Assembly (NCBI GenBank): GCA_947494145.1
Contig: CANLTZ010000008.1
Coordinates: 62,001-126,000 of the forward strand
Reading direction: 5' to 3'
Length of the DNA stretch: 64,000 bases
DNA from: an uncultured Jannaschia sp.
Lineage (GTDB): Bacteria; Pseudomonadota; Alphaproteobacteria; Rhodobacterales; Rhodobacteraceae
Shown here piece by piece: positions 1 to 64,000 of the stretch. A model generated the notes under the pieces. The model ran no database searches. It worked only from the letters and a program-made list of their open reading frames with translations, and was not told where the DNA came from. The stretch's first letter is position 1. The number at the start of each line of letters is the position of its first letter. The position numbers and the translations under genes are program-made.

Positions 1-1029
1 CACCGGCACGCAGACATCCGTAACGATGGCCGTCGACCCGGGCCGCGACGCCAAAATGGTGTGATAGGCCCGGTGACGCATTGCCCAAAGCCGCGTGCGC
101 GCCTCGGCTTCCGTGGCCCAGTCATAGCCCTTGGCGCCCGCCTCCTCCGCCAAGTCACCGAACCGCGCCGCCTGTTCGGCCACGGCGACGTCTGAGCCGT
201 GGAATTCCAGCAGCAGATGCGGCGTCTCCGGCAAGCCCGCATCATCGGCCGCGTTCAAGATGACCACCGTGGCCCGATCCACGTACTCGATCCGCGCGGG
301 CGCCAGCCCCATCTGCTTTGCCAAGACCACCGTTTCCACCGCCGCGCCCGTATCGGGAAAGGCGCAGGACGCGGCGGAGACGGCCTCCGGAATGCCATGC
401 AATTGCAAGGTCAGTTCCGTGATCAGACCAAGCGTGCCCTCGGCGCCCACAAAGAGCCCGGTCAAGTCGTAGCCCGCCGATGACTTGCGCGCCCGCGTGC
501 CCGTATGAATGACCCGCCCATCGGCCAGCACCACTTCCAGCCCCCGCACATTGTCGCGCATCGTGCCGTAGCGCACCGCCGTCGTCCCCGAGGCCCGGGT
601 GGATGCCATGCCACCCAGCGACGCATTTGCGCCCGGGTCGACGGGAAACATCAGCCCCGTGGCGCGCAAAGCCGTATTCAGCGCCTCCCGCGTGCAGCCG
701 GGCTGCACCCGGACCAGCATGTCTTCGGTCAAGACCTCCAACACCGCATCCATGTGCCGGAAATCCACGGTCACCCCACCCCGCGGCGCCGAGGCATGGC
801 CCTCCAGCGCCGTCCCCGCGCCCCAGCCTATGATCGGGACAGCATGCCGCGCGCAGATGGCCACGATCCCAGCCACCTCGCCCGTGTCTAATGGGTAGGC
901 CACCGCATCGGGTGGCATTTCGGGGTGCCACGTCTCCGAGCGGCCATGGAGCGACAGATCGCTCTTCCCCGTGCCAAGCCGTTCGCCTAGCATCGACTTC
1001 AAGTCCGACAGTGCCGCTTCCGGGATCAT
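1..1029 (-). CDS. FAD-linked oxidase, GlcD / D-lactate dehydrogenase (cytochrome) type, 3' end cut by the window
   Basis: Reading the minus strand from an ATG at 1029 gives 343 codons without a stop, running off the left edge, so the C-terminus is missing. The ATG is preceded by a GGAGGGGGCG ribosome binding site. The product has the PCMH-type FAD-binding core of 2-hydroxy acid oxidases: GWGAGTALEGH near residue 75, a DPGANASLGG-like stretch near 140 and VGAEGTLGLITE near 195, then the start of the FAD-oxidase C-terminal domain ending in TDVCVPV. Family members oxidise D-lactate, glycolate or related 2-hydroxy acids and pass electrons to cytochrome c or the quinone pool. Full-length relatives have about 460-480 residues, so roughly a quarter is absent. 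The exact substrate cannot be read from the sequence. It is divergent from the ClC gene, with only 67 bases between the two proposed starts. Confidence 0.85.
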   Translation of the reverse strand, partial: MIPEAALSDLKSMLGERLGTGKSDLSLHGRSETWHPEMPPDAVAYPLDTGEVAGIVAICARHAVPIIGWGAGTALEGHASAPRGGVTVDFRHMDAVLEVLTEDMLVRVQPGCTREALNTALRATGLMFPVDPGANASLGGMASTRASGTTAVRYGTMRDNVRGLEVVLADGRVIHTGTRARKSSAGYDLTGLFVGAEGTLGLITELTLQLHGIPEAVSAASCAFPDTGAAVETVVLAKQMGLAPARIEYVDRATVVILNAADDAGLPETPHLLLEFHGSDVAVAEQAARFGDLAEEAGAKGYDWATEAEARTRLWAMRHRAYHTILASRPGSTAIVTDVCVPV

Positions 1030-1096
1030 CGCCCCCTCCCAAGAACGCTCGCGGCCCAGGGTGCATCAAGGGGCGCGCGAAGGACAAGCCCCGCCT

Positions 1097-2764
1097 GTGT
1101 CAGACCTGCCCGCTTCCCGTCACGCCACATCGGCCCTGCGCCGCTGGTGGGAGGTGATCCGCCACAAGGGCCCGTCGAAAGTGCAGTTCTGGTTCATCGC
1201 CCTTCTGGTGGGGATTGCGTCGGGCTATGCCGCCGTGGCCTTCATGACGGCCATTCGCACGCTGCAAACCTTCCTTTATGGCACCGAAGACCCGCGCATG
1301 TTGCACACCTTCGCAGCCACCCTTCCCTGGTGGTGGGTGCTGATTCTGCCCGCGATCGGCGGCTTCATCGTGGGCGTGATCTTGACCCGCTTTACCCCCG
1401 ATGCCCGCGTGCGCGGCCCTGCCGAGGTGATCGAGGCCTCCGCCATGAAGGAAGGCCGGGTCGAGACGCGGGCGGGGCTGGCCTCCGTTGCGGCCTCGCT
1501 CATCACGCTCAGCTCAGGCGGGTCGTCTGGCCGGGAAGGTCCCGTCGTCCATATGGTGGGGATGATCGCAGGCTGGGTGTCGAACCGCTTGAACGCCGAT
1601 GGCATCACGGGTCGCGACCTTCTGGGCTGCGCCGTCGCCGCTGGCGTTGCCGCCAGCTTCAACGCGCCCCTTGCGGGCGCCCTTTTCGCGATGGAGGTGG
1701 TGCTGCGCCACTTCTCCGTCCACGCCTTCGCGCCCATCACCATCGCGGCGGCCAGCGGCTCGGTTATCAGCCGCATTCATTTCGGCGATGTGACAGAGTT
1801 CATGCTGCCAGAAGCGTCGCAACTGGCCTTCTACGTCGAACTCCCAGCCTTTATCTTGCTGGGCCTGACCTGCGGCCTGGTGGGCGTGGTGCTGATGCGC
1901 TCGGTCTTTTTGGCCGAAGACGTGGCCACCCGGGCCCAGGGCGCGCTGCGTCTGCCGCCGGTGCTGCGCCCTGCTGTGGCCGGGCTGATGCTGGGCGCGC
2001 TGGCGATCTTCTTTCCGCACATCATCGGCGTCGGCTATGAGACGACATCGGCAGCTTTGTCTGGCAACCTCATGCTGGAAGAAGCGATCGCCTTTGCTGT
2101 TCTCAAGGTCCTGGCGGTGTCGATCACCATGGGCGGCCGCATGGGGGGTGGCATCTTTTCACCCGCGCTCATGGTGGGTGCGCTTACGGGCCTGGCCTTC
2201 GGCACTGTGGCCACATCCCTCGTGCCTGAGATGTCGGGGACGGGCACGCTTTATGCCTTGGCGGGCATGGGCGCGGTGGCGGCCGCCGTGCTGGGCGCGC
2301 CCATTTCAACAACATTGATCGTGTTCGAGCTCACGGGCGACTGGCAGACTGGCCTTGCTGTGATGATCGCCGTTTCCACCTCCACCGCGATTTCGGCCAA
2401 GCTGGTGGATCGCAGCTTCTTCCTGACGCAACTTGAACGCAGGGGCATACACCTGGCCGCGGGGCCGCAGGCGTACCTTCTGGCCATGTTCAAGGTCTCG
2501 GGTGTCATGAAAGCCCCCGACCACCCACAAGCCCCTGCCGAAGATCGTATCAGACGCGCCTTGAACGAGGGGCTTTTTGTCAACCCCGGAGACACGCTTG
2601 AAGCCGCCATGCCCTTGTTTGAGCGCTCCAATTCCGACTTCCTCTGTGTCGTGCGCCTGGTGGATGGCAAAACCCCCCGCATTCTCGGTGTGCTCATGCA
2701 TGTGGATGCCCTGCGCGTCTACAACCGCGCCCTGGCCGCCACCGCCGCGGAGGAGCATTCCTGA
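1097..2764 (+). CDS. ClC-family chloride channel/transporter with C-terminal cytoplasmic domain
   Basis: About 555 residues from a GTG start at 1097 with an AAGGA-like site upstream. The same frame is open back to 971, but that would overlap the divergent oxidase start. The ClC core is clear: SSGREGP holds the gating glutamate (E147 from this start), FNAPLAGALF follows, and GGGIFSP matches the conserved GxFxP chloride-coordinating loop. The first selectivity loop reads VRGPAEV rather than the usual GSGIPEV. At the position of the internal proton glutamate (E203 of E. coli ClC-ec1) the sequence is E200-V201, that is valine, as in ClC channels. About 80 residues after the membrane domain resemble a single CBS-like module. 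The family moves chloride across the inner membrane, as channel or Cl-/H+ exchanger. It is convergent with the ergothioneine genes. Confidence 0.9.
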   Translation: MSDLPASRHATSALRRWWEVIRHKGPSKVQFWFIALLVGIASGYAAVAFMTAIRTLQTFLYGTEDPRMLHTFAATLPWWWVLILPAIGGFIVGVILTRFTPDARVRGPAEVIEASAMKEGRVETRAGLASVAASLITLSSGGSSGREGPVVHMVGMIAGWVSNRLNADGITGRDLLGCAVAAGVAASFNAPLAGALFAMEVVLRHFSVHAFAPITIAAASGSVISRIHFGDVTEFMLPEASQLAFYVELPAFILLGLTCGLVGVVLMRSVFLAEDVATRAQGALRLPPVLRPAVAGLMLGALAIFFPHIIGVGYETTSAALSGNLMLEEAIAFAVLKVLAVSITMGGRMGGGIFSPALMVGALTGLAFGTVATSLVPEMSGTGTLYALAGMGAVAAAVLGAPISTTLIVFELTGDWQTGLAVMIAVSTSTAISAKLVDRSFFLTQLERRGIHLAAGPQAYLLAMFKVSGVMKAPDHPQAPAEDRIRRALNEGLFVNPGDTLEAAMPLFERSNSDFLCVVRLVDGKTPRILGVLMHVDALRVYNRALAATAAEEHS

Positions 2765-2834
2765 GCGGGTGGCCTGTCGCCCCGGTGCGATCCGTCCCAG
2801 GCACGAGCCGATCCAAGGTAGAACAGAAGGCCCC

Positions 2835-3764
2835 TCAAGCCCCCAAAATCACCACCGCGAACCGCGCCGCCTCATCGGTGATCACATCGTCAAGCCGCCA
2901 GCCAGAGCGCTCCGCCAAGCCAGCCAGACTTTCTGGCGTGTACTTTCGGCTCGATTCCGTATGGATGCTCTCGCCCTCGGCGAAGTCCACGACTTCGCCG
3001 CCCAGGGACACAGACTGCGCCAGCCGCGCCACCAGATGCATCTCCATCCGCGCGGCTTCCGCCACCCAGCGGGCTTCGTGCCGGAAGCCGTCTAGGTCGA
3101 AATCGGCCCCGGCCTCGGCGTTGAGCCGCCGCAGGATGTTGAGGTTGAATTGCGCCGTCACCCCCGCCGCGTCGTCATAGGCGGCAACCAATTCGCCCGC
3201 ATCCTTCACCAAGTCAGCGCCTAACACGAAGCCCTGCGCCCCGGGCCAACTGCGCGCCCGCGCAAGCAACGCCGTTGCTGCGCGCGCCTCCAAGTTCCCG
3301 ATGGTGGAGCCGGGGAAGAACCCCACTTTAGGCAGGTCCCCCAAGACGGCTGGTAAGGCCACGGGCCCGGTGAAATCGCCCACCACCGGCACCACGTCGA
3401 GGTCGGGATAGCGGCGGCGCAAATCTTGGGCCACCGACATCAAAAACCCTTCCGAGATATCGATGGGCACATAGGCCCCGAAATGTCCGCCTGCATCCAG
3501 CAGCATCCGCGTCTTCACGCTGGCGCCCGAACCCAGTTCCACCAGGGCCCCGCCCGCGGGCACCAAGGCCGCCAGACGAGCCGCGTGGTTGCGCAAGATC
3601 GCGGCTTCCGTTCGCGTCGGGTAGTATTCGGGCAAATCCGTGATCGCCTCGAACAATTCCGACCCGCGCCGGTCATAGAACCATTTGGGCGACAACCATT
3701 TCTGCGGCGCCCTGAGCCCAACCAGCGCCTCTTCCAGCAAATCCGGGTTCGCAACATCCAACAT
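2835..3764 (-). CDS. egtD: EgtD, L-histidine N-alpha-methyltransferase (ergothioneine biosynthesis)
   Basis: 309 residues from ATG 3764. A longer frame exists upstream, but this ATG shares one base with the EgtB stop (TGATG), so the two are translationally coupled. EgtD transfers three methyl groups from S-adenosylmethionine to histidine, giving hercynine. Visible family features are the N-terminal PKWFYDRRGSELF..ITDLPEYYPTRTE segment, the SAM motif LVELGSGASVKTRMLLD, VPIDIS after it, FFPGSTIGN in the middle, and FNLNILRRLN followed by the ARxEMHL region; EGESIHTESSRKYT near the C-terminus is typical. Length agrees with the family (about 320). Together with EgtB it forms the minimal two-gene ergothioneine route; EgtA, EgtC and EgtE are not present nearby. 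Confidence 0.95.
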   Translation of the reverse strand: MLDVANPDLLEEALVGLRAPQKWLSPKWFYDRRGSELFEAITDLPEYYPTRTEAAILRNHAARLAALVPAGGALVELGSGASVKTRMLLDAGGHFGAYVPIDISEGFLMSVAQDLRRRYPDLDVVPVVGDFTGPVALPAVLGDLPKVGFFPGSTIGNLEARAATALLARARSWPGAQGFVLGADLVKDAGELVAAYDDAAGVTAQFNLNILRRLNAEAGADFDLDGFRHEARWVAEAARMEMHLVARLAQSVSLGGEVVDFAEGESIHTESSRKYTPESLAGLAERSGWRLDDVITDEAARFAVVILGA

Positions 3765-5014
3765 CACACATCCCTCGCAAGGCGCAGCCCCATCATCTGC
3801 CAGCGTTGATGGGGATAGAAAAAAGTCCGGTATGTGGCGCGCATCTGGCCGCGCGGCGTTGCGCAGGACCCGCCGCGCAGCACCATCTGATTGACCATGA
3901 ACTTGCCGTTGTATTCGCCAATCGCGCCCTCGGGCGGCTGGAACCCGGGGTAAGGCGTGAAGGGCGAGGACGTCCATTCCCACACATCGCCCCAGACGCC
4001 CTGCCCCGGTCGGGGCCGCAGCATCATCGTGTCGAGAAAATTGCCTTCGATGGGCTGCTCACCGAAGGCCACTTCGTGTTCGGCTTCCGTGGGCAGACGC
4101 GCGCCCGCCCAACGGGCAAAGGCATCGGCCTCGTAATAGCTCACATGGCAAACCGGCGCCTCCAGTGCCACGGGCTGGGGCCCGCGCAGCGTATAGGTCC
4201 ACCATTCGCCATCCTGCTGCCACCAGTAGAGCGGATGCGCCCAGCCCTCCCGCTCCGCTACGGCATGGCCTTCCATTAGCCACAGCCGCGCGTCCGAATA
4301 GCCGCCATCTTCCATGAAGGCGATCCAGTCGCGATTGGTCACAGGGCGGTCGGCGATGTCGTAGGGCGCCAGCCAGACCTTGTGGCGCGGCCCCTCGCAA
4401 TCATAGGCAAAGCCAGCGCCGCCATGCCCGATCTCCACAAGTCCGCCATCCTGGCGCAGCCAGCCTTGGGGCTGGGCGTCGATCACGGGTAAAGGCTCCG
4501 GGTCGCGGTAGGTGGGCAGCAGCGGGTTGAAGGACAACCCATGGAGCAGATCCGTCACCAGTAATTCTTGATGCTGCATCTCATGGTGGCAGCCCAACTC
4601 GGCCAGGGCGGCGATGTCATCCGCATCGTCGCGGTCAGCTTCCAGCAGGGACGCCATCGCGTCCTCCACATGGGCGCGGTAGTCGCGCACCGCCTGCCCG
4701 CCGGGCCGCGACACGAGGCCCCGTTTGTCGCGCGCATGGCGTGGCCCGGCCTGCACGTAATAGCTGTTGAACAGCCGGGCGAAGTCGTCATTGGGCGATA
4801 CGTAGCCCGGCGCATATGGCCGCAGGATGAATTGCTCGAAAAACCAGGTCACATGGGCTGCGTGCCATTTCGGCGGTGACGCATCCTCCATGCTTTGGAC
4901 CATGGTGTCTTCAGGCGTCAATGGCGCCATCAGCGCGTCGGTGCGTGCGCGGGTCTCCGTGAACAGGTCGAGGGCCTCGCCTGGGGCGAGCGGTCGGGGA
5001 GCGGTGGCATTCAT
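3764..5014 (-). CDS. egtB: EgtB, hercynine oxygenase (iron-dependent sulfoxide synthase)
   Basis: 416 residues from ATG 5014. A GTG ten codons upstream (5044) is possible but has no better ribosome site. EgtB joins hercynine to cysteine or gamma-glutamylcysteine using oxygen and a mononuclear iron. The N-terminal DinB-like domain carries the three-histidine site: H51 in KWHAAHVTWFFE, and H144 and H148 in CHHEMQHQELL. The C-terminal half is the formylglycine-generating-enzyme/sulfatase-modifying fold, ending in LRGGSCATPRGQMRATYRTF..RWQMMGLRLARD. It is the upstream gene of the egtBD pair. Whether it prefers cysteine or gamma-Glu-Cys cannot be decided here; no EgtC-type amidotransferase gene lies beside it. 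The 255 bases upstream (5015-5269) hold no gene that I can see. Confidence 0.94.
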   Translation of the reverse strand: MNATAPRPLAPGEALDLFTETRARTDALMAPLTPEDTMVQSMEDASPPKWHAAHVTWFFEQFILRPYAPGYVSPNDDFARLFNSYYVQAGPRHARDKRGLVSRPGGQAVRDYRAHVEDAMASLLEADRDDADDIAALAELGCHHEMQHQELLVTDLLHGLSFNPLLPTYRDPEPLPVIDAQPQGWLRQDGGLVEIGHGGAGFAYDCEGPRHKVWLAPYDIADRPVTNRDWIAFMEDGGYSDARLWLMEGHAVAEREGWAHPLYWWQQDGEWWTYTLRGPQPVALEAPVCHVSYYEADAFARWAGARLPTEAEHEVAFGEQPIEGNFLDTMMLRPRPGQGVWGDVWEWTSSPFTPYPGFQPPEGAIGEYNGKFMVNQMVLRGGSCATPRGQMRATYRTFFYPHQRWQMMGLRLARDV

Positions 5015-5269
5015 GTGCGGTCTATCCAGGCTACGTCGTGCCACCCTAACCCGCTAAACCCCGCGCAAACCTCACGGTTTCGTGACAGGGTTGAACTCGC
5101 GGGGGGCCGCCGGTTTTGTTGCGTCCACCTGTAACCGCAAGAAACACCGCCCAGCCGACGATACCCCAGAACCGCACCATCCCTCCGAACACAGAGTGCA
5201 CGCCGGTCAATCGACGGGCCGGCGCCCGTTGGGCTTAGTTCCGGTCCAGGAAAGGGTAGCCGCCCGCGC

Positions 5270-6562
5270 CTATCGTTCCGGCAAAAGCCCCCGCGGCGAA
5301 AAGCGCAGCACCAGCAGCAGCACCAAGCCCATGGTCAGCAGCCGCATATGCGCCACCGATTCCAGCAGATGCCCCTTCAGCCAGCTTCCGTCCGCCATGC
5401 CCGCCGTGATCGCATCCATCAAAAGCGCGCCCAAAGGCTCCACCTGGACCCAAAGCCACCAGACCAGAAAGCCCCCCAGCACCGCGCCGAAATTGTTCCC
5501 CGACCCGCCCACGATCACCATGACCCAGATGAGGAACGTGTAGCGCAGCGGTTGATAGGTTCCGGGCGTCAACTGCCCGTCCAGCGTGGTCATCATGGCC
5601 CCCGCCAAACCGCACACGGCCGAGCCCAGCACGAAGATCTGCAAATGCCGGGCGGTCACGTCCTTGCCCATCGCCTCAGCCGCGACTTCGTTGTCGCGAA
5701 TGGCCCGCATCATCCGCCCCCATGGCGAGGCCAAAGCGGCCTGCGCTAGCCACAGAAGCCCCAGTAGGATCACGATGAACAGCCCCGAATAGGCCAATTT
5801 CACCGCGATACTTGACGCTGTGACCGGGTCTGCTCCCAGCTCCGTCGCCAATTCCACAAAGCCCGCACTGTTCTGGAGGTCGATCTCATAGGGAACAGGC
5901 CGCGGCAGGCCGATCACGTTCTTGACGCCGCGGGCCAGCCAATCTTCGTTCTTCAGGATGGCGATCACGATCTCCGCAATCCCCAGCGTTGCGATGGCCA
6001 GGTAATCGGACCGCAAGCCAAGCGCCGTCTTCCCGATCACCCAGGCCGCGCCCGCCGCCAATAGCCCGCCCACCGGCCAAGCCAGCAGCACCGGCAGACC
6101 CAGCCCGCCGATATTTCCTGCACTTGCCGGGTTCACAGCCTCCACAGCCTGGACCCCTGGGTCCAGCACGGTGCGGAAGATGAAGAACCCCACCAACAAA
6201 ATCGCCGCCACCGCCCAGCCGCCCCAGCGCCCGGCCCGCGACCAGGCCAGAATGGCCGCAATCACCGTGGCGCCCCCCAGCGCCAGCCCGGCGACCACGC
6301 GCACGCCACCCGCGGCTAAAGCCTCGGTGTTGGGCGGCATCGACACCAGCACCGCGCCCAATCCCCCCAGCGCCACGAACCCCATCACGCCCACATTGAA
6401 GAGCCCCGCATAGCCCCATTGCATGTTCACGCCGAGCGCCATGATGGCCGATACCAGCCCCATGTTGAAAATCGTCAGCGCCACATTCCAGGACTGCACG
6501 ATCCCTGTGCCGACAAACAGCATCAGCACGAAAGTGAACAGCAAGACCGCCCGCAGGTTCAT
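5270..6562 (-). CDS. livM: LivM, branched-chain amino acid ABC transporter permease
   Basis: 430 residues, many hydrophobic segments. It belongs to the LivM permease family of high-affinity leucine/isoleucine/valine-type importers in the inner membrane. The segment GVNMQWGYAGLFNVGVMGFVALGG (split here only by my reading) is the LivM hallmark near residue 45-68; LGLRSDYLAIATLGIAEIV and GRMMRAIRDNEVAAEAMGKDV contain the EAA-like loop that contacts the ATPases. Its ATG overlaps the LivH stop (ATGA at 6559-6562). It is the last gene of the operon. The substrate range of such systems is broad (branched-chain amino acids, other amino acids, amides), so the exact ligand is not fixed by sequence. Confidence 0.93.
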   Translation of the reverse strand: MNLRAVLLFTFVLMLFVGTGIVQSWNVALTIFNMGLVSAIMALGVNMQWGYAGLFNVGVMGFVALGGLGAVLVSMPPNTEALAAGGVRVVAGLALGGATVIAAILAWSRAGRWGGWAVAAILLVGFFIFRTVLDPGVQAVEAVNPASAGNIGGLGLPVLLAWPVGGLLAAGAAWVIGKTALGLRSDYLAIATLGIAEIVIAILKNEDWLARGVKNVIGLPRPVPYEIDLQNSAGFVELATELGADPVTASSIAVKLAYSGLFIVILLGLLWLAQAALASPWGRMMRAIRDNEVAAEAMGKDVTARHLQIFVLGSAVCGLAGAMMTTLDGQLTPGTYQPLRYTFLIWVMVIVGGSGNNFGAVLGGFLVWWLWVQVEPLGALLMDAITAGMADGSWLKGHLLESVAHMRLLTMGLVLLLVLRFSPRGLLPER

Positions 6563-7569
6563 ACGGCTTTCCCCTTGAACAATCCCGTGGGCCGGAACAG
6601 CAACACAATGATCAGAATGACAAAGCTCACCGCGAATTTGTAGTCGGTGCTCAGAAGCTGCACCAATCCGTCGGGCGCCAACGTCTCGGGCAGGAAGTAG
6701 CCCAGCACTTTCTTGAGCGGATAGGTGATCGTCACTTCAGCGAAGGCAATCACAAAGCCGCCTGCAATGGCCCCCAGCGGGTTGCCCAAGCCCCCCACAA
6801 TGGCCGCCGCGAAAATGGGCAGTAGAAGCTGAAAGTAGGTGAACGGCTTGAAGCTTTTGTCCAGTCCGTAGAGCGTGCCCGCAATGGTCGCCAGTGCGGC
6901 CACCATGAGCCAAGTATACATCACCACCCGTTCTGGATTGATGCCAGATAGCAGCGCCAGATCCTCATTGTCGGAATAGGCCCGCATGGATTTGCCGGTC
7001 CGCGTCCGGTTGAGGAACCAGAACAGCACCGCCACCACGATCACCGCTACCACGACCGTGATGACCTGCGTGGTGCGGATGGCCAACCCTTCGGCCAGTC
7101 CCGTCATCTCGCGGAAATTGCGCGCCGAAATCAGGAACCGCTCTCCGTCCGAGAAGCGCTGGTCGTCAGGTCCGATGACGAAGCGCACCAGCCCGTTCAT
7201 GATGAACATCACGCCCAGCGAGGCAATAACGAAAATCACCGGCACCGCCTTTTTGGCGCGATAGAAGCGATAGACCAGCCGATCCGTGCCCAGCAGCAAA
7301 AGCGCGGTGATCCCGATCCCGATGGGGAGCGCCAGAAGCGCCGTGGGCAACGGGCCCAAATTTATGCCCAAAGCCTGCAAGCCCCAAGTCGGCAAGATGA
7401 CTGCCATGGTCCCGAAGGCCATGGTGTCGCCATGGGCGAAGTTGGAAAACCGCAAGATGCCGTAGATCAGCGTGACCCCTAGCGCACCCAGCGCAAGCTG
7501 CGCGCCGTAGGCGGTGGCGGGCACGATGACGAAATTGGCCAAAACGACGAGGCCGTTCAAGATATCCAT
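6559..7569 (-). CDS. livH: LivH, branched-chain amino acid ABC transporter permease
   Basis: 336 residues from ATG 7569, whose A is shared with the stop of the preceding small gene (TGATG), which argues for this start over an in-frame ATG at 7605. The LivH signature GLVTLIYGILRFSNFAHGD-like segment is present near residue 30-48 (here LGVTLIYGILRFSNFAHGD). GKSMRAYSDNEDLALLSGI is the cytoplasmic coupling loop, and PIFAAAIVGGLGNPLGAIAGG is the conserved late segment. It forms the membrane channel with LivM. Eight or so hydrophobic segments are visible. It sits between two exported Cys proteins and LivM, an arrangement unlike the standard liv gene order. Confidence 0.93.
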   Translation of the reverse strand: MDILNGLVVLANFVIVPATAYGAQLALGALGVTLIYGILRFSNFAHGDTMAFGTMAVILPTWGLQALGINLGPLPTALLALPIGIGITALLLLGTDRLVYRFYRAKKAVPVIFVIASLGVMFIMNGLVRFVIGPDDQRFSDGERFLISARNFREMTGLAEGLAIRTTQVITVVVAVIVVAVLFWFLNRTRTGKSMRAYSDNEDLALLSGINPERVVMYTWLMVAALATIAGTLYGLDKSFKPFTYFQLLLPIFAAAIVGGLGNPLGAIAGGFVIAFAEVTITYPLKKVLGYFLPETLAPDGLVQLLSTDYKFAVSFVILIIVLLFRPTGLFKGKAV

Positions 7570-7985
7570 CACAAAAGCCCTTCGCATGCGCCGCGCCAAG
7601 CCCACTGGGACCCGGGATAGTCGACATATCGCCGCGCCCGCGCGCGCAGGGTCAGGCGGACATGGTCAGCCCCGTCCTGCACGACCGCCCCATGGACCCC
7701 GTCCCCCAAGATCACAAAGCCCGCGTTTTCGTTTCGTATTTCATAGGTTAGGTGACCCACACGTAGTCTTTCCATACCGGATCCGGCCTCGATACGCTCA
7801 AGGTGCAAGCCATCGAAGCCATCAACCTCAACCCACATTCCGGCATCGGTCATGCCAATGACGGCGAACGAAACGGCACATTCGCTCGTTCCCGAGCAGT
7901 CGGGTGTCAGCCGGCAGGTCTCCGAAGCGGCGCCCATGGCACCGGCGCAGATAAGAATCAAAGAAAGGAAAGGCGTGCGCGTCAC
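7569..7985 (-). CDS. small exported cysteine protein embedded in the liv operon (copy 2)
   Basis: 138 residues from a GTG start at 7985, which overlaps the stop of the gene before it (GTGA). A signal peptide of about 21 residues is followed by ETC. Cysteines at 24, 30 and 36 form a CX5CX5C pattern and a fourth lies at 134 in GACEGLL. The neighbouring gene upstream shows the same layout (C26, C32, C38, then C109 in GRCEEG), so I read the two as diverged tandem paralogues. No known domain is recognised. Disulfide-bonded periplasmic protein is the likely location. Its stop overlaps the LivH start, so it should be translated with the permeases. A role in periplasmic function of the transporter is only inferred from position. 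Confidence 0.7.
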   Translation of the reverse strand: MTRTPFLSLILICAGAMGAASETCRLTPDCSGTSECAVSFAVIGMTDAGMWVEVDGFDGLHLERIEAGSGMERLRVGHLTYEIRNENAGFVILGDGVHGAVVQDGADHVRLTLRARARRYVDYPGSQWAWRGACEGLL

Positions 7986-8323
7986 TCGCCTTCCTCACAC
8001 CGCCCCAGATAGACCACCACCTGCGGTCCCGGCAGGTGGAACGACGCTCGCGCGTTCCCATCCTCACCCACCGACATCAGGACTGACATGCCGAAGCCGC
8101 GCGCGAGCCAGGTGCCGTCTTTTGCGGCCTCCACATCCAGTTCCGCATGTTCGATGACAAGCTGCGCCGGGTCCCCGTCTCGCATCTCCATCTCATAGGT
8201 CGTGGGCACGCAGGTATCCCCGTCGAAGCATTCCCGTTCGAAGAAACACGACATTTCCGCCGCCGCGGGTCCCACCATCAGGCACAAAACCGCCGCACCC
8301 AGTCCCATCTTCCAATTGGCCAT
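7982..8323 (-). CDS. small exported cysteine protein embedded in the liv operon (copy 1)
   Basis: 113 residues from ATG 8323, three bases after the LivF stop. The N-terminus has a basic start, a hydrophobic core and AAA-E cleavage near residue 22, so it should be exported. The mature part opens with C26, C32 and C38 spaced CX5CX5C and ends with C109 in LGRCEEGE. This matches the next gene (7569-7985) in cysteine spacing and C-terminal CE pair, though little else is alike. No recognised domain. It is translationally linked downstream by a GTGA overlap. Function unknown; an accessory role for the amino acid transporter is a guess from context. Confidence 0.7.
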   Translation of the reverse strand: MANWKMGLGAAVLCLMVGPAAAEMSCFFERECFDGDTCVPTTYEMEMRDGDPAQLVIEHAELDVEAAKDGTWLARGFGMSVLMSVGEDGNARASFHLPGPQVVVYLGRCEEGE

Positions 8324-8326
8324 CTG

Positions 8327-9148
8327 TTAGCCCCCCAAGAATGATCTGCGGACCTCGTCATCCGCCAATAAATCCTTGCCTGATCCGGTATGCGCATTGC
8401 GCCCCTGAACCAGCACATAGCCGCGATCGGCGATTTCCAGCGCTTGGCGCGCATTCTGTTCCACCATCAAAATCGGAATACCAGTGCGGCTGACCTCGAT
8501 GATCCGATCAAACAGTTCATCCATGACGATGGGGCTGACCCCCGCCGTAGGCTCGTCCAGCATCAGGACCTTCGGCTTGGTCATCAGGGCGCGGCCCACG
8601 GCCACCTGCTGGCGTTGTCCGCCCGACAATTCGCCCGCAGCCTGGCGGCGCTTCTCTTTCAGGATCGGGAACAATTCATAGACCTGCTCCATCGTGTCCC
8701 GAAAATCGTCGCGCCGGATGAAGGCCCCCATCTCCAGGTTCTCCTCCACACTGAGCGAGGTGAAGATATTCGATGTCTGCGGCACAAACCCCATGCCCTG
8801 GGCCACACGGTCTTGGGGGCTGAGCGCGGTGATATCCTGCCCGTCCAGCCGGACCGACCCCTTTCGCAGGTTCAGCATCCCGAAGACAGCTTTCATGGCC
8901 GTGGACTTCCCCGCCCCATTGGGCCCCACGATCACGGCAATCTCGCCCGGATCCACTGCAATGGTACAATCGTGCAGAATGTCCGCACCACTGCCATAGC
9001 CCCCCGTCATGGTATCGCCCACCAGAAAGGCATGGGTCACATCGACCCGCGCCCCATCGGCCATCGCGCCCGACATCGTCCCACCCGCCTCCCGGGTGAT
9101 TGAGCGGTCCTTGTTCCCGCGGTCATCCTTGTAGGGGTCGTCACCCAT
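8327..9148 (-). CDS. livF: LivF, branched-chain amino acid ABC transporter ATP-binding protein
   Basis: 273 residues from ATG 9148, preceded by AAGGGGG that belongs to the edge of a dispersed repeat (9157-9207). A later ATG (about 9076) is possible. ABC ATPase motifs are complete: Walker A GPNGAGKST near residue 75, Q-loop VPQTSNIF, signature LSGGQRQQVAVGRAL, Walker B VLMLDEPTAG and the switch histidine region, here MVEQNA as usual in LivF. It couples ATP hydrolysis to import through LivHM together with LivG. The N-terminal 30 residues before VDVTHAF are longer than in typical LivF (about 235-240 residues) and could mean that translation really starts downstream. Confidence 0.92.
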   Translation of the reverse strand: MGDDPYKDDRGNKDRSITREAGGTMSGAMADGARVDVTHAFLVGDTMTGGYGSGADILHDCTIAVDPGEIAVIVGPNGAGKSTAMKAVFGMLNLRKGSVRLDGQDITALSPQDRVAQGMGFVPQTSNIFTSLSVEENLEMGAFIRRDDFRDTMEQVYELFPILKEKRRQAAGELSGGQRQQVAVGRALMTKPKVLMLDEPTAGVSPIVMDELFDRIIEVSRTGIPILMVEQNARQALEIADRGYVLVQGRNAHTGSGKDLLADDEVRRSFLGG

Positions 9149-9156
9149 GACCGGCC

Positions 9157-9207
9157 CCCTTCATCCTGGCAAAAATACTCCGGGGAGTTTGAGGGGCAGC
9201 GCCCCTC
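9157..9207. repeat. dispersed intergenic repeat, copy 1 (conserved box plus hairpin)
   Basis: A box reading CTTCATCCTGGCAAAAATAC followed by TCCGGGG, then a perfect hairpin: GAGGGGC (9191-9197), AGC loop, GCCCCTC (9201-9207). Related boxes occur at 30232-30275, 40861-40915, 52581-52618 and 57154-57199. On the minus strand the box ends in AGGATGAAGGGGG just before the LivF start and appears to supply its ribosome binding site. Confidence 0.75.
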
Positions 9208-9289
9208 ATCCCTGCCATCCAGCGCAAACGGCCAGGGCTTAGACCGTAGATTCCAGCCCACCGATCGGCATCCACGATATGCACGCCCC

Positions 9290-10069
9290 TCACGCCACCG
9301 CGCCCTTGTTTTTCAGCCCTGTGCCCAGATAGGCCTCGATGACCCGCTCATCTGCCTTGATCTCCGCCAAACTGCCTTCGGCCAGCACCTTGCCTTCCGC
9401 CATGCAGATGACCGGATCGCAGATTTTTCCAATGAAATCCATGTCATGCTCGATGACAACGAAGGTATAGTTGCGTTCCCTATTCAGCCGCAAAATAGCG
9501 TCCCCAATGGTGTTGAGCAGCGTGCGGTTCACGCCTGCGCCCACTTCGTCCAGAAACACAATCCGCGCATCCACCATCATAGTGCGCCCCAATTCGAGAA
9601 GCTTCTTCTGCCCTCCCGACAGGTTCCCCGCGCGCTCATCGGCCAGATGCGACACTGTCAGGAAGTCCAAGACCTCGTCGGCCTTGGCCGCCAACGCGCG
9701 TTCCTCTTCGGCGATGCGGCGACGTCCGAACCAAGCGTTCCAGAGCGTCTCACCTGATTGCGCCGCTGGCACCATCATCAGGTTTTCCCGTACCGTCATG
9801 GACGTAAATTCGTGCGCGATCTGAAATGTCCGCAAGAGCCCCTTGTGAAACAGGTCATGCGGCGCAAGCCCCGTGATGTCTTCGCCTGCCATGGTGACAT
9901 GGCCAGATGTCGGTTTAAGAACGCCCGCTATAACATTGAAAAGTGTTGTTTTCCCTGCGCCGTTTGGCCCGATCAGCCCGGTAATCGACCCCGGTTCGAT
10001 CTTTAACGACGCGCCATCGACGGCGCGGAAGCCACCGAAATGGCGATGCAGGTCATGGACCTCGATCAT
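9290..10069 (-). CDS. livG: LivG, branched-chain amino acid ABC transporter ATP-binding protein
   Basis: About 259 residues from ATG 10069, which has GGAG seven bases upstream; a GTG two codons earlier (10075) is too close to that site. Walker A GPNGAGKTT, Q-loop RTFQIAHEF, signature LSGGQKKLLELGR and the HDM switch (IEHDMDFIG) are all present and typical of LivG. Walker B is unusual: IVFLDEVGAGVN, where the common proline after DE is valine. The catalytic glutamate is retained, so activity is expected. It pairs with LivF as the heterodimeric motor of the importer. Confidence 0.93.
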   Translation of the reverse strand: MIEVHDLHRHFGGFRAVDGASLKIEPGSITGLIGPNGAGKTTLFNVIAGVLKPTSGHVTMAGEDITGLAPHDLFHKGLLRTFQIAHEFTSMTVRENLMMVPAAQSGETLWNAWFGRRRIAEEERALAAKADEVLDFLTVSHLADERAGNLSGGQKKLLELGRTMMVDARIVFLDEVGAGVNRTLLNTIGDAILRLNRERNYTFVVIEHDMDFIGKICDPVICMAEGKVLAEGSLAEIKADERVIEAYLGTGLKNKGAVA

Positions 10070-10090
10070 GGGCACGCTCCACCAGCGGAA

Positions 10091-10112
10091 TGACCCCGGA
10101 AAACCGGGGTCA
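10091..10112 (-). terminator. strong hairpin between livK and livG, probably mRNA-stabilising or partial terminator
   Basis: TGACCCCGG (10091-10099), loop of four A, CCGGGGTCA (10104-10112): nine perfect base pairs in the 66-base gap after livK. No U-run follows in the transcribed direction. Hairpins here commonly raise the yield of the binding protein relative to the membrane genes; that role is inferred. Confidence 0.6.
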
Positions 10113-10135
10113 TTCAGTGCGTTACAACGTGACGT

Positions 10136-11323
10136 TCAGCGATAATTCGCCGTCGTGATCTCGCCGCCATCGACGACGATCTCGCGGTAGTTGCCCGCCG
10201 ACTCACCGGGGCCGATCAGGTCCACGGCCGACGCGCCCACATAGTCGATGTCGCCGCCATCGGCGAGGATCTGCAGCGCTTTCGCCAGTTCGCCCGGGAA
10301 GATCTCCTCTCCCGGTGCGTTGGCCACATCCATGATGTGTTCCTTGTACTCCGCCGGGTCGGTGGACCCCGCAGCCTGCATGGCCAACATGATCAAGGCG
10401 GCCGCGTCATAGCTTTCTGGCGTAAACGGCGAGGTGCTGTCAAACGCATCCCCCACGATCTCGCTGAACGCCGCGACGCCGGGGCTGTCAGTGCCCGGGT
10501 GCTGGCCGGTAGAGCCGTCGATTTCGTCGCCGAAATTCTCCTGCAATTGCGCGCTGATCATCCCATCAGGGAAATGGAACGTATCGAACGCCCCCGAATC
10601 GAGCGCGGCCCGCACGATGCCCGACCCGCCCTGGTCGACATAGCCCGCAACGACCAGACGGTCACCGCCGGCGGCCGAGAGCGCACCGACCTCGGCGGAG
10701 TAATCGGCCTTGCCGTCTTCATGGGCGGCTGAGATCGTCACCGTCCCGCCAGCCTCTTCGAAGGCCGCCTGGAAGCTGTCCGCCAGCCCCTTGCCGTAAT
10801 CGTTGTTGGTGTAGGTCAATGCGACGTTGTCGATGCCCTGCTCCAACAAGATTTCCGTCATCACAACGCCTTGGCGGGCATCGGACGGCGCCGTGCGGAA
10901 GAACAGGCCATTGTCTTCGGCCGTCGACAGACCTGGCGACGTGGCCGAAGGCGACACCATCACCACGCCGTTCGCGAGGGCCACGTTGGCCAAGATCGCA
11001 CCCGTCACGCCCGAGCAATCGGCGCCCACGATGCCCACAACGCCGTCGCTGGTGATCAGACGTTCCGCCGCCGCCGTGGCTGCGCCCGCGTCGATACACG
11101 TGCTGTCTGCCCGGACCGGTTCAACGGCCACGCCATCAAGCAGCAGACCGCTTTCCGTCACTTCCGTCATCGCCAGCTCAGCGCCGTCGGCCATGGAAGG
11201 GGTGAGCGATTCAATCGGGCCTGTGAACCCCAGGATCAAACCCAACTTGACCGGGCTATGACCATCGGCAAAAGCCGCAGATGCGGCCAGCGTGGCGACA
11301 GATGCCATCAGAAACTTTTTCAT
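10136..11323 (-). CDS. livK: LivK-type periplasmic amino acid binding protein
   Basis: 395 residues from ATG 11323. A signal peptide (MKKFLMASVATLAASAAFADG) with likely cleavage after AFA is followed by the type I periplasmic binding fold of the Peripla_BP_6/leucine-binding family: VKLGLILGFTGP at the start, GADCSGVTGAIL and VMVSPSATSPGLS in the first lobe, NNDYGKGLADSFQAAFEEAGG, and the late TPESYDAAALIMLAMQAAG segment. It captures the amino acid in the periplasm and delivers it to LivHM. It is the first gene of the operon, so the promoter should lie in 11324-11412. Confidence 0.93.
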   Translation of the reverse strand: MKKFLMASVATLAASAAFADGHSPVKLGLILGFTGPIESLTPSMADGAELAMTEVTESGLLLDGVAVEPVRADSTCIDAGAATAAAERLITSDGVVGIVGADCSGVTGAILANVALANGVVMVSPSATSPGLSTAEDNGLFFRTAPSDARQGVVMTEILLEQGIDNVALTYTNNDYGKGLADSFQAAFEEAGGTVTISAAHEDGKADYSAEVGALSAAGGDRLVVAGYVDQGGSGIVRAALDSGAFDTFHFPDGMISAQLQENFGDEIDGSTGQHPGTDSPGVAAFSEIVGDAFDSTSPFTPESYDAAALIMLAMQAAGSTDPAEYKEHIMDVANAPGEEIFPGELAKALQILADGGDIDYVGASAVDLIGPGESAGNYREIVVDGGEITTANYR

Positions 11324-11412
11324 GTATTCTCTCCCTGTGCGGTGACCCTTGACCGGGCCTTGCCGCCAGAAACCCTAGACCGCGCGCAATGGCTTGAAAA
11401 GCCCGCTTCGCG

Positions 11413-12240
11413 TCAGAGCCGCACGCCCTTGCGCCCGGCCAGGTCACAGAAGAACTGCCAAGCCACGCGGCCAGACCGGCTGCCACGCGTGGCCTGCCAT
11501 TCGATGGCCTCACTGCGCAGTGTTTCCGCGTCGATGCTGACATCGTAGGCATCGCAATAGCCGCGGATCATCGCGAGATAGGCATCTTGGTCGCAAGCAT
11601 GGAAGCCAAGCCACAGGCCAAAACGGTCTGACAGCGACACCTTCTCCTCCACCGCCTCGGCGGGGTTGATGGCTGATGAGCGTTCATTCTCGATCATATC
11701 CCGCGGCATCAAATGGCGGCGATTCGAGGTGGCGTAGAAGATCACGTTATCGGGCCGCCCCTCGACCCCGCCATCGAGCACGGCTTTCAGGGATTTGTAG
11801 GCCGCATCGTCATGGCTGAAGCTCAGGTCGTCGCAATAAAGAACGAAGCGATGGGGCGCGTCGCGCAAGAGGTGCAGAAGCCGCCCCACCGTGTGGATAT
11901 CTTCGCGCTGAAGCTCCACCAGCTTGAGGTCGGTCGCTTCAAGCTCTCCGTGCACCGCTTTGACAAGGCTTGACTTTCCCATGCCTCTCGCGCCCCAAAG
12001 AAGGGCATTGTTCGCGGGCAGACCGTCCGCGAAACGGCGCGTGTTTGCCAACAGGGTATCCCGTGCCCGGTCGATGCCCACCAACAGGTTGAGCGAGGTC
12101 CGATTGACTTGCGGCACCGCCACTAACCGGTCCGGCACCGTATCCCAGACATAGGCCGAGGCCGTCCAATCGGGTGCAAGCGCAGGGGCGGGCGCGAGAC
12201 GGTCAAGGGCAGCGGCAATCCGGTCGAGCGGGTCGCTCAA
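11413..12240 (-). CDS. DUF815-family AAA+ ATPase
   Basis: 275 residues. The sequence carries LLWGARGMGKSSLVKAV (Walker A, around residue 85), FVLYCDDLSF as Walker B, and VIFYATSNRRHLMPRDM with a sensor-1 asparagine, followed by SDRFGLWLGFHACDQDAYL. This is the pattern of the DUF815 (YifB-unrelated) ATP-binding family, soluble P-loop proteins of unknown cellular role that are widespread in alphaproteobacteria. Its ATG overlaps the TatC stop by four bases (ATGA at 12237-12240), so it is the last gene of the tat transcription unit. No link to protein export is shown by the sequence itself. Confidence 0.88.
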   Translation of the reverse strand: MSDPLDRIAAALDRLAPAPALAPDWTASAYVWDTVPDRLVAVPQVNRTSLNLLVGIDRARDTLLANTRRFADGLPANNALLWGARGMGKSSLVKAVHGELEATDLKLVELQREDIHTVGRLLHLLRDAPHRFVLYCDDLSFSHDDAAYKSLKAVLDGGVEGRPDNVIFYATSNRRHLMPRDMIENERSSAINPAEAVEEKVSLSDRFGLWLGFHACDQDAYLAMIRGYCDAYDVSIDAETLRSEAIEWQATRGSRSGRVAWQFFCDLAGRKGVRL

Positions 12241-13097
12241 AGCGTCTCGTCCTCATCCAGCACGCCTTCTTCGCGCAACCGTTTGGTCCGACGCGCCTCG
12301 ACAAGCCGGACAAGCTGGATCGAGATCTCATAAAGCCCGTAGACCACCACGAACAAAATGACCTGCGTGATCACATCGGGCGGTGTGACCAGCGCGGCCA
12401 TCACGAGGATGCCGACAACGGCATATTTGCGCACATTGCCCAGCCCCTCGGCGGACACCAAACCCGCCAGGCCCATCAAGGTCAAAAGCACGGGAAGTTG
12501 GAAGCACAGGCCGAAGGCGAAGATAAATTTCAAAGACAGATCAAGGGATTCCCGCACCGATCCCAGGAAAACCGTTCGAAGTTCTTCGTTCTCGATCTCC
12601 GCCGCGGGCTCCGACCCGGACAATATATTCACCAGCGCCGGTATCGCGTCCGAAAAGCCGATGAAAAAGTTCATGGCCAGAGGAGTGACCACATAATGGG
12701 CGAAGGCGGCGCCCAGCAGAAACAACAGTGGCGACGCAAAGATGAACGGCAAAAAGGCGTTCTTTTCGGTCTTATACAGCCCCGGCGCCACAAATCGCCA
12801 AAGCTGATGGGCAATCACGGGGAAACTAAGGCCCAAGCCGAAGATTACCGAGATGCGGATCAAGACGAAGAACTTTTCCTGCGGTGCCGTGAAGATCAGC
12901 TGCGGGTTCTCACCCCGCGCGCGCAGCACATCGGCGATGGGTTCCGCCAGGAAGTTCAGGATCGGCTCCGCCACGACGAAACAGGCGATCATCGCAATCA
13001 AGAACGCGATAACGGCGCGGATCAACCGTGTGCGCAACTCCGCCAGATGTTCGATCAGCGGGGCGGAGCTGTCTTCGATTTCGTCTTGGGCGCTCAT
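12237..13097 (-). CDS. tatC: TatC, twin-arginine translocase receptor subunit
   Basis: 286 residues with six hydrophobic segments. SAPLIEHLAELRTRLIRA at the N-terminus contains the conserved HLxELRxR motif that helps bind the twin-arginine signal; FxxPGLYKTEK (here RFVAPGLYKTEK) and FxxxFGLCFQLPVLL are also hallmark segments. It recognises folded substrates with RR signal peptides and recruits TatA. Length is somewhat longer than E. coli TatC (258), mostly through the C-terminal RRTKRLREEGVLDEDETL tail and a loop near residue 130. The start overlaps the TatB stop. Confidence 0.95.
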   Translation of the reverse strand: MSAQDEIEDSSAPLIEHLAELRTRLIRAVIAFLIAMIACFVVAEPILNFLAEPIADVLRARGENPQLIFTAPQEKFFVLIRISVIFGLGLSFPVIAHQLWRFVAPGLYKTEKNAFLPFIFASPLLFLLGAAFAHYVVTPLAMNFFIGFSDAIPALVNILSGSEPAAEIENEELRTVFLGSVRESLDLSLKFIFAFGLCFQLPVLLTLMGLAGLVSAEGLGNVRKYAVVGILVMAALVTPPDVITQVILFVVVYGLYEISIQLVRLVEARRTKRLREEGVLDEDETL

Positions 13098-13516
13098 TTC
13101 TCCACCTCGGCGGTGGGGGTCGGCGCCGACGCCGCGGGTTCTGCCGGCGCAGGCGCAGGCGCGGCGGGGTCCGGCTTCGCCTGGGGCGCCTTATAGGGAC
13201 CGGGCTTTGTGCGAGGCGCGGCGCTGCCATCGGCTTCATCGGGCGTCCAGGCCGTTAGGTCGCCGGTGGCATCTTTCAGCGCATCCATGCCGTATTGCTT
13301 GGGGTTGGCGATCTTGCGCAGATCGTCCTTCATCTCATTGACGCCCGACTCATCGGCAGCTTGATTCATAGCATTCTGAAATTCGCGCGCCATGCGCCGG
13401 GCCTTGCCGGTGAATTCCCCCAAGGCACGGAACATTTTGGGCAGATCCTTGGGCCCGACAACGATCAGGGCGACGATGCCAATGACGAGCAGCTCGCTCC
13501 AACCGATATCCAGCAT
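13094..13516 (-). CDS. tatB: TatB, twin-arginine translocase subunit
   Basis: 140 residues. The N-terminal helix MLDIGWSELLVIGIVALIVVGPKDLP followed by an amphipathic helix (MFRALGEFTGKARRMAREFQNAM) is diagnostic of TatB, with the conserved glutamate in SELL and the GPKDLP hinge. The second half is rich in proline and alanine and probably disordered. It forms the receptor complex with TatC. The gene lies between tatA (27 bases upstream) and tatC (overlapping stop/start). Confidence 0.94.
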   Translation of the reverse strand: MLDIGWSELLVIGIVALIVVGPKDLPKMFRALGEFTGKARRMAREFQNAMNQAADESGVNEMKDDLRKIANPKQYGMDALKDATGDLTAWTPDEADGSAAPRTKPGPYKAPQAKPDPAAPAPAPAEPAASAPTPTAEVEK

Positions 13517-13543
13517 GGGCTGCCTCCGAAGCCTGACCTGTCG

Positions 13544-13777
13544 TCAGACCTTTTCCTTGTCCGACTCGGGCGTAACGTCGCGGGCGACGGCGTCGTCGGC
13601 TGCGATGGCCGCGTCATCCTTCATTTCGTCCTCGGACCCGTCCTTGACGCCTTTCTTGAAGGCCGTAATCCCCTTGCCGACTTCGCCCATCAGCGACGAA
13701 ATCTTGCCGCGGCCAAACAGCACCAGCACCACGACGGCAATGAGAAGAAGGCCCGGAAGGCCGATATTGTTGAGCAT
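13544..13777 (-). CDS. tatA: TatA, twin-arginine translocase pore subunit
   Basis: 77 residues. One N-terminal membrane helix ([17 protein letters not shown]), the conserved [23 protein letters not shown] hinge and amphipathic helix, then an acidic tail. These features separate TatA from TatB. Many copies assemble to make the transport path. It is the first gene of tatABC; a promoter is expected in 13778-13850. Confidence 0.94.
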
Positions 13778-13854
13778 CTCGTGTCTCCCTGAAGCGACCG
13801 ACGCGCGGTCGATATCATCCTGTCTCCCTCTATCTACGCGTCGAGGGCGACAGA

Positions 13855-13889
13855 TAAAAGAACCCCCGCGGACATTTGCGCCCGCAGGG
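13855..13889 (-). terminator. rho-independent terminator after the NlpD-like gene
   Basis: In the minus direction CCCTGCGG pairs with CCGCGGGG (13889-13882 with 13871-13864, one G-U pair) around a ten-base loop, followed by GTTCTTTTATC. It closes the surE-pcm-nlpD unit before tatA. Confidence 0.6.
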
Positions 13890-13896
13890 CCCGGCC

Positions 13897-15069
13897 TTAC
13901 TGCAAGAATTCTGCCGGGTTTACAGCGTCGAAGCCGCGCCGGACCTCGAAATGCAGGAAGCTCGGGTCGCCCCCGCCGACGCTGGCGATGCGCTGGCCGG
14001 CGGTGACCGTGTCGCCCTTTTCGACCTGGATGTCCTTGATGTTGGCGTAAACCGTCAGCAGGCCACCTTCGTGACGTAACACCAAGATCGGCACTTGGTC
14101 GGTGTCGCGGGTAATGGCCGCCACCGTGCCGGACCCCGCGGCACTGACCGCGGAGCCTTCGGCTGCGCGGTAGTCGATGCCTTCATTGCGCGCCGAAAAG
14201 GGTCGCAGCACTTCGCCCTGTACGGGGCGGCGCAGGGCCGACGTTGGCGCGTCGGATGCAGGTGTGGCCACCACAGGCTCCGGCTCGGGCGCTTCGGAGG
14301 CTTCGGTGCGGAATTGATCGAGATTGGGGCTTTCTGGCAGCGTGACCGATTCCACCGTTTCCGGCAGGGCCGAACTGGCCGACGGCGGCAGAGGCGTGGC
14401 CGTCCCCTCGCCCGGGATCGGGGTCGCAAGCTGTTGGGCGCCGTCATTGCCGATCACCAACGGGATAAGCAGAAACTGCCCTTCGCGCACCGCCAGATCG
14501 GGGCCCAGTCCGTTCCATTCCGCCAGGCTGGACGGGCTCACGCCGTAAAGGCGCGCGATGGAAAAGGCCGTCTCGCCTCGGGCCACTTGGTGGCGTACGG
14601 GCTCCGTCCCGCCCTGGAGGGCGCCCACTGGCGGGGCGGCGCGCCCGCCCACGCGGTCCAAAGCGGCGCCTGCGATGCTGGTGATGTCGGGCCGCGTCGC
14701 CTGGGCACCCGGCACCGGGCTGACCCGGCGCGGCAGGGCCAGCACGGCATTGGCGTTGAGCGTGTCGCCCGGCTCTAACCCGTTGAACGCGGCCAATTCG
14801 CCTGCGGGAAAGTTGATCCGGCCCGCCACGTCCGACACCGTGTCACCGCGCCGGGCCACCACCACCTGATAATTCGGATAGGTGATCAGCCCCAGATCAT
14901 CGGGGGCCGGACGCTCCGCCGAAGCCTGCGATACCGCATTCGATGTGTTGAGCGATGTATCCCCGCGCCGCAGGTCCAAATCAAACCCGCCGCCCGGCTG
15001 ACACCCGGTCAGCAAAGCCGCCCCCACCAAAACTCCCGCCATGCGGGTTAACCTGCCTGTCCCGGACAT
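13897..15069 (-). CDS. NlpD-like lipoprotein with two LysM domains and a degenerate M23 (LytM) domain
   Basis: 390 residues. A signal peptide ends in the lipobox LLTGC (cysteine about residue 23), so it should be lipid-anchored. Two LysM peptidoglycan-binding modules follow ([19 protein letters not shown] near 65 and [19 protein letters not shown] near 155), then a proline/serine-rich linker and a C-terminal LytM fold. The metal-binding residues of active M23 endopeptidases are missing: the HxGxD motif reads NEGID and the final HxH reads FLHFE. That is the NlpD/EnvC pattern, where the domain activates amidases rather than cutting peptidoglycan. Position after surE and pcm matches the nlpD neighbourhood of other proteobacteria. 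Confidence 0.88.
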
Positions 15070-15105
15070 GCGTCCCTCCGTCCTGCCCTTGGGGTGCCAC
15101 GCGCT

Positions 15106-15741
15106 TCAGTCGTGTTCCACCCCTTCCACCAGCGGCACGAAGCGCACCGGCGAAAGTTCCTCGTAATCGTATCCATCCGCCCCACGGGTGACCTTGATCA
15201 GCGTCTGAACATGATCACTGACACCCACCGGCACCACCATGCTACCGCCTTCGCGCAATTGTGCCAACAGGGGGCCCGGCGGGTCTTCGGCGGCGGCGGT
15301 CACAAGGATGCGGTCGAAGGGCGCCTGTTCGGGTAGTCCGAAGCTGCCATCACCGGTGATCTGGGTGATGTTGGTCAGCCCCAGACCTGCATGAATGTCG
15401 CGCGCCTGACGCGCCAAGGCCCGGTGGCGTTCCACGGTGTAGACCCGGCGCGCCAGCTTCGACAGGATCGCGGCCTGATAGCCGGTGCCCGTCCCCACCT
15501 CTAGCACCTTGTCGCGGGGCTGGATGTCCAGCGCTTGGGTCATGAGCCCCACGATCGAGGGCTGGCTGATCGTCTGGCCAGCCGCGATGGGCAGAGGCAC
15601 GTCCTCATAGGCGCGAGCCGCGAAAGTGTCTGACAGGAAAGCCGCCCGATCCACCTGCTCGATCGCTGTCAGCACCCGGGTGTCGAGAACCCCGCGCGTG
15701 CGCACAGCCACCAGAAGCCGCATCGTGTTTTCGGGCGTCAC
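15106..15741 (-). CDS. pcm: protein-L-isoaspartate O-methyltransferase
   Basis: 211 residues from a GTG at 15741, six bases after the SurE stop (an ATG at 15723 is an alternative). The enzyme methylates L-isoaspartyl residues of aged proteins using SAM, starting their repair. The family pattern is clear: [28 protein letters not shown], then the SAM motif [45 protein letters not shown], and GGSMVVPVG. Length is standard. Part of surE-pcm-nlpD. Confidence 0.94.
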
Positions 15742-15747
15742 GCCGCC

Positions 15748-16542
15748 CTACCCGTCGTAGGCGTCGAGCACGCCGCGGAGTGTGTCGAGCGTGCCGTGAT
15801 CCGTCAGATCGCAGCGCATGGGCGTGACCGAAATCCAGTCGTCCACATTTGCGCGCACATCGGTGCCGGGCGCCGTCGCCTCGCCTTGGGCGGAGCCCTT
15901 GATCCAGAGGTATTTGCGCCCAGACGGGGCCGTTTGCGGGGCCACGCCCATGCGCCCATCGCCGCGATAGCCCTGGGCAACGGCGGCGACGCCCTGGACA
16001 TGCTGCGCTTCGCAAGGCGGAAAGTTGACGTTGTAGAACAGCTTATAGGCATCGCCGCCCCAGGGCGCTTCCGCTTCCAACCGGCGCACGACGTCGGCAC
16101 CATGGTTGGCCGCAGCCTCGAATGGGTTGTCGATATCGACGTTCTTGGGCCCGTAGAATTGCGACAGGGCAATCCCGCGCACGCCTTGCAACGCGGCCTC
16201 CATCGCGGCGCCAATCGTGCCGGAATAGACCGTGTTCTCGCCCGCATTGTTGCCGCGATTGACGCCAGACAGGACCAGGTCCACCTCGCCCTTCACCAGC
16301 TCACCCAAGCCCGCCAGCACGCAATCGGCGGGTGAGCCTTCCAGCGCGAAGCGCCGCGGATCAAGCTGGGAAATCATCGAGGGTTTCACATAGTTGATGC
16401 AATGGCCCACGCCCGATTGCTCAAAGGCGGGGGCGATGATCCAGACCTCGCCGCCGGGGCCGGCCACTTCATGGGCGATGGCCTCCAAAATCTTAAGACC
16501 CGGCGCGCCGATGCCGTCATCGTTGGTAATCATGATCCGCAT
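15748..16542 (-). CDS. surE: SurE, 5'/3'-nucleotidase
   Basis: 264 residues from ATG 16542 with AGGCATCCCCT upstream. SurE removes phosphate from nucleoside 5'- and 3'-monophosphates and needs a divalent metal. The metal site TNDDG (residues 6-10), SGVNRGNNAGENTVYSGTIGAAMEA and the late SVTPMRCDLTDHGTLD segment are all conserved. It is the first gene of the stationary-phase-associated surE-pcm-nlpD set. Confidence 0.95.
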   Translation of the reverse strand: MRIMITNDDGIGAPGLKILEAIAHEVAGPGGEVWIIAPAFEQSGVGHCINYVKPSMISQLDPRRFALEGSPADCVLAGLGELVKGEVDLVLSGVNRGNNAGENTVYSGTIGAAMEAALQGVRGIALSQFYGPKNVDIDNPFEAAANHGADVVRRLEAEAPWGGDAYKLFYNVNFPPCEAQHVQGVAAVAQGYRGDGRMGVAPQTAPSGRKYLWIKGSAQGEATAPGTDVRANVDDWISVTPMRCDLTDHGTLDTLRGVLDAYDG

Positions 16543-16588
16543 AGGGGATGCCTCCGCTCGCCTTTCCTGGACCTGTAGGCGGCGCGGG

Positions 16589-17374
16589 TCAGGGCGTCCA
16601 GCGGGGCGGGCGCTTTTCGATAAAGGCCTGTATCCCTTCCGCCGTGTCGTCTTGAGCTAGGTTTTCCACCATGGCGTCGCGGGTCAGGGCATAGGCATCG
16701 TCCAGGGGCCGCTCCGCTTGGGCATAGAAGGCGCCTTTGCCAATGCGCACCGCCACCGCCAGCTTGGCGGCCACGGTGTCGGCCAGCGCGCGGGTTTCGT
16801 CGGCCAGCCGATCCGCATGAACGGCGCGGTTGATCAACCCGATCTCAGCGGCCCGTTGGGCGGACAGGAAGGCGCCTGTCGTCAACATCTCCATGGCGTG
16901 TTTGCGCGGCACGTTGCGCGACAAAGCCACCATCGGGGTGGAACAAAACAGCCCGATATCCACGCCATTCACCCCAAACCGCGCATCATCGGCGGCGATG
17001 GCCATGTCGCAGGTGGCTACAAGCTGACAGCCCGCCGCGGTGGCCAGGCCGTGGACTTGGGCAATGACCGGCTGGGGCAGATCGCGGATGGCGGCCATGG
17101 TGGCCGTGCACCTGTCAAAAAGGTCCGCATAGGCGGCGCGCCCGCCATCTTGGGCCTGGCGCAGCGCCTGCATCTCACGCAGGTTGTGGCCCGCGCAAAA
17201 AGCCCGGCCCTCGGCGCGCAGGATGACCACATGTGCGCCGGAGGCGGCGATGGACGTGAGTTCTTCGGTCAGCCGCGCCAGCATCGCGTCCGACAGCGCG
17301 TTGAGCGTGCCGGGATCGTTCAGCGTCAGCGTCGTGACTGGGCCATCATCGTCGCGCAGCAGGATATCGGACAT
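16589..17374 (-). CDS. enoyl-CoA hydratase/isomerase family protein (crotonase fold)
   Basis: 261 residues. Crotonase features: GRAFCAGHNLREM (first oxyanion-hole strand), HGLATAAGCQLVATCDMAIAADDARFGVNGVDIGLFCSTPMVALSR, and the C-terminal helix ending FIEKRPPRWTP. The two glutamates used for hydration in classical enoyl-CoA hydratase are not evident at the usual sites, and the GLFCST segment resembles the ECHDC3-like branch, so the true reaction is uncertain. The gene is divergent from a PaaI-type thioesterase, 55 bases away, and both could act on acyl-CoAs. Confidence 0.85.
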   Translation of the reverse strand: MSDILLRDDDGPVTTLTLNDPGTLNALSDAMLARLTEELTSIAASGAHVVILRAEGRAFCAGHNLREMQALRQAQDGGRAAYADLFDRCTATMAAIRDLPQPVIAQVHGLATAAGCQLVATCDMAIAADDARFGVNGVDIGLFCSTPMVALSRNVPRKHAMEMLTTGAFLSAQRAAEIGLINRAVHADRLADETRALADTVAAKLAVAVRIGKGAFYAQAERPLDDAYALTRDAMVENLAQDDTAEGIQAFIEKRPPRWTP

Positions 17375-17429
17375 TTGCCATCCCCTCTCGTGTCGCTACC
17401 AAGGGTGCGAAGCATCGAAAGGGTTTGCA

Positions 17430-17846
17430 ATGCTCAAGATGAACACCGCCGAGCTTGAGGCCTTTCTAAGCGCAGAATTCCTGCAAGTGGCCGAAGATTT
17501 CACCCTCGACGCGGTGACCGAAAACAAGTTGGTCGTGCGTCTGAACGTGTCGGACCGGCATCTGCGCCCCGGCGGCACGGTGTCCGGGCCGTCGATGTTC
17601 GGGCTGGCGGATGTGGGGGTCTATCTGGCCATTTTGTCCCGCATCGGGCCAGTGGCACTGGCAGTGACGACGAATTGCTCCATCGACTTCATGCGCAAAC
17701 CCGAAGCCGGGCGGGATATCATCTGCGACACACGGCTCTTGAAACTGGGCCGGGTTCTGGCCGTGGGGGAATGTCACTTGCGGTCAGACGGGTCGGAGAA
17801 AGTGGTGGCGCGGGCGTCGCTGACCTATTCAATCCCACCGCACTAA
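17430..17846 (+). CDS. PaaI-family hotdog-fold thioesterase
   Basis: 138 residues from ATG 17430, behind AAAGGG. The frame is open further upstream but would run into the divergent hydratase gene. The hotdog core is visible: RHLRPGGTVSGPSMFGLADVGVYLAILS is the active-site helix with the usual HLNPxGTVSGG-like entry, and TTNCSIDFMRKPEAGRDIICDTRLLKLGRVLAVGECHL forms the central strands. Family members hydrolyse acyl- or aryl-CoA thioesters. The substrate is unknown. Confidence 0.85.
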   Translation: MLKMNTAELEAFLSAEFLQVAEDFTLDAVTENKLVVRLNVSDRHLRPGGTVSGPSMFGLADVGVYLAILSRIGPVALAVTTNCSIDFMRKPEAGRDIICDTRLLKLGRVLAVGECHLRSDGSEKVVARASLTYSIPPH

Positions 17847-18024
17847 CGGCCAAAGCCGGTGCTATCGGCAGGTTCCGTTGTTTCGACGAAAGACGCCTCG
17901 GTCAGATTTGGGGCTAAGAACGTTGTACCATCCAGGTGCTACGTTGCAAAAATGTAGGCCGCCCCCAAACGAAGCGGTGCCACGTTTGTCTGTCACTCCG
18001 AAATTTGTACCCATACAATCCGCC

Positions 18025-18059
18025 GAAAAAATGGCCGGGCGCCATATGGCAACCCGGCC
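18025..18059 (-). terminator. rho-independent terminator after the DUF1127 gene
   Basis: On the minus strand GGCCGGG (18059-18053) pairs with CCCGGCC (18039-18033), with an inner GCCATATGGC palindrome, followed by ATTTTTT (18031-18025). This makes the DUF1127 gene monocistronic. The 240 bases from 17847 to 18087 hold no other feature that I can support. Confidence 0.8.
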
Positions 18060-18087
18060 CAGGGGGGAAGAGATCGGGGCTGGCGTG

Positions 18088-18315
18088 TCAGGGGCGCCAG
18101 AAAGGCTTGGCCGTTTCATGCAGAACTTCGGCGGTGGTTAGGCCCAGATCGGGCAGAAGCTCCGGCGGGACATCCCGAAGGGCGGCGCGCGTCCGAGAGC
18201 GAAGTTCCCACTTCGAAATCGTCATGGCCACGGCCATCAGCCCAGACGACAGCGGAGCGCGGATCGGCATGGGGTGGGTATTGAGGGCGGGATGATCGAA
18301 GACGGAGGAAGCCAT
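18088..18315 (-). CDS. DUF1127-domain small protein
   Basis: 75 residues from ATG 18315, with AAAGGA seven bases upstream. The C-terminal part KWELRSRTRAALRDVPPELLPDLGLTTAEVLHETAKPFWRP fits the short DUF1127 domain (W..R.R.R..L..L....L.DLGL), arginine-rich helices that in some alphaproteobacteria act in RNA-related or phosphate/carbon regulation. The role in this organism is unknown. It is transcribed away from the MocR-type regulator across a shared promoter region full of ATACA repeats, so it is the likely target of that regulator. Confidence 0.8.
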   Translation of the reverse strand: MASSVFDHPALNTHPMPIRAPLSSGLMAVAMTISKWELRSRTRAALRDVPPELLPDLGLTTAEVLHETAKPFWRP

Positions 18316-18348
18316 GGCGTGTCCTTTCGGGAAACCTTTCGGTTAGTT

Positions 18349-18438
18349 TTGTATTGATACATTCATACCTTCTCGGTACAAAATTTAGATACAATGCCCC
18401 CAACCCCAAATCCAGCGATACATTGTGATGAATACAAT
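18349..18438. promoter_or_regulatory. repeated ATACA(A/T) motifs between DUF1127 and the MocR-type regulator
   Basis: TTGTAT (18349), ATACATT (18357), GGTACAAA (18375), ATACAA (18389), ATACATT (18418) and ATACAA (18432) occur within 90 bases, on both orientations. The last two straddle the regulator's start codon. MocR proteins bind short direct or inverted repeats in shared divergent promoters, so this is a candidate operator for autoregulation and for control of the DUF1127 gene. Confidence 0.6.
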
Positions 18439-19861
18439 CAATTCCGAGAATGTCATCGAGGTCGAGTTCGGGGATGACCCGCGCCCCAAATACCTTGTTC
18501 TGGAAAGCGCCGTCCGTACCGCCATCGTGGAAGGCCGCCTGCCCCCAGGCACCCGCTTGCCGCCGGTCCGCGATCTGGCTTGGAAGATCGGCGTCACCCC
18601 CGGCACCGTGGCGCGCACCTATTCGCGGCTGACCGATGCAGGCGTACTGGAAGCCGCCGTGGGCCGCGGCACTTTCGTGGCCGAGCCCGATGCCCCCGCG
18701 CCCATCTACCGGGAACTGCAAGCCCTGGAAGTCGACTCAACCCCGCACCTCACGGGCGGCGACAGTTATGAAGTGAACATCCTGTCACCCCACCTGCCCT
18801 CAGTCGGGCAAGCCGAGCTGGTCCGTAGCCTGCTGGCCGAAATAGCCGACGACCCGCCCTCGGGCGTGATGCACTACCCCTCCCATGCGGGCGAAACCCG
18901 GGCGCGGCAGGCGGCGGCGCAATTTTTGCAATCCGAGATACTCGGCCCTCTTGCCCCCGACGACATTACACTGGCCCATGGCGGCCAGCAGGCGATTTCG
19001 CTGGTCTTGCAGACCGTCTTGACAGGCCGCCGCCCCGTCGTGCTGGTCGAGGAATTGTCCTACCCAGGCTTCCGCCGCATGGCCGAAATGCTGCGCGCCG
19101 ACGTCGCTTGCGTTGCGCTCGATGACGAAGGGATCGTGCCTGAATCGCTCGCCCAGGCGGCGCAGGGGGCAGATGTGCAGATCCTGTGCACCTCACCTGA
19201 TGTCCAGAACCCCACCTGCACCTCTGTGAGCGAGGGCCGCCGCCGCCAGATCGCGCAGATCGCCCGGGACCGCGACATCCAGATCTTGGAAGATGATTGC
19301 TATGTGATGGGCGTGTCCGAACTGCCCAGTTATCGCCTGCTCGCACCGGAACGCACGTGGCACGTCTCATCCATCGCCAAAACCATCACGCCCGCGTTGC
19401 GCCTTGGATTCGCCATCGCGCCGGAGGGACGCCAGATGGCCTTGCGACGGGCGGGGGAATACAATTGCTTTGGGATGGCTACGCCGATCAGCGACTTGGC
19501 GGCGAAGCTGTTGGTCCATCCCGACCTGCCCGCCCTGATGGAAGAGACGCGTACGACGGTGGAAACCTATGTCCGTGCCGCCGCCCGCATCTTGGACGGT
19601 CACGACCTGACCTGGCAGCCGGACGTGTCCTTCCTGTGGCTGCGCCTGCCCGGCGGCTGGCGCGCCTCGGCCTTCTGTCGTGCCGCTGAAAGCGTGGGCG
19701 TAAAGCTACGCGCCGCGGAAGAATATGCGTCCCACGATGCAAACGCGCCCCATGCGGTCCGCTTTGCGGTCAATGCGGGCGTATCGCTGCAGAGCTTCGA
19801 AGCAGCCATCACCCGCTTGCGCGACTTGCTGGATGCGCCTTCGGAGGGGCTGGGGGTCTGA
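18428..19861 (+). CDS. MocR/PdxR-type GntR regulator with aminotransferase domain
   Basis: 477 residues from ATG 18428 (a GTG lies directly before it). No ribosome binding site is visible, so the message may be leaderless or the start may be unusual. The N-terminal 75 residues form a GntR winged helix (LESAVRTAIVEGRLPPGTRLPPVRDLAWKIGVTPGTVARTY). The rest is a fold-type I aminotransferase domain with HGGQQAISLVLQ, DDCYVMG and the PLP-lysine region SSIAKTITPALRLGF. Such proteins use PLP as effector cofactor. The target genes are likely its own and the divergent DUF1127 gene. No PLP-synthesis gene is adjacent, so I do not name it PdxR. Confidence 0.88.
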   Translation: MNTINSENVIEVEFGDDPRPKYLVLESAVRTAIVEGRLPPGTRLPPVRDLAWKIGVTPGTVARTYSRLTDAGVLEAAVGRGTFVAEPDAPAPIYRELQALEVDSTPHLTGGDSYEVNILSPHLPSVGQAELVRSLLAEIADDPPSGVMHYPSHAGETRARQAAAQFLQSEILGPLAPDDITLAHGGQQAISLVLQTVLTGRRPVVLVEELSYPGFRRMAEMLRADVACVALDDEGIVPESLAQAAQGADVQILCTSPDVQNPTCTSVSEGRRRQIAQIARDRDIQILEDDCYVMGVSELPSYRLLAPERTWHVSSIAKTITPALRLGFAIAPEGRQMALRRAGEYNCFGMATPISDLAAKLLVHPDLPALMEETRTTVETYVRAAARILDGHDLTWQPDVSFLWLRLPGGWRASAFCRAAESVGVKLRAAEEYASHDANAPHAVRFAVNAGVSLQSFEAAITRLRDLLDAPSEGLGV

Positions 19862-20078
19862 GCGCCCATGCGGGGTGCAGAGCGGCGTAACAAGTTCTGC
19901 GAGCAAGCCGGTCATCCGTCGGGTCGGGGGTCGCGGGTCGGTCGACCGCCGCCTTCGGAACTGACGATGGCCCATCTGCGAAGAGGCTCATCCAGAGATT
20001 ATACAATCGACCGTGGGGTAAAATGAAACCCCAAAACTAAGCATATGTTTTTACGCTATTTTATCCGGGTGGATGACG

Positions 20079-20106
20079 TTGACACCAAATCACCCATCTC
20101 TATAAG
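20079..20106 (+). promoter_or_regulatory. sigma-70 type promoter of rplM-rpsI
   Basis: TTGACA at 20079-20084 and TATAAG at 20101-20106, spaced 16 bases, 54 bases before the L13 start. A small CGGGG/CCCCG hairpin lies in the leader around 20115-20129. The stretch 19862-20078 between the MocR-type gene and this promoter shows no gene. Confidence 0.8.
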
Positions 20107-20160
20107 CGCGCCATCCGGGGCCTGACCCCGTCCGTCATTCACGTCAGATAGGGCAAGGCA

Positions 20161-20622
20161 ATGAAGACCTTCACCATGACCCCCGACGCGATCGAAAAGA
20201 AATGGGTCCTGATCGATGCCGAAGGCATCGTGTTGGGCCGCCTCGCCTCGATCGTCGCCACGCGCCTGCGCGGCAAGCACAAGGCCACGTTCACGCCCAG
20301 CATGGACATGGGCGACAACGTCATCGTCATCAACGCCGACAAGGTGCAGCTGACGGGCAAGAAGCGCGACAAACCGAACTATTGGCACACAGGCCATCCC
20401 GGCGGGATCAAGTCGCGCACGACGCAGCAAATCCTGGACGGCAAGCACCCCGAGCGGGTCGTCATGCAGGCCGTGAAGCGTATGCTGCCCGGCAACAAAT
20501 TGAGCCGCGTACAGATGACAAACCTGCGCGTCTATGCGGGGGCCGATCATCCCCACGAGGCACAGCAACCCGAAGTCCTGGACGTGAAGTCCATGAACCC
20601 GAAGAACACGCGGAGCGCATGA
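20161..20622 (+). CDS. rplM: 50S ribosomal protein L13
   Basis: 153 residues. [67 protein letters not shown] (read here in parts) is the standard L13 body, with [19 protein letters not shown] and [38 protein letters not shown]. Binds 23S rRNA early in 50S assembly. The stop overlaps the rpsI start (ATGA), the universal rplM-rpsI pair. Confidence 0.98.
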
Positions 20623-21137
20623 GCATGGCCGAGCAACTGAACTCCCTCGAAGACCTCAAAGTCGCGGTCGACACCGCCCCTGCCGCCGAAGGCACAGGCG
20701 CCGAGGTCCTGCTGGACACCTCCACCCCGCGTGAGCCCGTCCGTGATGAGCTGGGCCGCTCCTATGCGACGGGCAAGCGGAAGGATGCGGTGGCCCGCGT
20801 CTGGATCAAGCCGGGCTCCGGCAAAGTCACGGTCAACGGCAAGGACATCAACGCCTATTTCGCCCGCCCCGTGTTGCAGATGATCCTGAAGCAACCCTTC
20901 GAGATCACGGACCGCGAAGGTCAGTTCGACGTGATGGCCACCGTCAAGGGCGGCGGTCTGTCGGGCCAGGCAGGCGCCGTGAAGCACGGTATCTCGAAGG
21001 CCTTGCAGCTTTATGAGCCCGGCCTGCGCGGCGCGCTGAAAGCCGCCGGCTTCCTGACCCGCGACAGCCGCGTGGTGGAACGCAAGAAGTACGGCAAGGC
21101 CAAGGCCCGCAAGAGCTTCCAGTTCTCGAAGCGTTGA
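20619..21137 (+). CDS. rpsI: 30S ribosomal protein S9
   Basis: 172 residues from ATG 20619, with GGAG just upstream; a second ATG two codons on is also possible. From about residue 45 the S9 body is standard: [76 protein letters not shown], ending in the KR tail that reaches the decoding centre. The first 45 residues are an acidic extension missing from E. coli S9 (130 residues) but seen in alphaproteobacterial homologues. Confidence 0.97.
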
Positions 21138-21159
21138 TATCGATTGCTTTTCTGCGAAG

Positions 21160-21186
21160 GGCCGCCCCGACTGGGCGGCCTTTTTT
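21160..21186 (+). terminator. rho-independent terminator of rplM-rpsI
   Basis: GGCCGCCC (21160-21167), loop CGACT, GGGCGGCC (21173-21180), then six T. It lies 22 bases after the S9 stop. Confidence 0.92.
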
Positions 21187-21536
21187 GTTAGAGCGGCGGG
21201 GTCGCACTTCACTTGATCATAGTTGGAAGTCACGTCGCTCCGCAGGGGTTTACGGCATATGGCGGTTCTCGACTGACCTGAGCGATCAGCTTTGTCCGGA
21301 AACGACGCAGCATCAACGTGATGCAGGAACGTCTTTCGGACGTTGTGGTTGCGGGTTTTCCCAGAACTGGCCCGCACTTGCCGGGCCGCGAAGTCTCACT
21401 CGCACGTGTATGTCGGTCTGCCCATCCCGCTATTCGAACGCGTGACCGACCTGATCTGAGGCCGTTTTCGGCCCATGAGGTCACAAGCGGCGTCCCGCCC
21501 CTTGCTCCTACGCCGCGGCTGGTTTCTGACGTTCCT
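21187..21536. other. non-coding stretch with a series of small hairpins
   Basis: 350 bases without a convincing gene. Three perfect hairpins follow each other: GCATCA-ACG-TGATGC (21310-21324), AACGTC-TTTCG-GACGTT (21328-21344) and GGCCCG-CACTTGC-CGGGCC (21369-21387). Weak open frames cross it on both strands but have no ribosome site and unlikely composition. It could be an untranslated leader, a decayed element or a structured RNA. Confidence 0.45.
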
Positions 21537-21848
21537 ATGTTCGCGCGCATCGCTTTGTTTCTCGTAGCCTGTTGCGGCTGGGCCGTCTTGTTCTTCGGCG
21601 GTTGGATCGCGTGGCGGGGCATCTTCCTCTACGCCAATGACCCGGTCTTGATGGGCACGGGCGGCGGGCTGGCCATTGGCGGGTTGCTGGTCGTGGCGCT
21701 GACCATTGGGGCAGGCGCGCAGCTTTCGACTGCGCGCGATAGCGCCGCAATGCGCAAGATGATGGAAGATGCCGGGATGGCTCAGGATAGGGCTGCCCAC
21801 CGGAACGCCGCCCCCCGGGCCGAGCCCGCGCTGCGACGCCAAAGCTGA
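21537..21848 (+). CDS. small membrane protein of unknown function
   Basis: 103 residues from ATG 21537. Two hydrophobic segments are clear (FARIALFLVACCGWAVLFFGGWIAW and GTGGGLAIGGLLVVALTIGAGA), then a charged tail STARDSAAMRKMMEDAGMAQDRAAHRN. The frame is open upstream to 21318, but that part looks random. No known family is recognised. It sits 17 bases before a permease gene of an ABC transporter and on the same strand, so cotranscription is possible. Confidence 0.55.
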   Translation: MFARIALFLVACCGWAVLFFGGWIAWRGIFLYANDPVLMGTGGGLAIGGLLVVALTIGAGAQLSTARDSAAMRKMMEDAGMAQDRAAHRNAAPRAEPALRRQS

Positions 21849-21865
21849 GGGGACTTGCCCCGCGC

Positions 21866-22762
21866 GTGCGCTTGCCGCAATCGTTGCGCAACCGGATGGG
21901 GGCGCACTTGCAGCAAGACACCAAACGCGGGCTCACGCTGATCGCGCCGCCCTTGGCCTATGCGCTGGCCTTGTTGGCCGTGCCCGTCGGGGCCATCGTG
22001 CTCTTCAGCTTCTGGACGCAGGATTACCTGACCATCGACCGCACGTTGACGGTCGCAAACTACCGTGAAGCCGTCACCGACCCGATCTATCGCACCATCA
22101 TGGGCCGCAGCCTGTGGATTTCGGGCGTGGTGACCGTGGTCACCGTGGTTCTGGCGTTCCCGGTGGCCTATTTCGTCAGCTTCCATGTGCGGCCCGACCG
22201 CAAGTCGCTGTGGCTGTTCCTGATCACCATCCCCTTCTGGACAAGCTACCTGCTGCGCATTTTCCTTTGGAAGGTGATCCTGGGCTTCAACGGAGTGTTG
22301 AATTCGGGACTGACCGGCCTTGGCCTCATCGATGAGCCGCTGACGTTCCTGCTCTATAACGCCAACGCCGTCATTATCACGCTCAGCCACGCCTTCGCGC
22401 CCTTCGCCATCTTGCCGATCTTCGTGGCGCTGGAAAAGATCGACCGCTCACTGCTGGAGGCTGCGCGCGACCTGGGGGAAAACGCGATCACCACCTTCCT
22501 GCGCGTGACGCTACCGCTCGCTATGCCGGGCGTGGTGGCGGCGCTGCTGATCGTCTTCATCCCCACCGTGGGCGACTACGTGACGCCCGCGCAGGTGGGT
22601 GGGCCGGGCGGGCTGATGATCGCCAACATGATCCAGACGCAATTCCTGGGCCTCAACAACGCACCCATGGGCGCCACGCTGGCGGTCATCGCAATGGCGC
22701 TGGTCACACTGATCGCACTGGCCGCCGTCTGGTTGGCCCGGCGGCTGGCGCGGGGGGGCTGA
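21866..22762 (+). CDS. PotB-type ABC transporter permease (spermidine/putrescine family)
   Basis: 298 residues from a GTG at 21866 with GAGGGGA about ten bases upstream; an ATG at 21896 is an alternative. About six membrane helices. The ABC permease EAA loop is seen as LEAARDLGENAITTFLRVTLPLAMPGVVAA, and PTVGDYVTPAQVGGPGGLMIANMI is typical of PotB. It should pair with the PotC-type permease and the ATPase that follow to import polyamines or a related small cation. The usual periplasmic binding-protein gene is absent from this locus. Confidence 0.88.
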   Translation: MRLPQSLRNRMGAHLQQDTKRGLTLIAPPLAYALALLAVPVGAIVLFSFWTQDYLTIDRTLTVANYREAVTDPIYRTIMGRSLWISGVVTVVTVVLAFPVAYFVSFHVRPDRKSLWLFLITIPFWTSYLLRIFLWKVILGFNGVLNSGLTGLGLIDEPLTFLLYNANAVIITLSHAFAPFAILPIFVALEKIDRSLLEAARDLGENAITTFLRVTLPLAMPGVVAALLIVFIPTVGDYVTPAQVGGPGGLMIANMIQTQFLGLNNAPMGATLAVIAMALVTLIALAAVWLARRLARGG

Positions 22763-22765
22763 GCG

Positions 22766-23563
22766 ATGCTGCGCGGCTATACAATCGCCTTTCTGATCTT
22801 CCTCTACGCACCGATCCTGCTGCTGCCGGTTTTTGCCTTTAACGACGGCACTGTCATCGCCTTCCCGCTGGACGGCTTCACCACCAAGTGGTTCGCCCAG
22901 CTTTGGACAAATACGGAACTGCACGGCGCTTTGGGCAATTCGCTCTTCGTGGCCTCCGTGTCGGCTGTGTTGTCGGTTCTGCTAGGGCTGGCGGCGGCGC
23001 GGGCTAATATCCGCTACCGCTTTCCGGCGAAGGCGGCTGCCATGGGGCTGATCATGGTACCGCTGGTCTTGCCCGAAATCATCGTGGCCACATCCCTTCT
23101 GGTGGTGGTCGTGCGACTGCTCGACTGGGACCTGTCGCTTTGGACGGTGGTGGCGGCACATGTCCTGATCTGCACGCCCTTCGCCATCGCCATCCTGAAT
23201 GCCAGCTTCCAATCCTTGGACCCCGCATTGGAGGAAGCCGCCATCGACCTGGGCTACACCCGGCCCGAGACCTTCCGGCTGATCACCCTGCCCCTCATCA
23301 TGCCGGGCATCGTGGCGGCGCTGCTGATCAGCTTCACGATCTCGCTTGACGAATTCATCATCGCCTTCTTCCTCACCGGGGCCGAGCCCACCCTGCCCGT
23401 CTATATCTGGTCGCTGCTGCGCTTCCCCCGCCAGATCCCCGTAGTCATGGCCTTGGGCACGATCCTGATGGCCGTGTCGATCCTGATCCTGATCCTGGCG
23501 GAACTCAGCCGTCGGCGCGGGCTGCGCCGTGCGGGCGTCAAAGATGGCGGAGGCTTCCTGTGA
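22766..23563 (+). CDS. PotC-type ABC transporter permease (spermidine/putrescine family)
   Basis: 265 residues starting three bases after the PotB-type gene. YAPILLLPVFAFNDG near the N-terminus and LEEAAIDLGYTRPETFRLITLPLIMPGIVAALLISFTISLDEFIIAFF (EAA loop and following helix) are diagnostic of PotC. Inner-membrane channel half. Its stop overlaps the GTG start of the ATPase gene (GTGA). Confidence 0.9.
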   Translation: MLRGYTIAFLIFLYAPILLLPVFAFNDGTVIAFPLDGFTTKWFAQLWTNTELHGALGNSLFVASVSAVLSVLLGLAAARANIRYRFPAKAAAMGLIMVPLVLPEIIVATSLLVVVVRLLDWDLSLWTVVAAHVLICTPFAIAILNASFQSLDPALEEAAIDLGYTRPETFRLITLPLIMPGIVAALLISFTISLDEFIIAFFLTGAEPTLPVYIWSLLRFPRQIPVVMALGTILMAVSILILILAELSRRRGLRRAGVKDGGGFL

Positions 23564-24636
23564 GCGCTGAGCCCCTGATCCGCCTGCGCGGCGTGCAGAA
23601 GTACTACAACGACTACCACGCCCTGCGCGGCATCGACCTGGATATCGCCGAAGGGGAGTTCTTTTCCCTGCTGGGCCCGTCGGGCTGCGGCAAGACCACG
23701 CTTCTGCGCACCATTGCCGGGTTCGAGGACGTGTCCGACGGGTCGGTCATGCTGGCCGGGCAGGATATGGGCGGCGTGCCGCCCAACAAGCGGCCCACCA
23801 ATATGGTGTTTCAATCCTATGCCATCTTCCCCCATCTGAGCGTGGCGCAGAACGTGGCCTTCGGTCTGCGCAAACGGTCCGACTTGAACGCACAAGCCCG
23901 CGACGCACTGGTGGCGGAGGCGCTGGACATGGTGGGCCTGGACGGCTTCGGCGCCCGCGCGGCCCATGCTCTGTCGGGCGGCCAGCGGCAGCGCGTGGCC
24001 CTGGCCCGCGCCCTGGTGCTGCGGCCCAAAGTGCTGCTGCTGGATGAGCCATTATCCGCCCTCGACAAGAAGATGCGTGAGCAGATGCAGGTGGAATTGA
24101 TCCGCCTGCAACGCCAAGTGGGCATCACCTTCATTCTGGTGACCCACGACCAGGAAGAGGCGCTGGTGATGTCAGACCGCATCGCAGTGATGTTCGACGG
24201 CTCTGTAGCGCAGATCGCGGAAGCCGAGGCGCTCTATCGCCGCCCCACCTCCCGCCGGGTGGCGGAGTTCATCGGCGTGATGAACTTCCTGCCTGCCAGT
24301 GTCGTCCATGAGGACGTCTCGATCGCGGGTCTGGGCTCCATTCCACTGACGGCGCTGCAAGGCACCGCCAGCACCGATGGCGCCCCCATGGTTGGCCTGC
24401 GGCCCGAGACCGCGACGCTCCTGTTCGACGGCCAAACCGCCCCCGACCGCGAGGCCCAGGGCACCGTGACCGAAGTCGTCTATTACGGCGACATGACCTA
24501 CTATGACATTGCGCTTGAGGGCGCCGAGACGCCCATCCGGCTCTCCATGCGAAACGTCTTCGGGCGGCCGGTGTTGGAGCGGGGCGCGTCTGCCCGGTTT
24601 GCGTGGTCGCCGGGGGCCGTAACGCTGTTTCGGTAG
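23560..24636 (+). CDS. PotA-type ABC transporter ATP-binding protein (spermidine/putrescine family)
   Basis: 358 residues from GTG 23560. Complete nucleotide-binding domain: Walker A GPSGCGKTT, Q-loop VFQSYAIFPHLS, signature LSGGQRQRVALARAL, Walker B VLLLDEPLSALD, switch THDQEEAL. The last 110 residues form the TOBE_2 regulatory domain (VGLRPETATLLF, YYGDMTYYDIAL). It powers the two permeases upstream. The order permease-permease-ATPase without a binding protein is odd for this family. Confidence 0.91.
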   Translation: MSAEPLIRLRGVQKYYNDYHALRGIDLDIAEGEFFSLLGPSGCGKTTLLRTIAGFEDVSDGSVMLAGQDMGGVPPNKRPTNMVFQSYAIFPHLSVAQNVAFGLRKRSDLNAQARDALVAEALDMVGLDGFGARAAHALSGGQRQRVALARALVLRPKVLLLDEPLSALDKKMREQMQVELIRLQRQVGITFILVTHDQEEALVMSDRIAVMFDGSVAQIAEAEALYRRPTSRRVAEFIGVMNFLPASVVHEDVSIAGLGSIPLTALQGTASTDGAPMVGLRPETATLLFDGQTAPDREAQGTVTEVVYYGDMTYYDIALEGAETPIRLSMRNVFGRPVLERGASARFAWSPGAVTLFR

Positions 24637-24843
24637 CGGGTGGCAGCGGCACGTCGGCCGCCTTCGTGCCGCGCATCAAACGGTTTTCGATTCCAAATTT
24701 GCGAAGGACCGGAGTCAAGCTCAAAGAACACCTCACGAGCGACCTGTACCCATCTGCAGCAGATGCGCACCGGCGCTGCCTGCATGACGGCCATTCCCGA
24801 TCAGCATCCCTATTTACCTGACGTCAAGCATAGCCTTTCAAGC

Positions 24844-25248
24844 ATGTTCCATTTCATCCAAGCCCTTCTGGCCCCGTTTCGCGCCAAGCCCAGCAATGAC
24901 CTGGATTGGTTTCACGTGACCTTTGACGACACACATATCCACCTAGATGTGCGACCACCTAAGCGCGACCCCTGGAAAGACCGCGTCGCCTGGTCCGATA
25001 TCGATCGGGTCGGCCTCGAACTGACCGACCTCTGGCTTTCCGATGATCTCTACATCTTCGCCAGCGACCGCCCCGAAAGCCGCCTTATCCCCATGGAGGC
25101 CGATGGCGGACAGGAACTCTGGTTCGAAATCATGGATCGCGGGCTCTTTCCGCACGCGAAAGCCCTCGACGCGATGTGTCAGGCCCAGGGTCTTTTCTTC
25201 TGGCCGGAGCCGGGATCAGAACCCAAAGCCCAGAGCAGGCTCAACTAG
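24844..25248 (+). CDS. hypothetical protein, possibly PH-like fold
   Basis: 134 residues from ATG 24844; an upstream ATG at 24784 would add 20 residues. No ribosome site is obvious for either. The product is rich in W, D and L and contains WSDIDRVGLELTDLWLSDDLYIF and IPMEADGGQELWFEIMDRGLFP, a strand-rich pattern as in PH-like membrane or protein-binding domains; this is a weak inference. Its last 8 bases overlap the end of rnd on the other strand. The 207 bases before it (24637-24843) contain a CATCTG-CAG-CAGATG palindrome but no gene. Confidence 0.6.
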   Translation: MFHFIQALLAPFRAKPSNDLDWFHVTFDDTHIHLDVRPPKRDPWKDRVAWSDIDRVGLELTDLWLSDDLYIFASDRPESRLIPMEADGGQELWFEIMDRGLFPHAKALDAMCQAQGLFFWPEPGSEPKAQSRLN

Positions 25249-26422
25249 CGTCCAGCGGCACGATGCGCACGTCATGGCCCTTGCAGGCCAACGCGATCTC
25301 ACCTTCGCAAAGACGCAGCGCATCGGCGCCGAACACTTCGCCGCGCCAACCCTTGCGCCAATCGCCATCGCGCGCACCTGCGGCGATGTCGTCCAAGTCC
25401 GACGCGGTGGCGATCAGTTTCTGGGCCACGCCCGCACGCTCGGCTTTGGCCTTCAGTAGCACGCGCAGCAGATCGGCCAGCGCGCCGTTGATCTGGTCGC
25501 GTGACTTTTGCTTGGGCGGCGGCGGCAACTCTTCCTTGGGGACGGCCATGCCTGCGGCCACCGCCTTCAGGATGCCATCAGCGATGGCGCCTTTGCGGGC
25601 CTCGCGCAGCAGAAGCCGGGCCTTCGACAACTCGCCCATATCCTTGGGTTTCAGCGACACCAACTCCAACAAGGCATCATCCTTGAATATGCGGGTGCGG
25701 GGGATGTTGTTGGTCTGGGCGTAATCTTCGCGAAACGCCGCAAGCTCCCGCGCGATGCCCAGGAAACGCGGGCTGGGGTTGCGCGTCTTGAGGCGCTGAT
25801 ACGCCTCCCGCGGCTCCACCCGGTAAGTGGCAGGGTCGCGCAGCACATCCATTTCTTCCTCGACCCAGGGGCGGCGCCCCGTGCGGTCGAGTTCGGCGGC
25901 GAGGTGTTCATAGATCACTCGCAGATGGGTCACGTCGGCCAGGGCGTACTTCTTCTGCGCATCCGAAAGCGGCCGGCGGGACCAATCCGTGAAGCGCGAC
26001 GACTTGTCGATGGACGCCTTGGCCACCTTCCGCGCCAGGGTCTCATAGCCCACCTGCTCCCCGAAGCCGCAGACCATGGCCGCGACTTGCGTGTCGAATA
26101 GTGGCGTGGGGATCAGGTCGCCGTCATTGGCGAAGATCTCCAGGTCCTGACGCGCGGCATGGAACACCTTCACCACATCCGGGTTGCGGAACAGGTCGTA
26201 GAGCGGCGTCATGTCCATATCCGCCACCAGCGGATCGACCAGAACGGCATCACCCTCGCCATCGCCAGCATAAGCCAGTTGGATCAAACAGAGCTTCGAA
26301 TAATAGGTGCGTTCACGCAGGAACTCGGTATCGACCGTGACGTAGGGGGCCTTCGCGGCATCTGCACAGAAAGCGGCAAGCGCATCCGTGGTTGTCAGCG
26401 TGATGATCTGTGGGGCGGAAAT
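25241..26422 (-). CDS. rnd: ribonuclease D, apparently without a canonical start codon
   Basis: About 393 residues if read from an ATT at 26422. The first in-frame ATG is at 26287, but the conserved N-terminus lies before it: TTTDALAAFCADAAKAPYVTVDTEFLRERTYYSKLCLIQL, including the catalytic D31 and E33 of the DEDD exonuclease. No ATG, GTG or TTG exists in frame upstream. ATT 26422 has AGAAGG nine to fourteen bases before it and gives an N-terminus of normal length; CTG at 26398 is a second option. Further marks are FHAARQDLEIF, YALADVTHLRVIYEHL and the C-terminal HRDC region. RNase D trims the 3' ends of stable RNA precursors. It follows purN by 32 bases. Confidence 0.85.
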   Translation of the reverse strand: MSAPQIITLTTTDALAAFCADAAKAPYVTVDTEFLRERTYYSKLCLIQLAYAGDGEGDAVLVDPLVADMDMTPLYDLFRNPDVVKVFHAARQDLEIFANDGDLIPTPLFDTQVAAMVCGFGEQVGYETLARKVAKASIDKSSRFTDWSRRPLSDAQKKYALADVTHLRVIYEHLAAELDRTGRRPWVEEEMDVLRDPATYRVEPREAYQRLKTRNPSPRFLGIARELAAFREDYAQTNNIPRTRIFKDDALLELVSLKPKDMGELSKARLLLREARKGAIADGILKAVAAGMAVPKEELPPPPKQKSRDQINGALADLLRVLLKAKAERAGVAQKLIATASDLDDIAAGARDGDWRKGWRGEVFGADALRLCEGEIALACKGHDVRIVPLDAS

Positions 26423-26454
26423 GAGCCTGGCCCTTCTTGTTGATTGGGTCCGGT

Positions 26455-27060
26455 CTAGTCCATTCGCGCGCCCGGGGAAAGCAGAAGCGGCTCAAGATTG
26501 CCCTGCGTCACCCGACGTAGCACCGCCGGATAGAGGCGGTGTTCCTGTTCCAGCACGCGCGCGGCCAGTGTCTCGGGCGTGTCGCCTTGCAGGATGGGCA
26601 CACGGGCCTGGCCGCGGATGGGCCCATCATCAAGGTCGGGGGTGACCTCGTGGACCGTGCAGCCCGCTTCGCGGTCGCCCGCAGCGATGGCCCGAGCATG
26701 GGTGTCGAGCCCGCGATATTTGGGCAGAAGCGACGGGTGGATGTTGAGCATCCGCCCCGCCCAGGCGCCCACAAAGGGCGCGGTCAGGATGCGCATGAAC
26801 CCCGCCAGCGCAATGAAGTCGGGCGCGGCTTGGTTCAAGCGTGCCTGCAACGCCGCCTCGAACCCTGCGCGGTCGGGATAGGCACGGTGGTCGATGGTGG
26901 CGGTCTCGACGCCCAGGGCTGCGGCCCGGTCCAGCCCCCCCGCATCCGGCACGTTGGACACCACCAAGACGGGCCGCGCGGGGTGATCGCCCACCATGCT
27001 TTCCACCAACCGCACCATGTTGGAGCCGCCGCCAGAGATGAGGATGGCAACCCGCGTCAC
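26455..27060 (-). CDS. purN: phosphoribosylglycinamide formyltransferase (PurN)
   Basis: 201 residues from GTG 27060, overlapping the purM stop by four bases. It transfers a formyl group from 10-formyltetrahydrofolate to GAR in purine synthesis. Family motifs: [12 protein letters not shown] at the N-terminus, [12 protein letters not shown], then [21 protein letters not shown] with the catalytic N-H pair, and [21 protein letters not shown] with the catalytic aspartate. Standard length. Confidence 0.96.
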
Positions 27061-28103
27061 AAGGCCAGCGCGCCGGTATAGGCCACACCATCGCCCGCCG
27101 TCACATGGCCCAGGGCGGTCACGGTCTCTCCCGCCTCAGCCAGTAGGGCGGTCAGCGCGTCGGCCCGGTCGGGGGCGCAAATGACGACCATTCCGATCCC
27201 GCAATTGAAGGTCTTGAGCATCTCCGCCTCGGCAACCCCGCCGGTGCGGGTCAGCCAGCCGAAGACAGGCGGCGGGGTCCAGGCCGACAGATCTACCTGC
27301 ACGCCCAGCCCTTCGGGCAGAATGCGCGGCAGGTTTTCCGTCAACCCACCCCCGGTGATATGGGCAAGCCCGTGGACGCCGCCCGCGCGCAAAGCCGCCA
27401 GCACCGGCTTCACGTAAAGCCGCGTTGGCATCAGCAGCGCCGCGCCCAGCTGCCCATCGGCGAAAGGGGCCGGGTCAGCCCAGCCGAGCCCTGCCAGATC
27501 GGCCACACGCCGCACCAGGCTGAAGCCGTTGGAATGCACCCCGTCCGAGGCCAGGCCCAGCAGCACATCGCCCTCGGCCACGTCGGCGGGCAAGGTTGCG
27601 CCCCGCTCCATCGCGCCGACGGCAAAACCTGCCAGATCGAAATCGCCTGGCGCATACATGCCCGGCATCTCGGCGGTTTCCCCGCCAATCAGCGCGGCAC
27701 CGCTGGCCGCGCAGCCCCGGGCGATGCCCTCGATGACGCGGGCGGCGGCGTCGGTCGAGAGCTTTCCCGTGGCGAAATAATCCAAGAAGAACAGCGGCTC
27801 CGCCCCCTGGCAGACCAGATCGTTGACACACATCGCAACCAGATCGACGCCCACGCCGTCCAGATCCCCCGTCTCGATGGCCAGACGCAGCTTGGTGCCC
27901 ACCCCGTCGGTGGCCGCCACCAGAATTGGGTCGGCAAAGCCCGCCGCCTTCAGATCAAATAGCGCCCCGAAGCCGCCTAAGCCCGCCATCGTGCCCGGAC
28001 GTTCAGTTGCGCGGGCGGCGGGTTTGATGCGGTCGACCAGGGCGTTGCCCGCATCGATATCCACCCCTGCATCGGCATAGGTCAGGCCGTTCTTCTCGGT
28101 CAT
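27057..28103 (-). CDS. purM: phosphoribosylformylglycinamidine cyclo-ligase (PurM)
   Basis: 348 residues. It closes the imidazole ring of AIR using ATP. Recognisable segments: [88 protein letters not shown] and the late [16 protein letters not shown]. Length is as expected. It precedes purN and rnd in one apparent operon. Confidence 0.97.
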
Positions 28104-28142
28104 GCGGACTCCCTCAGCTGCGCCGGGCGCCTAACAGGCGCG

Positions 28143-28577
28143 CTACTGGCGTTCAACGTGTTTGAGGTGGTTCTTGGCGCCCATGCCGATGAACCAGCGA
28201 TTCACCAGTATCGTGATCCCGCCGACGAACGCCACCAGCGCAAGCAAGATGCCAAAACCTAAACCATCGAGCGATGCGACCGAGAAAAGCACCACGAGGC
28301 CAAGCAGCAGCTGAAGCACGCCGTAAAACGCGGCCCCCATCAGCGACAGGCGCCAGACATGTCCCGTGTCAGGCAGTTTGCCCGTATCTTCCGCCCATTT
28401 CCGGCCAACGAGCATCGCCGCCAACATGGGCGGGATGACGGTGCTTGCCCCCGACGCACTTCCCAAGTCCAACACGCTGCGCAGCACAACGTTCACCACA
28501 GCCATCAGGACGATCCCACCTAGGAGACAGACGATATAGCGGCCCAGATAGGGCACGTTGGGCAGTTCGGATTGCAT
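28143..28577 (-). CDS. small multi-helix membrane protein
   Basis: 144 residues with four probable membrane helices: YIVCLLGGIVLMAVVNVVL, SGASTVIPPMLAAMLVG, FYGVLQLLLGLVVLFSVA and GFGILLALVAFVGGITILV. The layout, including GRKWAEDTGKLP after helix two, is reminiscent of the ABZJ_00895 family of unknown function; I am not sure of this. It lies 39 bases before purM on the same strand and may share its transcript. Confidence 0.65.
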   Translation of the reverse strand: MQSELPNVPYLGRYIVCLLGGIVLMAVVNVVLRSVLDLGSASGASTVIPPMLAAMLVGRKWAEDTGKLPDTGHVWRLSLMGAAFYGVLQLLLGLVVLFSVASLDGLGFGILLALVAFVGGITILVNRWFIGMGAKNHLKHVERQ

Positions 28578-28634
28578 GGGACCGCGTCCTCCGTCTTGAC
28601 CGCCGGGCGCGGTCTGCTAGGCCCTAGCCCACGG

Positions 28635-28711
28635 GGGCCTGTAGCTCAATTGGTTAGAGCAGAGCGCTCATAACGCTTTGGTTGCGGGTTCAAGTCCTGC
28701 CGGGCCTACCG
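28635..28711 (+). tRNA. tRNA with CAT anticodon, probably tRNA-Ile2 (lysidine type)
   Basis: A full cloverleaf: acceptor GGGCCTG/CGGGCCT, D arm GCTC-AATTGGTTA-GAGC, anticodon stem GAGCG/CGCTT with loop CTCATAA, variable TGGTT, T arm GCGGG-TTCAAGT-CCTGC. The anticodon is CAT. Base pairs C4-G69 and C5-G68 are features used by TilS to mark tRNA-Ile2, so Ile2 is more likely than elongator Met. The discriminator A (28708) is followed by CCG, so the 3' CCA is not fully encoded. The first acceptor pair would be G-U. Confidence 0.85.
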
Positions 28712-28739
28712 TTCCCCCTCCGCCGCCAGGAAAGACCCC

Positions 28740-29630
28740 ATGGATCACCGCGCCGTCCTTGCCAGCTTGCCGCCCGAGACCCGGGCCGCGCTGACGCTGC
28801 GTTCGGACGCGGCGGGGTTGCGGCATCTGGCGGTGCATTTGGGGGCCATCGCGCTTTGCACCGGGGGCATTCTGGCGCAGGTGCCGTTCTGGTGGGCGTT
28901 GATCCTGCCCCAGGGCATATTGCTGATCTTCCTCTTCACGCTGCTGCACGAAACCAGCCACCGCACGGCCTTTGCCACGGACTGGCTGAACGACGTGGTG
29001 GCCAAGGCCTGCGGCGTCGTGCTCTTTCTGCCACCTATCTGGTTTCGCGCTTTCCACTTCGCCCATCACCGCCACACCCAGCAGCCCGGCCTCGACCCGG
29101 AGCTGGACCGCCCCAAGCCCCAGACGCGCGCCGCCTATGCCTGGCACCTGACGGGTCTGCCGGTCTGGCGCGGCCATGCCGCCGCTTTGTGGAACACGGC
29201 GCGGGGGCGGCTCGATTCGCGCTACATGCCGCCCGGGCGTCACGCGGCCGCGCGGGCTGAGGCACGGTTCATGCTTGCGGGCTATGCCGTGTTGGGCGCG
29301 GCTTTGGCCCTTGGCGCGACGGGGCTTCTTTGGGCTTGGCTTGTCCCACTGCTGCTGGGCCAGCCCTTCCTGCGCGCCTTGCTGCTGGCCGAACATGGGG
29401 GCTGTCCCCCGGTGACGGATATGCTGGCCAATACCCGCACCACATTCACCAATCGTCTGATCCGCTGGCTTGCCTGGAACATGCCCTACCACGCAGAACA
29501 CCACACCCTGCCGACGGTGCCCTTCCACGCCCTGCCCCGGCTGCACGACCTGATAGCAGAACACCTGAAGACGACCGCGCCAGGCTACGCGGCGTTCCAC
29601 CGCAGCTATCGCACCGAGCTGCAAGACTGA
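28740..29630 (+). CDS. membrane fatty acid desaturase family protein
   Basis: 296 residues from ATG 28740 with AGGAAAG upstream, 29 bases after the tRNA. Three histidine boxes of the di-iron membrane desaturases are present: LLHETSHR near residue 75, FHFAHHRHTQ near 105 and NMPYHAEHHTLP near 255, between hydrophobic segments. The family inserts double bonds or hydroxyl groups into lipids using oxygen. The substrate is not evident. The gene ends one base into the start of the next gene (TGATG), so the two are coupled, although their functions do not look related. Confidence 0.85.
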   Translation: MDHRAVLASLPPETRAALTLRSDAAGLRHLAVHLGAIALCTGGILAQVPFWWALILPQGILLIFLFTLLHETSHRTAFATDWLNDVVAKACGVVLFLPPIWFRAFHFAHHRHTQQPGLDPELDRPKPQTRAAYAWHLTGLPVWRGHAAALWNTARGRLDSRYMPPGRHAAARAEARFMLAGYAVLGAALALGATGLLWAWLVPLLLGQPFLRALLLAEHGGCPPVTDMLANTRTTFTNRLIRWLAWNMPYHAEHHTLPTVPFHALPRLHDLIAEHLKTTAPGYAAFHRSYRTELQD

Positions 29631-30208
29631 TGCGTCCGCCCCCCGCCATAATCGTTCTGGCCGCAGGTTCATCTTCGCGCATGCGCGGCGCCGACAAGCT
29701 GTTGGAAGAGGTCGAGGGCACGCCACTTTTGCTGCGCGCGGTGCGCGCGGCCTGCGCCACGGTGCCCGAAATCATCGTCGTACTGCCCGAAGACGCCCCT
29801 GCCCGCACGGCTTGGCTGACCGACAGCCCTGCCCGCCGTGTGACCGTGGCAGAACGCGCCATGTCCGCATCCATCCGCGCGGGCATCGCGGCCTGCGGCG
29901 CCGAGGCCGCGATGCTGCATCTGGCCGACATGCCCGAAATCGACGCCGCCGCCATGGGCCGGATGGTGGCGGCATGGCAAGGCGGGTCCGCCCCCATCCT
30001 GCAAGCCACCACGGAAGACGGCGCACCCGGCCAGCCGGTGATTTTCGCACACGAGCTGTTCTCTGAATTACTGGATTTGCAGGGCGATACCGGCGCACGG
30101 GATGTCCTGCGCCGCCATGGCGCCGATCACGTTGCCCTGCCCGGCCAAGCCGCCCGGATCGACCTGGACACGCCCGAAGCCTGGGCTGCGTGGCGGGCGG
30201 GACGGTAG
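29630..30208 (+). CDS. MocA-like nucleotidyltransferase (molybdenum cofactor cytidylyltransferase type)
   Basis: 192 residues. IIVLAAGSSSRMRGADKLLEEVEGTPLLLRAV is the nucleotide-binding start of the MobA/MocA family, and AAMLHLADMPEIDAAAMGRM carries the metal-binding LxDMP motif; GQPVIFAHELFSELLDLQGDTGARDVLR closes the fold. In MocA the second residue pattern selects CTP, in MobA GTP; by overall similarity MocA is more likely. It would cap molybdopterin for xanthine-dehydrogenase type enzymes, none of which are encoded in this window. Confidence 0.8.
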   Translation: MRPPPAIIVLAAGSSSRMRGADKLLEEVEGTPLLLRAVRAACATVPEIIVVLPEDAPARTAWLTDSPARRVTVAERAMSASIRAGIAACGAEAAMLHLADMPEIDAAAMGRMVAAWQGGSAPILQATTEDGAPGQPVIFAHELFSELLDLQGDTGARDVLRRHGADHVALPGQAARIDLDTPEAWAAWRAGR

Positions 30209-30231
30209 GCGGCGGCGTCTAAGACGCGGTT

Positions 30232-30275
30232 CCGCGCTGCCGCGCGGGAGTATTTGGGCCAGGATGAAAGGGGGC
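30232..30275. repeat. dispersed intergenic repeat, copy 2
   Basis: Inverted orientation relative to copy 1. Hairpin CCGCGC-TGCC-GCGCGG (30232-30247), then GGGAGTATTTGGGCCAGGAT and GAAAGGGGGC. It lies between the convergent 3' ends of the MocA-like and DegP-like genes. Confidence 0.75.
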
Positions 30276-30296
30276 CGCGGCGCCTTCGATCGGTGA

Positions 30297-31412
30297 TCAG
30301 GCGCCAGGGGCGAGAACGATTTCGACGTCGCGTCTTGTGCGGCCATTGCGCAAGGTCAGCACCACCGTGTCCCCAGCCATCTTGGTGTCGAGTTCGGCCA
30401 GAAGTTCGTCCAGGCGGTCCACGCTGGCGCCGTCGATGGCTTCGATCACATCGCCGGGGACCAGGCCCGCGCGGGTGACCTGGGCAGGCTCCAACCCAGC
30501 AAGGGCGGCCGGGCCGCCCTCGATCACGTCGAGTACGATGACGCCCGGTGGCTGCCCGTTGGAGCGCAGAAGCGCATCGGCCCGGGGGTCGCCGGTTATG
30601 CCGAGCGCGGGCGGCGCGTAGCGGCCGCGCTCAATCAGTTGCGGGACCACCCGTTTGACCGTGTCCACAGGCACGGCGAAGCCGATCCCCGCCGAAGCGC
30701 CCGAGGGCGAAAAGATCGCGGTGTTGACCCCAATCACACGGCCCTGGCTGTCCAGAAGCGGGCCGCCCGAATTGCCGGGATTGATGGCCGCATCGGTCTG
30801 GATCACGCCGCGGATTTTGAGATCGGGGCGTACGGGGATTTCCCGCTCCAACGCGCTAACGATGCCCGTGGTCAGTGTGAAATCCAACCCGAACGGGTTG
30901 CCAATGGCATAGACCGATTGACCCACTTGCATATCGGCACTGCGGCCCAGGGGCAGCGGCTGCATCTGGCCCATCCCGGGGACTTGCAGCACAGCGAGGT
31001 CATGGCGGTCATCCACCCCCACCAGGCGCGCCGAAACGGCCCGCCCACCGGGCAGGCGCACGGTCGCACCGACGGCGCCGCGCACCACATGGGCGTTGGT
31101 CACGACATGGCCATCGGTGCCCCAGACAAAGCCGGAGCCCGTGCCCCGCGGCACTTCCGCATCCTGGTTGAACATGTCCATGCCGCGCATGGTCGTGGTG
31201 ATGAATACGACTGAGCCCTGGGCGCGGCGGAAAAGGTCGATTGTAGCGCGTTCGCCATCGGACAGCTCCCCTTCCGGGGCAGCGTCATTCACTGCGGCGA
31301 CTGGTGCGGCTGTGACGTCGGGAAGCGCGGGCGCCGGTAAAATCCATCGCACGCCCAATGCGCCAATCATGACGCCCAGCGCGACAGCGACGACAACCGG
31401 CAGAAGCCGCAT
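30297..31412 (-). CDS. DegP/HtrA-like serine protease with PDZ domain
   Basis: 371 residues from ATG 31412, one base after the lipA stop. The N-terminus is a signal anchor (MRLLPVVVAVALGVMIGALGVRWIL). The trypsin-like domain has all three catalytic residues: TNAHVV (His), DRHDLAVLQV (Asp) and DAAINPGNSGGPLLD (Ser). The C-terminal PDZ domain starts near residue 270 (GVIVLDVIEGGPAALAG, GLVPGDVIEAIDGASVDRLDEL). Such proteins degrade or refold misfolded envelope proteins. The single PDZ and anchor fit the DegS/HtrA group more than DegP proper. Confidence 0.9.
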   Translation of the reverse strand: MRLLPVVVAVALGVMIGALGVRWILPAPALPDVTAAPVAAVNDAAPEGELSDGERATIDLFRRAQGSVVFITTTMRGMDMFNQDAEVPRGTGSGFVWGTDGHVVTNAHVVRGAVGATVRLPGGRAVSARLVGVDDRHDLAVLQVPGMGQMQPLPLGRSADMQVGQSVYAIGNPFGLDFTLTTGIVSALEREIPVRPDLKIRGVIQTDAAINPGNSGGPLLDSQGRVIGVNTAIFSPSGASAGIGFAVPVDTVKRVVPQLIERGRYAPPALGITGDPRADALLRSNGQPPGVIVLDVIEGGPAALAGLEPAQVTRAGLVPGDVIEAIDGASVDRLDELLAELDTKMAGDTVVLTLRNGRTRRDVEIVLAPGA

Positions 31413-31413
31413 C

Positions 31414-32367
31414 TCAGCCCCGGGCCAGCGCGGCCTCACGCGCGGCGCGCAGACGCTGGAAATCGTCGCCCGCGTGATAGCTGGACCGCGTGAGAGGCGT
31501 GGCCGACACCATCAGGAAACCCTTGCCCCAGGCGGCCTTTTCGTAGCCTGCGAATTCGTCGGGGGTGACGAAACGGTCCACGGCATGGTGCTTGGGCGTC
31601 GGCTGCAAATACTGGCCGATGGTCAGGAAATCGATATCGGCGGCGCGCATGTCGTCCATGACTTGCAGCACGGCCTGGCGGTCTTCACCCAAGCCCACCA
31701 TGATGCCCGATTTGGTGAACATATGGGGGTCCAATTCCTTCACGCGCTGCAACAAGCGTAGCGAATGAAAATACCGCGCGCCGGGCCGCACTTCGGGGTA
31801 GAGGCCGGGCACGGTTTCCAGATTGTGGTTGAAGACGTCGGGTTTGGCCGCGACCACGACTTCCAGCGCCTCGGGGGCGCATTTGATGAAATCGGGGGTC
31901 AGGATTTCGATGGTGGTCTGGGGCGCGCGCTTTCGGATGGCACGGATGGTCTGGGCGAAATGCTCCGCCCCGCCATCTTCAACGTCGTCGCGGTCCACCG
32001 AGGTGACCACCACATGGTTAAGCCCCAGCTTTTGGACGGCATCGGCCACGCGCCCCGGCTCAAACACATCGAGCGCTTCGGGCGGCTTGCCGGTGGCAAT
32101 GTTGCAAAAGGTGCAGGCGCGGGTGCAGACTTCGCCCATGATCATCATGGTGGCGTGGCCCTGGGACCAGCATTCCCCCACATTGGGGCAGCCGGCTTCC
32201 TCGCACACGGTCGTCAGGCGATGTTCGCGCATGATCTTGTGGGTGGCCTTGTAGCCTTCGCCCACGGGGGCCTTCACCCGGATCCAGCTTGGCTTCTTGG
32301 GCTGGGGGTTGTCGGGACGGCGCGCCTTTTCGGGGTGGCGTTCAGCGGGGATCTTGAGGTCGCGCAT
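31414..32367 (-). CDS. lipA: lipoyl synthase
   Basis: 317 residues. A radical SAM enzyme that inserts two sulfurs into octanoyl chains on lipoyl domains. Both iron-sulfur sites are visible: [13 protein letters not shown] for the auxiliary cluster and [15 protein letters not shown] for the radical SAM cluster, with [22 protein letters not shown] and [38 protein letters not shown] after them (quoted in parts). Standard length. The DegP-like gene follows directly; lipB is not nearby. Confidence 0.97.
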
Positions 32368-32479
32368 CTGTTTTCGGCTCCTTCGGGCGGAGAATTCCGT
32401 TCGGTTGACCCACAGTTAGGTCATTGCCACGTGGCACACCAGTGGGTCATGGCTGCGTGCGCCGCATGGCCCCGATGTG

Positions 32480-32525
32480 CCCGGCGCAAAGCCGGGATGG
32501 CCGGGCGGGACAGATGCCCGCCCGG
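32480..32525. terminator. two tandem GC hairpins after the BCCT gene
   Basis: CCCGGC-GCAAA-GCCGGG (32480-32496) and CCGGGCGGG-ACAGATG-CCCGCCCGG (32501-32525) lie in the 165-base gap between the BCCT stop and the lipA start, both on the minus strand. No U-run follows, so termination would be inefficient or rho-assisted; transcript stabilisation is another option. Confidence 0.5.
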
Positions 32526-32532
32526 GACCGTG

Positions 32533-34365
32533 TCATTCTGCGGGGTTCGCCGCCAAGGTGCCAGCACGGGCGCGCACGCCGTCCCGGTAAAGCGCCTTGG
32601 CCAGCGCCACGCACATCAGCCCCATGACCATGGTGAAGGGCAGCGCGCCGATGATCATGGCGTTGCGCAAGGCCTCCATCGGATCGACGCCGCCGACCTT
32701 ACCGGCGATGAGAAGCGTGCCGATCACCGCGGTCAGAATGACGCCCCAGATGATCTTGTGCTTGTTGCCCACGTTCTGGTCGCCGCCGGACATGATGGTG
32801 TTCATCACCAAAATGCCCGAATCCGCCGATGTCACCAGGAACGTCATGATCAGCACGACGCACATGATGGTGATGGCTGACAAGAACCCGCCCGAGATCA
32901 TCTGACCCAGGGTAACGAACAACTTCGCCGTGTTGGACGCCCCGATGATGGCACCGTCCGCCCCGCCCGAGATCTCCAAGTCGATGGCCGTGCCGCCCAG
33001 GATGGTCATCCAGGCAAAGCAGACCAGCGACGGGGCGATCACGCAGCCGACGATGAATTCGCGCACCGTCCGCCCGCGCGAGATGCGCGCAAGGAACAGG
33101 CCCACGAAGGGCGAAAACGCGATCCACCAAGCCCAGTAGAACGTGGTCCAACCGGATTGCCAGCCAAACTGACGACCGGTTTCGCCCGCCGCATAGGCAG
33201 CTTGCAGAACCTCATCCGGCAAGGCCGCGGCGTCCCCTTCCAGGCCCGCCTTGAACGCATCGAATGACCCCCAGGCATTGGTGGCCCCGCCGCGCAGCGC
33301 GTCAGCAAAGGGCACCGCTTCCGGCGGCAACTCGGCCGCGAAGGCACTGGCTGAGAGAGGCGAATAGGCGCCGAAGCTAAGCGACAAGAAGCTGACGAGG
33401 TAGTCGACCAGCGCCGTTGCGTAGGTCGTCATCGCAAAGAAGAACGAGCCGAAGACCACGAAGGTGAACAGCAGGATCAGCGACAGCACCAGGTTCAGGT
33501 TCGACAGGTACTTCACCCCGCGCCCCACGCCCGACACCGCCGAGATGATCGACAAACCCATGACAAGCAGAAGGCCCGCGATCAGGCCCACGGTGCCCGG
33601 CGCCGGGGCCTCGCCCGTCAAGTTCATCATCCATTCCATGCCAGTCACCGCATAGACCCCGTCAATAAACTGGGAGATGCCGAAGCCTATGGTCACGGAC
33701 ACGCCAAGGATGGTTGCAACCACGCCAAGCACGTCGACCACATGGCCCAGGAAGCCGTTCATCAGCCGACCGAAAAGGGGCGTCAGCGCGGTTCGGATCG
33801 TCAGCGGCATGTCACGGGTATAGGCGTAATAGGCCAGTGACAGGCCGGTCACCACATAGATGGCCCAGGCGTGGAAGCCGTAATGGCTGAACGTGTAGCG
33901 ATAGGCCGAGGTCAGTGCCTCTTCCGAATTCGCCTCCACCGCGCCGGATAGGATGACCGGGTTCGATCCCCAAAGGCCAATGGGCTCGGCCGTGGCGAAG
34001 ACCATAAGGCCAACGCCCAGCCCGGCGCCGAACATCATCGAAAACCACGAAAAGTTCGAGAATTCCGTGCCTTCTCCGGGTCGCCCCATTACGCGTTTGC
34101 CGGTCTGAGGCAGGATCGCGACGATGAAGAGGAAGATGGCGAAGAGGCCCACGATCAGGATGTAGAAGGCGTTGAAATTCGCCAGGATCTGCGAGTTCCA
34201 GCTTCCCAGCACCTTGTTGGCATTGGCTGGCCAGACGAGGGCCCAGATCACCAGCCCCACCATGATCGCCTTGCTGATCAGCGCGATTTCCACGCTGTGA
34301 CCCTTATAAAAGCCCTGGACGGAGGTATTGATCTCCAAATCCGTAAATGGCTGTTTTATTGACAT
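32533..34365 (-). CDS. BCCT-family betaine/carnitine/choline-type transporter
   Basis: 610 residues from ATG 34365 with GGGAGAG upstream; the frame continues upstream but that part is unlikely protein. About twelve membrane helices. The family signature GWTTFYWAWWIAFSPFVG and the following ISRGRTVREFI are clear, as is the glycine-rich segment FGAGLGVGLMVFATAEP on helix three. Members import quaternary ammonium compounds such as glycine betaine, choline, carnitine or DMSP by sodium or proton symport. Short N- and C-termini argue against an osmosensor of the BetP type. It is the last gene of a run with DUF3726, a 560-residue protein and an M19 dipeptidase; 207 bases without a gene separate it from DUF3726. 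Confidence 0.92.
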   Translation of the reverse strand: MSIKQPFTDLEINTSVQGFYKGHSVEIALISKAIMVGLVIWALVWPANANKVLGSWNSQILANFNAFYILIVGLFAIFLFIVAILPQTGKRVMGRPGEGTEFSNFSWFSMMFGAGLGVGLMVFATAEPIGLWGSNPVILSGAVEANSEEALTSAYRYTFSHYGFHAWAIYVVTGLSLAYYAYTRDMPLTIRTALTPLFGRLMNGFLGHVVDVLGVVATILGVSVTIGFGISQFIDGVYAVTGMEWMMNLTGEAPAPGTVGLIAGLLLVMGLSIISAVSGVGRGVKYLSNLNLVLSLILLFTFVVFGSFFFAMTTYATALVDYLVSFLSLSFGAYSPLSASAFAAELPPEAVPFADALRGGATNAWGSFDAFKAGLEGDAAALPDEVLQAAYAAGETGRQFGWQSGWTTFYWAWWIAFSPFVGLFLARISRGRTVREFIVGCVIAPSLVCFAWMTILGGTAIDLEISGGADGAIIGASNTAKLFVTLGQMISGGFLSAITIMCVVLIMTFLVTSADSGILVMNTIMSGGDQNVGNKHKIIWGVILTAVIGTLLIAGKVGGVDPMEALRNAMIIGALPFTMVMGLMCVALAKALYRDGVRARAGTLAANPAE

Positions 34366-34572
34366 TTCTCTCTCCCTTTCAAGCGGGTTGGACCCGGTCG
34401 TCCGTTCCCTTGCAACGTGCTGTCTTCTGCAGATGTCGGTCCCTGCTTCGCCTGCTTTCGTGATGCCCCTTAAGTCGTGATGTGATCTCCACGTCTTGGG
34501 GCTATCACGCCGCTGGCATGCCCTGGGCGACACTCACCCGATGCCTGCCCCGCGGCCCCGATGTCCTGGCGG

Positions 34573-35205
34573 TCAATCATTGTCCGAAAGGCCCGCCCCT
34601 GCCCCTTTCAATCGCGACTCGTCGGTCGCCGGGGCAAAAGTCCGCCTAGCCAAGTGTTGGAGAAGCGCTAGCCCGTCTGGCGCAGGCTTCGCCCGGCTGC
34701 AGTACGGCCTTGGCTGGTCCAGATCACCGCCGGTCGTCACCGCCACATCAGCCACCGGGATGCTGGCCGCGCCCGCAATGCTGAGCGCCTCGCCATCGGT
34801 GGACGCAAAGGTGCCGTCCCAGGCGATTGTCACCCGCATGTCCAGATGCTTGGCCGACATGCAAGCGAAGGGCGCCAGCAAGATGGGATGCACCACCTGA
34901 TCAATGCGCAGCTCACCGTCGCGTAACGCCTCGGCCTCGTCGGACAAGGCCGCGCCCGTCGCAATCGGACAAAGCGTGGCGCCCTTGGGCGCCCAACGCG
35001 AGCCATTTTGAACGGGCCTCCAAGCGGTCAGATCTGCGCCGTCGGACTGCGCCAACAACCCTGCCAGTTCGGCACAGCCATCCACATCCCGCGCATAAAG
35101 CCAGCGGACCGCCTTCGCGGCTTCCTCCGCCAAACCCCAGGGGTAGCCCGCGCCGCGCGTGGCCTTCTTTGCTAGCGCTTCAACTTCATTGAACGACATC
35201 GTCAT
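34573..35205 (-). CDS. DUF3726-domain protein
   Basis: 210 residues. The opening SFNEVEALAKKATRGAGYPWGLAEEAAKAVRWLYARDVDGCAELA is the hallmark of DUF3726, a family of unknown function found mainly in marine alphaproteobacteria. The rest has the family-like VVHPILLAPFACMSAKHLDMRVTIAWDG. No membrane segment or signal peptide is seen, so it should be cytoplasmic. Its ATG overlaps the stop of the 560-residue gene (35202-35205). The tight coupling suggests that the two proteins act together. Confidence 0.8.
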   Translation of the reverse strand: MTMSFNEVEALAKKATRGAGYPWGLAEEAAKAVRWLYARDVDGCAELAGLLAQSDGADLTAWRPVQNGSRWAPKGATLCPIATGAALSDEAEALRDGELRIDQVVHPILLAPFACMSAKHLDMRVTIAWDGTFASTDGEALSIAGAASIPVADVAVTTGGDLDQPRPYCSRAKPAPDGLALLQHLARRTFAPATDESRLKGAGAGLSDND

Positions 35206-36884
35206 GGCCCCCCCGCGCCGTAGACCCAGAAATCGGCCGTCTCGCGCGACAAGTCTTCGGGGTAAGGAGCGTTGGCATACATGCAGATCCGCACCCAGCG
35301 GTCAGAACGAGGATCGAATTGCGTGGCGCCGAAGAACGACAGCTTGGCGCGCAGCATGTCGATGGGCAGTACGTGCGCGCTGATCGTGTTGTCACGGATT
35401 TCGCCGTAAGGTGCGCGGTGGCTCATCTGAGCGCGGCGAACGCTGTGTCGATGTTCGGGATGTTGCAGAAGGAAGGCCGCGATCGGGACGTCATCGTCCC
35501 ATTCCACCAAGGCAGCATGGGCAGCAGCCGCGTCCCGTGCCGGAGCCAGGGGTTGCTCATAGGGCGCAATGGGCTCCTCAAAGCGTTCGCCCAGGCGGGG
35601 CTCCAGCTTTTCTTCGGATACGTACCAGGCACGTGCGCAATTGGTCTGCGCAGACCAATCCACATCCATGGCCCAACCAAAACTGATGCAAAGCAGGTCC
35701 CGCACCTTCCCGGCAGTCATCGTGCCATCAATGCGAAAGGCATCTGGGTCGTCATCGGCCATGCCTTCGGCCAAATCGTCTACCAACGCGCCGTAGGGTT
35801 CCAGCATCAGCGACGCCAGAAATTCCTGGCCCTCCTCACTCAAGGCGTCTTCAGCCCAGATGACCATACGGTCCCAAGGAAAATCAGCGTCGAAATCGAA
35901 GCCATCTAAAAGAACCAATAGCGCGTCGATATCCGCCCGGAGCGCGTGCAGCTTGTCCACCTGCACCGGATGTTCCGAGCGCCAGCACCCAACGGAAACC
36001 ACCGCCCGCCGCAAGAGACGACGAAACAGCGCCACATCGTTGGCGGTCGCCGCCGCCACGCCCCGCACCCGCGCAATCGCCTCTTCGCGCATCATCATCC
36101 AGTTATTGAACAGGACGGGGTGGTTGATGATGTAGGGCGCCATGCCCAGCCCAGTGGAATTGCCGATCCCCAGACGCCGGGCCAGCGCGGGGTCCAGTCG
36201 CACGGCGCGGTCGCCGCCTTGAGCCGCAGCCATATGCTCCACCAAGTCGCGCACGAACACGCGCGTCAGGTAGACTGATAGCATCTCCGCTTGGAACGGT
36301 TCGTGCATCTCGGGGCGCGCGGCGATCACCTCCCGGTCGGCGGCCCCGAACTTGCCGGAACCATAGACCGCCGTGGTGCGCATCAGATAGCCGACCTCGT
36401 CCAACGCCGCCACATCCGGCTGCCGACCCTCGGCAAGCGCGCCCACCACATGGGTCCAAAGCCGGACGGACCGATTGGCCCGCGACAAAGACAATTCCCG
36501 TTCACTGACGCGGCCCGCTTCCTGCACGGGCACATTGCGCGCCAGACGTTCGATATCCGCTGGCTCGGGCACCCCGTCGAACAGCGCGAAGGTGGCATCC
36601 CAGGCCTCTGCGATCACCCGGTCCGACCGTTGATCATCCGGCAGATCATGGGCGAAAGCCACCAGGGAATAGGCCCGCTCCGGCCCCCGCATTGTGTAGA
36701 CCGCCCGCCCCACGCCCCGCGCGTCGATGTCAAAGACAGGTCGCGAGAAAGCCCAGCCCTCGCGCGCCATGCGCCGCGTCAGGATGCGCATGAAGCTCAA
36801 CCGGCATTGATGGAGAGAGCCAAGCCGCCGCAGGCGCATGACAACACCCGGATCCCGACGTGCGATATGGGGCGTTGTTGCCAC
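35202..36884 (-). CDS. 560-residue conserved-looking protein with no recognised domain
   Basis: 560 residues from GTG 36884. This start shares a base with the M19 stop (TAGTG) and has AGGGGA six bases upstream, so it is well supported. The protein looks soluble: no signal peptide and no membrane helices. Segments that could serve as handles are MREGWAFSRPVFDIDARGVG-like text near residue 40 (here MAREGWAFSRPVFDI), TMRGPERAYSLVAFAHDLPD, YLMRTTAVYGSGKFGAADR, GNSTGLGMAPYIINHPVLFNNWMM and DRWVRICMYANAPYPEDLSRE. I do not recognise a family. Translational coupling to an M19 dipeptidase before it and DUF3726 after it is the only clue to its job. Confidence 0.75.
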   Translation of the reverse strand: MATTPHIARRDPGVVMRLRRLGSLHQCRLSFMRILTRRMAREGWAFSRPVFDIDARGVGRAVYTMRGPERAYSLVAFAHDLPDDQRSDRVIAEAWDATFALFDGVPEPADIERLARNVPVQEAGRVSERELSLSRANRSVRLWTHVVGALAEGRQPDVAALDEVGYLMRTTAVYGSGKFGAADREVIAARPEMHEPFQAEMLSVYLTRVFVRDLVEHMAAAQGGDRAVRLDPALARRLGIGNSTGLGMAPYIINHPVLFNNWMMMREEAIARVRGVAAATANDVALFRRLLRRAVVSVGCWRSEHPVQVDKLHALRADIDALLVLLDGFDFDADFPWDRMVIWAEDALSEEGQEFLASLMLEPYGALVDDLAEGMADDDPDAFRIDGTMTAGKVRDLLCISFGWAMDVDWSAQTNCARAWYVSEEKLEPRLGERFEEPIAPYEQPLAPARDAAAAHAALVEWDDDVPIAAFLLQHPEHRHSVRRAQMSHRAPYGEIRDNTISAHVLPIDMLRAKLSFFGATQFDPRSDRWVRICMYANAPYPEDLSRETADFWVYGAGGP

Positions 36885-37861
36885 TATGTTCCCCTGGGCG
36901 CGAAATTCTCCGCGAAGAAACGATACCAATTACCGCCCATGATGCCCGCAATTTCGTCGTCGTCCATGCCCGTCGCGCGCAAACCCGCTTCGATATTGCT
37001 GAAGTCTCGGTTGTCCTGGAACCAGTCGGGCATGGCCGGAAAGCCCGCATCCGTGGCCGTGCCTTCGCCGTAGTCGATGTCTTTCGTCCAGCGGCCCACG
37101 CGCATCCATTCGACCACGCTGTCGGGCTGGTCCTGGCACAGATCGGACCCGATCCCGAGATGGTCGACCCCGAACTTCTCCGCACTCCGCGCGATCATCT
37201 CACAGAAGCTGTCCAGGCTGCAGGCCGATTTGTCCTTCAAGTGATGGGGATAAAGCGAAAAGCCCAGCATCCCGCCGGCCTCCGTCACCGCGCGGATCAC
37301 ATCGTCGCGCTTGTTGCGCCGGGCGGGCGCCCAAGCATGCGGGTTGGCATGGGTGATTGCGATGGGCCGGTCCGAGATCTCGGCCGCCTCAAAGGTCGAG
37401 CGGTCGGCGGAATGGCTCATATCGACAACCAGACCAACGCGATTCATCTCTCGGATGACTTGGCGCCCCATGCGCGTGATCCCCGGATCCTCGGCCTCAT
37501 AGCAGCCCGTGGCGAGCAGGGATTGGTTGTTGTAGCTCAACTGCATGAACCGCGCGCCCAAAGTGTGGACGATTTCGACCAGGCCGATATCGTCTTCAAT
37601 GGGGCTTGGGTTCTGGAAGCCGAAGAAGATCGCCGTTCGGCCCGTCTCGCGCGCAACATCCACATCGCTGGCCCATCGACCCTTCATGATCAGGTCGGGG
37701 AAGCGCTCGAACCAGCGGTTCCAGCGCTCGAAGTTCAGCACCGTTTCGCGGAATGTCTCATGGTAGGCGATGGTCACATGCACGGCATCCATACCGCCGT
37801 CGCGCATCTGGCGAAAGATGCGCTCCGACCAGTTGGCATATTGCAGACCGTCGATACGCAT
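36884..37861 (-). CDS. membrane-dipeptidase (peptidase M19) family protein
   Basis: 325 residues from ATG 37861, with AAGGGG ten bases upstream. The metal-dependent M19 fold is seen in GGMDAVHVTIAYHETFRETV near the N-terminus, MQLSYNNQSLLATGCYE, VGLVVDMSHSADRSTFEAAEISDRPIAITHANPHAWAPARRNK (two histidines of the zinc site) and DHLGIGSDLCQD (aspartate ligand), ending IMGGNWYRFFAENF. No signal peptide is present, so it is probably cytoplasmic. Similar M19 proteins occur in betaine/dimethylglycine catabolic clusters of pseudomonads, from memory. With the BCCT transporter in the same run, a substrate derived from a methylated amine is an inference. Confidence 0.85.
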   Translation of the reverse strand: MRIDGLQYANWSERIFRQMRDGGMDAVHVTIAYHETFRETVLNFERWNRWFERFPDLIMKGRWASDVDVARETGRTAIFFGFQNPSPIEDDIGLVEIVHTLGARFMQLSYNNQSLLATGCYEAEDPGITRMGRQVIREMNRVGLVVDMSHSADRSTFEAAEISDRPIAITHANPHAWAPARRNKRDDVIRAVTEAGGMLGFSLYPHHLKDKSACSLDSFCEMIARSAEKFGVDHLGIGSDLCQDQPDSVVEWMRVGRWTKDIDYGEGTATDAGFPAMPDWFQDNRDFSNIEAGLRATGMDDDEIAGIMGGNWYRFFAENFAPRGT

Positions 37862-38028
37862 CAGCCAAGCACCCCTTGGTCGCAAATCGAATTCGGATAG
37901 ATCACCGTCATAAGTCCCCCGCGCCGCCGAGCGTGGACGCAAGGACGGCCATCCGTCAAATACGAATCGGTTTGCGGACCCAGCGAGGACCGGAACTGAG
38001 CCTTAGGCGGGGCACTGCGGCACAGGAC

Positions 38029-39369
38029 TTACCGACGCGTCAAACGCAGTTTGATCCCATCGCGCGACCGGACCGTCAGGTGGGCCACGGGAACGGGCGG
38101 CGCGCCAACCGCCGCCACCTCGAACGCTCCGATGAGGCGCGATAGCAGCAGCACACCCTCGGCCATGGCGAAACCAGCACCCGTGCAGACGCGCGGGCCC
38201 GCGCTGAAAGGCATATAGGCGGCGCGTTCGCTCTCCTTGGTTTCGGGGCGGCGCCAGCGATCAGGGTCGAAGGCATCGGGGTCGGACCAGAGCCGTTCAT
38301 GCCGGTGCAGGTGCCAGGGCGATAGCACGCATTGCGCACCCAAGGGCGCGGGGCGGCCACGAAACGTCTCGGCCCGGGTGGTTTCGCGCACCATCATCGG
38401 CACCGGCGGGTAAAGCCGCAGGGTCTCGCGGAAGACATCGCGGGTGAAGGGGAGCTTGGACAGATCGCCGAGATCGAACGCATCCCAATCGGCGGGTGCC
38501 TCGGCGGCCACGCGGGCCTGGGCCTCGGGAAAGGTGGCCAGCAAATAAAGCGCCCAAGACAGGGCCGAGGCGCTTGTTTCGTGGCCCGCCAGGAAGAAGA
38601 TCGCGACTTGGTCCACCATCTCATCTGGTGAAAAGCGGTGGCCGGTTTCGGGATCGGGATAAGTCATGATCTTGGTGGCCAGGTCGTCGGGCGCAGTGCC
38701 CGCCGCGATTTCGCCCGCGCGCCGGTCCACCAGGGCGGCGATAGCGGTGCGAATGGCACGTGCGGCGCGGGTTGTGGCACGTCGATGCGGGCGCGGCACC
38801 CAGCGTGGCAGCGGGATCAGAGCAGCCGCATTCAGCAGGGGCTGGGTGCGCTGGTAATCCCTGAATTCGTTGAAGACCCGGGCAGCCAGCGCGTCTTCAA
38901 TGGGCACGGAAAAGAGCGTGCGGAAGATGACGTCGGCGGCGGCATGGGAACAGAAAACCTCGATTTCCTGCGGGCCGGGCTTGGCACGGGCCACCATGGC
39001 AGCGGCCGCATCCTTCATGGCCGGGAAGGCGTCGCGCAGGCGGCCCTTGCCAAAGGCCGGATCGATGATGCGGCGCTGGCGCTTCCATTCGTCCCCATTG
39101 GTGACGAACACCGACCGGCCCAGCAGCGGCGCCAGCCCTTCGCGGACGCGGTCGGATTTGGGGAAGTCATCCGGTCGCTCTTTCAGCACCAGATCCAGCA
39201 ACGCCGGGTCGTTCATCAGATAGCTGCGAAAGAAGGGCGTGCGGAATTCGGCCATCCAGGCGCGGTACAACCGCGCGGGCTGCGCGCTCAGGATATCGCG
39301 GCGAAAGCGGCGACCATATTCCAGCAGCCCCACCCGGTCGGGGCGCGACGCGGGCTTGGGTGGGATCAT
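38029..39369 (-). CDS. cytochrome P450
   Basis: 446 residues. All P450 marks are present: I-helix FFLAGHETSASALSWALYL with the acid-alcohol pair, ExxR as FRETLRLYPPVPMMVRETTR, and the heme loop FSAGPRVCTGAGFAMAEGVL with cysteine 395 as iron ligand. No membrane anchor, so it is a soluble bacterial class enzyme needing redox partners; no ferredoxin gene lies beside it. Its start overlaps the stop of the membrane hydrolase gene (ATGA at 39366-39369). The substrate is unknown; the ETxR..PPVP region resembles fatty acid or terpenoid hydroxylating families. Confidence 0.94.
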   Translation of the reverse strand: MIPPKPASRPDRVGLLEYGRRFRRDILSAQPARLYRAWMAEFRTPFFRSYLMNDPALLDLVLKERPDDFPKSDRVREGLAPLLGRSVFVTNGDEWKRQRRIIDPAFGKGRLRDAFPAMKDAAAAMVARAKPGPQEIEVFCSHAAADVIFRTLFSVPIEDALAARVFNEFRDYQRTQPLLNAAALIPLPRWVPRPHRRATTRAARAIRTAIAALVDRRAGEIAAGTAPDDLATKIMTYPDPETGHRFSPDEMVDQVAIFFLAGHETSASALSWALYLLATFPEAQARVAAEAPADWDAFDLGDLSKLPFTRDVFRETLRLYPPVPMMVRETTRAETFRGRPAPLGAQCVLSPWHLHRHERLWSDPDAFDPDRWRRPETKESERAAYMPFSAGPRVCTGAGFAMAEGVLLLSRLIGAFEVAAVGAPPVPVAHLTVRSRDGIKLRLTRR

Positions 39370-40589
39370 GCGGCCATGGCCGTGAAGCGATTGACCGGCG
39401 CGGTCAGGCGCGACGGGCTGGGGGATCGGCCCTCAAACCGATCGGCCAGTGTGATGGGCCCGGCGGTGATGCGGAAATAGTCATAGGCGCCAGGGCGATC
39501 GAAGGCGCAGAGATACTGAAAATGCAGGCGGAAATAGCGGCGTTTCAGTTCCTGCCACCGTTCGGGGCTAAGCGTCTTGGTGAAGGCTGCCGACAGGACA
39601 AGGGGCCAGACCTGGTTTTCAGGGGCCACGCCGGACACGGCCACCGGGTCGCACAGCGCGAAGGCGCAGCCATCACCGGGGGCCGTGATATCGACCCAAG
39701 GGATGAGTTCTTGGGCCGACATCAAATGAAGATCGGCACGCAGTCTATTGGCTTCCGGTAGAAAGCTGACCATCGGGACGACTTGACCCAGGCTCAGGAA
39801 GGCCAGGCGACCTTCGGGCACGCGCCCCGCGCGGATCAGGTCCGCCAAGACCGAAACGGCGAGATGGGCGCCCGAAGAATGCCCCACGACCAGCACCTCA
39901 TCAGAGCCGGAGGCCAGCGCCTCGGTGATCTTGTCGCCGAATTGCGCCATGCGCACTTCCAACTCTGGCGGGTTCGCCCCTTTCCAACGGGCGGAAAAGG
40001 CGTAGTCATGCATCAGGTAATAGGCGAATATCTTGGCGTCTTTTGCTTTGAACCAGCGCAGTGCGCCCCAAGCAACCGCCCCGCCCGCGATCACGCCCAG
40101 GATTTTGGCGGTCACGTCGAACGAAATGCCCGAAGGCAAAAGCCCCACGCACCAGGCCACCGTCGCGCCCGCGCCCCAGCCCAGCAGGGCCGCAGCCACG
40201 GCCTGCAAGATCAGGAAGACCACAGGGTAGAGCGCCGCGATGACGGGCCCCTGGCGCAAGCGCATCAGCCGGAACAGCGCGCCCGAGCCGATATAGGTCC
40301 AGGCCGTGCGCGCCATCTGCGCGTAGGTGGCGGGGATCGAGGCATCCATACTGCTCGACACGATATCGGACCAGACCAGCACCTCCACGTCCGAGGTGAC
40401 CTCCGCGCCGTCCATCTTGGCGTCCACGACCCAGGAATAGGGCGTATCGCCCTTGCGCAAGGCCAAGTCATAACCCGAAATGGCCGCCTGCGCCGCGCCC
40501 TCCTTGCGGTAGAGTTCGCGGTAGCGGCGGGGATGGAACGGGTCATAGCCCGGGATGTACAATACCTTACGGCGGCTCACTTGGGACAT
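39366..40589 (-). CDS. membrane-inserted alpha/beta hydrolase coupled to the P450
   Basis: 407 residues from ATG 40589, which has AGAGGTG six bases upstream; a GTG three codons earlier is less likely. VLYIPGYDPFHPRRYRELYRKEG opens the protein, two to three hydrophobic segments follow near residues 110-175 (VIAALYPVVFLILQAVAAALLGWGAGATVAWCVGLL in part), and the nucleophile elbow VLVVGHSSGAHLAVSVLADL contains the serine. The hydrophobic insertion in the middle of the hydrolase is unusual. The four-base overlap with the P450 gene suggests a two-step pathway on one hydrophobic substrate. No characterised family is recognised. Confidence 0.75.
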   Translation of the reverse strand: MSQVSRRKVLYIPGYDPFHPRRYRELYRKEGAAQAAISGYDLALRKGDTPYSWVVDAKMDGAEVTSDVEVLVWSDIVSSSMDASIPATYAQMARTAWTYIGSGALFRLMRLRQGPVIAALYPVVFLILQAVAAALLGWGAGATVAWCVGLLPSGISFDVTAKILGVIAGGAVAWGALRWFKAKDAKIFAYYLMHDYAFSARWKGANPPELEVRMAQFGDKITEALASGSDEVLVVGHSSGAHLAVSVLADLIRAGRVPEGRLAFLSLGQVVPMVSFLPEANRLRADLHLMSAQELIPWVDITAPGDGCAFALCDPVAVSGVAPENQVWPLVLSAAFTKTLSPERWQELKRRYFRLHFQYLCAFDRPGAYDYFRITAGPITLADRFEGRSPSPSRLTAPVNRFTAMAA

Positions 40590-40647
40590 CACTTGCACCT
40601 CTGGGCGCGACCATGCCAGACCGCGAGGGCAAAATTAAGGACGTAGA

Positions 40648-40857
40648 ATGGACCTGGAAGTCGACGCCTTGGGCCTGAAATGCCCCCTGCCCGTCCTGCG
40701 CCTCAAGAAACGCATGGCGCCCCTGCCCTCGGGTGCGGTGATCCGGCTTCTGGCCGACGACCCTGCCGCCCATGTGGACGTGCCGCATTTCTGCGCCGAG
40801 GCGGGTCACGAATTCCTCGGCGCCGAGGGTACGACCTTCACCGTTAAGAAAGGGTAA
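40648..40857 (+). CDS. TusA-family sulfur carrier protein
   Basis: 69 residues. EVDALGLKCPLPVLRLKKRM contains the CPxP motif with the sulfur-accepting cysteine 12, and HVDVPHFCAEAGHEFLG matches the family's second half. TusA-type proteins carry persulfide sulfur for tRNA thiolation, cofactor synthesis or sulfur oxidation. It is divergent from the hydrolase-P450 pair, 58 bases between starts. No partner sulfurtransferase is adjacent, so its pathway is open. Confidence 0.87.
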   Translation: MDLEVDALGLKCPLPVLRLKKRMAPLPSGAVIRLLADDPAAHVDVPHFCAEAGHEFLGAEGTTFTVKKG

Positions 40858-40860
40858 CCC

Positions 40861-40915
40861 CTTCTTCCTGGCGAAAATATCCCGGGGAGCGCGAGGGGAG
40901 ACCCCTCGCTCCCTC
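40861..40915. repeat. dispersed intergenic repeat, copy 3
   Basis: Same orientation as copy 1: CTTCTTCCTGGCGAAAATAT then CCCGGGG, followed by the hairpin GCGAGGGG (40891-40898), AGA, CCCCTCGC (40902-40909). The stem differs from copy 1 but still pairs perfectly. It fills the gap between the convergent TusA and indolepyruvate oxidoreductase genes. Confidence 0.78.
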
Positions 40916-43900
40916 ACTCGGCCGCTTGCGCGACCTTTGCCCCGCCCGCGCGGATATTGGCCAAAAGCGCCTCGCGCTGTTTGGCGGCGGCGCGTTCATT
41001 GGCTTCTTTCACCGGGCCGAAGCCGCGGATTTGCAGGGGGAGTTCCGCCAAGGCCAGAATGGCGTCGCGGGTGGCGTCCGACAGAAGGGGCAGCACCTCG
41101 GCCATGTCGCGTTCGTATTGTTTGATCAGCGCGCGCTCCATCCGGCGTTCGGCGGTATAGCCGAAGGGGTCGAAGGGGGTGCCGCGTAAGGCCTTGCCGC
41201 GGGCGAGCAAGGGATAGAACCGTTCGATCCATTCGCCGAAGGCGCGCTTGGCGGGGCGGCCATCGGGGCCGGGCTTCGACAGCATGGGCGGGGCCAGGTG
41301 GTAGGTCAGCTTCAGGTCGCCGTCGAAGGCGTCGCGCGCCTTTTCCCGGGTTGTCCGCAAAAGCCGCGCGACCTCGTATTCGTCCTTATAGGCCAGCAGC
41401 TTGTGATAGCCCTTCGCCACAGCGTCGCGCAGCGGCTCGTCGGTGATGCTGTCGACAAGTTTGCGATAGCGCCGCGCATAGCGCTTGGATTGGTAGGCCG
41501 CCAGGTGGTCGGCGCGGGTGGCGATTTTGGCCTCGGGCGTCTGGGGAAGCTCAATCACCTTGTCCGACAGAAGGCCCGCGACCTCCCCCGGCTTATGCAT
41601 GGCCCAGCGACCGATCTCGAACGCGCGCTGGTTCTTTTCGACGGCCGCGCCGTTCAGCTCAATCGCGCGCAGAATGGCGTCATGGGTCAGCGGCACGAGG
41701 CCGTTTTGCCAGGCCGCGCCCAGGATCATCATGTTGGAAAAGATGCTGTCGCCCAGCAGCTTCACCGCCAGATCGGACGCGTCGAACATCGACAAACGAT
41801 CGCGCAGCCGGGCCTGGAGCGACAGGGAAAGTTGATCGGCGGGCAGTTTGAAATCGGCGTCGCGGGTGAAATCGCCGGTGACGATTTCGTGGCCGTTGAC
41901 CACGCCGCCCGTCTGGCCAGTCGTGGTCAGCGACAGGACTTTGGCATCGGCGGACACGACCAAATCACCGCCGATGAGCGCGTGCGCCTCGCCCAAAGCC
42001 ACGCGGATGGCATGGATATCGCCCGGGTCGTTGGCCAAGCGGCAATGGAGCGCGACGGCCCCGCCTTTCTGGGCAAGGCCGGCCATCTCCATGAGGCCCG
42101 CGCCTTTGCCATCCAAATGCGCGGCCATGGCCATGACGGCGCCGATTGTCATCACGCCTGTGCCACCCACGCCGGTGACAACGGTGTTCCAAGTGCCTTC
42201 GATGGCGGGCAGGTCGGGCATGGGGACGTCGCCGATATTGACCTCAGCGGTGGCGTTCTTCTTCAGCTTGGCGCCCTCGACAGAGACGAAACTGGGGCAA
42301 AAGCCATTGACGCAGCTGAAATCCTTGTTGCAGGTCGACTGGTCCACGGCGCGTTTGGTGCCGAAATCGGTCTCGACCGGCACGAGCGACACGCAGTTCG
42401 ACTGCACGCCGCAATCGCCGCAACCTTCGCAGACATCGGTATTGATGAAGATGCGCCGGTCCGGGTCGGGGAACAGGCCGCGCTTGCGGCGGCGGCGTTT
42501 TTCAGCGGCGCATGTCTGGATGTAGAGGATGGCGGTCACGCCCTCGACGTCTTTCAGGCGGTCCTGGACGGCCATCATCTCGGCCCGTTCGTGCCAGTTG
42601 AGACCTGTGGGGAAGCGGGATTTATCCACGTCTTCCTTTTCGTCATAGACGACGGCCACGTCCTTGACGCCCATGGCCAGAAGTTCGCGTGCGATCTGTT
42701 CGGGGGCCAGATCGCCTTCGTTCGGCTGCCCACCCGTCATGGCGACGGCATCGTTATAGAGGATCTTATAGGTGATGTTCGTGCCCGCCGCCAAAGCGGC
42801 GCGGATGGCCAGACTGCCGGAATGGTTATAAGTGCCCTCGCCCAAGTTCTGGAACACATGCTTGCGAGTGGAGAACAGCGACTCACCCACCCAATTCACC
42901 CCCTCAGCGCCCATATGGGTGTAGCCTTCGGTGTTACGGTCCATCCAAAGCGCCATGACATGGCAGCCGATGCCTGCCCCCGCGCGCGAGCCCTCGGGCA
43001 CCTTGGTTGACGTGTTATGCGGGCAGCCCGAACAGAACCAGGGCGTGCGCTTGGCGATATCGGGGGCGTTGTCGGCGCGCTTGGCCTCCGCGATGCGAGC
43101 CATTCCAGCCTCGATCCGGTCGGTGCCGCGGCCCTCTTCCTTCAGGATACCGCCGATTTTCTCGGCAATGTCGGCCGGATCCAGCGCATAGGCCTGGGGA
43201 AACAGGATCGGGCCGTCGGACGCCTTGCGGTAGCCATAGACGCGGCGGCCGCGGCGGTCGTCGAAAATGGCTTCCTTCACCTGCACTTCGATCAGTTTGC
43301 GCTTTTCTTCCACGCAGACGATCAGGTCCAAGCCCTCGGCCCAATCGTGCAGGCCCTTCATGTCCATGGGCCAGGTCTGGCCGACTTTGTAGGTGGTCAG
43401 GCCCAGCCGTTCGCATTCCGCCTCATCCAGACCCAGCAGCTTCATGGCATGGACCAAGTCCAGCCAGTTCTTGCCCGCGGCCACGAAGCCGATCTTAGCG
43501 CCCGGTTTGCCGTGCATCCGCTTGTCGATCTTGTTGGCATGGGCGAAGGCCTCGGCGGCCCACCGCTTATAGCCCAGCAGACGGTCTTCCTGGGGGATCC
43601 AATGGTCGTTGAGGCGGATGTTCAACCCGCCTTCGGGCATGTCGAATTCAGGCTCGATGAAGGACATCCGGTCGGGGCGGCCATCGACGACGGACGTGAC
43701 CTCGATCGTGTCTTTCATGGTCTTGAGGCCCACCCAAACGCCCGCATAGCGCGATAAGGCCCAACCATAGAGCCCGTAATCCAGGATTTCCTGCACGCCC
43801 GCGGGCGACAGAACCGGCATATGGACATCCACGAAGGCCCAATCCGATTGGTGGCAGGTGGTGGAGGATTCGCCCGTATGGTCGTCGCCCATGGCCATGA

Positions 43901-44318
43901 CCACGCCGCCATATTTGGATGTGCCCGCCATGTTGACGTGGCGCATGGCATCACCAGAGCGGTCGACGCCCGGGCCCTTACCGTACCACAGTCCAAAGAC
44001 GCCGTCATATTTGCCCTCGCCCCGCAACTCGGCCTGCTGCGCGCCCCAATGAGCGGTGACGGCCAGGTCTTCGTTCAGGCCGGGGCGAAAGAAGATGTCG
44101 TTCGGCTCCAACACCTTGGCGGCCTTGGTCATGTTCAGATCCACACCGCCCACGGGCGAGCCGCGATAGCCGGTACAAAAGCCTGCCGTGTTCAACCCGG
44201 CCTGGCGGTCACGTTCCTTCTGCATCAGCATGACGCGGACCAGGGCCTGCGTGCCGTTCAGAAGGACGGTGTCCTTTTCAAGATCGTAGCGGTCGGAAAG
44301 CGAGACGTCGTGGCGCAT
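40914..44318 (-). CDS. indolepyruvate ferredoxin oxidoreductase, fused alpha and beta subunits
   Basis: 1134 residues. It decarboxylates aryl (or other) 2-oxo acids to acyl-CoA with thiamine diphosphate and passes electrons to ferredoxin. The N-terminal part has GTQALVRVML..RQAGLNTAGFCTGYRGSPVGG (pyrimidine-binding part of the ThDP fold); the middle has CSGCPHNTSTKVPEGSRAGAGIGCH and NEGDLAPEQIARELL (diphosphate site). Clusters are suggested by CEGCGDCGVQSNCVSL around residue 625. From about 715 (TGVGGTGVMTIGAVMAMAAHLDGKG) the gamma-type domain follows, and the C-terminus adds about 250 further residues. Such fusions are common in proteobacteria. A LysR regulator is divergent, 133 bases away. 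Confidence 0.93.
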   Translation of the reverse strand: MRHDVSLSDRYDLEKDTVLLNGTQALVRVMLMQKERDRQAGLNTAGFCTGYRGSPVGGVDLNMTKAAKVLEPNDIFFRPGLNEDLAVTAHWGAQQAELRGEGKYDGVFGLWYGKGPGVDRSGDAMRHVNMAGTSKYGGVVMAMGDDHTGESSTTCHQSDWAFVDVHMPVLSPAGVQEILDYGLYGWALSRYAGVWVGLKTMKDTIEVTSVVDGRPDRMSFIEPEFDMPEGGLNIRLNDHWIPQEDRLLGYKRWAAEAFAHANKIDKRMHGKPGAKIGFVAAGKNWLDLVHAMKLLGLDEAECERLGLTTYKVGQTWPMDMKGLHDWAEGLDLIVCVEEKRKLIEVQVKEAIFDDRRGRRVYGYRKASDGPILFPQAYALDPADIAEKIGGILKEEGRGTDRIEAGMARIAEAKRADNAPDIAKRTPWFCSGCPHNTSTKVPEGSRAGAGIGCHVMALWMDRNTEGYTHMGAEGVNWVGESLFSTRKHVFQNLGEGTYNHSGSLAIRAALAAGTNITYKILYNDAVAMTGGQPNEGDLAPEQIARELLAMGVKDVAVVYDEKEDVDKSRFPTGLNWHERAEMMAVQDRLKDVEGVTAILYIQTCAAEKRRRRKRGLFPDPDRRIFINTDVCEGCGDCGVQSNCVSLVPVETDFGTKRAVDQSTCNKDFSCVNGFCPSFVSVEGAKLKKNATAEVNIGDVPMPDLPAIEGTWNTVVTGVGGTGVMTIGAVMAMAAHLDGKGAGLMEMAGLAQKGGAVALHCRLANDPGDIHAIRVALGEAHALIGGDLVVSADAKVLSLTTTGQTGGVVNGHEIVTGDFTRDADFKLPADQLSLSLQARLRDRLSMFDASDLAVKLLGDSIFSNMMILGAAWQNGLVPLTHDAILRAIELNGAAVEKNQRAFEIGRWAMHKPGEVAGLLSDKVIELPQTPEAKIATRADHLAAYQSKRYARRYRKLVDSITDEPLRDAVAKGYHKLLAYKDEYEVARLLRTTREKARDAFDGDLKLTYHLAPPMLSKPGPDGRPAKRAFGEWIERFYPLLARGKALRGTPFDPFGYTAERRMERALIKQYERDMAEVLPLLSDATRDAILALAELPLQIRGFGPVKEANERAAAKQREALLANIRAGGAKVAQAAE

Positions 44319-44451
44319 GACAGTTCCTCCTGGGACGAATATAGGTCAAGAAAGCTGACCCATAAAGGGAAAACCGCGTCACGGCTTCGACATCGTCCTT
44401 TGGTTAATCTAAGACGCAAGGGCCGCGTCTTCCAAATCACGAGGTCGTCCG

Positions 44452-45354
44452 ATGGACTGGGACAAGCTGCGTATCTTCCATGCGGTCGCCGATGCAGGGT
44501 CGCTGACCCATGCGGGCGATGTGCTGCATCTGTCGCAATCGGCGGTGTCGCGCCAGATCCGGGCGTTGGAGGAATCGCTCGATACCACGCTTTTCCATCG
44601 CCATGCTCGCGGGTTGATCCTGACCGAACAAGGGGAGCTTCTATTCGACGCGACCCAGGCCATGACCAAACGGCTGGACGCGGCCTCCGCCCGGATACGC
44701 GACACCGAGGAAGAGGTTTTCGGCAATCTGCGCGTCACCACCACCATCGGGTTCGGCTCCATCTGGCTCGCCCCGCGCCTGCCGAAGCTTTATGCGCAAT
44801 ACCCCGACCTCAGCATCGATTTGATGTTAGAGGAACGGGTGCTGGACCTGCCCATGCGCGAAGCCGACGTGGCCATCCGCATGAAAGAGCCCAGCCAAGC
44901 CGATCTGGTGCGCAAGCGCCTGATGGAAATCCGCATGCAGCTTTTCGCGAGCCCCGCCTATCTGGAGGACAATGGCGTGCCGCAATCTTTGCATGACCTG
45001 GCGGCGCACCGGCTGATTTGCCAGAATGTCGGGGCCACACAGGTCAGCGCGGGCGCCACGCTGGTGCGCGAGCTGATGACCTACGAAGTGGGTAGGACGT
45101 TGACCGTGAACAATTATTTCGGTGTTCTACAAAGCGTGTTGAGCGATCTGGGCATCGGCGTGCTGCCCGACTACCTGAGCCAAGACTTCCCGCAACTCCG
45201 CCGTGTTCTTCCAACCGTGGAATCCAATGAGGTGCCGGTTTTCTTGGCCTTCCCGGAAGAACTTCGCGGCTCCAAGCGGATCAACGCCTTCCGGGATTTC
45301 GTAGTGGACGAAGTGGTGATCTATCGCAAATCGCGCAGCGCAAGTGCAGCCTGA
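44452..45354 (+). CDS. LysR-family transcriptional regulator
   Basis: 300 residues. The N-terminal helix-turn-helix is MDWDKLRIFHAVADAGSLTHAGDVLHLSQSAVSRQIRALEESLDTTLFHRHARGLILTEQGE in the standard arrangement, and the C-terminal effector domain includes VTTTIGFGSIWLAPRLPKLYAQYPDLSIDLML and DVAIRMKEPSQADLV. It probably controls the divergent indolepyruvate oxidoreductase gene and itself; the inducer is likely a 2-oxo or amino acid, by inference. Confidence 0.92.
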   Translation: MDWDKLRIFHAVADAGSLTHAGDVLHLSQSAVSRQIRALEESLDTTLFHRHARGLILTEQGELLFDATQAMTKRLDAASARIRDTEEEVFGNLRVTTTIGFGSIWLAPRLPKLYAQYPDLSIDLMLEERVLDLPMREADVAIRMKEPSQADLVRKRLMEIRMQLFASPAYLEDNGVPQSLHDLAAHRLICQNVGATQVSAGATLVRELMTYEVGRTLTVNNYFGVLQSVLSDLGIGVLPDYLSQDFPQLRRVLPTVESNEVPVFLAFPEELRGSKRINAFRDFVVDEVVIYRKSRSASAA

Positions 45355-45484
45355 CGCGCGACGCTCTGTCTGGCGGTAGATTTCCGAAATCCTGCCGTTA
45401 GCCATGCGCCGAACGCATAGCGGGATTGCACCGAACGGTTCAGTTTCTGCCTTGTCCGATGGCAGAACTGCCCATAATTTGATC

Positions 45485-45558
45485 TGTGAGGCAGCGCTTC
45501 GATGCCTGCCTCAACCTCCCTGTTGGACTAGGCCGGGCTTCACGCCCGGCTTCTTTTT
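45485..45558 (+). ncRNA. candidate small RNA with two hairpins and an exposed CCUCCC
   Basis: A CATAAT box (45473-45478) with TTGTCC (45452-45457) 15 bases before it predicts a start near 45485. The RNA would be about 74 nt. Hairpin one is GAGGCAG (45488-45494) with CTGCCTC (45506-45512); a single-stranded AACCTCCCTGTTGGACTA follows; hairpin two is GCCGGGC-TTCAC-GCCCGGC (45532-45550) with TTCTTTTT after it, a good terminator. CCUCCC can pair with Shine-Dalgarno sequences, as in CCUCCUCCC-type sRNAs known from Rhodobacter. The terminator could instead simply end the LysR transcript. Confidence 0.55.
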
Positions 45559-45567
45559 GTCCGCGCC

Positions 45568-45993
45568 CTACCCCGCTTGCGATGCCGCAACGTCCCGAAT
45601 GCGCTGCACCATGGCCCGCAACCCGTTGGACCGCTGGGACGAGAGATGTTCATCCAGGCCCAGCCGCGCCAATTCGGCGGGGGCATCGACCTGAGTGACA
45701 TCAGCCAGGGGCAGTCCCGCATAAAGCTCATGAAGCACCGCGATCAAGCCGCGCACGATCATCGCATCGCTTTCGCCCGCGAAATCGAAGGTGGCGCCGG
45801 GGCCTTCGCCCTCGATCCGGGGGTGTAGCCAGACTTGGCTGGCGCAGCCATCGACCTTGGTGGCCGGCACTTTCAACGCATCGTCGAGCGGTGGGAAGGC
45901 TTTGCCCATGTCGATGACATGGCGGTAGCGGTCTTCCCAATCGTCAAGGAACTCGAAGGTTTCCACCAGGTCTTCGAAACGTTGCTGTGCCAT
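45568..45993 (-). CDS. SufE, cysteine desulfurase activator
   Basis: 141 residues from ATG 45993 with GGAGG seven bases upstream. FEDLVETFEFLDDWEDRYRHVIDMGKAFPPL and the sulfur-accepting cysteine 50 in KVDGCASQVWL are diagnostic of SufE; FDFAGESDAMIVRGLIAVL and LSSQRSNGLRAMVQRIRD complete it. SufE takes persulfide from SufS and hands it to the SufBCD scaffold for iron-sulfur cluster assembly. The suf operon is not in this window. Confidence 0.92.
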   Translation of the reverse strand: MAQQRFEDLVETFEFLDDWEDRYRHVIDMGKAFPPLDDALKVPATKVDGCASQVWLHPRIEGEGPGATFDFAGESDAMIVRGLIAVLHELYAGLPLADVTQVDAPAELARLGLDEHLSSQRSNGLRAMVQRIRDVAASQAG

Positions 45994-46105
45994 ACATGCC
46001 CTCCTGCACGGGGCGAGGTAAGACACCGCCCCGGCGGCGTCCAGTCGCTTCCAAAAGGTGCGACAATGGGCTAGCCATCACTGCGCAGGCAGGACGGGGA
46101 CTGAC

Positions 46106-46561
46106 ATGACGGTATTCTGGCGGATCGCGACGGCGGCGTCGCTTCTGGCGCTGGCGGGTTGCGGCATCGCGCAGAGCACGGTCAATGCGCTCAACCCGTT
46201 CGGGCCCTCACGCGAAGAAGCACTGATCGAAGATGCGCGCGCCGGGCCGGAACGCCCGGTGGTCGACCAAGTGCTGTCGCTGGAAGCGGCGCCCACGCCC
46301 GGCGGGATCATCGTGTCATCGGTCGGCTTGCCGCCCACCCAAGGATTTTGGGAGGCCGATTTGACGCGCCTGCCCTCGGAAGACCCATCGGTCCTGCTGC
46401 TGGACTTCCGCGTCTTGCCCCCGCTGACACCTCGGCCCGTGGGCACACAGCCATCGCGCGAAGTGTTGGCGGGGCAGTTCTTTACCACGCAGGATTTGAC
46501 AGGCGTGCGCACGATCGTGGTGCAGGGGTCGCGCAACAGACGATCAATCTCAAGGCAGTAG
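46106..46561 (+). CDS. small lipoprotein of unknown function
   Basis: 151 residues from ATG 46106 after GGGGACTGAC. The signal peptide ends in the lipobox LALAGC (cysteine about residue 19), so the product is lipid-anchored. The mature part has SVGLPPTQGFWEADLTRLPSEDPSVLLLDFRVLPPLTPRPVGTQPSREVLAGQFF (read in parts), with no domain that I recognise, and ends with basic residues. The gene is convergent with the MetE-like gene, 19 bases apart. Confidence 0.7.
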   Translation: MTVFWRIATAASLLALAGCGIAQSTVNALNPFGPSREEALIEDARAGPERPVVDQVLSLEAAPTPGGIIVSSVGLPPTQGFWEADLTRLPSEDPSVLLLDFRVLPPLTPRPVGTQPSREVLAGQFFTTQDLTGVRTIVVQGSRNRRSISRQ

Positions 46562-46580
46562 GTGTGGCCAAGGCGGGCGG

Positions 46581-47711
46581 CTAGAGACGCCCATTGGCCA
46601 AGGCCGTGCCCTCGGCCAGTGTGGTGAGCTTGGCATAGGCGATATCGGGGTCCACCGCGCCGAAGCCCGCAAAAGTCCCGAAGCCGCAATCGCTGCTGGC
46701 GATGACGCGGTCAGGGCCGACGACATCCGCGAAGCGGCCCAGACGCTCGGCAACAACTTCAGGATGTTCCACGAAGTTCGACGTGGAATCGATCACGCCG
46801 GGCACCAGCACTTTGTCGTCGGGGATTTCAGCCGCGCGGTCGCGGAACACCTGCCATTCATGGGCGTGGCGCGGGTTCGACGTCTCGAACAGCAACTGCG
46901 ACGCGTTCACCGACAGGAAGGTGGAAAACACCGTATCCATATCGATGTCGCAGACATGGGGCCCTTCGTAATTTCCCCAGCAAATATGAACCCTTATGCG
47001 GTTCGGGTCGAGATCGGCGATGGCGGCGTTGAGGGCTTCGACATTCTGCGCGGCGATCTTGAGGAATTCATCATCGGACAGATCGGCAAAGAGCATGTGG
47101 CGCGACAGGGCCAGGTCGGGGCAGTCCAATTGCAGGTAGAGCCCGGCCTCCACGATGGTGCGGTATTCGTCGCGCATGGCGTCTGACAGCGCGGCGAGAT
47201 ACGCATCGCGGGTGGGGTAGAAATCATTCTGCAAAAACAGGCTGATAACGCCGGGGCTAGCGGCATTCATGAAGCCCTCGGCCGCGCCATGGGTGGCCAT
47301 GGCGGCCTTCAAGTTCTTGATATCCTTCAGAAGCTCATCTTGGCCTTTGGACCGCACCTCACCGGTACACATGGGCCGCGCGTATTGGGGCGTGCCGCCC
47401 CCTTCGGCCAAGCGCTTAAGAAAGCTGGGAAACCGCTTCAGATCGGCCGGGGCGTTGCGCTTGGAATCGCCCGAAAAACCAGTGTACCGGTCTTTGACGT
47501 AGGTGGCGTAGCTGATCTTCGACGTCTCCCCATCCGAGACGATCTGCATCCCCGCATCCACCTGCTTTTGCACCGTATCCGCGCAGGCCCGGGCCATGGT
47601 CGTGTCGAAGTCTGCCTGATCGTAGGGCGTGCCGTTTTCACGGGCGAAGATCAGGTCGACGACGTCCTGGCTGCGGGGCAAGCTGCCGACGTGGGTGACG
47701 CGGATGGGCAT
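46581..47711 (-). CDS. MetE-like (cobalamin-independent methionine synthase C-terminal domain) protein
   Basis: 376 residues from ATG 47711 behind GAGGAG. It corresponds to the catalytic C-terminal barrel of MetE only. The zinc ligands are in place: His-x-Cys in RVHICWGNYEG, Glu in LLFETSNPRH and Cys in IASSDCGFGTF. VTHVGSLPRSQDVVDLIFARENG at the start is typical of this short subgroup. It may transfer methyl groups to homocysteine or another thiol from a donor other than methyltetrahydrofolate; stand-alone versions are also found in catabolic pathways. No methionine-responsive riboswitch is seen upstream. Confidence 0.85.
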   Translation of the reverse strand: MPIRVTHVGSLPRSQDVVDLIFARENGTPYDQADFDTTMARACADTVQKQVDAGMQIVSDGETSKISYATYVKDRYTGFSGDSKRNAPADLKRFPSFLKRLAEGGGTPQYARPMCTGEVRSKGQDELLKDIKNLKAAMATHGAAEGFMNAASPGVISLFLQNDFYPTRDAYLAALSDAMRDEYRTIVEAGLYLQLDCPDLALSRHMLFADLSDDEFLKIAAQNVEALNAAIADLDPNRIRVHICWGNYEGPHVCDIDMDTVFSTFLSVNASQLLFETSNPRHAHEWQVFRDRAAEIPDDKVLVPGVIDSTSNFVEHPEVVAERLGRFADVVGPDRVIASSDCGFGTFAGFGAVDPDIAYAKLTTLAEGTALANGRL

Positions 47712-47744
47712 GGATGGCTCCTCTTCACGGGGTTGTGAGGGGGT

Positions 47745-47780
47745 GCCAAAAGCCGCGGCGGAGAGCAAGCTCCGCCGCGG
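47745..47780 (-). terminator. terminator-like hairpin after the DUF2157-like gene
   Basis: CCGCGGCGGAG (47753-47763) pairs over all 11 bases with CTCCGCCGCGG (47770-47780), loop AGCAAG. In the minus direction it is followed by CTTTTGG. It separates the membrane protein gene from the MetE-like gene, which starts 41 bases further on. Confidence 0.65.
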
Positions 47781-47821
47781 AATTATTGGGCTTTGCGGCT
47801 GTGTGGGCCCGTAAGGTTTCT

Positions 47822-49030
47822 TCAGGATGCCGCCCGGGCCGTCATCCAGCGCCGGTCAAGCTGCCATAGCCCCCAGGCCAGCGGGATCGCAGCGAAGCCA
47901 CCGATGACGTAGGTGAGCGGCTCATCCCCAAAGCTTTCGAACATCTGGGTGTAGGCGTGGATGCCCGCGAAAGTGACGGCTGTGTTGAACAGCCCGCGGC
48001 GCACGGTATGGGCGGCGTAGAAAATGACAAGTGCCAAAGCCACGGCCCAGAGGATGGAATAGGCGCCTTCGGGGATGTGGAGCGCGGTGTCGTAGAAGGC
48101 GGTGCGCGCGGCCTCCCAAGCGTCGCGGCTTTCCCAAGCGTCACGGTTGTACCAGTAGGAATAGCCTGGACCCCAGACCGTCTGCCCGACCCAGTCACCC
48201 CAGAGTGACCCCACGAGCGCAGCCATATTTGCAACGATGGCGGCCATGATCGCCAGAATGCCCCCGTGGCGACCCAGACGGTCGGGCAGCTTGGCTGCGG
48301 CCCACATCCCCGCCGCCACCAGAAACGACATTTGCAGGATCGTCAGAGTGGATTCGGGCGAATAGAACACATAAGCCGCGTGCCAATAGGCCGTGCCGGT
48401 GGACAGGACCTGAGCAAAGGGCACGATGGCCAAGGCGGTGACCGCGCGGATATTGGTGACGATGCCCGCAGCGCCCACGGCGATGGCGGCGTAAAGCGAC
48501 GACATGGCCAGAGGCCAGCCTGTCCAATCGTTGTGTTCCGCCAGGAACCCGAGCCCCGCGAGATGCAAAGCCACGCCCATCAGGAAGACCGACCCGCAGG
48601 CGAAGCGCGAGGTCAGGCGCGGGTTCCGATAGGCGAAGCCGAACCCCGTGCCCACCGCACCGCCGAGCGCCAGCATGGCAGGGCCGGCAATGTCGGCATA
48701 TTTATCCATCAATTCGGCCCCTGCCCCGCCAAGCAAGAGCCCCGCCCCGATAAGCGTGGCGGCATTGCCGAAGAAGCGGAGCGTCTCGCCACCCTGCCAG
48801 AGCGCGGCAAGCCCGCCCAAGAGCCCCAGCATTCCGATCAGTGCGACAGGGAGCGGGGCGGCGAGCCAGAAGATCAGGCCCAGTGTGGCGGCGATGATCC
48901 CGCCGGTGAGCAGGGTGTTTATGCTGAGCTTCATCATGGCTTCGCGCGCTTGGGCGCGGAGCACGTCCATTTGGGCCTCGGACAAGACGCCTTCGCGCAG
49001 GAGGCGGTCGGCATCGGCAACGTAGTACAT
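47822..49030 (-). CDS. polytopic membrane protein, DUF2157-like
   Basis: 402 residues. A short N-terminal helical part (YYVADADRLLREGVLSEAQMDVLRAQAREA) is followed by about ten membrane helices, a layout reminiscent of the DUF2157 membrane family; the assignment is tentative. A small tandem duplication gives RDAWESRDAWEAA near residue 300, in a predicted outer loop. Function unknown. Its promoter region carries two TGAAC-N3-GTTCA palindromes (see 49048-49133), so a dimeric repressor of TetR type probably controls it. Confidence 0.7.
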   Translation of the reverse strand: MYYVADADRLLREGVLSEAQMDVLRAQAREAMMKLSINTLLTGGIIAATLGLIFWLAAPLPVALIGMLGLLGGLAALWQGGETLRFFGNAATLIGAGLLLGGAGAELMDKYADIAGPAMLALGGAVGTGFGFAYRNPRLTSRFACGSVFLMGVALHLAGLGFLAEHNDWTGWPLAMSSLYAAIAVGAAGIVTNIRAVTALAIVPFAQVLSTGTAYWHAAYVFYSPESTLTILQMSFLVAAGMWAAAKLPDRLGRHGGILAIMAAIVANMAALVGSLWGDWVGQTVWGPGYSYWYNRDAWESRDAWEAARTAFYDTALHIPEGAYSILWAVALALVIFYAAHTVRRGLFNTAVTFAGIHAYTQMFESFGDEPLTYVIGGFAAIPLAWGLWQLDRRWMTARAAS

Positions 49031-49047
49031 GGGTATGACCCTCTCTT

Positions 49048-49133
49048 TGAACAGTGTTCATGTCCTTGATGGCAGATGAACTGCGCTCAGAGCAACGGAT
49101 TCTTGAACGACGTTCATTGTGACGTTACGTCAC
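49048..49133. promoter_or_regulatory. three palindromes upstream of the DUF2157-like gene
   Basis: TGAACAGTGTTCA (49048-49060) and TGAACGACGTTCA (49104-49116) are the same 5-3-5 palindrome, 56 bases apart. GTGACG-TTA-CGTCAC (49119-49133) is a different 6-3-6 palindrome next to the second. The first pair fits operators of TetR-type repressors in alphaproteobacteria. The regulator gene is not in this neighbourhood. Confidence 0.7.
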
Positions 49134-49146
49134 GAGTGGCGTTCAA

Positions 49147-49291
49147 GCCGGTCCATCGCCGGGCCGCGGCGCGGCGATCAAAAGGGGGCTTCTGGAGTGC
49201 TTTATGGTTGCAAGGTCATTGCCCCGACCCGGCGATGTGCCGAGCTCAACCAAATCGCCGGGCCGTGGGGGCGGCCCGTCGATGGACCGGC
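49147..49291. repeat. 145-bp element with 21-bp terminal inverted repeats (20 of 21 matching)
   Basis: The left arm 49147-49167 (GCCGGTCCATCG, then one differing base, then CGGGCCGC) pairs with the right arm 49271-49291. Inside, CGGCGAT (49172-49178) pairs with ATCGCCG (49254-49260), GGGGC (49185-49189) with GCCCC (49221-49225), and CGGC-GATGT-GCCG forms a small hairpin at 49230-49242. This could be a MITE-like element or a folded RNA. No target duplication is seen at the ends. The sequence just after it to 49374 shows no gene. Confidence 0.7.
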
Positions 49292-49374
49292 GGCCTTCGG
49301 CCTTGACTCCGGTCTGGGGTGCCGAGCGGAAATGTCGGGTTTGAGCCCGAAGCTGACGAATACATATACCCGAT

Positions 49375-49953
49375 TTAGAGGCGCTTGATATTACCGTTCC
49401 GGAGCAAATCAAGGTTATACGGGATCGGATCAATTTCGATGAGAACGCCAAGCTCAGCCAAATAGATCACGGTCTCTTCATCGCCATCACCAGACCAAGC
49501 GTATTGCTTTGTTACTTCCAGATATGCGTATTCGCACTGCCCAATTTTAATCCTTTTCCTTGAGGAAAAATTAATTGTGTACTCTGATTGAAACTCTTCG
49601 CCGTCAGAGGTTTCTTCAAACTGGATGCCACTCAAGCCTGCGCCAGATTCAATTTTTAGAGGAAAATCAAATTTATAAGAAAAATCAGCAGAGTAAGACA
49701 CTTCCTGGCTGTCAAAATCGTAATCGACGGTTTTCGCCTCTAGCACCAGCTGACTGAAATGCCGCGTGCGATAGAGACTGCCGTCAATACCATACTCATC
49801 GACTTTGACAGTATGTGTATCAATCAATTTGTGTTCGCTGTACGCACCAGTCGAGATTTCTATTCTTACCCCTGACTCCAAGTCGCCAGCAGAAGGGCAT
49901 GCAGCGGCTGCACCGATAGTCGGAGCCAGTACCATCGCAATCACTAGCCTCAT
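49375..49953 (-). CDS. AT-rich gene for a small exported protein of unknown function
   Basis: 192 residues from ATG 49953, with AAGGAA about eight bases upstream. A signal peptide (MRLVIAMVLAPTIGAAAACPS) is followed by a strand-rich, tyrosine- and serine-rich body with two further cysteine sites (the ACPS start and IGQCEYAYLEV), so an exported, possibly disulfide-bonded beta protein. No family is recognised. Base composition is distinctly lower in GC than in all neighbours and codon use differs (many AAA, AAT, TAT), which points to recent acquisition. Confidence 0.7.
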   Translation of the reverse strand: MRLVIAMVLAPTIGAAAACPSAGDLESGVRIEISTGAYSEHKLIDTHTVKVDEYGIDGSLYRTRHFSQLVLEAKTVDYDFDSQEVSYSADFSYKFDFPLKIESGAGLSGIQFEETSDGEEFQSEYTINFSSRKRIKIGQCEYAYLEVTKQYAWSGDGDEETVIYLAELGVLIEIDPIPYNLDLLRNGNIKRL

Positions 49954-50031
49954 TTAGTGTTCCTTTGCCTCTCCAGTGATTTTCATAGTTTCGTTCAGCG
50001 GGCAACGGCAGGTTTGTCCGCGAAACGCACA

Positions 50032-50991
50032 CTATCCCTCCCACAAGCTCGACGGCCCCGCGGGCTCCCCGGTGCCGACGATGTGGTAGAGCGCGGCCTC
50101 GCCCGTCATCGAAGGCCAGGCGGCGTGGTCTAGCCCGGCGGGGACGCTCATCGTGTCGCCGGGGGCGAGTGTGTCGGCGCCGCCCTCCCATTCGACGCGC
50201 CAATGGCCCGTGACGGGCATTAGAACCGACGGATGGTCGTGCCTATGGGGTTTGCACGAAGCCGAGTCGCGCGTAACCAAATCGACATCAAAACCGGGAC
50301 GGTCGCGGATGATGCCCTCGGCGCCGATGACCTTGACCGGCGCCTTCCCGGCCAACGCCACCATATCCCAATAGCGCCGCACGCCCCAGCCCACGACCTG
50401 CTGGGGCGTCAATTCGGGATATCCCTGCAATTCCGCCTCGGTCAGCTTCGGCATCGGGGATACGCCATCGGGCAACGCTTCGCCCTTCTTGGTGTCATAA
50501 AGCTTACCGGTTTCTGCCAGCACGAGCCCATGGGCATCGGCGTCGTCGATAACCTGGGGTGCCCAGATGACACCGCCCCCCGCATCGTCGCCACCCAGGA
50601 TAGCCATGATCATCCCATAATCGTCGCCGATATTCTCGAACCCACGAAAGATGCCCGTGGGGATGTTGATGATATCGCCCTTTTCCAGCGTCACCTCACC
50701 CGCATCGCCCCGACGGCCCCAGAAGAAACGCCAGCGGCCCGAAAGCACAAAGAACACCTCGGCCGTGCGGTGGGAATGGAGCGAGTTGCGGCATTTGGGC
50801 GGCTGACCCGCGGCCCCGATATTGAAGCCGTGGGGCGTCGCAATGTGAACATGCTGGTCAGGGGATTCCGAGACACCACCGCCGATGATCGTGAAGTTTT
50901 CCTTCTGGTCCGAACCCGGGGTGTGGGCGTCGATGAAGGCGGTCTTGCAGGGGATCAACTCACCGTAGCGGACGGTTTGGGGGGCGGGCAT
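50032..50991 (-). CDS. bicupin protein, gentisate dioxygenase-like
   Basis: 319 residues from ATG 50991 with GGAGAGCC upstream. Two cupin domains: the first has SLHSHRTAEVFFVLSGRWRFFWG and GDIINIPTGIFRGFEN, the second has KPHRHDHPSVLMPVTGHWRVEW and GDTMSVPAGLDHAAWPS. Both keep metal-binding histidine and glutamate candidates. The family includes gentisate/salicylate-type ring-cleaving dioxygenases and non-catalytic sensors; I cannot decide between them. Its start lies 37 bases inside the preceding HELHH gene, so expression is linked to that gene. Confidence 0.75.
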   Translation of the reverse strand: MPAPQTVRYGELIPCKTAFIDAHTPGSDQKENFTIIGGGVSESPDQHVHIATPHGFNIGAAGQPPKCRNSLHSHRTAEVFFVLSGRWRFFWGRRGDAGEVTLEKGDIINIPTGIFRGFENIGDDYGMIMAILGGDDAGGGVIWAPQVIDDADAHGLVLAETGKLYDTKKGEALPDGVSPMPKLTEAELQGYPELTPQQVVGWGVRRYWDMVALAGKAPVKVIGAEGIIRDRPGFDVDLVTRDSASCKPHRHDHPSVLMPVTGHWRVEWEGGADTLAPGDTMSVPAGLDHAAWPSMTGEAALYHIVGTGEPAGPSSLWEG

Positions 50992-51644
50992 TGGCTCTCC
51001 GATATTGGGCCGTATGAAGCGGCGGCGATCAAGATGTCTGCCGGAAGGGCTAATGCCTGCCACGGGTCCATGTCCAGCCGGGCCAGCGCGCGAACCATGG
51101 CGCGCCGACCGGCAGTGTAGATGCGGAAGGGGGCATTGTCTGGAGTGCCCGGTTCACAGGTATAGAGCCAGCCCCGGGCGTCTTCCATATCGCACAGAGC
51201 TTGGGTGGCGAAATCACGGTCCAGCTTGTCGGGGTCGGCCACGGGATAGCTTGGTCGTTCTTGGTCCGGCGGCCGGGCCTGCTCCTCAGCCAAGAGCGCC
51301 AGGCCCTCCAGGATGCAGGCTTCTCCGACCGTCCAGCGCGGGACATGGGGCCAACGCAGGCAGTGATGCAATTCGTGAATGGTCGTGCGACGCAGATCTG
51401 CGCTGAGATCCGGTGCAGCCAGAACGGCGCGGTCGATACCGATGATGGCGTTATTCGGGCCGGACGCGTGGGCGGCAAAACGGAAATCCTGTCCGAAATC
51501 GGTGGGATAGATAACAAGCGCGATGTTAGGTGACGGGCAGCGCGCTGACACCCAGACGATACCGGACTGGACGGCATCGCGGATGGTGCCATGCGCCGCG
51601 CCGAAGGCGTCGCCCGGATCCAGAAGGTGGAGGGCGACAGGCAT
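50955..51644 (-). CDS. HELHH putative zinc metalloprotease, DUF2268-like (tandem copy 2)
   Basis: 229 residues. RTTIHELHHCLRWPHVPRWTVGEACILEGLALLAEEQ holds an HExxH zinc motif (H90, E91, H94) and a downstream glutamate (E108 or E113) suited as third ligand. This resembles the DUF2268 predicted zinc-protease family. No signal peptide, so cytoplasmic. It is a paralogue of the gene directly upstream (51654-52334): both share the HELHH helix, the VGE..ILEGLALLA helix, YPTDFGQD/HPNDHGPD and IYTxGR..M near the end. Its 3' end overlaps the bicupin gene by 37 bases. Confidence 0.72.
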   Translation of the reverse strand: MPVALHLLDPGDAFGAAHGTIRDAVQSGIVWVSARCPSPNIALVIYPTDFGQDFRFAAHASGPNNAIIGIDRAVLAAPDLSADLRRTTIHELHHCLRWPHVPRWTVGEACILEGLALLAEEQARPPDQERPSYPVADPDKLDRDFATQALCDMEDARGWLYTCEPGTPDNAPFRIYTAGRRAMVRALARLDMDPWQALALPADILIAAASYGPISESQCPPPKPSATVS

Positions 51645-51653
51645 GGGCGGGCC

Positions 51654-52334
51654 TCAGGCCGATTTTCGCCGTGACGGCAGCGGACAGACAGTTCCGGTCA
51701 GTGCCAGGGCATCGTCGAGCAAGTCATCCGCCGGGATGGCGGCGGCGGCCCAAGGACCCAAACCCCGCGCATCGATGGCACGCTCCATCAGCATACGGCC
51801 AATGGTATAAACCCGGGCGGCGCCACCGGGCTGGGCCGGCTCAGGCGCATAGAGCCAGGCGCGATGCGCCGCCACATCGGCATCGCGAAAGCGCGCGAGG
51901 TAGGACAGTGCCGCATCCGGATCGCTAAGCGGGCGGGCGATATCGTCATGGGGTCCTGCGGCGCGTTCATCGGCAAGAAGTGCCAGACCTTCCAGGACAA
52001 TTACTTCACCCACGCTCCATTTCCGGGCGACGTGCCGCCAGCGGAGGGCGTGGTGCAATTCGTGCACCAGGGTGCGGTAAAGATCGGCCTCAAGCTCATC
52101 GGAGGAGAGCTGCGACCTCTCAATCCCGATATGGATGTTGTGTGGCCCCATCGTGAAGGCCGAGATGCAAAACTGGTCGGGCCCGTGATCGTTCGGATGA
52201 ATCACCAGGTCCACATCCGTGAGGCCGCAAATGGCGTGCACATGGGCAAGTGCCGCATCAATAGTGCGGCGGATCAATGCGCGACGGCGTCCGAAGAAGC
52301 CACCGGAGTCAAGGATTTGGACGCGGATCGACAT
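51654..52334 (-). CDS. HELHH putative zinc metalloprotease, DUF2268-like (tandem copy 1)
   Basis: 226 residues from ATG 52334 (the frame opens 14 codons earlier). RTLVHELHHALRWRHVARKWSVGEVIVLEGLALLADE contains HExxH (H91, E92, H95) with E110 or E115 as third ligand. It lies nine bases before its paralogue at 50955-51644 and clearly arose with it by duplication. No signal peptide. Substrate and role are unknown. No ribosome site is obvious for ATG 52334. Confidence 0.72.
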   Translation of the reverse strand: MSIRVQILDSGGFFGRRRALIRRTIDAALAHVHAICGLTDVDLVIHPNDHGPDQFCISAFTMGPHNIHIGIERSQLSSDELEADLYRTLVHELHHALRWRHVARKWSVGEVIVLEGLALLADERAAGPHDDIARPLSDPDAALSYLARFRDADVAAHRAWLYAPEPAQPGGAARVYTIGRMLMERAIDARGLGPWAAAAIPADDLLDDALALTGTVCPLPSRRKSA

Positions 52335-52645
52335 GTGAGACGCAAGACCCCAGGGCGCACGACGTGCCAAACGCACGCGGATCGGCAGCGTGGCACAGCC
52401 CCATACTCATCCACGCACGATTGAGACGCTAACATAGGGGGCGACGTTTTGTTCCGCGACCATACGTCTCGCCCTTGTGAGCGCGGGTCTGGGCCCATTC
52501 GCACGGTCGGCCATGGGCCGTTGGGCAGTGTTGGTCCAGGGCTTTCGAGCGTGGTTTTGGTGGTGGGGGCAAGGCCATTTGAGTATTTGGGCCAGGATGA
52601 AGGGCATAGTTTTGCCCTGCTTTGGATGCCAGATCAGGGGATAGG
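52335..52645. other. intergenic stretch holding repeat copy 4
   Basis: 311 bases between the HELHH genes and the SnoaL-like gene, all on the minus strand. Apart from the dispersed repeat at 52581-52618 I see no gene. The promoter for the HELHH-bicupin genes should lie in the left half. Confidence 0.5.
52581..52618. repeat. dispersed intergenic repeat, copy 4 (hairpin on the other side)
   Basis: GAGTATTTGGGCCAGGATGA, then a hairpin AGGGCA-TAGTTT-TGCCCT (52601-52618). The box matches copy 2, but the usual hairpin next to the GAGTATTT end is missing and the pairing sequence sits at the opposite end. Confidence 0.65.
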
Positions 52646-53611
52646 TTAGGATTGCAGATGGATTTGTTTCCAGATGGCCGTCTCATCATAGAGAGTCCAT
52701 TCACGGCGCAGGCCCCAAGGACCCCATTCGGCATGGGTAATCCCCATGACGTGAACCATGGCGCCCTGGGGTGTACCGAAGCCACCCCAGCCCTCGTGAC
52801 GCCCCCAGAGGGACCAGCGCAGGGCGGCGCGCGGCGGCATGAGCGGGTCATCGCGGCCCATGACGTGGTGGATGCGGAACTCGGCCCGGGGGAAGGCTGC
52901 GCGCAGCCTCATCCAGAAGCGGTCGGCGGCGGCGGTGCCCGCGGCAGTGATGCCCCCGGGATAGTGGAGTTGGGCCGCCCGGTCATAGATTTCAGGGATG
53001 GCACGCATGTCGGCGGCCATGATCCGGGTCAGAAGCGTGGCGAGGCGCGCACCCCATTCGCTGTCATTGCCGGTGCCCGCATAAGGGCCGGGGCGGTCAG
53101 TTTCGGGTGTGTAGGGTGGAACGCAGGCTGAAGGCCCGCCTTCACGTGCGATGAAGTCGGCGGCATAGGCATCTGGCGTCCAGCCCAGTTGGCGGATGAT
53201 GGCGCCCTGGTCGCGCACCAGCCATTCGTCGTCGATCTGGCTGCCTTGGACATGGCAATCGGCCAGGATACGGTACTGGAGTTCGGCACCGCTGGCGGGA
53301 CCGTAAACGCCGTCCCCGGCATGGGTGGCCCGGCAGAGCAACCGGTGGGAACTGAGCTTAGCGCCGCCTTCCGCATCGCACCAAATGACGTCTTCACCCA
53401 GAAGGTCCCGGTCCGGGAACTCGGTCAAGGTGGCCATGGTGGCGGCGATGACATCCGCGTTGCCGACCACGACCGATGCCGGAGAGCGGACGACAATATC
53501 GGGCGCATAGTAGTCGGTCAGCGTGGAGATGGCGCGGTCTTCCCAGATCTCTTTCGTGATGCCCATGATGTAGTCGGGCAGATCGGCCCAGCGGTCGGGC
53601 GGTGTCTTCAT
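52646..53611 (-). CDS. SnoaL-like (NTF2 fold) double-domain protein A
   Basis: 321 residues from ATG 53611, overlapping the LacI stop (ATGA) with AAGGA upstream. The sequence splits into two halves of about 150 residues, each with the NTF2/SnoaL pattern: YYAPDIVVRSPASVVVGNADVIAATMATLTEFPDRDLLGEDVIW in the first and YDRAAQLHYPGGITAAG..FPRAEFRIHHVMGRDD in the second. Related proteins act as ester cyclases, isomerases or small-molecule binders. It is coupled to the LacI regulator and part of the set with an SDR and a HisD-like dehydrogenase. Confidence 0.75.
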   Translation of the reverse strand: MKTPPDRWADLPDYIMGITKEIWEDRAISTLTDYYAPDIVVRSPASVVVGNADVIAATMATLTEFPDRDLLGEDVIWCDAEGGAKLSSHRLLCRATHAGDGVYGPASGAELQYRILADCHVQGSQIDDEWLVRDQGAIIRQLGWTPDAYAADFIAREGGPSACVPPYTPETDRPGPYAGTGNDSEWGARLATLLTRIMAADMRAIPEIYDRAAQLHYPGGITAAGTAAADRFWMRLRAAFPRAEFRIHHVMGRDDPLMPPRAALRWSLWGRHEGWGGFGTPQGAMVHVMGITHAEWGPWGLRREWTLYDETAIWKQIHLQS

Positions 53612-54627
53612 CGGGGCCATCCTTCGGGAATACGGGCCGAGCCGCGCACCACCAGCGGGCCGTCGATGGCGATCTGGCGGGTGGGGCGCGCGGGGGTATC
53701 TAGCAGCGCCAGCAGCTCGTCCACCGCTTCCTGCACCATGCGGCGGCTGGGTTGGCGCAAAGTGGTCAGGTCATAGGCGGGCCAAGCGGCCATGGGCACG
53801 TCATCGTAGCCCACGACGCTGACATCGCCGGGCACCAATAGACCCAGATCGAAGCGCAACAGGTCCATGACGGCCAAGGCCATATGGTCGTTGGCGACGA
53901 AGATCGCATCGGGGGGGGCGGGGCGGGCCATCAGACGGCGCGCGGCCTCGGCGGCCTCGGCTCGGTCGAAATTGCCGGGCTCCAACCCGTGAAGGGACTG
54001 GCCAGCGACCGCCAACGCATCGCGGAAACCGTCGAGGCGGTCGCGAGCGGTGGAAGTATCGGCGAGACCCGCGATATGGGCGATGCGGGTATGGCCGCCC
54101 GCCAGCAGAAACTCGGCGGCTTTGCGCCCGCCCGCCCGATTGTCGGAGGTGACCGCAGAAAGACCCGAGCCGGGTTGGCCACGGTTGAAAAGCACCACGG
54201 GGATGCCTGCCGCGTCGCATTTGCGGGTCAACTCACCCGACAGGGTGATGGAAGCCGTCAGGATACCGTCCACCTGGTAGTCCAACAGGTCGGAAATCAC
54301 ACGGTCTGCGTCGACGCCGTGTTTGCCGGTGGTGAAGATCAGCAGATGATAGCCCGCTTCCTGCAATGCGTGGCTGAGCCGTTCGATAGCTTCGGTATAA
54401 AACGGGTTGTCGAGATAGGCGACGACCAGGCCGATGATGCGCGTGCGCCCGGTGATGAGGCCTCGGGCCAGGGCATTCGGACGATAGCCCAATGCCTCGG
54501 CGGCGGCGCGCACGCGGGCGGCCATGTCTGGGCTGACCGAGGCGCCGGGGGTAAAGACGCGGCTGACGGCGGATTGGCTGACACCAGCATGGCGCGCCAC
54601 GTCAGATGAGGTGGGTTTGCGGGTCAT
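53608..54627 (-). CDS. LacI-family transcriptional regulator
   Basis: 339 residues from ATG 54627. KPTSSDVARHAGVSQSAVSRVFTPGASVSPDMAARVRAAAEALGYRPNALARGLITGRTR is the LacI DNA-binding domain with hinge; the rest is a periplasmic-binding-type effector domain (DNPFYTEAIERLSHALQEAGY, VVGYDDVPMAAWPAYDLTTLRQP). It is a local regulator, probably of the dehydrogenase/SnoaL genes around it, with a sugar- or polyol-like effector by family habit. Confidence 0.92.
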   Translation of the reverse strand: MTRKPTSSDVARHAGVSQSAVSRVFTPGASVSPDMAARVRAAAEALGYRPNALARGLITGRTRIIGLVVAYLDNPFYTEAIERLSHALQEAGYHLLIFTTGKHGVDADRVISDLLDYQVDGILTASITLSGELTRKCDAAGIPVVLFNRGQPGSGLSAVTSDNRAGGRKAAEFLLAGGHTRIAHIAGLADTSTARDRLDGFRDALAVAGQSLHGLEPGNFDRAEAAEAARRLMARPAPPDAIFVANDHMALAVMDLLRFDLGLLVPGDVSVVGYDDVPMAAWPAYDLTTLRQPSRRMVQEAVDELLALLDTPARPTRQIAIDGPLVVRGSARIPEGWPR

Positions 54628-54655
54628 GGCGCTTTGCCCATCCCGATGCTCACCC

Positions 54656-55411
54656 TCATCCCGCCGTCCAGCCGCCATCCACCAGAAGTGACGTCCCCGT
54701 CACGAGGGCAGCAGCATCGGAGGCCAGGAAGGTGACGGCACCCATGATGTCTTCGACCTCGCCCACGCGGGGCAGCTTGATTTTGTCCTCGATCCAGGCG
54801 CGGCGTTCGGGATTGTCGAATGTGGCCTGGGTCAGCGGCGTGCGGATAAAGGTAGGGCAGATCGTGTTCACCCGGATGTTGCGCGGCCCCCATTCGATGG
54901 CCATGGCCTTGGTCATCCCCTCGACCCCATGCTTGCTGGCGCAATAGACGGCGCGATCCACGCCGCCCACATGTCCCATCTGGCTGGAGATCTGGATGAT
55001 GGAGCCGCCCCGCTCCATCCGGCGGGCGACTCCTTGGGCCAGGAAATAGGCGGCGCGCAGGTTCAGCCCCATGACGGCGTCGAAATCGTCGGGTGTGGTG
55101 TCGAGCGCAGGGCTGTGGCGCGCGAGCCCGGCAGAGTTGCACAGGATATCGAAGGGCGCGCGCTGGTCCAGGAAGGTATCCAGCGCGCCCAGATCCGACA
55201 CATCCAAAACGGCCCCATCCGTGACGAGCCCCGCGCCTTCCATGGCGGTGACGGCTTCGGCCACGCCATCGGCGCCGCGCGCGCAGATCGTGACATCGGC
55301 GCCTGCTTCGGCCAGCGCAACGGCGCAGCCCAGCCCGATCCCGCGGGAGCCGCCGGGCACGAAGGCGCGACGGTCGTCGAGCCGGAAGGAGGGGGTCTTG
55401 GGCAGGGTCAT
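54656..55411 (-). CDS. short-chain dehydrogenase/reductase
   Basis: 251 residues from ATG 55411. The classical SDR pattern: cofactor motif GGSRGIGLGCAVALAEAGADV (unusual proline-glycine entry instead of TG), CNSAGLA, catalytic serine in SSQMGHVGG, and YCASK as the catalytic YxxxK; VTGTSLLVDGGWTAG at the C-terminus. It oxidises or reduces a secondary alcohol with NAD(P). Its gene is 28 bases before the LacI gene. Confidence 0.92.
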   Translation of the reverse strand: MTLPKTPSFRLDDRRAFVPGGSRGIGLGCAVALAEAGADVTICARGADGVAEAVTAMEGAGLVTDGAVLDVSDLGALDTFLDQRAPFDILCNSAGLARHSPALDTTPDDFDAVMGLNLRAAYFLAQGVARRMERGGSIIQISSQMGHVGGVDRAVYCASKHGVEGMTKAMAIEWGPRNIRVNTICPTFIRTPLTQATFDNPERRAWIEDKIKLPRVGEVEDIMGAVTFLASDAAALVTGTSLLVDGGWTAG

Positions 55412-55513
55412 GGCGGTCCGAACTTTGGTTGACGCGGATGGAGACACGGGGTGCAGGCAGGGATCAAGCCCTATATGCGGCGGATTGGAGAATGGCCGCC
55501 GGGGAAAGGAAAA

Positions 55514-56086
55514 ATGGGCACAGCTTCAGAGATGTTGGACCGATTGGAGTCACTAACGACAGAGGGCGCACGCGCTTATCTGGGCGACGTGGCGCAGACG
55601 TTGGGCCACCGCTCGGTTGGCGCGCTCATCGCGCTCCCAGCCTTGTTGGAGGTCACGCCGATTGGCGGCGTTCCCGGCGTGCCAACCTTGCTGGCCACGA
55701 TCATCGCCATCTTCGCGGTGCAAGTGGCCGCGGGGCGCAGCCACCTATGGCTCCCCAGCCTGTTGGAGCGGCGGCCGCTGCCAAGCGAACACGTCCTAAA
55801 TTCGGTGCAACGTCTGCGGCCCGTGGCTGGCTGGGCCGATCGCCATTTCGGAATCCATATCACTTGGGTCAGCCGGTCTCTGGGGCGGCGGTTGGTGGCC
55901 CTGGCCATCCTGGCGCTCTGCTTGACGGTGCCGCCTTTGGAGCTGGTGCCGTTCGCATCGAGCATTCCGATGCTGGCCATCGCCATCTTCGGGCTGGGGC
56001 TGTTGTTCCAGGACGGGCGGTTGTTGCTGCTTGGCTGGGCGGCGTTCATCGCGGCTCTGCTGGGAGTGATCGCCATCGTGGCCTGA
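55514..56086 (+). CDS. ExoD-family membrane protein
   Basis: 190 residues from ATG 55514 with GGGGAAAGG upstream. The LLEVTPIGGVPGVPTLLATIIAIFAVQ segment (as LPALLEVTPIGGVPGVP) and the downstream LGRRLVALAILALCLTVPPLELVPFASSIPMLAIAIFGLGLLFQDG fit ExoD, named for rhizobial exopolysaccharide effects; the molecular function is unknown. About four membrane helices. It stands alone on the plus strand between minus-strand genes that look like one functional set. Confidence 0.85.
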   Translation: MGTASEMLDRLESLTTEGARAYLGDVAQTLGHRSVGALIALPALLEVTPIGGVPGVPTLLATIIAIFAVQVAAGRSHLWLPSLLERRPLPSEHVLNSVQRLRPVAGWADRHFGIHITWVSRSLGRRLVALAILALCLTVPPLELVPFASSIPMLAIAIFGLGLLFQDGRLLLLGWAAFIAALLGVIAIVA

Positions 56087-56209
56087 GGGGCCGCGCCCTG
56101 CGCCTTCGGGAAACGATCCGCATCGTATTCATGTCGTCCGCACCCCTGGCACAGGCCGCTCCGTGGCGGAGCAGGATTTCGAAAGCAGGCAAGGCATTCG
56201 AAAATAGTC

Positions 56210-57151
56210 CTAAAGAAGCTGCCGCATCCGGGCCAGCACATCGACACCCAACTGATCCCAGACATGAAGCAGGTCAACGGTGACCCAGTTCTCGCGGATC
56301 AAATCGCCCTCCACCCGCCAGAAATCGAGCGAGCGCATGGTGATCTCGGCACCCGTTGGCGGCAGGCCGAGCCAACCACCACCCGAGAGCGTCATCTCCA
56401 TGCCCGGCCAGGCGGTAAAGCCGACATAGTCGCCCTGGGCGAAGAAATGTCCTTGATCCACCAGGCCGCGGCGGTCGGGCATGGCATCAAGGAACGGGAT
56501 TTGGTGGTGCTGGCGAAAGCCGCGAAGACCGCGTGTGGTGCCGATGCCGCCCGGCCCATACCACGAACAGCGGGGATGCCAGGCGCGCGGCAGGTCCATC
56601 GCGCCTTCACCCTGCGGGGACAGGTGCAGCCGGTCGAGCATATCGCCCACCACGCGCAGCGCATGGGCGCCGTCGCCCGATTGCCGCAACCCGTCCTGGG
56701 TCATGGGACCGGGTACAAGGCCCGTGCGCCCCAAAGCCGGGCCCATGGGCCAGACGCCCGCCTGCATCATCAGATCGGGCAGGTCCCAGATCATCTGCAT
56801 CTCGACGACCTCGCCAGCCTCCAGCCGGAAGAATTCATGAAAGCGCACAAAGGCCAGGCGGCCCGTGGACGGAATGTCGAGGAAGGAATGCGCGAAATGG
56901 CCCGCATACTGCCCAGCCTCGCCCACCCAGTCCTGGCCCAGGGCATCTTCGCCGCGGATGGAGATATCGACCCGCCTTTCCACGTCCGGGAAAGACGTCC
57001 AGAGCGGGCCCAAAGCCGTATCCACCAAGCCTTGCCCACCCGCTACATCTCCGAACGGACGACAAAGATGCACCTTGGCGCCTTTTGAGAACGCAGCGTC
57101 AATCTCCGCTGCCATCTGCACAAGACTGGCATCGCTCAAAGCACTCAGCAT
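56210..57151 (-). CDS. SnoaL-like (NTF2 fold) double-domain protein B
   Basis: 313 residues from ATG 57151; its ribosome site AGGAAGA lies inside repeat copy 5. The protein has two NTF2-like halves: LGPLWTSFPDVERRVDISIRGEDALGQDWVGEAGQYAGHFAHSFLDIPSTGR with FHEFFRLEAGEVVEMQMIWDLPDLMMQAG, and FLDAMPDRRGLVDQGHFFAQGDYVGFTAWPGMEMTLSGG with DFWRVEGDLIRENWVTVDL. Ester-cyclase type relatives are known. It differs strongly from protein A but has the same double architecture. It follows the HisD-like gene and is likely cotranscribed with it. Confidence 0.75.
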   Translation of the reverse strand: MLSALSDASLVQMAAEIDAAFSKGAKVHLCRPFGDVAGGQGLVDTALGPLWTSFPDVERRVDISIRGEDALGQDWVGEAGQYAGHFAHSFLDIPSTGRLAFVRFHEFFRLEAGEVVEMQMIWDLPDLMMQAGVWPMGPALGRTGLVPGPMTQDGLRQSGDGAHALRVVGDMLDRLHLSPQGEGAMDLPRAWHPRCSWYGPGGIGTTRGLRGFRQHHQIPFLDAMPDRRGLVDQGHFFAQGDYVGFTAWPGMEMTLSGGGWLGLPPTGAEITMRSLDFWRVEGDLIRENWVTVDLLHVWDQLGVDVLARMRQLL

Positions 57152-57153
57152 TG

Positions 57154-57199
57154 TCTTCTTCCTGGCAAAAGTATCCCGGGGTCTGGGGCAGAGCCCCAG
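57154..57199. repeat. dispersed intergenic repeat, copy 5
   Basis: Same orientation as copies 1 and 3: CTTCTTCCTGGCAAAAGTAT then CCCGGGG, followed by the hairpin CTGGGGC (57183-57189), AGA, GCCCCAG (57193-57199). It fills the gap between the HisD-like stop and SnoaL B start and provides the ribosome site of the latter. Confidence 0.78.
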
Positions 57200-57208
57200 C
57201 CGACTGCC

Positions 57209-58534
57209 CTACTCCGCCGCGTCCCGGTAAGGCGCCCCTTCCCCATACGGCACATTCACCCCGCCATAGCGGCGCACGCGGACATTGCATTGCTCCGCAT
57301 GGCCCACAAACCCCTCCAACATACACAGCCTGGAGCCATAGGCGCCGATTTCAGCCGCCGCCTCGTCGCTGGTGATCTTCTGATAGCTGTGGGTCTTCAG
57401 GAATTTGCCCACCCAAAGCCCACCGGTATAGCGCCCGGCCTTCTTGGTGGGCAGCGTGTGGTTGGTGCCGATGACCTTGTCACCATTGGCCACGTTGGTG
57501 CGGGGGCCCAGAAACAGCGCGCCATAGCTGTGCATGTGCTCCAGATACCAATCGTCGCGGTCGGTCATGACCTGCACATGTTCCGACGCGATGTCGTTGG
57601 CGATGGCCAGCATCTCGTCATGGTCGTCGCAAAGGATGACCTCACCGTAATCGTTCCAAGAGGCTCGGGCCGTGTCGGCCGTCGGCAGGATGCCCAGCAG
57701 GCGGTCGATTTCCGCAAGGGTCGCGTTGGCCAGCTTGCGCGAGGTGGTCAGCAGAACGGCGGGGGAGTTATATCCGTGTTCGGCTTGGCCTAGCAGGTCG
57801 GTGGCGCAAAGCTCTGCGTCCACTGTGTCATCGGCGATGACCATGGTTTCGGTGGGGCCCGCGAACAGGTCGATGCCCACGCGGCCGTAAAGCTGGCGCT
57901 TGGCTTCGGCCACGAAGGCGTTGCCCGGGCCAACGAGCATGTGGACAGACTCGATCGTCTCGGTCCCGATGGCCATGGCGCCCACGGCCTGGATACCGCC
58001 GAGGACATAGATTTCATGGGCACCACCTAGATGCATGGCAGCAATGACGGCGGGGTTGGGGCGGCCCTGGAAGGGCGGCGTGCAGGCGATGATGCGCGGC
58101 ACTCCGGCCACGGAGGCGGTGGCGACCGACATATGGGCCGAGGCGACCATGGGGAACTTGCCGCCGGGGACGTAGCAGCCCACCGATTGAACGGGGATGT
58201 TCTTGTGGCCCAAGATAACACCCGGCAAGGTTTCGACCTCGATATCGAGCATGGAATCACGCTGCGCCTGGGCGAAGTTGCGCACCTGTTCCTGGGCGAA
58301 CTTGATGTCGGCCAGCTCGCGGTCAGACAGTTCTGCGATCAGCGCGTCGATCTGGGATTGGGTCAGGCGGAAGGCATCGGGCGTGTAGCCGTCGAACTTC
58401 TGAGACAACTCGCGGATGGCAGCGTCGCCGCGTGCTTCGATCTCGCCCAGGGTGGATTCGACGATGGCGCGCACCTTGGCATCATCTTCGTCCCGCTCGC
58501 TCTGGGATTTCGCCGTCTTGAGATGTTCCGCCAT
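57209..58534 (-). CDS. histidinol dehydrogenase-family enzyme, possibly sulfopropanediol dehydrogenase-like
   Basis: 441 residues from ATG 58534 with GGAGG five bases upstream. HisD fold: [52 protein letters not shown], Zn ligands Q250 and H253 in [13 protein letters not shown], and the catalytic pair E318-H319 in ASEHVQVM. It is not part of a his operon; catabolic homologues such as HpsN (sulfopropanediol to sulfolactate) have this form and occur in roseobacters. The partner genes here (SnoaL-like, SDR, LacI) suggest a polyol-like substrate, but no sulfonate transporter or desulfonating enzyme is nearby. Confidence 0.87.
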
Positions 58535-58627
58535 ATCCGCCTCCATTGCCGTTTGGCGCAAGGATACGCACCGGGCGGGCACGGTGAAAGGGGTTTGTGC
58601 ATACGATTGCAAGACCAGCACGTCTGG

Positions 58628-59617
58628 TCAGAGGCCGGATATCCAATCTGTGATGTAAGCGATGGCATCGGGCGTGTGATTGGGGCTGAGCACGTCGCCC
58701 ATGATTACATGGGACGTAGGGTCATCGCCCTCGGGCAGCGTGATGCGGCGGACGTCAGCGGGCCCGCCCCAAGATGCCGCCACCGCTTCGGTCACGGCCG
58801 GGTCGACCACGCTGTCATCGGGCGAAAAATAGAAAAGCGCAGGCATCTCGGCCTGCCCCCAATCGAGCGTGGCGGCATGGTCCACCAGCGCCTTCATAGG
58901 CAGAAGCGACACGGTGGGATATTCAGGCGTCCAAAGGCGGCCATGGCGTTCATTCTGCGGCTCGAAGGCGCGGACATCGCCTGCAACAAGGGGCAGCCAG
59001 GCGCGGGCCGCGGGCCAGGACAGAAGCTGCGCGGCAGGTGAACTGATGCCGAAATTCGGCGAAATCAGGATCATCCCGGCCAAGCCTTCGCGCAGGGGCG
59101 CCAAGTCCGGGTCGGCGGCCAGCACGCCCGCCAACGTGCCGCCGGTGGAGGTGCCCATGACGATGACGCGGTCGCCCAGACGGCGCCCTACCTCCATCGC
59201 TTCGGCCAGATCCTCAATCCAGTCGCCCGCGCGGGCTTCGGCCATGGCGGCGCCTGACCGGCCATGGCCGGTCAGGCGCGTGAAGAAGACATTGGCGCCA
59301 AGGGCCTCCCCCACGCGGTCTGGCACGGGCCGGATTTCCCAGCCCGTGGCGGAAAAGCCATGGATATAGACGATGGAAATGGGCGTGCGCCGCCCGGGCG
59401 CGGTGGCCCAAACGACCTGTTTGGCGGCCTCGGGGGTTAGGTCGGGGACCATGCTTTCGCTATCGGCCAGCCAGCCATCGATATCGTCGGGAACGAGCGA
59501 CGGGTCGAAATCGACCCGCCGGTCAACCTCTTCATAGGGGCCTACCACCCAGAGCGCGAAGACCGCGATGATCAGGCCAAGCAGGGTAAACCCCAGGAAT
59601 TTTGCGACCACGGCCAT
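58628..59617 (-). CDS. membrane-anchored alpha/beta hydrolase
   Basis: 329 residues from ATG 59617 with GGAGG upstream. The N-terminus is a single hydrophobic helix (FLGFTLLGLIIAVFALWVVG), so the enzyme is anchored and probably faces the periplasm. The hydrolase core has VYIHGFSATG (oxyanion), FFTRLTGHGRSG, the nucleophile elbow VMGTSTGGTL, DDSVVDP (acid) and TSHVIMGD (base histidine). Substrate unknown. The next gene upstream is another, unanchored hydrolase, 50 bases away. Confidence 0.85.
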   Translation of the reverse strand: MAVVAKFLGFTLLGLIIAVFALWVVGPYEEVDRRVDFDPSLVPDDIDGWLADSESMVPDLTPEAAKQVVWATAPGRRTPISIVYIHGFSATGWEIRPVPDRVGEALGANVFFTRLTGHGRSGAAMAEARAGDWIEDLAEAMEVGRRLGDRVIVMGTSTGGTLAGVLAADPDLAPLREGLAGMILISPNFGISSPAAQLLSWPAARAWLPLVAGDVRAFEPQNERHGRLWTPEYPTVSLLPMKALVDHAATLDWGQAEMPALFYFSPDDSVVDPAVTEAVAASWGGPADVRRITLPEGDDPTSHVIMGDVLSPNHTPDAIAYITDWISGL

Positions 59618-59667
59618 GCGATACCTCCGGTTGATATGGGCCACAGAGGGCGCGGCGGCCCTGTCTG

Positions 59668-60411
59668 TCAACTTTGGACGCGGTCCAGGACGTCGATGAC
59701 GCAGCGCTCCAAAAGGGCCAGGTTATCGGGTTCTGAAAAACGGTGATCGGCGTCCTTGACCAGCGTGAGCGTCATGTCGGGGGATGTGGCGTGGCCCAGC
59801 AAGCGCGTCGCCGTCTCGGTCGAAACGGCCGTATCGGCGGTGCCTTGCAGCATTCGCACCGGGAATGGCAGCGGCAAGGGCGACCGCAAGACCAGGTGGT
59901 CGCGGCCTTCTTCGATCAGGCGGCGGGTGATGATGTAGGGCTCCCCATATTCTGAGGGGACGGCCACTTGTCCCGCCTCGGCAAGGCTGGCGCGTTGCTC
60001 GGGCGTGAAGTCGGCCCAGAAGCCGTCTTCCGTGAAATCGGGCGCCGCCGCCACGGTGACCAGGCCCGCCACGCGTTCAGGCCGGGCCCGTGCGATCAGC
60101 AGCGAAATCCAACCCCCCATGGATGAGCCCACCAGAAGCTGCGGCCCGTCGCAGGCATGGTCAATCACGGCCAGCGCATCGGCCATCCAGTCGCCAATGC
60201 AGCCCGCCTCGAATTCACCGCCGGATTGGCCATGGCCGGAATAATCCAGCCGCAGAAAGGCGCGGCCGGTACGGCGGGCCCAGTCCTCCAGGGCCAGGGC
60301 TTTTGTCCCTTCCATGTCGGATTTGAAGCCGCCCAGGAACACCACGCCTGGTCCCTGCCCTGGCGTGGTGTGAAAAGCGAGCGCATTGCCCGCGCGGGTG
60401 ATGGTCTGCAT
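59668..60411 (-). CDS. alpha/beta hydrolase, ABHD10/thioesterase-like
   Basis: 247 residues from ATG 60411, which has GGAGGGG just upstream; the longer frame back to 60519 would cross the operator palindrome. GVVFLGGFKSDMEGTKALALEDWARRTGRAFLRLDYSGHGQSGGEF and the nucleophile region LVGSSMGGWISLLIARARPERVAGL match the ABHD10-like branch, followed by LQGTADTAV and KDADHRFSEPDN for the acid and histidine. Members hydrolyse acyl thioesters or acyl glucuronides. It is divergent from the ArsR-SRPBCC regulator across the 52-bp palindrome and may be regulated by it. Confidence 0.87.
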   Translation of the reverse strand: MQTITRAGNALAFHTTPGQGPGVVFLGGFKSDMEGTKALALEDWARRTGRAFLRLDYSGHGQSGGEFEAGCIGDWMADALAVIDHACDGPQLLVGSSMGGWISLLIARARPERVAGLVTVAAAPDFTEDGFWADFTPEQRASLAEAGQVAVPSEYGEPYIITRRLIEEGRDHLVLRSPLPLPFPVRMLQGTADTAVSTETATRLLGHATSPDMTLTLVKDADHRFSEPDNLALLERCVIDVLDRVQS

Positions 60412-60487
60412 GGGCCCCTCCGATTGGGTTTGGCGCAGAACAACTCCGTTTGAGGGGAGTTGCAACGCGCTTCGACGCGAGTCTTCG

Positions 60488-60539
60488 ATAGGTGACCCTA
60501 CAGTCACATGTATTGACATGTGACTGTAGGGTCACCTAT
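60488..60539. promoter_or_regulatory. perfect 52-bp palindrome between hydrolase and ArsR-type regulator
   Basis: Arms of 24 bases (60488-60511 and 60516-60539) are exact inverted copies around ATTG. Each arm also holds GTGAC-N6-GTCAC, so four half-sites are lined up. A TTGACA (60513-60518) sits in the centre and could be the -35 box of the regulator gene, so a bound repressor would block it. Only ten bases separate the palindrome from the regulator's ATG. Confidence 0.88.
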
Positions 60540-60549
60540 TGGGATAGAC

Positions 60550-61287
60550 ATGGATTCGGTCTTCAAGGCCCTCGCCGACCCGTCCCGGCGCGACCTTCTC
60601 GACGCATTGCGGCGGAAGGATGGTCAGACGCTGTCTCAGCTAGAGACCGCGCTGCCCCTGTCGCGCTTCGGGGTGGCCAAGCATCTGGGGGTATTGGAGG
60701 AAGCGGGATTGGTGACGCGGGTGAAGCGAGGTCGTTTCACCCACCACTACCTCAACGCCCTGCCCCTGACGGAGGCCTTGGCGCGCTGGATCGAACCCTA
60801 CCGCGTGGGGCCTGCCGTGACGGGGGTCCTGGACCTCAAGGCTCGATTGGAGGGCATTATGGACACCAAACCCGATTACGTATTGCGGACATTCATCCGT
60901 TGCAGTCAGGACGCGCTTTGGGATGCGCTGACCGATGCGGAAGCGGCCAAGCATTACCACCCGTTCACCCCCGATGCGGTGCGCGACGGCGATGCGCTGG
61001 TCTATAAACTGCCCGATAACAGTGACATGCTGGTCTGCCGCGAAACGAAACTTGAGCCCAAGACACGCATCGCCGCCACCTTTGAACCCAAATGGCAGCC
61101 GGGCATCCCTGTGTCGCGTTTCGTCTGGATGATTGAGCCAGAGGGCGATTTCTGCCGCCTGACCTTGGAACACTACGATATCCCCGAAGGCGGCGAAGGC
61201 TATGCCGACGGGTGGGAAAGGCTGGTGGCCGGGCTGAAGACCTGGCTGGAAACCGGCGACGCCACCAAGATCGGAGCGATGCAATGA
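60550..61287 (+). CDS. ArsR-type regulator fused to an SRPBCC (AHSA1-like) domain
   Basis: 245 residues from ATG 60550; the frame opens inside the palindrome, so the shorter start is chosen. Residues 1-95 are a winged helix of the ArsR type (DSVFKALADPSRRDLLDALRRKDGQTLSQLETALPLSRFGVAKHLGVLEEAGLVTRVKRGR). From about 105 an SRPBCC/AHSA1 lipid-binding fold follows (VLRTFIRCSQDALWDALTDAEAAKHYHPFTP..., ending GWERLVAGLKTWLETG). The fused domain could bind a hydrophobic ligand as inducer. The stop overlaps the start of a MAPEG gene, so both are one unit. Confidence 0.9.
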   Translation: MDSVFKALADPSRRDLLDALRRKDGQTLSQLETALPLSRFGVAKHLGVLEEAGLVTRVKRGRFTHHYLNALPLTEALARWIEPYRVGPAVTGVLDLKARLEGIMDTKPDYVLRTFIRCSQDALWDALTDAEAAKHYHPFTPDAVRDGDALVYKLPDNSDMLVCRETKLEPKTRIAATFEPKWQPGIPVSRFVWMIEPEGDFCRLTLEHYDIPEGGEGYADGWERLVAGLKTWLETGDATKIGAMQ

Positions 61288-61700
61288 CCCCTGAACTCTG
61301 GTGGATGACCTGGACGGCGATTTTGGCTGGAAGCCTTTGGATACCTTACATCGTGGGGATCAACACGGCGGCGGCGGGCACCTTGCCAGAAGGCGCCGAC
61401 CCGTTCCTGAAACCGGTGGATCCAGGCCTACACCGTCCTTGGGTGCACCGGGCCCATCGCGCTCATCTCAACCTTTTGGAACAGTTCCTGCCGATGTTGG
61501 CGCTGGTGCTGATTGCCCACCTGGCAGGCATCAGCAGCAGGGTGACCGTCTGGGCCACGGGGCTGTTCTTCGCCCTGCGGTTGGTGCACGCCGTGGGGAT
61601 GATCACTGGAACGGCGCGGATGCCGCTTAGGCCACTGGTCTTCGTGGCGGGCTGGCTTTGCATCCTCGCGGTGGGCGGAAACGTCATCATCGGGGGCTGA
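61284..61700 (+). CDS. MAPEG-family membrane protein
   Basis: 138 residues from ATG 61284, overlapping the regulator stop (ATGA). Four membrane helices; RAHRAHLNLLEQFLPMLALVLIAHLAG is the conserved R/H-rich helix entry followed by N..E, and FFALRLVHAVGMITG is the next helix, as in MAPEG (glutathione transferase/eicosanoid) proteins. The role in bacteria is unclear; a role in handling lipophilic compounds fits the SRPBCC regulator, by inference. Confidence 0.85.
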   Translation: MTPELWWMTWTAILAGSLWIPYIVGINTAAAGTLPEGADPFLKPVDPGLHRPWVHRAHRAHLNLLEQFLPMLALVLIAHLAGISSRVTVWATGLFFALRLVHAVGMITGTARMPLRPLVFVAGWLCILAVGGNVIIGG

Positions 61701-61710
61701 TACTTGGTTG

Positions 61711-61732
61711 GGGCGGCTAAGAACCGCCGCCC
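61711..61732. terminator. hairpin between convergent MAPEG and rlmE genes
   Basis: GGGCGGC (61711-61717) and GCCGCCC (61726-61732) pair around TAAGAACC. U-runs on either side are weak, so it may serve both directions inefficiently. Confidence 0.45.
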
Positions 61733-61741
61733 TTCCCGACT

Positions 61742-62461
61742 TTAAGATCGACCTCGAAAACCTTGGGCAACAACGAATTTCTCAGATGACTCCGACCGGC
61801 TGGCGCCAGGCTTCACGTTGGCCACCTTATCGAAGCGCTGTTTGAGCTCCTTCTGAAGCGTGCCTTCCGCGCCACCCGCCAGCACCTTCGCCACGAAGGT
61901 TCCACCGGGGGCGAGGACGTCAAAGGCAAGCTCTGCCGCGGCCTCGCAAAGGGCGATGATGCGCAGGTGGTCGGTCTGCTTGTGGCCCGAAGAGGCGGCG
62001 GCCATGTCGGACATAACCACATCGGCCTCGCCGCCGAGCCAAGCCTTTACCTTGTCGTCCGCACCGTCTTCCATGAAGTCGAGCAGATGGATTTCGGCCC
62101 CGGGCAAAGGCTCCACCTCCTGCAAGTCCAAACCAATGATCCGGCCCTGGGGTTTCTTCGGGTTGGTCCCTTCGGCGTTGATGCGGGGCACCGCCACTTG
62201 CAGCCAGCCGCCGGGCGCGCAGCCCAGATCGACGATGCGCGCGCCAGGCACGAGAAACCCGTATTTATCATCCAATTCCATGATCTTAAAGGCGGCGCGC
62301 CCGCGATAGCCTTCGGCCCGGGCGCGTTGAACGTAAGGGTCGTTAAGCTGGCGTTCCAACCACAATTTCGACGACAGCTTGCGCCCCCGCGCCGTCTTGA
62401 CCTTCACGGTCAGATCGCGCCGGCCGCGGCCAGAGCTGTTGGTGGTGGGTTTCTTCGCCAT
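61742..62461 (-). CDS. rlmE: RlmE (FtsJ/RrmJ), 23S rRNA U2552 2'-O-methyltransferase
   Basis: 239 residues from ATG 62461. [36 protein letters not shown] is the N-terminal part with the catalytic lysine in [19 protein letters not shown] is the SAM motif, [20 protein letters not shown] has the catalytic aspartate and FVAKVLAGG the second lysine. About 30 basic residues precede the fold. It methylates the A-loop of 23S rRNA. The Ppx/GppA gene that often precedes it in this group is present but separated by a DUF900 gene. Confidence 0.94.
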
Positions 62462-62566
62462 GGCCGCCAGATAGGCCCTTCCCGCCCCCGTGGGAAGCCG
62501 TGGCTTATGTGAAAGGCCGTTTCGGTGTAGGCTAAGGGGATTATCAAAGAGCAATTGGAGCACGAG

Positions 62567-63517
62567 ATGGACTATGTCTTCTCCGTCCGCGGGGTCCGCG
62601 ACGGCAAATTCAGCAGTGAACCTTCAGCATCGAGTTTTCTGGAAGTTGCAAGCAACGCCAAGGACATGAAGCCCGGCGACAAGATCGACAAACGCGATTG
62701 GGTGACCAAGGTCATAGAAGAAGCCAAACACGCGCCCGAGGGCGGCGCCACGGATCGCGGCGACATCGTTTTCTACGTCCACGGCTTCAACAACTCGACC
62801 AAGACGGTGCTGAAACGGCATCGCGGTATTGCCAAGGGCCTGCGCGCCAACGGCTTCAAGGGCGTCGTCGTCAGCTTCGACTGGCCCAGTGCGGATTCGG
62901 CGCTCAACTACCTGGAAGATCGCGAAGACGCGAAGCTGAGCGCCTTTCGCCTGGTGCGCGAAGGGATCGGTACATTCGCCCACCTGCAAGAGCCGTCCTG
63001 CCGCATCAACTTGCACATCCTGGCCCATTCCATGGGCGCCTTTGTCGTGCGCGAGGCCTTCGACGATGCCGATGACCGCCCCGCCATCGCCCAGCATTCC
63101 TGGTCAGTGAGCCAAGTGATGCTTGTAGCTGCCGATGTATCGGCATCCGGGATGGCCGATGGCAGTTCCAAATCGTCGTCGCTCTATCGGCACTGCGTCC
63201 GGCTCACCAACTACTACAACCACTTCGACGAAACGCTGAGCTTGTCGAACGTCAAACGGATCGGCGTGGCGCCACGGGCGGGCCGCGTGGGTCTACCGAC
63301 CTCGAAACCCGCGAAGGCCGTCGATATCTATTGCGGCAAGTATTACGATGAAAATCAGGGAAGTTTCGGCAAGGCCAGCAGCCATAACTGGTATTTCGAC
63401 GACCCGGTCTTCATGACGGATATCTTCCACACGATTGACGGCAAAATCGACCGAGAGAAGATACCGACACGAGCGCGGACAAACACCGATGATTTGGCTT
63501 TGGTAGCGCCGGGTTGA
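62567..63517 (+). CDS. DUF900-family alpha/beta hydrolase
   Basis: 316 residues from ATG 62567 with GGAG seven bases upstream (a TTG at 62555 is in frame). [53 protein letters not shown] and the nucleophile elbow [16 protein letters not shown] follow the DUF900 pattern. The C-terminus is strand-rich with [20 protein letters not shown] (histidine candidate). No signal peptide. Substrate unknown. It is divergent from rlmE with 105 bases between starts. Confidence 0.85.
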
Positions 63518-63583
63518 CTTGTGTCGTTGGAGATTGGCGGGCGCGCGTACTTGGTTTAGCGCCCGCAGGTCTCGAAAACCGCT

Positions 63584-64000
63584 TTAAAACGGCCCGTCAT
63601 CCAGCACGCCATCGGCCGACATCTGCGCATATAGCAGCCCCTCGCGCAGGCCCCGGTCCGCCACAGACAGGCGGTCGGTGGGCCAAACTCGCAAAAGCGC
63701 CTGAAGGATCGCGGCACCCGACATGATCAGCGCATGGCGGTCGCGCCCGATCCGGGGGTCGTTGCGGCGGCCATCGGGGCCCATGGCCAGATAACCGCGG
63801 ATGACCTTGTCGATCTGCTGGGTGGTCATGCGCAGCCCGTCCACCTTGTTGCGGTCATAGCGGCGCAGGTTGAGATGGGTGGCCGCCACAGTGGTCACGG
63901 TGCCCGATGTGCCGATTATCTGGAAGCCGGGGTCACTGTCGCCGGCGGCGTCCTCATAGGGCGAAAACTCGGCCAAGCATTCCTCGAAATGCCAGGACAT
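63584..64000 (-). CDS. Ppx/GppA phosphatase family protein, 5' part beyond the window
   Basis: The last 138 codons are present; the reading frame continues past 64000. FQIIGTSGTVTTVAATHLNLRRYDRNKVDGLRM contains the phosphate-binding GTSGT motif of the actin-like exopolyphosphatase/pppGpp phosphatase family, and RIGRDRHALIMSGAAILQALLRVW followed by SVADRGLREGLLYAQM is its typical end. It degrades polyphosphate or pppGpp in the stringent response. The apparent ATG at the window edge is internal. Confidence 0.9.
   Translation of the reverse strand: MSWHFEECLAEFSPYEDAAGDSDPGFQIIGTSGTVTTVAATHLNLRRYDRNKVDGLRMTTQQIDKVIRGYLAMGPDGRRNDPRIGRDRHALIMSGAAILQALLRVWPTDRLSVADRGLREGLLYAQMSADGVLDDGPF

Follow-up and report, generated by a model that had tools for sequence, protein, structure and literature searches.

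Four genes lie in line on the minus strand of the window, as the whole 64-kb stretch of DNA analysed here is called, and are listed in Table 1. The M19-like gene starts with ATG at 37861 and ends in TAG at 36886-36884, and the start of the gene for a 560-aa protein (GTG, 36884-36882) shares one base with this stop, giving a TAGTG junction. The stop codon of the 560-aa gene (TGA, 35204-35202) is in turn overlapped, as ATGA, by the ATG of the DUF3726 gene at 35205-35203. The BCCT gene follows 207 bp after the end of the DUF3726 gene; its ATG is at 34365 and the frame is open to 34533. The original prediction of three genes chained by overlapping codons, with a BCCT gene on the same strand, was confirmed, coordinates included. 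The cluster is flanked by a P450 gene upstream (38029-39369; its end is 167 bp short of the M19-like start), by a hydrolase-like gene (39366-40598) and, downstream, by a lipoyl-synthase-like gene. No BLAST relative of these flanking genes (E ≤ 1e-10) was found among the genes called in 80 related loci, and the borders of the unit are therefore clear.

Table 1. Genes of the cluster, with their positions in the window and the basis of their assignment.
Feature	Coordinates	Strand	Evidence
M19-like protein, 325 aa	36884..37861	minus	Pfam PF01244, 241.6 bits (cut-off 26)
560-aa protein, family not recognised	35202..36884	minus	open reading frame, GTG start
DUF3726 protein, 210 aa	34573..35205	minus	Pfam DUF3726, 80.4 bits
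BCCT-family transporter, 610 aa	32533..34365	minus	Pfam PF02028, 475.5 bits

The 560-aa gene was found in 70 of 149 genomes of the same family (the genome of the window included), in 29 of 398 genomes sampled across the phylum (17 from the same family, 3 from the same class and 9 from other classes) and in 168 of 72,556 plasmid records, those of Vibrio, Pseudomonas and Sinorhizobium among them. The record of Phaeobacter inhibens DSM 17395 (PGA1_RS19010) carries the gene at two places, and in Ruegeria sp. TM1040 the 560-aa/DUF3726 pair is TM1040_RS02335 and RS02340. The genome_contigs scan gave 208 confirmed relatives, and neighbours were counted around the best 80 of these by profile searches with score thresholds, within 6 kb. 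DUF3726 was present at 79 of the 80 loci, always at most 150 bp downstream of the 560-aa gene; the sole locus without it (L099) ends about 160 bp past the matched stretch. An M19 gene was found on the same strand as the 560-aa gene at 75 loci (missing from L075, L080, L086, L092 and L106), an aldehyde dehydrogenase gene at 55, a LysR regulator gene at 51, an Ldh_2-family reductase gene at 50 and a BCCT gene at 21. Twenty more distant loci, chosen for divergence from the family and phylum genomes, were searched with lower score thresholds; all 20 had DUF3726 and 18 had M19 (17 on the same strand), together with aldehyde dehydrogenase (5), LysR (6), BCCT (5) and Ldh_2 (2).

The recurring operon order is LysR, aldehyde dehydrogenase, M19, 560-aa gene, DUF3726 and Ldh_2, the BCCT gene either closing the operon or standing between the M19 and 560-aa genes. 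The counts for DUF3726 and M19 among the 80 loci bear out, across Alpha- and Gammaproteobacteria, the proposal that these genes stay together as a functional unit; the BCCT gene, first taken as a fixed member, is not one, and ABC-type importer genes were found at some other loci (L034, L059 and L174). Besides the operon genes no gene cluster recurred in more than 18 of the best 80 loci, so that no demethylase is a constant neighbour. The aldehyde dehydrogenase, Ldh_2 reductase and LysR genes of the fuller operon had not been noticed in the original prediction.

The window copy is without the aldehyde dehydrogenase and Ldh_2 genes, and a search of the window genome gave no close orthologue of either (best identities of 36% and 43%, respectively). 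Given the 98% completeness rating of this genome and the position of the cluster in the interior of its contig, the absence of both genes is probably real. Most probably, the four window genes represent, in reduced form, a conserved catabolic operon whose fuller version adds LysR, aldehyde dehydrogenase and Ldh_2.

The best PDB match of the M19-like protein was 2i5g ('amidohydrolase'), at 187.8 bits with the next match at 84.8, and PDB proteins named dipeptidase scored at most 85 bits. 2i5g is presumably PA5396 of P. aeruginosa, from the glycine betaine gene region. The positions of the M19 metal ligands were assumed to be those of renal dipeptidase. Sixty-six operon M19-like sequences were aligned, of which 64 have letters in the HxD region; this region, which is outside the alignment with true dipeptidases and was placed by motif, has a DGLQYANW-like sequence where DGHxD is expected, with Leu in 64 of 64 sequences and Tyr in 63 (Phe in one). 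The bridging Glu is replaced in 64 of 64 by Gln, which is aligned with the Glu of 3id7. The second metal site, by contrast, invariably keeps its two His and its Asp, in all 66 sequences. With the HxD and Glu ligands missing, the M19-like protein is, as judged from its sequence, probably no dipeptidase, and it is likely to be a one-metal enzyme with another reaction; the working dipeptidase or amidase first proposed is not supported. Peptide scavenging, in which the M19 protein would act as a dipeptidase and the other proteins would assist, would account for the high Pfam M19 score (Table 1) and is nevertheless highly improbable, given these replacements at two canonical metal-ligand sites and the redox enzymes and BCCT carrier that recur as partners.

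No NCBIfam match (E ≤ 0.1) was obtained for the M19-like, 560-aa or DUF3726 proteins. The 560-aa protein also had no Pfam match at E ≤ 0.1, and its comparison with solved folds gave no clear match, in agreement with its earlier placing outside the known families. It is fused to DUF3726 in one Mesorhizobium protein. DUF3726 is a shortened Ldh_2 fold without the SHG motif, and the view of it as a novel protein has to be narrowed, as it is not wholly so. The window protein has 210 aa versus about 333 aa for the Ldh_2 family, carries the conserved Gly-Ala-Gly (GAG) C-terminal tail of DUF3726, and aligned with Ldh_2 structures with TM-scores of only 0.39-0.52 by query length (27 Ldh_2 matches). With the Ldh_2 Pfam profile it gave no match at E ≤ 0.1, and one of seven other DUF3726 members scored above the cut-off. 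Of 45 operon Ldh_2 proteins, 44 have the SHG motif, which we take to be the catalytic motif of the Ldh_2 family; among 79 DUF3726 proteins these three letters occur in 3, at a variable spot. DUF3726 was not found by name in the literature searched, and can now be re-described as a shortened Ldh_2 protein.

The BCCT transporter, the probable importer of the operon substrate, scored below the cut-off of the NCBIfam glycine-betaine equivalog (386.7 vs 650 bits). The operon Ldh_2 protein of L033 had as its best PDB match DpkA (1wtj; 192.9 bits, the next match at 140.6), a delta1-piperideine-2-carboxylate reductase that reduces cyclic 2-imino acids and also produces N-methyl amino acids. For the operon aldehyde dehydrogenase (L071 copy) the nearest models were those of betaine-aldehyde enzymes, below their cut-offs (458.7 vs 668.6 bits).

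Six records (L171, L172 and L177-L180) have, next to the cluster, a four-gene mgd-type operon read as that of N-methylglutamate dehydrogenase; they are plasmids of Ruegeria TM1040 and Aliiroseovarius crassostreae and the genomes G100, G117, G075 and G086. Three arrangements were seen: mgd, a regulator and LysR upstream of the cluster (L171, L172, L179 and L180), mgd directly before LysR (L178), and mgd in line after BCCT (L177); a BCCT gene is also present in L171 and L172. The first subunit of the adjoining operons has 77.6-79.3% identity to the MgdA of the window genome, which adjoins mgsABC-like genes and a gmaS-type gene that scores above the cut-off of TIGR03105 (mgsABC and this mgdA were named by eye). 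The adjoining operons were read as Mgd because of this identity, about 78%, to the MgdA copy beside mgs and gmaS. Both plasmid records annotate the adjoining genes as sarcosine oxidase subunits. A second MgdA-like group, of 61-70% identity, is present in most genomes and is probably the true sarcosine oxidase. At L057, mgsABC-gmaS-like genes are upstream of the operon. PMC13390433 describes the gmaS-mgs-mgd pathway and an AraC-type regulator, TmaR, that adjoins mgd in R. pomeroyi; the regulator beside mgd in L171, L172, L179 and L180 is a candidate counterpart.

No mgd was found near the cluster at the best 80 of the 208 genome_contigs loci (flanks up to 10 kb). Co-occurrence with the 560-aa gene was analysed in the 149 family genomes for four families. 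MgdA-type proteins were taken as those of at least 74% identity, a line set at a score gap after the scores had been seen, and were present in 46 genomes. The 560-aa gene was found in 30 of these 46 and in 40 of the 103 others (p = 0.004), its closer relatives alone in 21 of 46 and 25 of 103 (p = 0.012), and for GmaS the corresponding figures were 29 of 45 and 41 of 104 (p = 0.007). The co-occurrence tests ignore phylogeny and habitat. The controls EutD (E ≤ 1e-150; 46/92 vs 24/57, p = 0.40) and HutH (E ≤ 1e-120; 36/82 vs 34/67, p = 0.42) did not co-occur with the 560-aa gene. In 4 of the 30 genomes with both, MgdA and the 560-aa gene are at most 12 kb apart, the chance value being about 0.19 (computed for 31).

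From the conserved gene set, the fold of DUF3726 and its fusion, and the mgd-type genes linked to the cluster in some genomes, all observed directly, it appears reasonably probable that the operon imports a small N-methylated compound, the likeliest being homarine (N-methylpicolinate), and converts it to N-methylglutamate, from which Mgd would form glutamate by demethylation. The best reading is still the one first suggested, in which a methylated, betaine-like compound is taken up and broken down. A conserved homarine catabolism pathway in which Mgd reportedly takes part was published in 2026 (Ferrer-Gonzalez et al., Nat Microbiol), as cited in PMC13390433. This publication and the mgd-type linkage in some genomes make it doubtful that the unit is undescribed, as had been claimed; the operon as such has probably been described already. 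Homarine, a diatom osmolyte, is taken up quickly by R. pomeroyi according to PMC12817926, and R. pomeroyi had no confirmed homarine transporter as of 2022 (PMC9723723).

Counting against homarine are the lack of mgd in the flanks of the 80 loci, the sarcosine oxidase annotation of the adjoining genes, the want of close aldehyde dehydrogenase and Ldh_2 orthologues in the window genome, the relatives of the 560-aa gene in rhizobia, where homarine is no obvious substrate, and the other neighbours at some loci, namely hut genes or a PALP/M24/EutA-like set. The rhizobial relatives would fit a different N-methyl substrate handled by the same logic, for which trigonelline, N-methylproline, proline betaine, N-methylpipecolate or another N-methylated 2-carboxylate was considered, with import by BCCT or ABC systems and an end in Mgd or sarcosine oxidase. 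Consistent with such a substrate are also the BCCT genes of L171 and L172, a glycine betaine/proline ABC transporter near L174, the ring-hydroxylating dioxygenase and FAD oxidoreductases adjoining in Pseudomonas MPC6, the DpkA-like reductase of the operon and the annotation of the mgd-type genes as sarcosine oxidase. However, Mgd involvement is reported for homarine (PMC13390433), the observed distribution fits a homarine pathway called conserved in environmental bacteria, and a constant demethylase neighbour was lacking among the 80 loci; a different N-methyl substrate is accordingly rather unlikely. Decidedly more improbable is a place of the operon in a hydroxyectoine, histidine or other ring-compound pathway. 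PALP, M24 and EutA-like genes are in line in L050, with clustered relatives in L048 and L108 (the latter partial), and hut genes, named by eye, are beside L038, L075 and L080, but each set amounts to three loci among 80. The scores for EutA (170 of 318 bits) and DoeA (69 of 575 bits) also speak against such a pathway, as do the absence of co-occurrence for EutD and HutH and the lack of a match to either in the window genome at the same E-value limits.

In the proposed homarine route, the BCCT transporter would bring homarine into the cell, and the 560-aa and DUF3726 proteins would act together as a single enzyme on the N-methylpyridinium ring, attacking it and opening it. Opening might begin with hydration at C6, the N-C6 bond then opening to give a methylamino-muconate-type semialdehyde, or the ring might be cleaved between C5 and C6. 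Oxidation of the released aldehyde to the acid would then fall to the aldehyde dehydrogenase. The M19-like protein, as an amidohydrolase-type barrel with a single metal site, may take off one carbon by deformylation or decarboxylation, and the Ldh_2 enzyme, closest to delta1-piperideine-2-carboxylate reductase, would reduce a C=N bond. The resulting N-methylglutamate would be demethylated to glutamate by Mgd. In the window genome the aldehyde dehydrogenase and Ldh_2 steps might be carried out by distant paralogues, or the pathway may differ.

The ring-opening step would need chemistry that was matched to no enzyme family here. We tentatively propose, with somewhat less confidence than for homarine itself, that the 560-aa and DUF3726 proteins form one enzyme of a new class, in which a large subunit of unseen fold pairs with, or is fused to, a shortened Ldh_2 protein minus its catalytic motif. 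This enzyme would open the N-methylpyridinium ring of homarine with no recognisable oxygenase involved, and its M19-like partner would be a one-metal enzyme of non-peptidase reaction. If the operon is the homarine route, a role would fall to three poorly described families, the 560-aa protein, DUF3726 and the 2i5g-type M19 protein, and all three could be followed in marine data. Further work is worthwhile on the 560-aa/DUF3726 pair, for both its fold and its chemistry, and on the one-metal M19-like protein.

Among known systems, the 2i5g subgroup of peptidase M19 has in common with the M19-like protein an IDGL start and GFQN, whereas renal dipeptidase has the HxD and Glu that both are without. 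Compared with the Ldh_2 family (type 2 malate/lactate dehydrogenase, YiaK and DpkA), DUF3726 is shorter, is without SHG and has an extra, GAG-bearing tail. The trigonelline (Tgn) pathway is alike in that an aldehyde dehydrogenase and a hydrolase take part in breaking down an N-methylpyridinium carboxylate; its ring-opening enzyme is an oxygenase pair, unlike anything among the recurring genes here. The gene set of the 2026 homarine paper is reportedly named homABCDER, with N-methylglutamate as an intermediate of the pathway. The window copy would differ from that full set in being without aldehyde dehydrogenase and Ldh_2. The letters A-E and R would fit the five enzyme genes and LysR of the fuller operon. 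The operon is further like the homarine (hom) pathway, in which Mgd reportedly acts, in its occurrence in Alpha- and Gammaproteobacteria and in its linkage, in some genomes, to mgd-type genes.

The 560-residue protein and DUF3726 were found as one natural fusion in Mesorhizobium sp. 131-2-1 (NZ_AP023248.1). Its neighbourhood also includes a gene of the trimethylamine methyltransferase family and an ABC transporter for glycine betaine/proline. At another locus (L143) the DUF3726 gene appears to be split over two frames, taken here as separate pieces, and the rest of the cluster is kept in that genome. The coordinates of these and other features are listed in the table.

Coordinates of features at the operon and at related loci
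Feature	Locus	Coordinates	Remarks
560-residue protein/DUF3726 fusion	L174	11944-14388	
DUF3726 gene	L143	7153-7890	
Operon beside genes for DMSP demethylase, methylthioacryloyl-CoA hydratase (dmdD), an AMP-binding protein and acyl-CoA dehydrogenase	L170, plasmid pPGA1_262	10546-22325	
PALP enzyme, M24 peptidase and EutA-like genes	L050	13308-16247	
mgd-mgsABC-gmaS-like cluster	L169	G000:C3:36142-46633	
P450 and alpha/beta-hydrolase-like genes	window	38029-40598	same strand as and upstream of M19 gene; overlapping codons

Of the genes called at the 80 related loci (the best 80 of 208), none is a relative of the P450 or the alpha/beta-hydrolase-like gene of the window. At three loci from two genera (L038, L075 and L080), the operon is adjoined by histidine-utilisation genes, as assigned by eye. 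In L075 and L080 the gene immediately before the 560-residue gene encodes a regulator of the GntR type (assigned to GntR/UTRA by Pfam in L075), and no M19 was detected within 6 kb at either locus. In Granulosicoccus (L086 and L092), the 560-residue/DUF3726 pair occurs without M19 and is followed by an aldo/keto reductase; upstream in L086 are the sugar-acid genes for an enolase family member, 2-keto-3-deoxy-galactonokinase and KDPG aldolase.

In L048 and L108 as well as L050, PALP, M24 and EutA-like genes adjoin the operon or are lined up with it; the PALP enzyme scored 255 of 276 bits against a diaminopropionate ammonia-lyase model, and the EutA-like gene scored 170/318 bits. In Phaeobacter inhibens, the DMSP demethylase gene set immediately adjoins the operon. 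The genome of the window carries, on a separate contig, the mgd-mgsABC-gmaS-like cluster of L169, which represents the N-methylglutamate pathway.
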